Virus record (IMG/VR): IMGVR_UViG_3300042310_000081
Span: 1-33,878 of that record
From: a virus
Length of the DNA: 33,878 nt
Strand: one strand, 5' to 3'
Shown here: one piece after another, positions 1-33,878 of the stretch
Numbering within the stretch: the stretch's first letter is position 1
How the letters are laid out: every line of letters starts with the position of its first letter
Notes under the pieces: model-generated
What the model saw: the letters and a program-made list of their open reading frames with translations, nothing else
Database searches by the model: none
What the model was told of the DNA's origin: nothing
Made by a program: the position numbers and the translations under genes

Positions 1-2
1 AT

Positions 3-239
3 ATTGCTCCAGCACTTCATCTTTATGAAGGTGAGTTAAAGGCTGTTTCGTTTTTACCTATGGGTAATGAAACATTTCCGCAACAACCATACAATAATAT
101 TACAAGAGAAGAATATAATTCTTACGTAGGCAAAATTGCAAAAATTGATTGGTCTGCAATTTATGATGGCGTAGAAAATCTGGAAGCACAGGGTGAGGCT
201 TATTGCAGCACAGACGCTTGTGAAATCAAACTATACTAG
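3..239 (+). CDS. nrdJ: Class II (adenosylcobalamin-dependent) ribonucleotide reductase, C-terminal end (partial)
   Basis: The reading frame is open from the window edge (codons from base 3) to TAG at 237-239, giving the last 78 residues of a protein. It contains a run like VSFLPMGNETFPQQPYNNIT, close to the segment that precedes the tail of monomeric, B12-dependent ribonucleoside-triphosphate reductases. The protein ends in YCSTDACEIKLY, a C-X4-C pair near the C-terminus, matching the swinging redox cysteines that re-reduce the active site in the Lactobacillus-type enzyme. The enzyme reduces ribonucleotides to deoxyribonucleotides in the cytoplasm for phage DNA synthesis and needs adenosylcobalamin. 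The next gene starts 9 bases downstream, and a corrinoid adenosyltransferase lies three genes on, which supports the cofactor assignment. Catalytic domains lie outside the window, so the class call rests on the C-terminal sequence and context. Confidence 0.8.
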   Translation: MAPALHLYEGELKAVSFLPMGNETFPQQPYNNITREEYNSYVGKIAKIDWSAIYDGVENLEAQGEAYCSTDACEIKLY

Positions 240-248
240 GGGGTATAA

Positions 249-704
249 ATGAAAAAAATATTAGCATCATTAGCAATTTTTATAGCAGTTGCAGCAGTGC
301 TGTTTTCTATAGATAAACCAAAAGATAACTGCATAAACCTTTATGTTGATTATGGAGTTTTAGATAATCAAACAAAGTTAGAAAAATGTGTGGAATCATC
401 TAGCAGCATTCTTGCTTTAGATGTTTTAAAACAAGCCAATCTTAAAATAGAAGGTACCAAGAAATATGGACTAGGAGTAGTTTGTAGAGTTAATGGGTTG
501 CCAGATGAAAAGGTAGAGTCTTGTGAAGTTATGCCACCCGCAGAAGCATATTGGGCAATCATAATAAAAGAAAAACAAGTTATTCCGTTTCCTAAAAAAG
601 AGTGGGGATGGGGACAACTTGCAGTAGATCAACAATATTTAAATTCAGGAGACTCAGTTGGATTGGTTTGGACTGGTCCTAAAGGAGAGTTAAAGTTTCC
701 ATGA
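249..704 (+). CDS. Secreted DUF4430-like (transcobalamin C-terminal-like) protein
   Basis: A 151-residue protein with an N-terminal signal or anchor: MKK, then hydrophobic residues to about 20, with no lipobox cysteine. The mature part has four cysteines (28, 47, 79, 92), fitting disulfides outside the cytoplasm. The pattern CV...ALDVLKQA (47-63), CRVNGLP (79-85), C92, PPAEAYW (96-102) and GDSVGLVW (134-141) matches the extracellular DUF4430-like domain seen in actinobacterial secreted proteins and in the C-terminal domain of animal transcobalamin/intrinsic factor. The start follows a G-rich ribosome site (239-243), and the stop overlaps the next ATG (ATGA). It lies between a B12-dependent reductase and a corrinoid adenosyltransferase, so I infer a role in cobalamin binding or uptake at the cell surface. 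The domain is also found in proteins not proven to bind B12, so the ligand is unproven. Confidence 0.66.
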   Translation: MKKILASLAIFIAVAAVLFSIDKPKDNCINLYVDYGVLDNQTKLEKCVESSSSILALDVLKQANLKIEGTKKYGLGVVCRVNGLPDEKVESCEVMPPAEAYWAIIIKEKQVIPFPKKEWGWGQLAVDQQYLNSGDSVGLVWTGPKGELKFP

Positions 705-865
705 AAGTTGCATATAAAAAATTCAATAACGTAGTGCAGTTTCCTATACAAAAAAGAAAATCTAGAACTGCTGATTATATAGTTCAACTAACTATAAATC
801 TTGTAGCACTGTACATAGCAAACAGTATTACTATTGATATTTGGCGTTCTTTGACGGGACACTAA
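701..865 (+). CDS. Small hypothetical protein, possible single membrane segment (54 aa)
   Basis: A short frame from ATG at 701 to TAA at 863-865. Its start shares bases with the upstream TGA (ATGA) and its stop shares a base with the ATG of the adenosyltransferase (TAATG), so translation would be continuous through the whole block. It fills an otherwise empty 160-base gap, which is the main reason to believe it. The product has a basic first half (QKRKSR at 17-22) and a moderately hydrophobic second half (about 26-48, YIVQLTINLVALYIANSI), possibly one membrane-associated helix. I do not recognise a family. It may serve mainly to couple translation to the next gene. Confidence 0.55.
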   Translation: MKVAYKKFNNVVQFPIQKRKSRTADYIVQLTINLVALYIANSITIDIWRSLTGH

Positions 866-1359
866 TGGTTCACCTAACTCGTATTTATACAAAGACTGGC
901 GATGATGGAAAAACTTCTACCGCCACGAATGAGCGAATAGACAAAAGCAGTGATTTAATTGAGGCAATTGGAGCGGTAGATGAAGCAAACTCTGCTATAG
1001 GAATGGCAACTGAGTTTCATAATGACATTATAGATAGAATACAAAACGATCTATTTGATTTGGGGGCAGAACTTTCTGGCGCTCCAACAATCGTAATATC
1101 AGAAGCAAGAATTACTCATTTAGAAAATATTATTGATGACTATAACGAACATTTAGCGCCACTTCATTCTTTTGTCCTACCTACTGGGGCTATTCATAAT
1201 GCAAGAACTGTTGTTAGAAGAGCAGAGCGTCAGGTTTGGAAAGTAGAGGGTATAAATCCAAACATTGCAAAGTATTTAAACAGGCTTTCAGACTTACTGT
1301 TCGTAATGGCAAGATACCACAACAAGGGTAACGAAAAGTTATGGGTTCCTAAAAATTAG
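865..1359 (+). CDS. PduO-type ATP:cob(I)alamin adenosyltransferase
   Basis: Transfers the 5'-deoxyadenosyl group of ATP to cob(I)alamin, giving adenosylcobalamin, in the cytoplasm; the family is a homotrimer. Family motifs are all present in order: the N-terminal ATP-binding strand IYTKTGDDGKTS (7-18), IEAIGAVDEANSAIG (32-46), FVLPTGA (103-109), ARTVVRRAER (113-122) and YLNRLSDLLFVMAR (137-150). At 164 residues it is slightly shorter than the usual 180-200 but looks complete. I chose ATG 865 because it overlaps the upstream stop as TAATG and places the ATP motif at the normal distance; a TTG at 841 would add eight residues unlike the family. It is the last gene of the cobalamin block, and a promoter for the next unit begins directly after it. 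The natural client is the phage's own B12-dependent ribonucleotide reductase. Confidence 0.92.
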   Translation: MVHLTRIYTKTGDDGKTSTATNERIDKSSDLIEAIGAVDEANSAIGMATEFHNDIIDRIQNDLFDLGAELSGAPTIVISEARITHLENIIDDYNEHLAPLHSFVLPTGAIHNARTVVRRAERQVWKVEGINPNIAKYLNRLSDLLFVMARYHNKGNEKLWVPKN

Positions 1360-1367
1360 TTTCATCC

Positions 1368-1376
1368 TGCTATAAT
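1368..1376 (+). promoter_or_regulatory. Extended -10 promoter (TGCTATAAT)
   Basis: TGC-TATAAT lies in the gap after the adenosyltransferase, with no recognisable -35. The -10 ends 17 bases before ATG 1394, leaving room for a short leader with AGGAG (1385-1389). The same motif recurs before many genes in this window. Confidence 0.7.
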
Positions 1377-1393
1377 AAGGTTATAGGAGAAAA

Positions 1394-4300
1394 ATGTCTA
1401 ACCCATCAAATTTATATGCAGAAAAGATATACTCTGAGCATCCGCTAGTTTTGTGGGCACTAGACGACAAACTTGACTATAAGAGTTTAATATCTGAAGC
1501 CCAGCGCAGTCTTTCAACCTTCTGGACACCAACAAACGCTACGCTTGCAGCATCTTCTGAAGATTTAAATGAACCTTTTGTAGACAGTCACTTGTCAAGA
1601 ATTAGAGTTAATGTCCCTGTATCAGAAACTCTTGAAGCATCAATAATTAGTCCTAATATTCTTAACCTTAACACTCTTGCAGATCTTGGAACATTTACTA
1701 TCGGATCATATTTTTATTCAAACAGTTTATTTTTACAAACAGTGTCAATAGGTTATGAGTATACAGACCCAGCCACATCAACCGTAGTCCAAAATTTAAA
1801 AACTTTTACCAGTACACTTTATCAAAAATGGGGATTCATTTCTGAAACTTTTGAAATACCAAACGTATCTGCACAACTAAGGATCGTATTTAAAATTAAG
1901 GTTTTTGAAGGATCAAATGAAGTTGAAGATAACGAATTTTATATCAATGGTATTACTTTGGGGCAATGGAATGAAGAATTCAATACTTATTCTTTAAACG
2001 GAATAACAGAAACTACAGTTCCAACAGACATAAGTATTTATGGTGGATACGATGCAGTAGAAGCGCAGGCATATGGAGTAGCAGAAGATTCTGGATACTA
2101 TATTACTGAGGGTGGATTAAAATGTAAAAATGCTGGCGTTCCATTAGTTTATGGTGCAAGTGGAGTTACAAGATTAGAGCCAAATACTGACGCATCTTTA
2201 ATTATTCCAGGAAAAGGATTTTTAAATAAAAAAGGGCAGTACAACGACTACACTATTGAATTTTGGGCAAGAGTAGCAGCAAACACCTTTACACCATTTA
2301 AAATATTTGGACCAATATCTTCAGAAGATGGCTTATATGTTGAAGATGGATTTTTAACATTAGTTATTGGTGATCAGTTTGCATCACATTTCGTAGGCGA
2401 ATGGTTTAGACCAATGCTTATTCATATTCGTTTAATTAAAGATTCTGCATCTTTGTTAGTTAATGGAGAAGAAGTATTGTCATTATCTTTAGATACCGCC
2501 AGTTTAACTCTTCCAGAAGAACTTGATAATAACGGAGATAGTCAAGACTGGTTAGGGTTTTATTCAAGTAATAATGTATATCCTTTTGAACTTGATTGTG
2601 TTGCTATATATTCTTATCAGGTTCCAGTTACAGTTGCAAAGCGTAGATGGGTTTATGGGCAAGGAGTTATTTCTGCAGAAGGAATTAACTCATCTTATGG
2701 TGGAACTACCGCGTTTATAGATTATTCATTTGCAGACTACACTGCAAACTACAACTATCCAGATTTTGCTGGTTGGGATCAAGGCAGTTTTGATAACTTA
2801 GCAACTACTCAAACAAGTTTAAGAACACCAGAGTATACTTTGCCAGAAATATTTTTAGGCACTAAAACATTGCAAGAGTTGTACGATGACAATAAAGGCG
2901 CACAGGATAATGAGTCTGGACCAGTTATTACTGATAAATTTTTATCATTTAGACCTAACAACACCTGGAACTCTATTGAGTCATATATAAATTTTTCAAG
3001 GTTTAATTTATTATCAAGCGAAGTTGAAAGTTGTTACGGAGTATTTAGTTCTCACAACCTAGCATCAGATGAAATATTATTTAAAATATACAATCCTCTA
3101 AACAATAACTACTTTACAATTCTTAAAGATGGAAACTTAATTAAGTATTCTTTGACCTATAATGGAACCACACAGTTATTATTTACCTCTAGCGCAATTT
3201 CTGCTAACAACCTTTTTGCAGTTGGGTTTAACATAAAGACATTGTCAGAAAAATTTGGCAGCAACGTAAGTTCATTTTTTGGAAATCAAAGTTCCTTAAA
3301 AATGTACGTGTGTGGAGACGATTCTGGAGAGTTTACTTTTACTGGAAGACTTTATTCTGTAGGGTTATCTACAACCTTAAACTCTACAAAAATAGTAGAT
3401 TATGTTGATAGTAACGGATTTATTGAATTAGACAAGGGGCAAGAATTAATTGATCACACTGCCAGTTACACAATACTTCCATCAGAGGCATATGAAAAAT
3501 ATTTCTTAGACATAGGTGTTGCTGGGTATTGGCAAGACTATCTTCCGCTTTCTTATTTTGCTCAATTTGTAAAGAATAGCAGTGGACAAGAATTTTACGA
3601 AATAGACTTTTTACAATTTAACCTGGGATATCCAACAACAACCACTTTAGAGCAGGAATCTGGGGCATCGTCTTATTATTATAATACAGACGAGGCACAA
3701 ATAAAAAGTTATGTAACATTTCAATATGTTGCAGATGGGGCTAATATTCCTACCTCTTTTGCTAATGAAGAAACGCCAGACGAATACAAAGTTCTTGACT
3801 TAAATAATTATGAAGATTGGGAAACTACAAGGTTTGAGGTATTAAATAACACATTAATTTATCCAATTAAGTCGGTAGATTTTAATCAACTTGCAATTGT
3901 CTATAGCCTTGAGTTTAACAGTCGTGGAGTTTTAACAAAACCTATTTTATTAAATAAATTACAACTAGCATCTCAAGCATTTAATGACAACTCTTTTAAT
4001 CCTGTGGGAACTAGGTTTGGAGTAGACCTGTTTCCATATAAAAAGAATGGCATTTATTTTGACTATAAGTCTAAAAACCCATTTAGCATATACAAAGAAA
4101 GCACCCCATACTTATATCTAACAAAAACATCTGGAATTGAAGTTCGTGGTGAAATTAACATTTTAGAAAATCGTGGACTAACCCTACCAATTAATAAAGA
4201 ATTAGCAACAGACTATAAGGTAAGTGCTATGCAGTTATGGCTAAGATATGATCAAGATGCGTTTCCAGCAACAGCAACAGAGATTTTTGAAATTAATCAC

Positions 4301-4858
4301 AAGAGCGGAACTCTTAAGTTTTACTTACAGGCAAACAGCGCAGACCTAGATAGGGGCAGAGTGTTTGTTTTAAACCAAAACGGCGTTCCTTATAATGGTG
4401 TTGGATTTTATTTAAATGGAAGTCTGGTCAGAGAGCCAGTGTTGTCTCTTAAAGAGTGGTCTTCAATAGGTATAGCATTTTTGACTTCCCTTGTTTATAA
4501 TTCATATCTTGGAAGCATAAACTTGACGGGACCAATATTATTTAATAACATTGCCTATTATCAGGCAAACAGCCTACAAGAGGTTGAAAGTAGAACATTT
4601 AGGCCGTGGTTCCAGGTATTAACAGACGGCATTACAACAAATGACTGGCAGTTCTGGTTTAATAACTTTACTTGGGACGGCATGTTAGTAATAGGATCAT
4701 CAGAGTTCTATGGTATTAATCCATCAGATATTTATAAAACATATATAGGCACAAATAAAATAATCGTTGATGACGGAGAAGGATTGGTTTACCAGCCTGA
4801 AAAATTAAATGTATATGCAGAAGTAGAGTGGTCAACTAACGTATCTACACCAGTATAA
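1394..4858 (+). CDS. LamG/concanavalin-like domain protein, probable tail fibre or receptor-binding protein
   Basis: A 1154-residue protein starting at ATG 1394 behind AGGAG. It is rich in beta-strand-type sequence, aromatic residues, Asn and Ser, with no signal peptide or catalytic motif visible. At least three stretches read as concanavalin A/LamG-like folds: about 275-410 (TIEFWARV, then a strand ending in LLVNGEEVLSLSLD), about 515-670, and about 935-1055 (MQLWLRYD..., FYLNGSL). Such domains commonly bind glycans or build phage fibre and baseplate proteins, so I infer host attachment. It has its own promoter and sits before the portal, away from the tail genes near 21-29 kb, which is unusual for a receptor-binding protein. 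It could instead be a capsid decoration or other virion surface protein. Confidence 0.6.
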   Translation: MSNPSNLYAEKIYSEHPLVLWALDDKLDYKSLISEAQRSLSTFWTPTNATLAASSEDLNEPFVDSHLSRIRVNVPVSETLEASIISPNILNLNTLADLGTFTIGSYFYSNSLFLQTVSIGYEYTDPATSTVVQNLKTFTSTLYQKWGFISETFEIPNVSAQLRIVFKIKVFEGSNEVEDNEFYINGITLGQWNEEFNTYSLNGITETTVPTDISIYGGYDAVEAQAYGVAEDSGYYITEGGLKCKNAGVPLVYGASGVTRLEPNTDASLIIPGKGFLNKKGQYNDYTIEFWARVAANTFTPFKIFGPISSEDGLYVEDGFLTLVIGDQFASHFVGEWFRPMLIHIRLIKDSASLLVNGEEVLSLSLDTASLTLPEELDNNGDSQDWLGFYSSNNVYPFELDCVAIYSYQVPVTVAKRRWVYGQGVISAEGINSSYGGTTAFIDYSFADYTANYNYPDFAGWDQGSFDNLATTQTSLRTPEYTLPEIFLGTKTLQELYDDNKGAQDNESGPVITDKFLSFRPNNTWNSIESYINFSRFNLLSSEVESCYGVFSSHNLASDEILFKIYNPLNNNYFTILKDGNLIKYSLTYNGTTQLLFTSSAISANNLFAVGFNIKTLSEKFGSNVSSFFGNQSSLKMYVCGDDSGEFTFTGRLYSVGLSTTLNSTKIVDYVDSNGFIELDKGQELIDHTASYTILPSEAYEKYFLDIGVAGYWQDYLPLSYFAQFVKNSSGQEFYEIDFLQFNLGYPTTTTLEQESGASSYYYNTDEAQIKSYVTFQYVADGANIPTSFANEETPDEYKVLDLNNYEDWETTRFEVLNNTLIYPIKSVDFNQLAIVYSLEFNSRGVLTKPILLNKLQLASQAFNDNSFNPVGTRFGVDLFPYKKNGIYFDYKSKNPFSIYKESTPYLYLTKTSGIEVRGEINILENRGLTLPINKELATDYKVSAMQLWLRYDQDAFPATATEIFEINHKSGTLKFYLQANSADLDRGRVFVLNQNGVPYNGVGFYLNGSLVREPVLSLKEWSSIGIAFLTSLVYNSYLGSINLTGPILFNNIAYYQANSLQEVESRTFRPWFQVLTDGITTNDWQFWFNNFTWDGMLVIGSSEFYGINPSDIYKTYIGTNKIIVDDGEGLVYQPEKLNVYAEVEWSTNVSTPV

Positions 4859-4860
4859 TC

Positions 4861-4869
4861 TGCTATACT
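4861..4869 (+). promoter_or_regulatory. Extended -10 promoter (TGCTATACT), predicted leaderless start
   Basis: TGC-TATACT ends 7 bases before ATG 4877, with no Shine-Dalgarno between, so transcription would begin at or next to the start codon. A second TATAAT at 4854-4859 overlaps the end of the upstream gene and could act as an alternative -10. Confidence 0.6.
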
Positions 4870-4876
4870 TGTGGTT

Positions 4877-5272
4877 ATGGAATCTTTAATTAACCCAAAA
4901 ACTGGTAAACCTTATGTTAAAAATGTACGTCGTCAGGTAATAGATAAGCATTATGACTGGGGTCTTTACGTATATAAGAAATCTAATGGTAAATGGTTTA
5001 CAGACGACGAAGGATCAGTTTTAAATATACCGTCCGACCGTGGGGATCTTTCAAAAATTGCAGAATTAAAAAAAGTTGCAATGCATCACGGAGATGATGG
5101 ACTTGGTAAGGCTGTATTTGTTCCAGGGCTAACCCAGGTTAGTGAAGAAGAATATTCCGAGCAAAAAGCAAGATTAAAAGAAGGATTAATTCCTTCAATG
5201 AATGATTTAGGTGCTTGGCATGCAGCACAACAAACATTAGAAAAGCATGGAAGAGGGGCAATGGATGAGTGA
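4877..5272 (+). CDS. Hypothetical protein upstream of portal
   Basis: A 131-residue, charged, soluble protein (from ATG 4877; a GTG at 4871 would add two residues and would lie only one base past the -10). It begins with a compact basic region (ESLINPKTGKPYVKNVRRQV), then a tryptophan/aspartate-rich stretch, and ends with helical sequence (SEEEYSEQKARLKEGLIPSM and beyond). I do not recognise the family. Its place directly before the portal, with an 8-base overlap, suggests a part in head assembly or DNA packaging, but nothing in the sequence proves this. It is not a terminase: there is no Walker or nuclease motif. Confidence 0.7.
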   Translation: MESLINPKTGKPYVKNVRRQVIDKHYDWGLYVYKKSNGKWFTDDEGSVLNIPSDRGDLSKIAELKKVAMHHGDDGLGKAVFVPGLTQVSEEEYSEQKARLKEGLIPSMNDLGAWHAAQQTLEKHGRGAMDE

Positions 5273-6869
5273 AGAACAGTATATCCGTGCAAGTCTTAAT
5301 ACAGAAGAAAAAGAAGACAATATTTTTAAATCACACGATCCCTTTAATAAAAGTTGGGATGTTTTAAAAGATTACGTTGGACTTGATCAAAACTTTCGTC
5401 GTAGAACAACACGCAATTTAACAAAGTATGCTGCTCCAGAATTTAACGCTGCTTACTTAGATGCAGCAAACGCAACACCATCTGGAGTGAATGCTGGATC
5501 AAAACAAATCAATCCTGGCACGGTATATAGAAATGGCTACGGACTATTTGACGTAATCACTCCTCCATATAACATGTATGAGTTAGCCAACTTCTATGAC
5601 ACATCATTTGCTAATCATGCTGCTATTGATGCTAAGGTAGAAAACGTTGTAGGTTTGGGATATCGCTTTGATATTTCAGATAGAACGCTGTTAAGGTTTG
5701 AAATGAATGAAGATGCAAGTGCGGTAGACCGTGCTCGTAATCGTATTGAAAGAGCCAAGATTCAACTACGTGATTGGCTAGAAAATTTAAATGATGATGA
5801 CAGTTTTACAAAAACAATGGAAAAGGTTTACACAGACCTTCAGGCAACGGGTAATGGATTTATTGAAGTAGGTAGAACAACTGCTGGAGAGATTGGTTAT
5901 GTTGGACATATTCCAGCAACTACCGTTCGTATACGACGCTTGCGTGATGGTTTTGTGCAGATTATTGGTCAAAAGGTGGTTTACTTCAGAAACTTTGGGG
6001 CAAAGAATGCAAATCCTATGGGGACAGATCCACGTCCCAATGAGATTATTCATTTAAAAGAATACTCACCTTTAAACACATTCTATGGTATTCCAGATAT
6101 TATTGCAGCAATGCCATCCCTTATCGGAGATCAACTTGCATCTCAATATAATATTGACTACTTTGAAAACAAGGCTGTTCCAAGATACGTTGTAACCTTA
6201 AAGGGTGCAAAACTTTCAGGTGATGCTGAAGATAAAATGTTTAGATTCTTACAAACTGGACTTAAGGCTCAGTCACATAGAACTCTTTATATCCCGCTTC
6301 CTGGAGATACAGAGGGAAATAAAGTTGAGTTTAAGATGGAGCCAATTGAAAACGGTATCCAAGATGGCTCATTTAAAGAGTATCGTAAACAAAACCGTGA
6401 TGATATTCTGATTGCTCATCAAGTTCCTATTTCAAAACTAGGTGGTGCAGATTCTGCAGGTATTGCAGCAGCACTTTCTCAAGACCGTACATTTAAAGAG
6501 CAGGTATCTCGTCCAGCACAAAGACATTTAGAGAAGGTTGTAAACAAGATTATTAGAGAAAAGACAGACATTCTTGAACTTAAGTTTAACGAATTAACTT
6601 TGACTGATGAAATTGCACAATCTCAAATTCTTGAAAGATATGTAAAGACTCAGGTTATGACTCCAAATGAGGCTCGTGAAGCGTTAGACTTGCCACTAAG
6701 AGCAGATGGAGATCAGCCATTTGTTATGTCTCCAAGACAAGCAACTGATGCTAGAGCAAATTTAGCAGGGGATCGTCAAAGAGATTCAGAAAGAACAAAT
6801 AACAATTCTGATTCACCAACTACAATATCTGGACGAAATGCACAGGGTGAAGGTAGATCGTCTCAATAA
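5265..6869 (+). CDS. Portal protein
   Basis: A 534-residue portal of the SPP1/PBSX/HK97 type, forming the dodecameric ring at one capsid vertex through which DNA enters and leaves. Family signs include the N-terminal region ITPPYNMYELANFYDTS, an alpha/beta core with VYTDLQATGNGFIEVGR and HIPATTVRIRR, then HLKEYSPLNTFYGIPDIIAA and the later IAHQVPISKLGG, typical of portal wing and stem regions. The tail is polar and low complexity. I chose ATG 5265: it follows GAGGGG (5252-5257) at 7 bases and overlaps the upstream gene by 8 bases, while an ATG at 5247 lacks a good site. The prohead protease and capsid genes follow, the standard head order. Confidence 0.88.
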   Translation: MSEEQYIRASLNTEEKEDNIFKSHDPFNKSWDVLKDYVGLDQNFRRRTTRNLTKYAAPEFNAAYLDAANATPSGVNAGSKQINPGTVYRNGYGLFDVITPPYNMYELANFYDTSFANHAAIDAKVENVVGLGYRFDISDRTLLRFEMNEDASAVDRARNRIERAKIQLRDWLENLNDDDSFTKTMEKVYTDLQATGNGFIEVGRTTAGEIGYVGHIPATTVRIRRLRDGFVQIIGQKVVYFRNFGAKNANPMGTDPRPNEIIHLKEYSPLNTFYGIPDIIAAMPSLIGDQLASQYNIDYFENKAVPRYVVTLKGAKLSGDAEDKMFRFLQTGLKAQSHRTLYIPLPGDTEGNKVEFKMEPIENGIQDGSFKEYRKQNRDDILIAHQVPISKLGGADSAGIAAALSQDRTFKEQVSRPAQRHLEKVVNKIIREKTDILELKFNELTLTDEIAQSQILERYVKTQVMTPNEAREALDLPLRADGDQPFVMSPRQATDARANLAGDRQRDSERTNNNSDSPTTISGRNAQGEGRSSQ

Positions 6870-6875
6870 TTGAGA
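6861..6875 (+). repeat. Perfect inverted repeat overlapping the portal stop, upstream of the protease promoter
   Basis: TCTCAAT-A-ATTGAGA: two perfect 7-base arms around one base, spanning the portal stop codon and lying 19-33 bases before the -10 of the next promoter. Its position suits an operator. TTGAGA at 6870-6875 could also be a poor -35 with 19-base spacing. There is no T run, so it is not a terminator. Confidence 0.4.
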
Positions 6876-6891
6876 AACTTCTTTAAAGCGG

Positions 6892-6900
6892 TGCTATAAT
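6892..6900 (+). promoter_or_regulatory. Extended -10 promoter (TGCTATAAT), predicted leaderless start
   Basis: TGC-TATAAT ends 9 bases before ATG 6910. No Shine-Dalgarno is present, so the mRNA should begin within a few bases of the start codon. It would drive the protease-scaffold gene and the capsid gene up to the terminator at 9438. Confidence 0.7.
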
Positions 6901-6909
6901 TATAACGTT

Positions 6910-8241
6910 ATGTTAACAAATAAGGCTCATTGGGAAACTAAAGGTGACAATGTTCGCCTTTCAATGCCCATCGGAAAGATAGACGTTGAACGCCGTATGG
7001 TGTCTGGTTTTGCAACCCTTGATAACGTTGACCGTCAAAATGACATTGTAACAACAGAATCTAGTATAACTGCTTTTAAAAATTTCCGTGGCAACTTACG
7101 TGAAATGCACCAACCAAGTGCTGTTGGCAAAATTGTTTCTTTTAAAGAAGACAAGTATTTTGATCCAAGTACTAAAAAGTTTTATAGCGGAGTTTATGTT
7201 TCTGCTTATGTTTCAAAAGGTGCACAGAATGCATGGGAAAAAGTTTTAGACGGAACCTACACTGGTTTTTCAATAGGTGGAAATATCAAAGAGTGGGATG
7301 ACGCTTACGATGAAAAAATAGATAAAACAATCCGTGTAATTAAAACTTATGAATTGTCAGAACTTTCTCTTGTAGATAATCCAGCAAATCAATTTGCTAA
7401 TATAGTTTCTATTGAAAAAATTAATGGCCAAAACGTAGTTGATGGCTATCTATCAAAAACAGAAATTGAAAATGTATTTTGGGACTCAGAAAACGGTATT
7501 GTTATGGTATCTGATTCTGACTCTGCAACAAGTCCAGTAAATGGTAACGTAATGCAGAATATTGGCTTTATAGAAAAAAATGATAAAGATACTGAAAAAC
7601 TAATAAAATTCTTAGTTGATAGTGCTAAAGGCATTAATACAATTAAGATTACTAAGGAGGTAAATCCAATGACAGAATCAACAAACGCAGTTCTAGAAAC
7701 TGCAGTTGAAAATGCAGAGGTTGCTCCAGAGGCACAAGCAGCAGAGGTAGTGGCAGAAGCAACAGCAATCGTTGCAGATGTAGCAGAAACCCCTGCAGTC
7801 GTTGAAGAGGCACCAGCAGTTGAAGAAATTGCTCTTGCTAAATCAGATGACGCTAGTGCAGAATCTTCTGTTGCAAAAGCAGCAGTTGAAGTAGAGAACG
7901 CAGTGGAAAAATCCGCTACAGATGTTAAAGAAGAAGTTGCTAAGGCAGTTTCAGAAATTAATAATTCTCTTACTAATGCCTTTGGCGATCTTGCTGCAAC
8001 AATCAAATCTCTTAACGAGAAGGTAACAGCAGTAACAAAATCTCTTGAAACGGTAACATCTGATGTTAACGGAATTAAGAGCAACTTTAACGAGTTTGGC
8101 AAGCGAGTAGATCTTGTAGAACAAGATACCGCTTTCCGCAAGTCTGGCGATCTAGGCGAGATCGTACAGGAATCACCACAAGTGATTCATAAATCCCTAT
8201 GGGGCGGTCGTTTCCTCACAAATGCCGACCTATTTAACTAA
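6910..8241 (+). CDS. Prohead protease fused to C-terminal scaffold domain
   Basis: A 443-residue protein. Residues 1-170 look like the S78/XkdF-type prohead serine protease: a beta-rich start (VSGFATLDNVDRQNDIV), a likely catalytic His in REMHQ (H67), a likely catalytic Ser in GFSIGG (S121), and the closing motif ELSLVDNPAN (151-160). Residues about 180-250 are a linker. Residues 254-443 are Ala/Glu/Val-rich with long predicted helices and coiled coil, ending in KSLWGGRFLTNADLFN; this is scaffold-like. The family cleaves scaffold and capsid N-termini inside the procapsid. The C-terminal part also has a perfect internal ribosome site and start, as in lambda C/Nu3. The start at 6910 has no Shine-Dalgarno and fits leaderless translation. 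Confidence 0.83.
   Translation: MLTNKAHWETKGDNVRLSMPIGKIDVERRMVSGFATLDNVDRQNDIVTTESSITAFKNFRGNLREMHQPSAVGKIVSFKEDKYFDPSTKKFYSGVYVSAYVSKGAQNAWEKVLDGTYTGFSIGGNIKEWDDAYDEKIDKTIRVIKTYELSELSLVDNPANQFANIVSIEKINGQNVVDGYLSKTEIENVFWDSENGIVMVSDSDSATSPVNGNVMQNIGFIEKNDKDTEKLIKFLVDSAKGINTIKITKEVNPMTESTNAVLETAVENAEVAPEAQAAEVVAEATAIVADVAETPAVVEEAPAVEEIALAKSDDASAESSVAKAAVEVENAVEKSATDVKEEVAKAVSEINNSLTNAFGDLAATIKSLNEKVTAVTKSLETVTSDVNGIKSNFNEFGKRVDLVEQDTAFRKSGDLGEIVQESPQVIHKSLWGGRFLTNADLFN
7654..7660 (+). promoter_or_regulatory. Internal ribosome binding site (AAGGAGG) for nested scaffold
   Basis: A consensus Shine-Dalgarno AAGGAGG lies inside the protease frame, 8 bases before the in-frame ATG at 7669. It is at least as strong as any other ribosome site in the window and falls exactly at the junction between linker and scaffold domain. 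Confidence 0.78.
7669..8241 (+). CDS. Nested scaffolding protein (in-frame internal start)
   Basis: Starting at the in-frame ATG 7669, this would be a separate 190-residue product identical to residues 254-443 of the protease-scaffold protein. The first half is Ala/Glu/Val-rich and acidic; the second half is a helical, coiled-coil type stretch (EINNSLTNAF through DVNGIKSNFNEF) with a conserved-looking aromatic end (KSLWGGRFL). This matches the lambda arrangement, where Nu3 scaffold is translated from within protease gene C, giving much more scaffold than protease. Scaffold would direct capsid subunit assembly and then be digested. The AAGGAGG site at 8-base spacing is the key evidence; no protein data are available here. 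Confidence 0.72.
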   Translation: MTESTNAVLETAVENAEVAPEAQAAEVVAEATAIVADVAETPAVVEEAPAVEEIALAKSDDASAESSVAKAAVEVENAVEKSATDVKEEVAKAVSEINNSLTNAFGDLAATIKSLNEKVTAVTKSLETVTSDVNGIKSNFNEFGKRVDLVEQDTAFRKSGDLGEIVQESPQVIHKSLWGGRFLTNADLFN

Positions 8242-8270
8242 GGTAAAAAATCACTAGGAGGTGAAAAATA

Positions 8271-9416
8271 ATGTCGGAACAAAACACAAACATAGAAAAA
8301 AACTATCCAGGTGCAGGAGATGGCTCAGAAATTAACTCTGCTGGCTCATTAGTATCTGGTGGTGTTGGTAGTGCAACTGGTCTGAATGCTGCAGGATCAT
8401 CTGTAGGTTCACAACTTGGTAACACTGCTACTGCAGGATTCGGTGTAACAACTGGAGATAACGCAGTCAATCCAACTGGCAACGCAGGAGGTATTCTACG
8501 TCCTGAACAAGCACAACGTTTCATTGATTACGTCTGGGATGCAACTGTCCTCGCTAAAGATGGCCGTCGTGTCACCATGAGAGCAAACACCATGGAAATT
8601 GAAAAAGTCAACGTCGGAGAGCGTGTAATTCGTGCAGCATCACAAGGCTCACCAAACTACACAAACACTGGCGCTAGATTTACAAAGGTTGAACTAACAA
8701 CAAAAAAGATTCGTCTTGATTGGGAAGTAGCAACTGAAGCACTTGAAGACAATATTGAAGGCGGAGCATTGGAAGATCGTCTAGTACGATTAATGACCAA
8801 CGCATTCGGTAACGATATTGAAGATCTTGCTATCAACGGTGATGGAGCAACAGGAGATTTCTTGTCCATCATGTCTGGTTTCGTAAAGCAAACTCGTGGA
8901 ACAGTAGGAAATGCTGCTCACGAATATGCTGCAACAGTATCAGACAACAACTTCACCACATCAGTAATGCAAGGCTTGCTATTAGCAATGCCTCGTAAGT
9001 ACCGTGCACTTAAGAGCAATCTTAAGTTCTACGCAGGTACTGATGCTTTTGCTGGTATTGTTCGTAACAACGGTACACTAGCAGATGCTATCTCAGCAGC
9101 GTTCTCTGATCGCACTGGTAGCACACAGCAAAACCGTCAAGATTACATGGATGGTGCTGCACAGACATTTGGTAATGCACGTACAACTCGTGTACTAGGT
9201 GTAGATGTACTAGAAGTTCCTTACTACCCAGCAGGTTATGTTGATTTAACATTCCCTTCTAACCGTGTATGGGGCTTCCAGAGAGACATCACTGTAAACC
9301 GTGAATACAAGCCAAAGAAAGACACAATTGAATACACAGTATTCGTACGATTTGGTCTTGCTTGGGAAGAACTAGATGCAGTCGCTTATGTTGACTCAGA
9401 TAGTGCTGATTCCTAA
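8271..9416 (+). CDS. Major capsid protein (HK97 fold)
   Basis: A 381-residue protein starting at ATG 8271 behind AGGAGGTG (8256-8263). Residues about 15-70 are Gly/Ser/Ala-rich and low in complexity. From about 75 the sequence reads like an HK97-fold capsid subunit: PEQAQRFIDYVWDATVLAKD, VRLMTNAFGNDIEDLAINGD, then VLGVDVLEVPYYPAG and VNREYKPKKDTIEYTVFVRF, ending acidic. It follows the protease/scaffold gene and precedes connectors. Codon choice differs from the neighbours: more C-ending codons and many CGT arginine codons rather than AGA, as expected for the most highly expressed virion gene. A hairpin terminator follows directly. The glycine-rich N-terminus may be removed by the protease; I cannot place a cleavage site. 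Confidence 0.9.
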   Translation: MSEQNTNIEKNYPGAGDGSEINSAGSLVSGGVGSATGLNAAGSSVGSQLGNTATAGFGVTTGDNAVNPTGNAGGILRPEQAQRFIDYVWDATVLAKDGRRVTMRANTMEIEKVNVGERVIRAASQGSPNYTNTGARFTKVELTTKKIRLDWEVATEALEDNIEGGALEDRLVRLMTNAFGNDIEDLAINGDGATGDFLSIMSGFVKQTRGTVGNAAHEYAATVSDNNFTTSVMQGLLLAMPRKYRALKSNLKFYAGTDAFAGIVRNNGTLADAISAAFSDRTGSTQQNRQDYMDGAAQTFGNARTTRVLGVDVLEVPYYPAGYVDLTFPSNRVWGFQRDITVNREYKPKKDTIEYTVFVRFGLAWEELDAVAYVDSDSADS

Positions 9417-9437
9417 AATATAGTCATCACGTACTAG

Positions 9438-9475
9438 GGAGGACGGCATAAAACCCGTCCTCCTTATTGTCTTTC
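9438..9475 (+). terminator. Rho-independent terminator after capsid gene
   Basis: GGAGGACGG (9438-9446) pairs with CCGTCCTCC (9455-9463): nine perfect base pairs, six of them G-C, with an 8-base loop, followed by the T-rich TTATTGTCTTT. It lies 22 bases after the capsid stop and just before the next promoter, so it should end most capsid transcripts. Confidence 0.9.
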
Positions 9476-9478
9476 TGA

Positions 9479-9487
9479 TGGTATAAT
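9479..9487 (+). promoter_or_regulatory. Extended -10 promoter (TGGTATAAT) after capsid terminator
   Basis: TGG-TATAAT begins about 15 bases after the terminator stem. It restarts transcription for the connector genes. The expected start point, near 9494, falls on or just past an ATG at 9493, which argues that translation begins at the Shine-Dalgarno-served ATG 9511 instead. Confidence 0.68.
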
Positions 9488-9510
9488 TACAGATGAGCAT
9501 GGGAGAAAAA

Positions 9511-9867
9511 ATGAATTTAACAATGGATCAATTAAAAGATAAGACAGTTATGGCACTAAAAGCATATGCAAAGAAAAATAACATAGAATTATTTGAATCA
9601 AACACAAAACTTGAAATTTTAGAAATCTTGGCTAGTTGGATTCCGCCAGAAATAACAGAAGAAACTGCAGAAAAAGCAGGTAAAAATAAAGACTTAACAA
9701 ACAAAATAGCATTACATTCAGATAGAAATATTCACATGGAAGGTTTGGGCGCTCTAAGCGTGGGGTATAACATAGTCTCAAAGGAGGCATCGGAAAAGTG
9801 GCTTACTCACAGGTTAGTACGAATAGCACAGCCTGAAGAAGTAGCATCTTATTACGCTAAAGTATAA
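9511..9867 (+). CDS. Hypothetical head/neck protein with SAP/HeH-like N-terminus
   Basis: About 118 residues from ATG 9511, served by GGGAG (9500-9504) at 6 bases; upstream ATGs at 9493 and 9499 are possible but less well placed. Residues about 8-45 (KDKTVMALKAYAKKNNIELF...TKLEILEIL) resemble the short helix-extended-helix SAP/HeH or Rho-N fold, a small nucleic-acid or protein binding motif found in some phage head proteins. The second half (HMEGLGALSVGYNIVSKEAS, then WLTHRLVRIAQPEEVASYYA) resembles small proteins that follow the capsid gene in actinobacterial phages. I infer a structural or assembly role between capsid and connector. The stop overlaps the next start as TAATG. Confidence 0.6.
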   Translation: MNLTMDQLKDKTVMALKAYAKKNNIELFESNTKLEILEILASWIPPEITEETAEKAGKNKDLTNKIALHSDRNIHMEGLGALSVGYNIVSKEASEKWLTHRLVRIAQPEEVASYYAKV

Positions 9868-10868
9868 TGTCAACAATTCTTCGTCTACCTCCATACCCTT
9901 TAACTGTTAGATATACAGTTCCAGATGCTAACGCAAAATACGTTATAGTCATTGAAGATGTCGCAGAACAATCAGAAGTCGCTTCTTATAGAACATCAAA
10001 TGCCAGCAAGCAAGTCAGTTATGTGCTAGATGATGATTTTATCAAATATGATAAATCATATGCTTTAACAATCTATGAAGATTTAGAAGAAAGTGGTATG
10101 GTTTTAGCAGATCGTGGAGATATAGTTGTTGAAGACAATTTAGAAGTAAAACGTCCATACGTAGATCCTACACTTTTAGCAGCAGCAAACAATCAAACAT
10201 CTGCAACAGAAATTGCTAAATACACAGAATATGAAAATTTAGCAAGAGCAATCATTGATTCAATAACTGGTGGTTTTTATTATGAGCGTGAATTTTTTGA
10301 AATTGTTGGACAAGAAGTAGACTATATTCCACTTTGGAAAAAAGTACATAAAATATTAAGGGTATACGAAAACACAGAATTAGTTTATGATATATACAAT
10401 CCAGATGGCCCAACCGTAGGAGACTACACATACGTAATTACTAAAGACAAGACCGCACTCACAAAAGACCCAACATCAGCAGAAGGTGCAGTAAATAGAG
10501 CAGAACAACGACCAGCAAGAATGCCACTTGGAACGTCAGACTCTTTTTCACTTTTTGATACAGAAGACAGTGGAAACACTATGACTGTAACTCCTGGAGT
10601 AGCATTTCCAGCGGGTATAGATCTTATATTATTATTAGAAACTGGATACAAGGTAGTACCTATTGATATTCAAGATGCTACAAAATTATTAGTTGAAGAT
10701 ATTAGATGCGGTAAATTAGATTATTACAAGAGATATATTAAGAACTACAGCACTGATCAATTTAAAATTGAATACGATAAAAGAATGATTGAGGGTACTG
10801 GAAATATTATTGTAGACAAGATTTTGTCTAAATATATTAATAATATTGTTCGTCCTGGAGTATTGTAA
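9867..10868 (+). CDS. Probable head-tail connector protein
   Basis: A 333-residue protein whose ATG overlaps the upstream stop (TAATG). It follows the capsid region and precedes neck and tail genes, the usual place for connectors. The N-terminal third is beta-rich (TVRYTVPDANAKYVIVIEDV), like an immunoglobulin-type fold. The middle contains FYYEREFFEIVGQEVDYIPL. The C-terminal quarter (KVVPIDIQDATKLLVEDIRC, then YKRYIKNY and GTGNIIVDKILSKYINN) is helical and resembles gp6/gp15-type adaptor proteins that dock under the portal. I infer an adaptor with an added N-terminal domain; the family match is by pattern only. Confidence 0.55.
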   Translation: MSTILRLPPYPLTVRYTVPDANAKYVIVIEDVAEQSEVASYRTSNASKQVSYVLDDDFIKYDKSYALTIYEDLEESGMVLADRGDIVVEDNLEVKRPYVDPTLLAAANNQTSATEIAKYTEYENLARAIIDSITGGFYYEREFFEIVGQEVDYIPLWKKVHKILRVYENTELVYDIYNPDGPTVGDYTYVITKDKTALTKDPTSAEGAVNRAEQRPARMPLGTSDSFSLFDTEDSGNTMTVTPGVAFPAGIDLILLLETGYKVVPIDIQDATKLLVEDIRCGKLDYYKRYIKNYSTDQFKIEYDKRMIEGTGNIIVDKILSKYINNIVRPGVL

Positions 10869-11317
10869 TGGATGTATGCGAAGTCACAGACTTTATGTTT
10901 CCAATGAAGGCTGATATATACTTCCCAATTCTTGCACAAGGTGGTTATGGCCAACCTACAAAAAACTGGGTATACGATAGAACAATTACTTGTAATGCTA
11001 CATCTGTAGGTGGGTTAGGATCAGAAGATGTAAAACCAGATAATTTTTTAAAATATGAAAATAAACTTATTGCAAGAACAAAAGAAGACCCAAGACTTTC
11101 TTCAAACAATGCAAACAACGCAACTACAAATATACTTATAACAAATATTAGAGATGCATCCGATACGATTATCTATAAAGAAACAGCGGGGGCCAGATCA
11201 GGCAAAGGAACAATCTACGAAGTAGCAACAGTTGAACCTTTTACTGGACCATTTGGATATACCGAATATTACAAAATGTTGTGGCGCAGGGCTGAAAATC
11301 AGACTGTAGGTGACTAG
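10868..11317 (+). CDS. Probable head-closure/stopper protein
   Basis: A 149-residue protein with a TAATG start overlap and a TAGTG overlap at its end. It is mostly beta-type sequence: ADIYFPILAQGGYGQPTKNW near the start, then a strand-rich middle, and a C-terminal stretch IYEVATVEPFTGPFGYTEYY followed by KMLWRRA. Small beta-barrel proteins at this position seal the connector after packaging (SPP1 gp16-like). The assignment rests on size, composition and gene order; I cannot confirm the family from sequence alone. Confidence 0.45.
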   Translation: MDVCEVTDFMFPMKADIYFPILAQGGYGQPTKNWVYDRTITCNATSVGGLGSEDVKPDNFLKYENKLIARTKEDPRLSSNNANNATTNILITNIRDASDTIIYKETAGARSGKGTIYEVATVEPFTGPFGYTEYYKMLWRRAENQTVGD

Positions 11318-11994
11318 TGATAGCAAGAACGAGCACGACATCTTTTACTAAACAAATGAATAATATTATTAATTATTCCCTTGGATTTTTAGAAGGCGTT
11401 GATCGTGGTAAAAAAATATTTTTTGATAGATTAGGCAAAGGGGCTATTCAAGCGCTAGCACAATATATTGATGTACAAGCCAGAGCCAATCCAAAAGCAC
11501 TACACCATGTTTATGAGTGGAATCAAGTTAGTAGTCCAAGTGCAAGATTATTTAATTTAGGTTACACAGTTAGCAACTTAGGACTTTCAGTTAATTCTAC
11601 ATTTAAACAATCAAGAAGCGTTTCTGAAAATATGACTACACCGTTTTATAATAAAGCAAAAATTATGGAAGAAGGAATTCCAGTAACAATTACACCAACA
11701 AAATCTAAAGTGTTAAAATTTAATGGACCTAATGGAGAGATATTTACAAGCAGACCAATTAAGGTTGAAAATCCAGGTGGAGACTTTGTTGTTGGTGGTT
11801 TTGAGTCTGCATTTGATGAGTTCATGACTAGATATTTTAAACAATCTTTTTTAAGGGCGTCTGGAGTATATGACTATATCAAGAAGCCAACACTATACAA
11901 GAAAAACTTTAAGGCTGGCTCAATGGCGGGTAGAAGTAAAGGAATTGACACAGGATTTAAATGGATAACTAATGCAACAATTGGGGTAGAATAA
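11317..11994 (+). CDS. Probable tail completion/neck protein (HK97 gp10-like position)
   Basis: A 225-residue protein starting at GTG 11317, which shares a base with the upstream TAG. The first third is helical (FLEGVDRGKKIFFDRLGKGA, then YIDVQARANPKALHHVYEW), a pattern common in neck or tail-completion proteins of the HK97 gp10 group. The middle carries beta-type sequence with PVTITPTKSKVLKF, and the end is basic and glycine-rich (KNFKAGSMAGRSKGIDTGFK). Position between stopper and tail terminator fits. The GTG start lacks a good Shine-Dalgarno and probably relies on coupling to the upstream gene. Confidence 0.55.
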   Translation: MIARTSTTSFTKQMNNIINYSLGFLEGVDRGKKIFFDRLGKGAIQALAQYIDVQARANPKALHHVYEWNQVSSPSARLFNLGYTVSNLGLSVNSTFKQSRSVSENMTTPFYNKAKIMEEGIPVTITPTKSKVLKFNGPNGEIFTSRPIKVENPGGDFVVGGFESAFDEFMTRYFKQSFLRASGVYDYIKKPTLYKKNFKAGSMAGRSKGIDTGFKWITNATIGVE

Positions 11995-11998
11995 GACT

Positions 11999-12799
11999 AT
12001 GACTATACTAACTGACACGGGATTTCCACCAACCTTCTTAAACAAATATATTTTGTCTGAGTTAGAGCATTATGGACTTATAGCAGCATCAGAAGGATTA
12101 AGTCCAATGGTTCCAGCGCAGTTTCCAACAAACATTGAAGACCTGTATAACGATAGCATTCAGATCAGACAAACAGAAAGTCCTATCTTAATTGTTTACG
12201 ATAGATTAATGAGATTTAGGCCTACTCCGTTTTATTTACAAAAAAGAGAGCAATTAATATATTTTATTTATTCTACTGACGTTAGTAAATTAATAGACAC
12301 TGTTCGTGTTATATCCAATGCCCTTGATCGTGAAGACTCTTCAGCAGAAGACGTAAATTCTTATAACTTTCTTAATCCAACTTTAAGCAGTCCTTTAGTT
12401 ACAAGCCCTGCTAAAACTATATCAAACAAGGCACTTACAAGTAATTTTGCTACAATAACAACATCTACAGCCCATGGCTTAGTAGCAGGAGATGCTGTGA
12501 CAATTACTGGAGTAGATGCTACATTTAATGGCACACACTATGTTAGAAGTGTCCCATCAGCAACAACCTTTAAGTTTAACAAAACTGCAACAAATGTTGG
12601 CTCAATAGCAGCATCAGGGTCTGTCTCAAAACAAGGCTATACACCATTTAATATTTTGTTCCACAGTACGAGGGTATATCAAGCAGACGAAAGCAGAGAC
12701 GTAGCAGAACTAGCCTCAGCAAGAACCCTATTTGTGAACAAGTTAATTGTTGAGTATGACTATCATGTTTCGGTTGACTCAGACTCTAGATATACATAA
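11999..12799 (+). CDS. Probable tail terminator with an inserted beta domain
   Basis: A 266-residue protein, one gene before the tail tube, the usual place for the protein that caps the finished tail and joins it to the head. Residues 1-130 and 212-266 look like the two halves of one domain: SPILIVYDRLMRFRPTPFYL, RVISNALDRED, then PFNILFHSTRVYQADESRD and VNKLIVEYDYHV. Between them, about residues 140-211, is a Thr/Ser/Ala-rich beta module with ATITTSTAHGLVAGDAVTIT and GVDATFNGTHYV. I recognise this HGL..GD.V.I.G....F.G style of module from other virion proteins, where it seems to be an add-on surface domain. Without it the protein would be near 195 residues. Confidence 0.6.
   Translation: MTILTDTGFPPTFLNKYILSELEHYGLIAASEGLSPMVPAQFPTNIEDLYNDSIQIRQTESPILIVYDRLMRFRPTPFYLQKREQLIYFIYSTDVSKLIDTVRVISNALDREDSSAEDVNSYNFLNPTLSSPLVTSPAKTISNKALTSNFATITTSTAHGLVAGDAVTITGVDATFNGTHYVRSVPSATTFKFNKTATNVGSIAASGSVSKQGYTPFNILFHSTRVYQADESRDVAELASARTLFVNKLIVEYDYHVSVDSDSRYT
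12416..12631 (+). other. Inserted HGL-GD beta module within tail terminator
   Basis: Residues about 140-211 of the tail terminator. The stretch is Thr/Ser/Ala-rich, with TAHGLVAGDAVTITGVDATF and SATTFKFNKTA, and differs in composition from the flanks. The boundaries are estimated from where flanking terminator-like sequence stops and resumes. Confidence 0.5.
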
Positions 12800-12806
12800 A
12801 AAGCGG

Positions 12807-12812
12807 TATAAT
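12807..12812 (+). promoter_or_regulatory. -10 element (TATAAT) for tail tube gene
   Basis: AAAGCGG-TATAAT directly after the tail terminator gene. The TG of the extended -10 is CG here. AAAGCGGT also occurs just before the -10 at 6895, hinting at a shared upstream element. The predicted leader is about 55 bases and ends with AAAGAGG (12858-12864), 9 bases before ATG 12874; it is the longest leader of the set. Confidence 0.6.
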
Positions 12813-12873
12813 TGGTTTTAGAGGAAACACGCCAAACAACTTAATACATACTTTATGAAAGAGGTTAAATAAC

Positions 12874-13515
12874 ATGCCATATAGCCGTGGTACGTCAAAT
12901 AACATTATTGTGGGTGCAGCAGCATTCTTCATTAATGATACAACTTTGACTCCGTCAACTTTAGCGTCACAAGCAGTGATTGATTCAAGTGAATCTTATA
13001 AAGAAACACTTACAGCAGCCGCTACATACACTAACGTTGGTTACACAATGAACGGTTTAGAATTACAGTTCCAACCAGACTTCGGTGAAGTTCAGGTAGA
13101 TCAAATTCTTGACGTTGCAAGACTATACAAGCAAGGTATGCAGGTAAATCTTGCTACCGCTTTTGCTGAAGCAACCCTAGAAAACTTGCTCGTAGCATTA
13201 GCATACTCTGATGACAAAGTTACAGGAAACAAAAATGCATCTACAGGTCAAACACTTAACCTGAGTGCAGGAGACATTGGAGATGTTCCAGTAGAACGAG
13301 GAATCGTTGCTGTTGGTCCAGGATCTGGTGACCCAGCAACATTTGCGGATAAAGAACGTATCTACGCAGCATATCGTGCTCTTTCAATTGAGAACGTAAC
13401 TGTGTCAGCAAAGCGTGACGAACCGTCAATGTTTGAAGTTTCATTCCGTCTTCTTCCTGAAGATACATCAGGTTCCTATGGTAAGATCATTGATCGTACC
13501 TATGGACAATCATAA
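12874..13515 (+). CDS. Major tail tube protein
   Basis: A 213-residue protein that polymerises into the hollow tail. Sequence features match siphovirus tube proteins: a polar start (MPYSRGTSNNIIVGAAAFFI), alternating strands (TNVGYTMNGLELQFQPDFGE), a helix (QILDVARLYKQGMQVNLATA) and a closing strand region (NVTVSAKRDEPSMFEVSFRL). It stands alone between its own promoter and its own hairpin terminator, and its codons lean to C-ending and CGT forms like the capsid gene, both fitting very high expression. Tail assembly chaperones and tape measure follow, as expected. Confidence 0.85.
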   Translation: MPYSRGTSNNIIVGAAAFFINDTTLTPSTLASQAVIDSSESYKETLTAAATYTNVGYTMNGLELQFQPDFGEVQVDQILDVARLYKQGMQVNLATAFAEATLENLLVALAYSDDKVTGNKNASTGQTLNLSAGDIGDVPVERGIVAVGPGSGDPATFADKERIYAAYRALSIENVTVSAKRDEPSMFEVSFRLLPEDTSGSYGKIIDRTYGQS

Positions 13516-13530
13516 TCTAAACTTAGATTA
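13513..13530 (+). repeat. Inverted repeat at the tail tube stop
   Basis: TAATCTAA-AC-TTAGATTA: perfect 8-base arms around two bases, starting at the tail tube stop codon and ending 8 bases before the terminator stem. It is AT-rich and has no T run of its own. It might stabilise the mRNA end or bind a protein. Confidence 0.5.
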
Positions 13531-13537
13531 ACTTAAG

Positions 13538-13570
13538 ACCCACCTTTAATTAGGTGGGTTTTTTGTTTTG
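13538..13570 (+). terminator. Rho-independent terminator after tail tube gene
   Basis: ACCCACCT (13538-13545) pairs with AGGTGGGT (13552-13559), eight perfect pairs around a 6-base loop, followed by TTTTTGTTTTG. It lies just after the tail tube gene and a few bases before the next promoter. Confidence 0.92.
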
Positions 13571-13574
13571 CCTG

Positions 13575-13583
13575 TGATAGAAT
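13575..13583 (+). promoter_or_regulatory. Extended -10 promoter (TGATAGAAT), predicted leaderless start
   Basis: TG-A-TAGAAT follows the tail tube terminator and ends 9 bases before ATG 13593. There is no convincing Shine-Dalgarno, so the transcript should start at or very near the start codon. The -10 is weaker than consensus, fitting lower output of the long chaperone. Confidence 0.55.
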
Positions 13584-13592
13584 AGAAAGATT

Positions 13593-14288
13593 ATGGCAAC
13601 AACCGTTTATAAAAATAAAATAATCAAACTAGTTGATGGCACAGAACTAGACATTGTTCCGTTAAAAATAAAATATTTGCGTGAGTTTATGGAAGCGTTT
13701 GAAGATGTTAAAACTGCTAAAGATGATGATGAAGCCATAGATTTTTTAGTTGAGTGTGTAAGAATTACAATGAAACAATATTATCCAGGTATAAAATTAA
13801 CAAAATCTGATGTAGAAGATAGCCTTGATCTACCAACCATATACACAGTATTAGATATTTCTGCTGGTATAAAGATTAATCAAAAATCTGAAGAAACAGT
13901 AAAAGACCAAGCAACAGATAGTGGCTCAAACTGGTCAGAGTTAGACCTTGCCAAGATTGAGTCTGAGGTATTTTTACTGGGTATATGGAAAGACTACAGA
14001 GAATTAGAAGAGTCTTTATCTATGCCAGAATTAATTGCAACCCTCTCAAGTCGTAGAGAACTTGACTATCAAGAAAAAAAATTCTTGGCTGCAATTCAAG
14101 GAGTAGATTTAGATAAACAGTCTGGATCTGAGAGGGGACAAAAAGAATGGGAAGACATGAAGGCTAGAGTCTTTAGTCAAGGCAAAGCAAAAGACGGTAA
14201 TGACATTCTGGCTCTTCAAGGACAAAATGCTAGGAGTGCAGGGTTTGGTATTGGCATGGGCTTAGATTACGAAGATTTAACAAAATAA
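13593..14288 (+). CDS. Long tail assembly chaperone (G-T fusion-like)
   Basis: A 231-residue protein between tail tube and tape measure, where tail assembly chaperones lie. Residues 1-105 (MATTVYKNKIIKLVDGTELD, LREFMEAFEDV, LVECVRITMKQYYPG, DLPTIYTVLDISAGIKI) are paralogous to the whole of the next gene. Residues 106-231 add a charged C-terminal region (FLLGIWKDYRELEESLSMPE, SSRRELDYQEKKFLAAIQG) like the T part of a lambda G/GT pair, which recruits tube subunits to tape-measure-bound chaperone. Here the extension is in one continuous frame, so no frameshift is needed. Start at 13593, with a leaderless-type promoter. The family is diverse, so the call rests on position, length and the paralogy. 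Confidence 0.72.
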   Translation: MATTVYKNKIIKLVDGTELDIVPLKIKYLREFMEAFEDVKTAKDDDEAIDFLVECVRITMKQYYPGIKLTKSDVEDSLDLPTIYTVLDISAGIKINQKSEETVKDQATDSGSNWSELDLAKIESEVFLLGIWKDYRELEESLSMPELIATLSSRRELDYQEKKFLAAIQGVDLDKQSGSERGQKEWEDMKARVFSQGKAKDGNDILALQGQNARSAGFGIGMGLDYEDLTK

Positions 14289-14312
14289 AATAATAAAAAA
14301 TAAGTATCACCA

Positions 14313-14321
14313 TGCTATAAT
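14313..14321 (+). promoter_or_regulatory. Extended -10 promoter (TGCTATAAT) for short chaperone
   Basis: TGC-TATAAT ends 24 bases before ATG 14346. The leader contains a strong TAGGAGG site (14334-14340), 5 bases from the start. Promoter and ribosome site are both stronger than those of the long chaperone. Confidence 0.72.
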
Positions 14322-14345
14322 TGACATAACCTATAGGAGGAAACA

Positions 14346-14675
14346 ATGGCAACAACTACGTATGAGGAAACTACTCTTACACTAATTGATGGCACAAAGG
14401 TTACAGTACGTCCTCTAAAAATCTCTCTACTTCGTCCGTTTATGAAGAAGTTTGAGGGTGTGGGAGCGGTGGCGGAAGATAACGGCAAGTCTATGGACAT
14501 TCTTATGGAGTGTGTACAGATTGCAATGAAACAATACAAGCCAGAACTCTCTGAAGACGTAAAAAAACTAGAGGAGAATATTGATCTCCCAACAGTTTAC
14601 AAGATCGTAGAAGCAGCATCAGGTATTAAACTTGCTGAAGTTTCAGACGTTCTTGGCGTAACTATGGCTGAATAA
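14346..14675 (+). CDS. Short tail assembly chaperone (G-like paralog)
   Basis: A 109-residue protein directly before the tape measure. It aligns along its length with the first half of the preceding gene: shared MATT.Y start, DGT, VRPLKISLLRPFMKKFEGV against VPLKIKYLREFMEAFEDV, MECVQIAMKQYKPEL against VECVRITMKQYYPGI, DLPTVYKIVEAASGIKL against DLPTIYTVLDISAGIKI. It stops where the long protein continues into its extension, so it corresponds to the short G form that coats the tape measure. It has its own consensus extended -10 and strong ribosome site, consistent with the need for an excess of the short form. The duplication is seen; the division of labour is inferred from lambda-type phages. 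Confidence 0.75.
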   Translation: MATTTYEETTLTLIDGTKVTVRPLKISLLRPFMKKFEGVGAVAEDNGKSMDILMECVQIAMKQYKPELSEDVKKLEENIDLPTVYKIVEAASGIKLAEVSDVLGVTMAE

Positions 14676-14697
14676 TTTAAAAGAGGTGTGAGACTAA

Positions 14698-17600
14698 ATG
14701 GCTGATGTTAATGCTAATATTGGTATTAATATTGATTCGTCTAATGCATTAGCACAGTTAAAAGCATTACAACGTCAGATATCACAGTTTCACACCTCAA
14801 TAGCCAGATCAAGTGAAGCAGCAGCCCTTGCTCAAAAGGGTTTACAAAAAAATCTTTTAAATAGTATAAACGCAATTGGCGCATTCTCCGCTGAAATGCG
14901 TACAGTCAGAACATCTGCAGAATCATTTACTAACTCATTAGAAAAAAATAAGTTTTCAATGCGTGAGTACTTCCGCTATGCGGGAGCATCTACAAAAACA
15001 TTTGGAAGATTATTCAAGTCAGAGTTTGACACAATTGGCAAGGTAGCCGAAGAACGTGTAAAGAGACTACAAACCCAATACATTAAGATGGGCCGTGATA
15101 CCAACGGGGCAATGAAAGCAATGGGCATTATGCCTACCCAGTTGGACATGAGTGACTATACAACTAAAGTTCAAGTAGCAGCACAAAAACAAGCACTATT
15201 TAATCAGTTAATGAAACAAGGATCTACCAATCTATTAAACTTTGGTAAGAATACACAATGGGCTGGTCGCCAGTTAATGGTTGGCTTTACTCTTCCATTA
15301 ATGGCTGTAGGCACTGCAGCAACAAAAACATTTATGGAAATGGAAGCCCAAACACTTAGATTTAAAAAAGTTTATGGAGATCTATTTACACCACAAGAAG
15401 AAACTCAGGCAGCATTAGATAACATTACAGAACTTGGAAAACAGTTTACAAAGTATGGTGTTGCAGTTTCTCAAACAGTTGGTTTGGCAGCAGAGGCAGC
15501 AGCAGCAGGTTTTCAAGGATTAGACCTACAGCGTCAGACTGCACAAGCAACACGTCTTTCTATTCTTGGTCAAGTTGAGAGTCAAAAGGCTCTTGAAACA
15601 ACTATATCATTGCAAAATGCTTTTGGCATGTCATCGGACAAACTTGCAGAATCAATTGACTTTCTTAACGCAGTAGAAAACCAGACAGTCGTATCCCTTG
15701 ATGACATCACTACCGCAATTCCAAAAGTAGCACCAGTTATTCAGCAACTAGGTGGAGATGTAAAAGATTTAACATTCTTCATGGCTGCTATGAAAGAAGG
15801 TGGAATCAATGCATCAGAAGGTGCAAACGCACTTAAATCTGGTCTGGCAGCATTAATTAATCCAACTGGAAAAGCATCGGACATGCTTGCTCGGTTTGGA
15901 ATAAATGCAAGAGAAATTGTTGTAAAAAATAAAGGTGATCTTAAAGCAACAGTAATAGAGTTTGCAACAGCACTTAATCAATTAGATCCATTAAATAGAG
16001 CGCAGGCTATTGAACAAATGTTTGGTAAATTCCAGTTTGCACGTTTATCAACTCTATTTGCTAACGTAGCAAAAGATGGAAACCAGGCTGCTCGTGTTCT
16101 TGATTTAGCCAACTCATCTGTAGAAGAACTTTCTGCTTTATCTGAAAAAGAATTAGGAATGACTGCAGACTCTGCAATGAATAAATTTAAAAAGAGTGTT
16201 GAAGATTTAAAGATTGCCCTTGTTCCAGTAGGAAAAGCATTTTTAGAAGCAGCAACACCTATAGTTGAGTTTGTTGGAAACATACTTGAAAAATTTGCTA
16301 ACCTTTCAAGCGGAACTAAAAAATTAATTACATTATTAACAGTAGGCATTGGTGCGGTAGGTCCAGTGCTACTTATGACATTTGGTTTGCTTGCAAACGG
16401 TGTTGCAAACATTATCAAACTATTTTTAACACTACGTGGCGGATATCAAAGATTAACTGGTCAATCAAGAATACTAGGAGAACAAACCCAGTATATGACT
16501 ATGGAGCAATTAGATGCAGCAGCAGCAGCACACTCCCTTAATCAAACACACGCAAACCTAACACAAACATTTACTGCTGAAGTAGCCCAAGTAAACAGAC
16601 TTATAGCAGCATATACATCTGCAGCAGCAGCAGCAAGAAACTTCTCAATGAATAATCCTGGAATGATGATGCCAGGAAGAGGTGCTAAGAAACTTGCAAG
16701 CGGTATTGTTAGTGTTCCAGGACCAAAGGGTGCAGGAGATATAGTTCCAGCAATGTTATCTCCAGGAGAAGCAGTTATTCCAGCAGAATTTGTAGAAAAA
16801 TATGGTCCATTAATTCAAGGAATGGTTTCTGGAAGTATTCCTGGATATGAAAAAGGAAGAACTGGAACCCAAGGAACAAACGTAAAAATTCCTGGAGGTT
16901 TTGCTGCTGCTCATTTTGGTGGTAGTAGTTCTATGTCTGGAAATGAATTACTTTCTTCTCTTGAAGGTCGTACAGACAAGGTGGCTTTATCACTTAAAAA
17001 AATGGTTGAGTCTATGGAAAATGCAGATGGACCGCTAACAGTATTTACTAATGAAGTAGTTGCAATGTCAGCAGATTTAAATGAAGCAGTTGGAAAAACT
17101 GGAAGTGGCAAAAAGGTAAGCACTGAAGTTGCAAGAAAAGAAATGCTAGATCCACAATATGCAAAAGTAAGAGATATAGAACTACAAAGACAACTTGAGG
17201 CTGCAGGAAAACCAATTGAAGAAATAAGAGATGTTAATGAAAAAATTACAACAGAAATTGCAAATGGATTTGAAAAACTTAAAGATAAAACATTAATAAC
17301 TGCTGAAGATTTAGATAAATTAATTTCGGAAGCATATAATGCAGTTGCTGAAACCGATAAAGATGTTAAAGCAGCACATGCAAGAATGAAAGAAGTTACT
17401 ACAGTAACAGATCCAAACTCTCTTACAAGAAGACCAATAACAAAAGAATCTTATAAAGAATTTAGAAAAAATAAAAAATCAACAGGTACAAATGCATATT
17501 ACGAAGGCATGGAGAGAATGGTCGGGGCTGGAAATGTTCCATTTAACAAAGAAGCCGCATTTAGAATTACAAATACAATGGGTAATGAACTTGGAATGTC

Positions 17601-20600
17601 AACAAAAGAGGCTAAGGTTATTTATGATCAATTTTCTAATGAGACAAAACTAAGATTATCAAAGTTAAAAGGCGATTTAAAGGCATTTACAGCAGAGTTT
17701 ACAGCAGAAGCAGCAAAGGTTGGATCTAAAGTTGGAACGGCAGCAGTTAATGCAACTGCAACAGCAGCAGGATCAGCATCTCCATCAAAGAAAACTAGAA
17801 AAATTGGCGAAGATATTGGCCTTGGTCTTGAACAAGGGATGCAAAGTAGACAAGACGATGTAGCAAGAGCGGGAACAACTTTGGGAAATGCTGCAGTTGG
17901 TGGAGTTAAAGGCGCAGTTCCACCAGTTACATTTCAGGCAGCAGGCCAACCAGCAGTTGTAGCAAGGAATGCCCCTAGAGTAGGGGTTCCAATTAATGAT
18001 TTAAATGCAGCATACAAAGAAAATGAAATGAGAGATGCAGTAAGAAAACAACAACAAATAACTTCAGTTACCAATCAAAGAATGAACTCATTAAATACAG
18101 CGCTTATGGGAGGCACTTTTGCTTTATCTGCATTATCAGGTGTTGCTTCAATGGCTGGCGGAACTATGGGAAATCTTTCTTCACAGGTAATGAAATACTC
18201 TGGGTTATTGTTTGGTTTAATGTCTATAACTCAACTTTTAACACAAACCAAAGTAGTAGAATTAGCAAGAACTAGGGCTAATACTGCAGGCTTGTTGGCT
18301 GCAAATGCTGCTACAGGAAAAATGGGAATCCAATCTGGTTTATTTAGTGGTGGAATTAAAAAATTACTTCCAAACTTATTAAACTTTGGAAAAATTATAG
18401 GAAGATTTTTAGGACCAGTTGGACTAGTTATATCTGGTTTATTAGTAGCAAAAAGTGCTTTTGATTTATATAATAAATCTAAAGAAAAAGAAAGAATGGC
18501 AACAGAAGGTCTTGCTAATGCAATGACAATGACAACCGACAAGGTTAAGTTTTTAGCAGGTCTTTTAGGTCAAACACCAACAGCAAGAGCAGGATCTGGA
18601 GCAAGAATTAGTGCCAACCAACTTAATGCTACAGAGCAAACTGCCGTAGATGAGTTAAGGGGCAATAAAGAATTTTTAGATAAATATAAAAAAGATATTG
18701 AGGCTATTAAAACTGGAACAGTAAAAGAAGCAGAAATTGCTTTTAATGCTATTGCATTAGATTTAGGTGGTCAAGGATTTACAAAAGATGCAGTAAAAAC
18801 ATATATTGATGCTTTGGGCGAAGAGGCTGGTAAAACAGATGTTTCTTTAAAGTTTAAACAAATTGATTTATCTACAGAAGAAGGAAAATCTGCTGCAATT
18901 AAATTAGCAAAAGACACAACAGAAGGATTTAATAAAGCATTTGAGGGTGGAGTCAAAAAATCAAGACAAGTTATTGGCGGTGGCAGAGGTGGAGTAATCT
19001 TAGGACCAGAAACGATTGCTCTAACAAAAGAACAGCAAAAACAATTAAATATTACCTCTGCAGCACTTGCAAATACTCTTACAGGTTTAACTTCAGCATT
19101 TGGAAATCAAACGATTAAAGCAGATGAATACAACAAAAAAATGACAGAAATTTCATCAACAATACCTAAAGGAACTGAAGGAATGCTGCTTATGGATAAG
19201 ATTATGCTTAATGTAGCCCCTAAGTTTGCTGAGGCAAGTAAAGGAATTCAAGACTATGACACTAAAATGTTATTATTAAGAGCGTCTTTAGTTAATGCAT
19301 CTGTTGGTGAAACAATTTTTCAAGATTTAATGTCAAAAAATCCAGCAAAAGTTGCTGCTGCAAGAGCAGAATTAGAAAAATATAGACTTGTTACAGATGC
19401 TATAGCAAAAAATGTTGTTGTTCAACCTGATCCTTATGTTCCACCTGCAGGAGATACAAAGAAAAGTGCATTCACATTGGCAAAAGAAGACTTAATTGCA
19501 CAACAAAAAGAATTAAAAAATAGCAGAGTATCCTATGGTAAATTAAGAGCAGCAGGAATAAGTGCTAATGAGGCTTTTGAGTTATCAAAAAACTCAACCC
19601 TTGCTGCTGCACTTGCAACATCAAAAAAGAGTAGTGAAGTAAGAAAACTTTTGGGATTAGTTAAAGAACTTAAAATTGAAGAAGGCAAGGCTCAACTCTC
19701 ACCAGAAGAAATGTTTGATGTTTTAGAAAAAAGCATTGAGATTAAATATAGAAGTGCAATTAAAGCAGGTGAAGCAGCAGTTGAAACTGCCCAAAAAGCA
19801 GTAAATGGAATAGAAAAAGAAATATCAACAATTCAAAATTCTATAGAGAAAAAACAAAGAAGTATAGAATTAACCTTTAATAGACCAATTGAAACTCTGC
19901 AGGCTGAGTCTTCAGTACTTTCTGAGCAATTAAAAGACATTGACACACAAACTACATTAATTAATGATAAGTATGATGAACAAGAAAAAGCACTTACCAA
20001 GATTTCTCAAATTAATGAAGATCTTATAGCGCAAGAAAAATCTAAACTTACAATTGCAGACGCTTTAAGTCAAGGAGATATTTCAGCAGCAGCGGTAGCC
20101 GTACAAGAAGCAAGAGCCACAGCAGCACAGGCTTCTATGAAAAGAAGCACAGATGCTTTGCAGGCTGGAAGAGAATTTGCAATTGCGGGAGTAACAAGCG
20201 CAACTGGACTAACAAAAGATCAAATTGCTCAAAAACAATTAGAAATTGAAAAACAAATTTCTGCATTAGAAAAACAAAGGTCAACTGCTACTGCAGCAAT
20301 TCGTTTAGAAGAAGATCAAATTTATACAATTCAGCAGGGTAAATTGCTGACAGCACAGAATGCAATTATTACTGCAGAAGAGGCATTAACAAAAACTAGG
20401 GACCAACTAGCAAAAGATTTAGAAGTCATTACTCAACAAAAACAATTTTATGAAGATGAAAAACTTGCAGAAGACGCAAGAAGGTTTAAACTTGCGTTAT
20501 ACACACAAGAAGTTAACAGATCAAAAAAAGAGGCACAGGGAGTTTTAGATACAATTTTAAAACTTAACAGAACAGTAACTACAACTCATATTATTAATAC

Positions 20601-21009
20601 AATTACAACTGGCAGCGGTAGCGTAGGTAGACCTACAGGTAAAATGTATGGTGGCATGATTTCTAAATATATGGCATTTGGCGGTAGAGCAATGGGATCT
20701 GATACTGTACCCGCAATGCTAACTCCTGGAGAATTTGTAATGAACAAAGCAGCATCAAAATCATATGGACCACTACTTGAAAGACTAAATGAGTCTAAAT
20801 ACCCTGGAATGCTTGGCGGAGGCGGTATGACTCAGATTCCAGTAAATAACATTTCAACATCTATGAATGACAACTCAACGGCAGTGTATAATTATAATCT
20901 AGGATTTAGTATTAATGGTGCTAACGGAAGCGCTAAAGATATTGCTAATGCAGTAATGAGAGAAATTAAAAATGTTGACTCACAAAGAATTAGAGGGCAG
21001 AGGCGATAA
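14698..21009 (+). CDS. Tail tape measure protein
   Basis: A 2103-residue protein, the longest here, starting at ATG 14698 after an AGAGGTG site. Residues about 180-460 carry the TP901-type tape measure core (FGKNTQWAGRQLMVGFTLPL, QTVGLAAEAAAAGFQGLDL, AALINPTGKASDMLARFGI, FGKFQFARLSTLF). Hydrophobic segments lie near 542-580, 1162-1185 and 1237-1258, expected for a protein that enters the host membrane during DNA delivery. Residues about 1680-1955 form a long charged coiled coil. The motif VPAML(S/T)PGE(A/F)V occurs twice, near 680 and 2001. The length scales tail length: at about 1.5 A per residue the tail could be near 300 nm, though non-helical parts make this an upper figure. The chaperones precede it and the distal tail protein follows (TAATG). 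Confidence 0.93.
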   Translation: MADVNANIGINIDSSNALAQLKALQRQISQFHTSIARSSEAAALAQKGLQKNLLNSINAIGAFSAEMRTVRTSAESFTNSLEKNKFSMREYFRYAGASTKTFGRLFKSEFDTIGKVAEERVKRLQTQYIKMGRDTNGAMKAMGIMPTQLDMSDYTTKVQVAAQKQALFNQLMKQGSTNLLNFGKNTQWAGRQLMVGFTLPLMAVGTAATKTFMEMEAQTLRFKKVYGDLFTPQEETQAALDNITELGKQFTKYGVAVSQTVGLAAEAAAAGFQGLDLQRQTAQATRLSILGQVESQKALETTISLQNAFGMSSDKLAESIDFLNAVENQTVVSLDDITTAIPKVAPVIQQLGGDVKDLTFFMAAMKEGGINASEGANALKSGLAALINPTGKASDMLARFGINAREIVVKNKGDLKATVIEFATALNQLDPLNRAQAIEQMFGKFQFARLSTLFANVAKDGNQAARVLDLANSSVEELSALSEKELGMTADSAMNKFKKSVEDLKIALVPVGKAFLEAATPIVEFVGNILEKFANLSSGTKKLITLLTVGIGAVGPVLLMTFGLLANGVANIIKLFLTLRGGYQRLTGQSRILGEQTQYMTMEQLDAAAAAHSLNQTHANLTQTFTAEVAQVNRLIAAYTSAAAAARNFSMNNPGMMMPGRGAKKLASGIVSVPGPKGAGDIVPAMLSPGEAVIPAEFVEKYGPLIQGMVSGSIPGYEKGRTGTQGTNVKIPGGFAAAHFGGSSSMSGNELLSSLEGRTDKVALSLKKMVESMENADGPLTVFTNEVVAMSADLNEAVGKTGSGKKVSTEVARKEMLDPQYAKVRDIELQRQLEAAGKPIEEIRDVNEKITTEIANGFEKLKDKTLITAEDLDKLISEAYNAVAETDKDVKAAHARMKEVTTVTDPNSLTRRPITKESYKEFRKNKKSTGTNAYYEGMERMVGAGNVPFNKEAAFRITNTMGNELGMSTKEAKVIYDQFSNETKLRLSKLKGDLKAFTAEFTAEAAKVGSKVGTAAVNATATAAGSASPSKKTRKIGEDIGLGLEQGMQSRQDDVARAGTTLGNAAVGGVKGAVPPVTFQAAGQPAVVARNAPRVGVPINDLNAAYKENEMRDAVRKQQQITSVTNQRMNSLNTALMGGTFALSALSGVASMAGGTMGNLSSQVMKYSGLLFGLMSITQLLTQTKVVELARTRANTAGLLAANAATGKMGIQSGLFSGGIKKLLPNLLNFGKIIGRFLGPVGLVISGLLVAKSAFDLYNKSKEKERMATEGLANAMTMTTDKVKFLAGLLGQTPTARAGSGARISANQLNATEQTAVDELRGNKEFLDKYKKDIEAIKTGTVKEAEIAFNAIALDLGGQGFTKDAVKTYIDALGEEAGKTDVSLKFKQIDLSTEEGKSAAIKLAKDTTEGFNKAFEGGVKKSRQVIGGGRGGVILGPETIALTKEQQKQLNITSAALANTLTGLTSAFGNQTIKADEYNKKMTEISSTIPKGTEGMLLMDKIMLNVAPKFAEASKGIQDYDTKMLLLRASLVNASVGETIFQDLMSKNPAKVAAARAELEKYRLVTDAIAKNVVVQPDPYVPPAGDTKKSAFTLAKEDLIAQQKELKNSRVSYGKLRAAGISANEAFELSKNSTLAAALATSKKSSEVRKLLGLVKELKIEEGKAQLSPEEMFDVLEKSIEIKYRSAIKAGEAAVETAQKAVNGIEKEISTIQNSIEKKQRSIELTFNRPIETLQAESSVLSEQLKDIDTQTTLINDKYDEQEKALTKISQINEDLIAQEKSKLTIADALSQGDISAAAVAVQEARATAAQASMKRSTDALQAGREFAIAGVTSATGLTKDQIAQKQLEIEKQISALEKQRSTATAAIRLEEDQIYTIQQGKLLTAQNAIITAEEALTKTRDQLAKDLEVITQQKQFYEDEKLAEDARRFKLALYTQEVNRSKKEAQGVLDTILKLNRTVTTTHIINTITTGSGSVGRPTGKMYGGMISKYMAFGGRAMGSDTVPAMLTPGEFVMNKAASKSYGPLLERLNESKYPGMLGGGGMTQIPVNNISTSMNDNSTAVYNYNLGFSINGANGSAKDIANAVMREIKNVDSQRIRGQRR

Positions 21010-21644
21010 TGGCTACTAGTGCTTATTTAACGGGTAGACGTAGATATACTAGACCGCAGGGTATATTGTGGTCAAACAACGCTGGAACCCTCTCTAATGG
21101 CTTATACGTGCCTACTGGCGTAGAGGTAGGAGCCTCCACAACAGAAACAGATCCAAACCTTCTAGATCAGTTTATTATTTTATCTGATCATAATAGAGGG
21201 GATATGCAATTTAATACCCAGCGAATTGAGCAACGTCAAAGAACTATCAATGGTCGCATGCGTTCATATCACATTGCCGATAAATTAACTATGTCTGTAT
21301 CTTGGAACATGCTGCCTTCAAGAGGGTATTCAGGATTACCGAATTTTAACTCAACAACAGGAGTATCACCAAGTGAAGGATCTACAACAGAGTACACAGC
21401 AGATGGTGGAGCAGGTGGCGTAGAACTTCTTGATTGGTATGAAACACATCAAGGTCCATTTTTTATGTACCTTGCATATGACAAATATACAAACCTAGAA
21501 GGCCAGACTTATGAATATAGTGGTTTGAACAGATACAATCAAATCATTGAAGTTTATTTTGCAGATTTTAATTATTCCGTCGTAAAGCGTGGGGCAACAA
21601 ATCATGATCTTTGGAACATATCGGTAACACTGGAAGAAGTTTAA
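21009..21644 (+). CDS. Distal tail protein (Dit-like)
   Basis: A 211-residue protein directly after the tape measure, sharing stop/start bases (TAATG). This is the classical place for the distal tail protein that forms the ring joining tube and baseplate hub. The sequence is beta-rich with PQGILWSNNAGTLSNGLYVP near the start, a middle strand LTMSVSWNMLPSRGY, a Gly/Ser/Thr loop (about 120-140) and a C-terminal strand pair ending in NISVTLEEV. The following hub gene starts on the next base after its stop, implying strong coupling. The assignment is mostly positional. Confidence 0.65.
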   Translation: MATSAYLTGRRRYTRPQGILWSNNAGTLSNGLYVPTGVEVGASTTETDPNLLDQFIILSDHNRGDMQFNTQRIEQRQRTINGRMRSYHIADKLTMSVSWNMLPSRGYSGLPNFNSTTGVSPSEGSTTEYTADGGAGGVELLDWYETHQGPFFMYLAYDKYTNLEGQTYEYSGLNRYNQIIEVYFADFNYSVVKRGATNHDLWNISVTLEEV

Positions 21645-24600
21645 ATGTTTGAAAGTACCGACCTAAAAAACCACTTTGAAACATCTGCAACAATACAAAC
21701 AGAATCACTAGTTCTGGCTGAGTGGAATATGAATATGCCAGATAATATATTTAAACTTGGCAACTACAGATATAGGTCTCAAGAACAAAACTCTCAATTC
21801 TTAACACTACCAAATACATTTGATAGCGCAGATGCTGGATTATTTTATACTGGAGCAACAGATGCAGATGTTGTTATTGATGGAGGGTTTGAGAATAATG
21901 GAACACCACAAACCTTTACATCTATAAAAGAAAAAAATAAACTTTTATACTCATTAGAAGATTGCATAAAACCATTTAGGCCAAGATCTGGTATTAACAA
22001 GGCAGTTGCCTTTAAAGGTAAATTTTTATCAAACTCTGGTAGCGAACTTGCTAGAAGGCCAAGATATTACATGGCATCACGATATGACCAATTTAAATAC
22101 TTTACATCTTTTAGAACTGAAGACGGTATTGAAAGAGGTATTGCTAAAACCATAGTTAATGGCAATTACTACATAGATGATGCTGCACCATTTGTAGTTT
22201 ATAAAGAGAATGTGCCAGCAAACCGAATTATTGTAAAGATGCAAACCAATGTTGGAGATATAGATCTAGGAGATTTTACTGATATTTCTAGAACTTTTGC
22301 AGATCCATTTTTTAGTAACGCAAATAAAACAACTCCAACAAGATGGAAAGTTCAGCATCTTGAAGGAAATAATTGGATAGACTCTTATGTTTTTACTGAA
22401 AATGACACTCGTGATGATGGATCTCCAATTATTACTCATGATGGGTATGTTGAGTTACAATATAGATTAAAAAATATTCCAGATAATTTTAAAGATAGTT
22501 TTGTTTTTGCAGAAACTTTTTCTTCATCTACGCTACTACCAAACGAATCAATAAATGGATACGCATATTTAGTTATTTCAAATGTAGGAGATGTTGGAAC
22601 ATACTATGTTTGGAATAGCACTACTGATACATACGACACATTTACTCCTGTTTACGGATGGGTATTGGGAAGCGAACAAATTGATAATAAAACAACATTT
22701 GTTACAGATCTAACAAACCCACTATCTTTTCAAGAAACAACAAACGGTCAAACTGTTTACAGAGAGTTTCAAAATATTCGTGGGCTAAGAGTTGTAGTAG
22801 AAAGAATGAATAAATTTGATTCTACCTTTGATTTAATTGAAATGTCACCAAGATTAGTTGTTGATATATCTAATAAAACAATAGAGTATAGTGTTAAAAA
22901 AATTCTTTCTGATCTTGGAACATCTGCTTTACCAGTAGGACAGTTACTTGCTTCAACTGGAAATATATCTTTGTTTGATGATGACCAAGCGTTTAATGAC
23001 AACAACACTACTAGCATAGTTAGTGATTATGTTCGTAAGAACATTAAGTTTAATTTTTACGAAAAAATATTAAATGTAAGTGGATTTGATTATTGGGTTC
23101 CAATTAAAACACTTTACTCTGATGGTTTTCCACAGGCAGATGTTACCGCTGGAACACTAGAACTATCGCTAAGAGACTTTTATTTCTTTTTAGAATCTAT
23201 GCCTGCACCAAGGATGCTGGTGACAGAAGTGTCGCTTAGTTATGCAATTAGTTTAATTCTTGATTACGTTGGTTTTAGCAACTATGCATTTTATAGAACA
23301 ACAAACGAACCAGATCCAATTATTCCGTATTTCTTTATTGCTCCAGATCAGACGGTAGCAGAAGTATTAAATCAACTTGCAGTGTCTACACAAACAGCAA
23401 TGTTTTTTGATGAATATAATAATTTTATCGTAATGAGTAAAAACTATATGCTTCCAGACATAAATGATAGAACTTCCAGTATGACTCTGTCTGGCTCTAA
23501 CAACCAATCTGTTAGCGGTATTGTTGAAAACTTATCTTCTGGAACGCTTCCAAACATTATTTCAATTGCATCTCAAGACAAAAAAGTTTATAATAATGGA
23601 AAGATTAATTACACAACTAGATATATTCAAAGATCTTATGGATCTATTCGTCAAGCAAACATGATTGATATAGATAAGACTTGGATTTATAAGCCTTCAC
23701 TTTTGTGGGAAGTATCTGGAACAGATTCAACTAAAACAATTAATGAGGTTGCATCTAAACAAGGAAAGTATGTTTTAGGGGCAATGCCTTTAAATTCTGA
23801 TCTTACTGCATCACCACCAAGTGTTGTTAATCGTAAGATAGTAAACAATGTTTTTGATCTTGGAGAAAACGTTTATTGGCTTACAAGATATCAAGGATAT
23901 TTTTATTCTAATGGAGAAGTTATTAGATATGATGCTGCACAATTTAATGTTACCCTTGCAATTTGGTATCCAATATTATCAGACGGTATAAACTTAGATG
24001 AATCTAAACCAGAGATTGTTTTGCCTGGAAGATTAGCACCATCAAGTGTTATTGATAATTTAGACAAAAGAGTTGCAAATGGAGAAATTACAGAAGCGCA
24101 AAAAGGTGAAGAGATTCAAGCATGGAGAGTTTCTCATAGACAAGGCAGCAGCAATGTTTGGATTACTAATAATCAAGAGTATCAAAACTTTTTTAGATCA
24201 TTGCCATTTAACGGAAAAATATACCCAACTGGCCTAGTAAGAATTTATACAGTTCCATTTTATGAACAAGTTGAAGGCGTTACTCGTTTACAGAACGGTG
24301 CAGTTTATGAGCATGGACGTGCTCAATTTGGAACAACAATAGCAAGTCACACTGCTGGAATAGATACTTATTGGTCAGACAATGCTTATGTTAGAGGTTG
24401 TGACATGGAAACTCAATATTTATTTACAACGACCTTGCTTGAAGATATTTCTTTGCCAGCAACAACAACTGGAGCAGCAGGAGTAAATAACTCTAAAGCC
24501 CAGCAGACATCAAGAGGCGGAACAATTAAAAACTTTATGTCTTCAAGTTATACAACGGAGACTCCAGTGAACTCAACTATATCTCCAAAAACTGGAACAA

Positions 24601-26153
24601 TTCAATCATCAGCCTTAGTAATGAATGGACCAACTTTTGAAACAACTGAAGTCCCAATTGACTTAGTATCTTATGTCTATAAAGAATTAGATAATTCTTA
24701 TAAGCATTTTGGAACAAGAATGCGTATTATTGGCAAGATTGAAAATAATGAGCGTCGTAGTCAAACACCAAATGGAAGTACAACCTACTACCAGGTTGCT
24801 GGAGTTCAACCTGATCAGCCAGTAAGCATAGGTGGTGGTTCAGGAGGATTAGCAGTATTGCTTAATCCAACAACCAACAACGGATATTATTTTGAAATTG
24901 CTGCATTGACAAGTGATAACATAGAATCATATTTACAATTAGATAAAGACAATCAATCAGATATTTCTATTAACAATGTTGTTTTTTATAAAATTAAAAA
25001 AGATGCGTCTAATAGTAATGCAATTCCTATAAAACTTTATGGCGGTCTAGCAAAGATTACAGTTGACGATGGAAGGTTTACTGGTCAGTATAGAATGGCT
25101 GGTGAGGAAAATCCTACGGTATATGATTTAGCCGTAGAATATCAAGACATAGGAAAAACAAGAAGATTCTATCTATACATTAATAATCAATTAATTAAGG
25201 TTGTAGACGATACAGATCCACTTCCAATCTACAATAACATGGCTCCGTTTGTTCGTGGTTCATCTAGAGTTATGTTTGAAAATATTTATGCTTTGTCACA
25301 AAACTATTCTCAAAATACTGTTTTTACAGTTGGAGAAACCCTATCCTCTGCTTTTGGGGATAACGAGATAAGTGCTAGCGAGTCTTTAAGAAAATATGCA
25401 ATGAGCGGTATCGTTCAGGCAACTTATCTATCTGGAATTAGTGCTCAGCAACCACCTAAATACAATTTATACTTTGACGAGTTTGGCTCAATAATGAGAG
25501 AGTGTGCTTACTTTGATATTAAGTATGATCGTGCATACCCTGCACTTTACGCTAAGTTGTCTCCAACATTTAATAATATTAAAGGCTACGTCTCATCTGG
25601 TTTTTATGCAGACTCATACGGTGCTGAATTTTTAATATTTAATGCTACAGATACAGCCCTAAATCTTGACGAAACAAGCGGTAACTATCTAAGAATTCAA
25701 GGAGTTACATTTACACAAGACACTACCCATGAGTTAACAGTTGATGAGTACTTTAAAAAGCGTAGTAATTTTTCTAATCCATTACTAACTGGATCTTCTC
25801 AGATTGTTTCTCCGCAAGTTGAGAAACAAAGGTTTGATGAAATTAAAAGAAGTAGAATGATTTATGGAAACAATGAGTTTACCTTAGATACTCCATATAT
25901 ACAAACACAAGATGATGCAGAAAATTTGATGGGCTGGATGATAGATAAACTTATGGTTCCTAAAAAATCAGTTGGTTTAAAAATATTTGCAACCCCAACA
26001 ATTCAACTTGGAGACATTGTAACAATTAACTATAAAGACTCTAATAATTTAGATTTAGTTACTTCAGTTGATTCTAGATTTATAGTCTATAATATTGAGT
26101 ATGCAAGAAAAATAAATGGTCCAGACATGACACTTTATTTGGCGGAGGTATAG
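21645..26153 (+). CDS. Large tail hub / tail-associated protein
   Basis: A 1502-residue protein beginning immediately after the distal tail stop. The middle (about 500-610) contains SLRDFYFFLESMPAPRMLV, AISLILDYVGFSNYAFY and VAEVLNQLAVSTQTAMFFDE, a pattern common in gp27-like or Tal-type hub proteins. A concanavalin-like stretch lies near 1070-1220 (FTGQYRMAGE, FYLYINNQLIKVVDD). The C-terminus (ENLMGWMIDKLMVPKKSVGL, TPTIQLGDIVTINYKD, NGPDMTLYLAEV) resembles the closing domain of many siphovirus hub proteins. It would form the tail tip, possibly with host-binding or cell-wall contact functions; I see no lysozyme or peptidase motif. The next gene begins one base after its stop. Confidence 0.72.
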   Translation: MFESTDLKNHFETSATIQTESLVLAEWNMNMPDNIFKLGNYRYRSQEQNSQFLTLPNTFDSADAGLFYTGATDADVVIDGGFENNGTPQTFTSIKEKNKLLYSLEDCIKPFRPRSGINKAVAFKGKFLSNSGSELARRPRYYMASRYDQFKYFTSFRTEDGIERGIAKTIVNGNYYIDDAAPFVVYKENVPANRIIVKMQTNVGDIDLGDFTDISRTFADPFFSNANKTTPTRWKVQHLEGNNWIDSYVFTENDTRDDGSPIITHDGYVELQYRLKNIPDNFKDSFVFAETFSSSTLLPNESINGYAYLVISNVGDVGTYYVWNSTTDTYDTFTPVYGWVLGSEQIDNKTTFVTDLTNPLSFQETTNGQTVYREFQNIRGLRVVVERMNKFDSTFDLIEMSPRLVVDISNKTIEYSVKKILSDLGTSALPVGQLLASTGNISLFDDDQAFNDNNTTSIVSDYVRKNIKFNFYEKILNVSGFDYWVPIKTLYSDGFPQADVTAGTLELSLRDFYFFLESMPAPRMLVTEVSLSYAISLILDYVGFSNYAFYRTTNEPDPIIPYFFIAPDQTVAEVLNQLAVSTQTAMFFDEYNNFIVMSKNYMLPDINDRTSSMTLSGSNNQSVSGIVENLSSGTLPNIISIASQDKKVYNNGKINYTTRYIQRSYGSIRQANMIDIDKTWIYKPSLLWEVSGTDSTKTINEVASKQGKYVLGAMPLNSDLTASPPSVVNRKIVNNVFDLGENVYWLTRYQGYFYSNGEVIRYDAAQFNVTLAIWYPILSDGINLDESKPEIVLPGRLAPSSVIDNLDKRVANGEITEAQKGEEIQAWRVSHRQGSSNVWITNNQEYQNFFRSLPFNGKIYPTGLVRIYTVPFYEQVEGVTRLQNGAVYEHGRAQFGTTIASHTAGIDTYWSDNAYVRGCDMETQYLFTTTLLEDISLPATTTGAAGVNNSKAQQTSRGGTIKNFMSSSYTTETPVNSTISPKTGTIQSSALVMNGPTFETTEVPIDLVSYVYKELDNSYKHFGTRMRIIGKIENNERRSQTPNGSTTYYQVAGVQPDQPVSIGGGSGGLAVLLNPTTNNGYYFEIAALTSDNIESYLQLDKDNQSDISINNVVFYKIKKDASNSNAIPIKLYGGLAKITVDDGRFTGQYRMAGEENPTVYDLAVEYQDIGKTRRFYLYINNQLIKVVDDTDPLPIYNNMAPFVRGSSRVMFENIYALSQNYSQNTVFTVGETLSSAFGDNEISASESLRKYAMSGIVQATYLSGISAQQPPKYNLYFDEFGSIMRECAYFDIKYDRAYPALYAKLSPTFNNIKGYVSSGFYADSYGAEFLIFNATDTALNLDETSGNYLRIQGVTFTQDTTHELTVDEYFKKRSNFSNPLLTGSSQIVSPQVEKQRFDEIKRSRMIYGNNEFTLDTPYIQTQDDAENLMGWMIDKLMVPKKSVGLKIFATPTIQLGDIVTINYKDSNNLDLVTSVDSRFIVYNIEYARKINGPDMTLYLAEV

Positions 26154-26154
26154 C

Positions 26155-26994
26155 ATGTCATTAGATAGTCAAAATTGGGCAAGACAAGTTGAAAAAGCAG
26201 CAGGAGATGTCGTTAGTTCTCGTGTAGATTCTGCAAAAACAGCAGAAGCAATTGCAATAACAGGTAACGCAGCAGAAGTATATGCTAGAGGTGGAGTAAA
26301 CGCTCAAGGATATTATAATGATGTTCCTGCATATGCACAGTTAACTGCAAATGAAAGAGCATCGGTAACACTTTCTAATGGAAACATAAATACACAAGGA
26401 ATGCTTGCAATTTTAAATAAAAAAGAAGCAGAGTATTTTGGAAGATCAGCAGACTCTGGAGTTATAAAGGCAGACGCCCCACCATCTGTAAGTATTACAG
26501 CAACACCCCCAGCACCAGAACCAGAAATGTTTTCTGCAAGAATGTTTGCTGCTCCACCACCAGTTAAAACAGCAACCTTAGACATTATATTATTTGATGA
26601 AGAATCCGTTCCCACAGATGGAATGTTTGATCAGATATTTGAAAATATTGGCGGTCAAGAATTAATTAGTATAACAAGGTCTGACATTGTTAATGGACAA
26701 AAAATATCATACCAGCCAATTAAAAACCTTTCAGCCATTCAACAAAGGTATAACCCAAATAATATCCTTAGCCTACAGCAAACCGCGGATAAGTTTTTTG
26801 CTGGATTCTCAATTAAACTAGAAGACAAAATTCCAGAAACTGGCAACGGAACTAATGGAGAAAACGTATACCTTAACGCAGCAGGAGACTTAATTATTGA
26901 ATTTATTAACGTAAATCCTGACGAGCAAGTAGAGACACAAATCAGCGTAAGTGGTACAATATATGAAGCAGATCTTGGAGACTACACCTCATGA
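26155..26994 (+). CDS. Baseplate/minor tail protein with proline-rich linker
   Basis: A 279-residue protein in the tail-tip operon, overlapping the next gene by four bases (ATGA). Residues 1-100 are helical and Ala-rich (QVEKAAGDVVSSRVDSAKTA, MLAILNKKEAEYFGRSAD). Residues about 103-145 form a proline-rich linker (PPSVSITATPPAPEPEM, FAAPPPVKTA). The C-terminal half is beta-rich (QPIKNLSAIQQRYNPNNI, VYLNAAGDLIIEFINVNPDE, QISVSGTIYEADLG). No known family is clear. The architecture suggests an N-terminal virion-attachment part joined by a flexible linker to a distal beta domain. Confidence 0.6.
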   Translation: MSLDSQNWARQVEKAAGDVVSSRVDSAKTAEAIAITGNAAEVYARGGVNAQGYYNDVPAYAQLTANERASVTLSNGNINTQGMLAILNKKEAEYFGRSADSGVIKADAPPSVSITATPPAPEPEMFSARMFAAPPPVKTATLDIILFDEESVPTDGMFDQIFENIGGQELISITRSDIVNGQKISYQPIKNLSAIQQRYNPNNILSLQQTADKFFAGFSIKLEDKIPETGNGTNGENVYLNAAGDLIIEFINVNPDEQVETQISVSGTIYEADLGDYTS

Positions 26995-28151
26995 TAACTA
27001 ATACTGGTAAATCTATTATTGCAAAGTATTTACTTGGACAGGCCCCTGCCTATGCCTCGTATATTGCTATTGGTTGTGGTGCTACTCCACTAGATACCGC
27101 CGATGAAATCGGAGATTATTCAACAAAAACAAATTTAGATTTTGAGATGTTTCGTGTTCCAATATCTTCTAGAGGTTTCGTAAACGAAGACGGTGTAGAT
27201 AAAATTGTTCTAACAGCAGAACTACCAACAGAAGAAAGATATGAAATATCTGAAATTGGAATATACTCTGCAGGATCTAATCCATCTGCAGGAGCATATG
27301 ATAGTAAAACAGTTTTTGCGTTTACACAAAACGAAAACTGGCAATATGTAACAGCAGCATCGGCAGTAGCAATTGACACAGAATCTGATGCGCTAGATGC
27401 CCCAATTTATGACAACGTTATTGCTGTAACAGATCCAGTATTTCAAACAAGTGCAGATAATCCAATATTTTTTAAATCACCAAGAGTTGCACGATACGAA
27501 AGACCAAGATTTTTAAATAATGTAATTATGATAAAAGGTAATGAGGCTGATCTTGATATTGAATCAGATAGCGGTCCAACGCAAGATACTTTTGAAATAG
27601 GAGCATCATCAAATTATATTAGATTGAGCGGAACAACAGTTGATTTTACAAAAAATTCTCCAACAGACCAACTAAGATTAGCATTCTCAATAGTAAATAG
27701 AGATGGAACATATGGTGCTGGCACTCAACCAGAAAGAGCCAGAGTTTTAGTTTCATTTGAAAATACAAGCGGAACGCAGTTTGCAAGACTTGAAGCAGAA
27801 GTTGCTGATGACAGCAGTGGCGGACAATACGATTTTGCTACAGAAAGATACTTTGTTGTAACAAAACAACTTCAACAACTATACAGAACATCTGGATTTG
27901 ATTGGAATGCTGTTTCTGTAGTTAAGATATACGCATGCGTTATTGATGGAGTCAATCCGTCTGGTAACTACTATGTAGCACTAGACGCTTTAAAATTAGA
28001 AAATGTTGCTACAGTAAATCCACTTTATGGACTAACAGGATATTCAGTCATTCAAACTTCAGGCGCAGCAACCATAATCAAGAGTCCTAATACTAGTAAT
28101 TATGTTGAATTTAGATTTTCAGTAGATCTTTCTAGTGGAAACAATTCATAA
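26991..28151 (+). CDS. Tail fibre/baseplate protein
   Basis: A 386-residue protein starting in the ATGA overlap. The N-terminus (MITNTGKSIIAKYLLGQAPA, YASYIAIGCGA, YEISEIGIYSAG) resembles the N-terminal attachment domain of many phage tail fibre and baseplate proteins. The rest is beta-rich, with a candidate jelly-roll or carbohydrate-binding-like region at about 190-330 (DTFEIGASSNYIRLSG, LRLAFSIVNRDGTYG, NYYVALDALKLENVAT). I infer a structural tail-tip protein with possible glycan binding. It shares stop/start bases (TAATG) with the next gene. Confidence 0.66.
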   Translation: MITNTGKSIIAKYLLGQAPAYASYIAIGCGATPLDTADEIGDYSTKTNLDFEMFRVPISSRGFVNEDGVDKIVLTAELPTEERYEISEIGIYSAGSNPSAGAYDSKTVFAFTQNENWQYVTAASAVAIDTESDALDAPIYDNVIAVTDPVFQTSADNPIFFKSPRVARYERPRFLNNVIMIKGNEADLDIESDSGPTQDTFEIGASSNYIRLSGTTVDFTKNSPTDQLRLAFSIVNRDGTYGAGTQPERARVLVSFENTSGTQFARLEAEVADDSSGGQYDFATERYFVVTKQLQQLYRTSGFDWNAVSVVKIYACVIDGVNPSGNYYVALDALKLENVATVNPLYGLTGYSVIQTSGAATIIKSPNTSNYVEFRFSVDLSSGNNS

Positions 28152-28576
28152 TGGCTGATGCAGGAATTAAAAAAGTTATAATTAAAAAAGCATCTTTACC
28201 ACCACTAGATCATGATAAAGTTGGATACGTTTTTAGATACAGAATTGTTTCTGAAGATAAAAACAGAACTTCTCAATGGTCTCCAATAAATCTTGTACTA
28301 GATGATTCAATTACTGCTGTTGCGGGGGCCGTACAGGTTTCAACATCAGTTATTAGTGCAGTCTGGGGAGATGAATTAAATAGACCAAAGTATGATGTTT
28401 TTGTTGGATTTGATGGGGCTACAGCAACCTACCACGGCACAACACCAATCCATTCATATCAATTTATTAAAACTGGAACTACAAATGTACGTGTAATTAT
28501 TCAAGTTGAGTCATCTGAAAAAACACTAAATGCCAATTTCCAAATATACAACTCTGGCTTAGTTTCTTTGGTATAA
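28151..28576 (+). CDS. Small baseplate protein with fibronectin III-like pattern
   Basis: A 141-residue protein starting in a TAATG overlap. The sequence GYVFRYRIVSEDKNRTSQWS (about 25-44) and the later IHSYQFIKTGTTNVRVIIQV (about 97-116) read like strands of a fibronectin type III or similar immunoglobulin-like domain, a common add-on in tail-tip proteins. Its last codons overlap the -10 of the next promoter. The role is inferred from context; it may decorate the baseplate or mediate weak surface binding. Confidence 0.6.
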   Translation: MADAGIKKVIIKKASLPPLDHDKVGYVFRYRIVSEDKNRTSQWSPINLVLDDSITAVAGAVQVSTSVISAVWGDELNRPKYDVFVGFDGATATYHGTTPIHSYQFIKTGTTNVRVIIQVESSEKTLNANFQIYNSGLVSLV

Positions 28577-28577
28577 T
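28569..28577 (+). promoter_or_regulatory. Extended -10 promoter (TGGTATAAT) overlapping a stop codon
   Basis: TGG-TATAAT uses the last codons and TAA stop of the upstream gene as its -10. It ends 16 bases before ATG 28594, with AGGAGG at 28583-28588, 5 bases from the start. Confidence 0.66.
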
Positions 28578-28593
28578 AAAATAGGAGGAATAA

Positions 28594-29034
28594 ATGGCAA
28601 AAGTACCACTACCAGAAAGAGGGCAACCTCTTGATGTTACATATTTATATCAGTTAATTGAGGCCGTAAACGACCTTTCCACAAATGTTGCTTCTAAGCA
28701 GACAAGTAAAACAATTATTGATACAGCAAGTGCGGGTAAGGCAGAGGTACAAACCTCTAACACAAGAATAGTGGGCGGGTTAGTTGAAGTTGCAAATAAC
28801 TCAACAGTTTCAGCGGGTAACGAAAGAACGTTTACTTATGACTTTAAAGACTTTAAATACCCACCAATAGTATCAGCAACCCCAGTTAATACTGGGCAAA
28901 CACCAGCAGGACAAAACGTAAATATTGTTCTAAAGAGTGTTACAGAAACAAGAGTAGAGGGTGTTGTAAGGTTTGGGGCTTCTGGCGACTTATCTTTATC
29001 AGTTCATCTAGTTATTGTTGGAATTCCAAACTAA
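28594..29034 (+). CDS. Minor structural protein (short fibre-like)
   Basis: A 146-residue protein with a strong ribosome site. The first 40 residues are helical (PLDVTYLYQLIEAVNDLSTN), suitable for trimerising or attachment. The rest is beta-rich: GNERTFTYDFKDFKYPPIVS, then VTETRVEGVVRFG and a last strand LSLSVHLVIVGIPN. This helix-then-beta layout with a hydrophobic final strand is common in small fibre or receptor-tip proteins at the end of tail operons, sometimes with an H-type-lectin-like fold. It is the last clear virion gene. Having its own promoter suggests its amount is set separately. Confidence 0.6.
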   Translation: MAKVPLPERGQPLDVTYLYQLIEAVNDLSTNVASKQTSKTIIDTASAGKAEVQTSNTRIVGGLVEVANNSTVSAGNERTFTYDFKDFKYPPIVSATPVNTGQTPAGQNVNIVLKSVTETRVEGVVRFGASGDLSLSVHLVIVGIPN

Positions 29035-29045
29035 GGAAATAATTA

Positions 29046-29237
29046 ATGATTTCTTGCAAAAAATGCAAGGGTAGAATCTTTGTTGATAGACAGTACAGCA
29101 GTGCTCAACATATGGAAACATATTGTATGGGATGCGGACTAAGAACATTTTTTCATCCTCCAATAGAAAGTGAAGAAGGTAGATGGCTACTAGCAAAGGA
29201 AATATTGAGAGCCAAGAATACAATAACGAAACTGTAA
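29046..29237 (+). CDS. Small zinc-ribbon protein
   Basis: A 63-residue protein with two CxxC knuckles, CKKC (4-7) and CMGC (27-30), spaced as in a single zinc ribbon. It follows AAGGAAA at about 7 bases. The rest has no recognised domain. Its last 55 bases overlap the start of the next gene in another frame, so the two may be translationally coupled. Small zinc ribbons next to regulators in phages often bind nucleic acid or RNA polymerase; no such role can be shown here. Confidence 0.62.
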   Translation: MISCKKCKGRIFVDRQYSSAQHMETYCMGCGLRTFFHPPIESEEGRWLLAKEILRAKNTITKL

Positions 29238-29725
29238 TAAAAGGTAATAAAAAAATATGGTTTCTTAATGGGGACTTGGTAAGGCTACATCACAGTTCAA
29301 GATCTACTGGAATGGTTTCTGTTTATAATATTACTAAAGATAGAATTGAGACTTGTTTACGTTCCGACTTTAGAAAAAATAGAGAACGTGCATACACTGT
29401 TGCTGAGACTGCTAAATTAATTAATCGTCATAGAAAATATATGCCTAAATTAATGAAGACTGGAATGATACCAAAACCAATTGGTGCAAGGTTAGATGGA
29501 CAAAGAGGTTGGCAAATTAGATCTTATTATTCAGAAAGCACGGTAAGGGATATACGTGCTATACTGGCTACTATACATATAGGACAACCAAGAAAAGATG
29601 GGCTTATAACAAATAATATGACGCCTACAAGCCAAGAATTGACAAGGCGCATGGGTGACGGTATACTTACATATACGAAGACAGAAGATGGTAGATTTAT
29701 TCCTGTTTGGGCAGAGAATATTTAA
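29183..29725 (+). CDS. MerR/excisionase-like DNA-binding protein
   Basis: A 180-residue basic protein. Residues about 70-118 (AYTVAETAKLINRHRKYM, PKLMKTGMIPKPIG, GWQIRSYYSESTVRDI) fit the winged helix-turn-helix of MerR/excisionase-type proteins: a TVAETAKLI helix pair followed by a wing and an (Y/S)SES(T)V-type helix. The first 60 residues (KKIWFLNGDLVRLHHSSR) form a separate beta region. It sits between virion and replication genes, suggesting a transcriptional or replication regulator. ATG 29183 overlaps the zinc-ribbon gene by 55 bases; later in-frame starts are possible. No operator is evident. Confidence 0.62.
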   Translation: MATSKGNIESQEYNNETVIKGNKKIWFLNGDLVRLHHSSRSTGMVSVYNITKDRIETCLRSDFRKNRERAYTVAETAKLINRHRKYMPKLMKTGMIPKPIGARLDGQRGWQIRSYYSESTVRDIRAILATIHIGQPRKDGLITNNMTPTSQELTRRMGDGILTYTKTEDGRFIPVWAENI

Positions 29726-29743
29726 AAATAGAAATGGTGGGGT

Positions 29744-29953
29744 ATGGAAGAAAATAAAAACACAAAGGTATCAGTAACACTAGGATACACACACAATCTA
29801 GGAAATTTCCAATCAGTAAGGTTTGATCTTGGTATTGTTGACTATAAGCGTGATGATGAAAACACAGACCAAGCATTTGAGCGTGTATACAAGTTTGTTG
29901 AAAACAAACTAATTGAAAAAAGCAACGAAGCAAAAGAATTTAAAAGCGAATAG
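29744..29953 (+). CDS. Small conserved-type phage protein (69 aa)
   Basis: A 69-residue acidic protein. It starts with a beta-type stretch (KVSVTLGYTHNLGNFQSVRF, then DLGIVDYKR) and ends in a helix (QAFERVYKFVENKLIEKSNE). Similar small proteins with a GN..S.R.D.G pattern followed by a VYKFVE-type helix occur near replication genes in other actinobacterial phages, as I recall; no function is known to me. The stop shares a base with the GTG of the next gene (TAGTG). Confidence 0.6.
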   Translation: MEENKNTKVSVTLGYTHNLGNFQSVRFDLGIVDYKRDDENTDQAFERVYKFVENKLIEKSNEAKEFKSE

Positions 29954-30261
29954 TGGCAGAACGCAAAGACCGTATGGCTTTGCTAAGTAGGTATAATAAA
30001 TTACATCTACAAAGATATGAAGCCAAAAGTAACATGAACCTTAATGTTGAGCAATGGGCTGCAGACGCTCTTGTTGAATCTTATGGAATGGGGGTTTGCT
30101 ATGATTTATTGGATTACTATTTTAATATTTCTCTTTCCCCTAGTTGGAGTTACTTTGCATACAACGCACAAAAAATATTAGAAGCAAAATTAGAAGTAGA
30201 GCAAGACATTAAAGAACGAGAAGAGCGCAGAAAACTAGCAAGGAAGTGGATTAATGAATAA
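29953..30261 (+). CDS. Hypothetical protein upstream of helicase
   Basis: A 102-residue, highly charged, mostly helical protein starting at GTG 29953 in a TAGTG overlap, and overlapping the helicase start by 8 bases. Residues about 30-75 contain aromatic-rich sequence (VEQWAADALVESYGMGVCYD, YYFNISLSPSWSYFAYNA), and the last 30 residues form a basic/acidic helix (VEQDIKEREERRKLARKWIN). I do not recognise it. Its tight coupling to the helicase suggests a replication accessory, for example a loader, but this is inference only. Confidence 0.6.
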   Translation: MAERKDRMALLSRYNKLHLQRYEAKSNMNLNVEQWAADALVESYGMGVCYDLLDYYFNISLSPSWSYFAYNAQKILEAKLEVEQDIKEREERRKLARKWINE

Positions 30262-31480
30262 TACAGAGGCAAAGTTAATCACCGCAGTATTAAATGATAA
30301 ACAAGTCCATGTATTATTGCAAGCAAATGTTGATAATCTTCTAAGAACTCACAACGATGTCTGGGAATTTATTAGGCTATACTCAGAAAATAATCAATCA
30401 GTGCCACCAGTATCTTTAGTTGTAGAAAAATTTAGAGACTTTGTACCAGTAGAAGGTGTTGGTGCAACAAAGCATCACCTTGAAGAATTACAAACCGAAT
30501 ACTTAAATGATAGTCTTAAAGATATTTTACGTAATGCAGCGTCTGAAGTTCAAGGTGGAAATGGGCCAAAGGCTCTTGAACACATTATTACAAAAACATC
30601 AGAATTAAAAAAGAATACTGCTGCAATAAGAGATATTGAAGTAACAGACCTTGATTCTGCAGTTGCTTATTTTGAAAATGTAAAGAAGATGCAAGATCTT
30701 GGTCATGTTGGAATTAAAACAGGTTTACCAGGGTTTGACAACTACTTACCTTCTGGAATTATGCCAGGACAACTAGGAGTCTTTCTTGCATATCCAGGTA
30801 TTGGAAAGTCTTGGTTGGCTCTGTACTTCGCTGTACAGGCTTGGAAACAGGGTCGTAGCCCACTCATTATAAGTCTTGAAATGTCTGAGACGGAAGTTCG
30901 TAATCGTGTATTTGCAATTATGGGTGAAGGCTTATGGTCTCACCGTAAACTTAGCAATGGAGAAGTAGAAATTGATATGCTTAAAAAATGGCATGCAGAT
31001 AAATTAGAAGGTAAGCCAGAGTTTCACATTATCTCTAATGACAATGGTGGAGACTTAACTCCTTCAGTTATACGTGGAAAAATTGATCAATACAAACCAG
31101 ACTTTGTTGTTGTTGATTATTTGCAATTAATGTCACCAAATCAAAAGGCTGACAGCGAGACGGTACGTATGAAAAACCTTTCAAGAGAACTTAAACTTAT
31201 GTCTATTAGCGAAGAGGTTCCTATTATTGCAATTTCATCTGCTACTCCAGATGATGTTAAGGATCTTTCTACACCGCCAACTTTGGGACAAACTGCTTGG
31301 TCAAGACAAATTGCTTATGACGCTGATTGGGTAATGGCGTTGGGTCGTGCTACGAATAGTGATATTATTGAATGTGTATTTAGAAAAAATAGAAATGGTT
31401 TCATGGGAGACTTTTTAGTTCAGGTAGACTTTGATAGAGGATACTACCGTTACAAGGATTATGAGGATAAGAATGGTTAA
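30254..31480 (+). CDS. Replicative DnaB-type DNA helicase
   Basis: A 408-residue RecA-fold helicase that unwinds DNA at the phage fork. The N-terminal domain (1-110) is helical and like DnaB-N. The core shows GIKTGLPGFDNYL (153-165), Walker A AYPGIGKS (179-186), SLEMSE with the catalytic Glu (E209), Walker B VVVDYLQLM (285-293), and the arginine-finger region FRKNRNGFMG (376-385). The H3 position, usually SQLNR in DnaB, reads AISSATPDD (326-334). It starts at ATG 30254 behind AAGGAAG, and overlaps the primase start by 8 bases, so helicase and primase should be made together. Confidence 0.92.
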   Translation: MNNTEAKLITAVLNDKQVHVLLQANVDNLLRTHNDVWEFIRLYSENNQSVPPVSLVVEKFRDFVPVEGVGATKHHLEELQTEYLNDSLKDILRNAASEVQGGNGPKALEHIITKTSELKKNTAAIRDIEVTDLDSAVAYFENVKKMQDLGHVGIKTGLPGFDNYLPSGIMPGQLGVFLAYPGIGKSWLALYFAVQAWKQGRSPLIISLEMSETEVRNRVFAIMGEGLWSHRKLSNGEVEIDMLKKWHADKLEGKPEFHIISNDNGGDLTPSVIRGKIDQYKPDFVVVDYLQLMSPNQKADSETVRMKNLSRELKLMSISEEVPIIAISSATPDDVKDLSTPPTLGQTAWSRQIAYDADWVMALGRATNSDIIECVFRKNRNGFMGDFLVQVDFDRGYYRYKDYEDKNG

Positions 31481-32396
31481 AGATTCTTATACAGCAGAAC
31501 AAGTTAATCGTGTCTTAACTGGTGCGGGTATTGATATTGAGGCTGAGTATGGAACAGACTATATTATATTTTGTCCATATCACAACAACAATAGAACTCC
31601 TGCTGGTGAAGTGTCAAAAGAGCATGGATTGTTTTTTTGCTTTGGATGCCAAACCACAAAAACTCTTGTTGAGTTTGTAATGTATATATCTAATAGAACA
31701 TACTTTGAAGCAATAAGATATATTAAAAGTAAAGAACAAGAAACTAGTATTGAGACATCAGTAAACAAAGCGTTGGTAGATAAACCAGAGTTTGTTCAGT
31801 ATGACGAATTACTAATTAAAAGATTAAACAATCAGGCATTAGAATCTCCAAGAGCGATTAGATATTACGAAGGTAGAAAAATAACTAAAGACTCAGTAAT
31901 AAAGTTTAATCTTGGCTATTCAGAAAAGCAAGACTCAGTTACAATTCCAGTACACTCTCCAGATGGTATGTGTATCGGATTTGTTGGCAGAACGGTTGAA
32001 GGTAAAGAATTTAAGAATACTCCTGGTTTACCAAAAGGTAAGACCTTATTTAATTTACACAGAATAAAGACTTCAAGCATTGTCTATGTAGTAGAGTCTT
32101 CTTTTGATGCAATTAGGTTAGATCAAGTAGGATTTCCTGCGGTTGCTACGTTGGGTGCTAATGTTTCTGCAGCACAAATAAAACTATTAGAGAAGTATTT
32201 TAATAGTATTGTTTTGATTGCAGATAACGATGATGCAGGAATAATAATGAGAGATAAGTTAGTTCAAAGACTTGGACCTGTTGTTACTTCTGTGTATATA
32301 GATAAAAAATATAAAGATATAGGCGATATGGATGATGATGCAATTAAAAAACTGGAGTTTCAGTTTGACAATTCTATCACCAGTATGCTAAAATAG
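31473..32396 (+). CDS. DNA primase (CHC2 zinc finger and Toprim)
   Basis: A 307-residue primase from ATG 31473, chosen because GAGG (31463-31466) lies 6 bases upstream and the start overlaps the helicase end by 8 bases; an ATG at 31461 is less well served. The zinc-binding domain has CPYH (34-37) and CFGC (56-59). The Toprim domain has VVESSFDAIRL (206-216, with the acidic E208), ATLGANVSA and the metal-binding DNDDAG (251-256). It makes RNA primers for lagging-strand synthesis with the upstream helicase. It is smaller than bacterial DnaG and lacks a clear C-terminal helicase-interaction domain, as is common in phages. Confidence 0.92.
   Translation: MVKDSYTAEQVNRVLTGAGIDIEAEYGTDYIIFCPYHNNNRTPAGEVSKEHGLFFCFGCQTTKTLVEFVMYISNRTYFEAIRYIKSKEQETSIETSVNKALVDKPEFVQYDELLIKRLNNQALESPRAIRYYEGRKITKDSVIKFNLGYSEKQDSVTIPVHSPDGMCIGFVGRTVEGKEFKNTPGLPKGKTLFNLHRIKTSSIVYVVESSFDAIRLDQVGFPAVATLGANVSAAQIKLLEKYFNSIVLIADNDDAGIIMRDKLVQRLGPVVTSVYIDKKYKDIGDMDDDAIKKLEFQFDNSITSMLK
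32365..32394 (+). promoter_or_regulatory. Promoter with -35 TTGACA and extended -10 TGCTAAAAT
   Basis: TTGACA (32365-32370), an 18-base gap, then TAAAAT (32389-32394) preceded by TGC. It is the only promoter in the window with a consensus -35, and it lies within the end of the primase gene. The -10 ends 7 bases before ATG 32402 and no Shine-Dalgarno is present, so a leaderless mRNA is expected. Confidence 0.72.
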
Positions 32397-32401
32397 AAAA
32401 G

Positions 32402-32716
32402 ATGACAATGAAGAATAAAACAAAAAACAAGCACATGGAGTGGGTCATTGCTTTAAAAACAATGGGTCATAAAAAATATTGGACTAAGGCTAATGCGGTA
32501 GAGTTTTTTGCTTTTGTTGCAAAAGCCGCTATTATTATTCCAGGCCTTATGTTTGATGTAAGCATTTGGTGGTTTTATATTTTTGCGTTAGTATCAAGTT
32601 TAGGTCTAATCTGGTCATCAACAGTAAAAACTATCCCAACTCTAATATGGTTTAATATTTTATGGAGCATTCTTGCTATCGCATTTATTTTAAAACATTT
32701 TGGATTAATACTTTAA
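32402..32716 (+). CDS. Small membrane protein with three predicted transmembrane segments
   Basis: A 104-residue protein with a basic N-terminal tail (about 1-30, KNKTKNKHMEW) and three hydrophobic stretches near 33-52 (AVEFFAFVAKAAIIIPGLMF), 56-71 (WWFYIFALVSSLGLIW) and 82-102 (LIWFNILWSILAIAFILKHF). I do not recognise the family. The size would fit a holin, but no endolysin lies next to it and it sits among replication genes, so I do not call it one. It may act at the membrane in replication or host takeover. The start is ATG 32402, or 32408 after ATGACA. Confidence 0.7.
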   Translation: MTMKNKTKNKHMEWVIALKTMGHKKYWTKANAVEFFAFVAKAAIIIPGLMFDVSIWWFYIFALVSSLGLIWSSTVKTIPTLIWFNILWSILAIAFILKHFGLIL

Positions 32717-32728
32717 GGAAACTAAAAA

Positions 32729-33256
32729 ATGAGCGAAAAAATATTTACTTCTTTGAATGACAACTCAACAATTGTTGATGTCTTTATGCAAAGACCATCA
32801 AAGTATATGATGTTGTTATCTTTTGCACAAGAAATATTAAGAGAAGATTCTTTTTTATCTAAACAAGATAGAGAACTAATTGCAACATTTACATCAAATT
32901 TAAACGGTTGTAAATTTTGTACTGGGTCACACAAAGTCTTTACAATATCAGTAGGTTTTCCAGAAGAAGAAGTTGATCTTATATTATCTAACAATTATTC
33001 TGGGCATAGACTTGAAAGTATTTTAAATTACGTTAAAAAATTAACCATAAGTCCTTCGTTAATTACAAAAAAAGATGCACAAGACGTCTTTGATGCTGGA
33101 TTTTCTGAAGAAGAGTTAAAAGATGCAATTGCAGTATGTGCTGCTTTTAATTTATTTAATAGAATTGTTGAAGGTCATGGGATTCAAGAAAATAGTGAAA
33201 CTTGGGATCCTTCAGCAGAACAAATAAATAAAAATGGATATGACAGAAGATACTAA
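32729..33256 (+). CDS. AhpD/carboxymuconolactone decarboxylase-like redox protein
   Basis: A 175-residue all-helical protein with the AhpD-family active site E-X11-C-X2-C-X3-H: E49, then C61, C64 and H68 in NGCKFCTGSHK. A later NRIVEGHGI (about 144-152) is typical of the peroxidase-related branch. In AhpD the CxxC pair cycles between dithiol and disulfide to reduce a peroxiredoxin or peroxide; whether this one acts on peroxide or as a general thiol reductant cannot be told from sequence. It follows AAGGAA at 8 bases and lies between a membrane protein and the ssDNA-binding protein. I infer protection of the infected cell or redox support during DNA synthesis. This is probably a host-derived accessory gene. 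Confidence 0.85.
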   Translation: MSEKIFTSLNDNSTIVDVFMQRPSKYMMLLSFAQEILREDSFLSKQDRELIATFTSNLNGCKFCTGSHKVFTISVGFPEEEVDLILSNNYSGHRLESILNYVKKLTISPSLITKKDAQDVFDAGFSEEELKDAIAVCAAFNLFNRIVEGHGIQENSETWDPSAEQINKNGYDRRY

Positions 33257-33284
33257 ATAACAATATATAAGGAGAAAAAATAAT

Positions 33285-33878
33285 ATGACTATAGTAAAGG
33301 GACTCAAGAACATTAATGCCCTAGTTGATAAGCCAAAGTATGATGAAAACTCACCAAAGGTAAGATGGTTAAAACTTGCCGATGGACAGTCTGCAAAAAT
33401 TAGATTCGTTGAAGAACTTGACGAAGATTCTGCAAATTATAATGCAGATCGTGGATTAGCACTTGTTGTTAAAGAACATACAAATCCAAAAGACTACAAA
33501 CGTAAGGCTGTAGATACTATGGAAACAGAAGGCCGTGACTGGGCTGAAGAAATGCACCGTAAAGATCCAAAGGCTGGTTGGAGAGCACGTCTTCGTTTCT
33601 ATTGCAACGTACTTGTAGATGATGGCATTGAAGAGCCATACGTAGCCATTTGGTCAATGGGCGTAAGTAAGCAATCTGCATTTAATACTATTCGTGAGTA
33701 TGCTCTTGAAACAGGAAGCATCTCAAACATTTCATGGAAGTTAAAGCGTAACGGTCAGGGTACTGAAACAAGTTACACACTTATTCCATCTGCACCAGAT
33801 AAAGAACCATTTAATTGGGCAGCACTAAAACCATATCCTCTTGAGTTAGCATTAAAGAAAATTCCTTATGCTGAACAA
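33285..33878 (+). CDS. Phage single-stranded DNA-binding protein (T4 gp32-like), partial
   Basis: The frame opens at ATG 33285, 10 bases after AAGGAG, and runs off the window end after 198 codons. It is charged, with SPKVRWLKLADGQSAKIRFV (about 24-43), a pattern typical of gp32-type ssDNA-binding proteins of large and actinobacterial phages, followed by WRARLRFYCNVLVDD and YVAIWSMGVSKQSAFNTIRE. The zinc-binding part of T4 gp32 is not evident in the visible region. Such proteins coat single strands and organise the replisome, which fits the helicase and primase upstream. Confidence 0.8.
   Translation, partial: MTIVKGLKNINALVDKPKYDENSPKVRWLKLADGQSAKIRFVEELDEDSANYNADRGLALVVKEHTNPKDYKRKAVDTMETEGRDWAEEMHRKDPKAGWRARLRFYCNVLVDDGIEEPYVAIWSMGVSKQSAFNTIREYALETGSISNISWKLKRNGQGTETSYTLIPSAPDKEPFNWAALKPYPLELALKKIPYAEQ

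Follow-up and report, generated by a model that had tools for sequence, protein, structure and literature searches.

Many aquatic phages encode class II ribonucleotide reductases (RNRs), and PduO-type adenosyltransferases use cob(I)alamin and ATP to form adenosylcobalamin (AdoCbl). In L. delbrueckii, genes of both kinds belong to the nrdJ-cbrS-cbrT-pduO cluster, described together with an ECF transporter importing cobalamin (Rempel et al., PMC5997447). A B12-producing host has been assumed for the cobaviruses (PMC6775973), and a host capable of B12 synthesis or assimilation for viruses encoding the ribonucleoside-triphosphate reductase RTPR; enhancement of B12 uptake by the virus during infection was raised in the latter study only as a possibility (PMC10547690). 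In a large collection of freshwater isolates, auxotrophy for cobalamin was reported to be more frequent than that for any other vitamin (PMC12381374). A search of the open-access literature, outside which most subscription journals lie, revealed no earlier description of a phage with the gene set presented here.

The window, i.e. the whole stretch of DNA analysed, comprises 33,878 nucleotides of a linear virus contig, which also carries phage genes coding for a portal protein, a DnaB-like helicase, a primase, a single-strand binding protein, and a probable prohead protease. A carboxymuconolactone decarboxylase/AhpD-like protein with a CxxC motif (PF02627, E 2e-9) is encoded at 32729-33256, between the genes of the primase and the single-strand binding protein. 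A paralogous pair of genes immediately preceding the tape-measure gene (13593-14288, 231 aa; 14346-14675, 109 aa) possibly codes for tail assembly chaperones.

The cassette is located on the plus strand and consists of the 3' end of an RNR gene (3-239, 78 residues; the remainder extends beyond the window), an open reading frame for a predicted exported or membrane-anchored protein of 151 aa (249-704), a small open reading frame of 54 codons (701-865), and a gene for a 164-aa PduO-type ATP:cob(I)alamin adenosyltransferase (ATR) of compact phage form (865-1359). Nine bases (240-248) separate the RNR gene from the second gene, which is joined to the small open reading frame by an ATGA overlap (701-704); the latter and the ATR gene share a TAATG overlap (863-867). 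This layout, including gap and overlaps, agrees to the base with the first-pass annotation of the window, which had proposed that the phage boosts the supply of its own reductase cofactor. That proposal is supported by the identities of RNR and ATR and by the co-occurrence of the genes in related phages, and we consider it likely that the locus is a cofactor-supply module which captures, activates and uses B12 for the phage's own RNR; capture of cobalamin, the import step and a benefit for infection are inferences.

As judged from its sequence, the product of the open frame at 3-239 is the C-terminal part of a monomeric class II, AdoCbl-dependent RTPR. It matches positions 660-724 of the 724 positions of the RTPR model TIGR02505 (E 1.5e-6), as well as phrog_367 (E 5.8e-11). 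The 3' end of the frame encodes ...AYCSTDACEIKLY, a C-X4-C motif that forms the redox tail C-STDA-C, and the C-terminus is YCSTDACEIKLY. That the upstream gene codes for a B12-dependent reductase, as had been claimed from this fragment, was verified on the complete gene of a related phage (L003, 5345-7375, 676 aa), whose product has a tail 99% identical to that encoded in the window and which is located directly upstream of the same cassette. The complete protein scores 357 bits against TIGR02505, above the equivalog cut-off of 340, and aligns with the L. leichmannii RTPR (1l1l) across most of its length, identifying it as an AdoCbl-dependent RNR. Five cysteine columns of active site and tail (129, 375, 386, 666, and 671 in L003) are common to all five phage RNRs compared, a set that takes in an RNR of only 27% identity. 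Glutaredoxin genes (PF00462), NrdH-like on inspection, occur near the cassette in two related phages (L380, 7267-7494; L366, 4244-4468); their products are possible reductants for an RNR.

Identification of the last gene as that of a PduO-type corrinoid adenosyltransferase was likewise borne out, since its product exceeds the cut-offs of both PF01923 (E 5e-49; 167 bits, cut-off 24) and TIGR00636 (154 bits, cut-off 108). The closest PDB chain is PduO of M. tuberculosis (2g2d/8d32), with which the motifs TGDDG, VRRAER, and NRLSDLLF align. A first genome scan with the RNR as query found no relative, and the ATR alignment was used instead. The closest cellular ATR genes, at best 53% identical, are those of mostly freshwater Actinomycetota including Ca. 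Planktophila versatilis, and in the ATR tree the phage proteins branch at two or more distinct positions within or beside freshwater Actinomycetota. ATRs of GenBank phages, mostly from unannotated records, are at most 42% identical to that of the window. Short stretches present in cellular relatives are missing from the window type of ATR, which forms a long branch (1.54) in the tree, so altered activity of the compact phage form is possible; its activity is inferred from the family only. By sequence comparison, the phage demonstrably encodes members of a B12-using and of a B12-activating enzyme family. A gene for an S-adenosylmethionine decarboxylase-like protein recurs in the vicinity of the ATR gene in several cassette phages (L211, 4989-5369, PF02675; similar open reading frames in L206, L231, L387, and L410).

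The 151-aa protein has a hydrophobic stretch at its N-terminus and four cysteines, C28, C47, C79, and C92, which are invariant among 22-38 phage relatives and also conserved in the aligned cellular homologues. Sequence searches of Pfam, NCBIfam and the PDB yielded no usable family; a match to CDC14 (E 0.13) was dismissed as chance. Two AlphaFold models (pLDDT 71 and 82) returned the same top group in Foldseek searches. For the model with pLDDT 82, ranks 1-16 against the PDB were exclusively DUF4430 (3u7z), transcobalamin or intrinsic factor, with probabilities of 0.97-1.00 and E values of 1e-3 to 3e-2, albeit at modest TM-scores of 0.41-0.46 by query and 0.56-0.68 by isolated domain. A fold search of BFVD gave no convincing viral match. 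The designation "DUF4430-like" in the first-pass annotation thus holds for the fold and fails for the sequence family, as PF14478 (DUF4430) matches neither the window protein nor any of 21 aligned relatives: the models support a DUF4430/transcobalamin beta-domain fold in a protein that is not a PF14478 member by sequence. The protein is a candidate for a surface cobalamin-capture protein, with cobalamin binding deduced solely from its fold and gene neighbourhoods.

The 54-aa protein, for which Pfam and NCBIfam contain no family, shows, on inspection, one apparent membrane helix, and its C-terminal motif DIWRSLTGH is conserved. Its gene directly follows the gene of the exported protein in most loci, and its pN/pS of 0.25-0.37 lies within the range of the four cassette genes (0.00-0.38), all of which are under purifying selection. 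In one phage (L183), the ATR gene is absent and RNR, the exported protein and a small open reading frame with the WRSLTGH end are retained, so the motif cannot merely reflect the ribosome-binding site of the ATR gene.

From scans seeded with ATR and with the gene of the exported protein (referred to as DUF in the following), 111 distinct viral loci, i.e. all loci fetched, were classified. Co-occurrence in related phages, a check proposed together with the initial annotation, was found in the form of 59 distinct IMG/VR loci with the order RNR-DUF-ATR. The 68 interior loci, located away from contig ends, comprise 38 with RNR-DUF-ATR, 16 with DUF-ATR, three with ATR-DUF, one each with RNR-ATR-DUF and RNR-DUF, and nine with ATR alone. 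ATR was adjacent to 58 of the 59 interior DUF genes and DUF to 58 of the 67 ATR genes; these fractions lean towards linkage because of the way the scans were seeded. An RNR gene was adjacent in 40 of the 68. Among the minority of DUF-ATR cases without adjacent RNR in which a distant one was looked for, two have an RNR gene elsewhere on the same contig (G338, and L365/L445, which share a contig name). Linkage is retained at DUF identities as low as 46%, and the cassette occurs in two genomic settings, the structural and the replication region. Several cassette phages carry an ATR of other origin according to the tree, one (L224) keeps the set with the 27%-identical RNR occupying the usual position, and another (L380) has a shuffled gene order with the RNR still adjacent.

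Not every phage with an RNR of this kind has the cassette, as a test of that idea showed. Among 69 loci from the wider clade that were retrieved with the RNR as seed and had sufficient flanking sequence, only one carries it beside the RNR gene, indicating that phages of this clade usually manage without a cassette at the RNR. GenBank phages yielded no match to DUF, and the phages with the nearest RNRs in GenBank, DSL-LC01 and mycobacteriophage Gaia, have neither DUF nor ATR beside the RNR gene. The cassette thus is an accessory of some lineages.

The weakest link of the original proposal was the claim that the secreted protein is concerned with B12. Besides the fold, independent support came from its cellular homologues, which a profile search detected in 30 of 297 genomes of the class that contains Ca. 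Planktophila. In three complete genomes of 1.2 Mb, an AdoCbl/cobalamin riboswitch (RF01482, 61 and 60 bits; RF00174, 38 bits) is located about 50-75 nt upstream of the DUF homologue; in two of the three it is the sole cobalamin riboswitch detected. The third has a second one before nrdH-nrdI-nrdE-nrdF (names assigned by inspecting translations). The nrdHIEF genes form the operon of a B12-independent reductase. At this locus (L355; G233:C1:248500-258500), in a host-like 1.2-Mb genome in which a class II RNR is also present, B12 appears to switch between reductases. Gene order around gcvT is shared between the three genomes and Planktophila, and GcvT identity is 61%, suggesting that they are close relatives. 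Ca. Planktophila versatilis itself has, at the matching chromosomal place (L354, 4956-8676), the one cobalamin riboswitch found in it, followed by genes for a SCO2322-family protein, a CbiQ-like T component, an ATPase, and a likely S-component. Compared with the three related genomes, the SCO2322-family protein takes the place of the DUF4430-like one, i.e. exported proteins have been swapped at one B12 locus. The same ECF transporter is found nearby in 26 of the 30 cellular homologue loci, eight of which also have metH beside the DUF homologue (MetH identified by TIGR02082, 1344 bits), and cobalamin riboswitches were detected in nine of 18 ECF-type loci searched. No protein in 15 freshwater genomes matched PF14478 over the cut-off; DUF4430 thus is not a general trait of the hosts they represent. 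Further support is provided by a bacterial operon: a Bacilli genome (L340) encodes, in one gene run, an RTPR (759 bits), an ECF S-component (PF12822), a DUF4430 protein (PF14478, 73 bits), and PduO (PF01923). Another Bacilli locus (L341) contains DUF4430, S-component and PduO, and an S-component-like gene adjoins DUF4430 in several more.

The RNR link might be secondary, if ATR and DUF served to raise the general B12 status of the host, to the benefit of its own NrdJ and MetH. Such a role would account for the 16 DUF-ATR and three ATR-DUF interior loci without adjacent RNR, for NrdJ-type class II RNR sequences in all 13 host-like genomes of freshwater relatives, and for the larger Actinomycetota genomes, where the DUF homologue lies near metH and not near an RNR. 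However, adjacency of an RNR gene in 40 of 68 interior loci, persisting in the shuffled order and with the replaced RNR lineage, and the joining of RTPR, DUF4430 and PduO in the bacterial operon are not what this explanation leads one to expect, and we regard it as unlikely, though not negligible. It is rather improbable that the exported protein merely borrows the fold for another surface role, be it superinfection exclusion, receptor masking or the like, and that RNR and ATR are the sole functional pair. A ligand cannot be deduced from a similar fold alone, there is no DUF4430 sequence match, and binding data are lacking; yet the homologues occur behind cobalamin riboswitches and beside ECF transporters and metH, Bacilli DUF4430 proteins are associated with S-components and in some cases with PduO and RTPR, and the 16 best PDB fold matches all belong to DUF4430, transcobalamin or intrinsic factor. 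That unrelated neighbours are held together by descent and linkage is hardly credible, for although most cassettes come from one related phage group with conserved neighbours, four gene orders (RNR-DUF-ATR, DUF-ATR, ATR-DUF, and RNR-ATR-DUF), ATRs replaced from separate origins, a replaced RNR, two genomic settings, linkage of divergent DUF genes, and purifying selection speak against it; neutral hitchhiking was rejected because of the shuffled orders and replacements.

The most likely hosts of the cassette phages are freshwater Actinomycetota, as inferred from the relatives of ATR and DUF and from whiB-type genes (PF02467), which are located beside the cassette in related phages (L206, 6368-6703; L358, 6653-6955). 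WhiB is an actinobacterial family, so these genes support actinobacterial hosts; no host is proven.

Following the preferred reading, a B12 supply module for the phage RNR, the DUF4430-like protein would hold scarce cobalamin or another corrinoid outside the infected cell, perhaps with the 54-aa membrane protein as its anchor or partner, and would hand it over to an ECF-type importer of the host. The phage ATR would turn the imported corrinoid into AdoCbl, to be used by the phage RNR in providing dNTPs for phage DNA. No importer gene was seen in the phage cassette, and the module probably relies on that of the host. No cobalamin riboswitch was detected at gathering score in the window or in three related phages (L003, L061, L081), nor by a permissive search of the L003 cassette, and no structured leader was found before the DUF gene (fold z-score 0.16; no Rfam match). 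In contrast to the DUF homologues of related host-like genomes, which are under cobalamin riboswitch control, the capture protein thus is probably made at any B12 level, which is suggested but not shown by these searches.

Lake phages with the cassette are probably equipped with tools of their own for obtaining a vitamin in short supply. The cassette names genes that could bring about the viral enhancement of B12 uptake left open previously (PMC10547690), and its carriers probably infect abundant freshwater Actinomycetota, in an environment with widespread cobalamin auxotrophy (PMC12381374). Moreover, riboswitch, operon and fold evidence connects an uncharacterised DUF4430-like family with cobalamin.

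Compared with known systems, the cassette phages share a B12-dependent RNR with cobaviruses (PMC6775973), RTPR-encoding virioplankton (PMC10547690), Gaia, and DSL-LC01; the latter two differ in the lack of DUF and ATR beside the RNR gene. The exported protein resembles the beta domain of transcobalamin and intrinsic factor (5no0, 5np4, 2bb5) in predicted fold, and 5np4 is an isolated beta domain with cyanocobalamin bound; however, the phage protein lacks the alpha domain and its identity to these proteins is only about 13%. A homologous exported protein is encoded in the actinobacterial ECF loci (L254-L280), many of which have cobalamin riboswitches, whereas the phage locus is devoid of T, A and S components and of the riboswitch, but additionally has ATR and RNR. 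At the riboswitch-preceded ECF locus of Ca. Planktophila versatilis, the exported protein is of the SCO2322 family instead of DUF4430-like. Like the phage locus, the nrdJ-cbrS-cbrT-pduO cluster of L. delbrueckii unites an AdoCbl-dependent RTPR, PduO and a part for B12 uptake in one run. The Bacilli operon matches the phage set in RTPR, DUF4430 (in the phage by fold, not by Pfam) and PduO, but has an ECF S-component where the phage has the 54-aa one-helix protein. As an operon with equivalent contents exists in bacteria, the capture-activate-use logic is not new to biology; since the nearest relatives of both ATR and DUF of the phage are actinobacterial genes, the phage set nevertheless looks separately assembled. 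On balance, we lean towards regarding it as a viral vitamin-acquisition system of its own, in which a displayed transcobalamin-like protein, an ATR and an RNR were brought together independently of the bacterial operon and without a riboswitch, for use in B12-starved auxotrophic lake bacteria.
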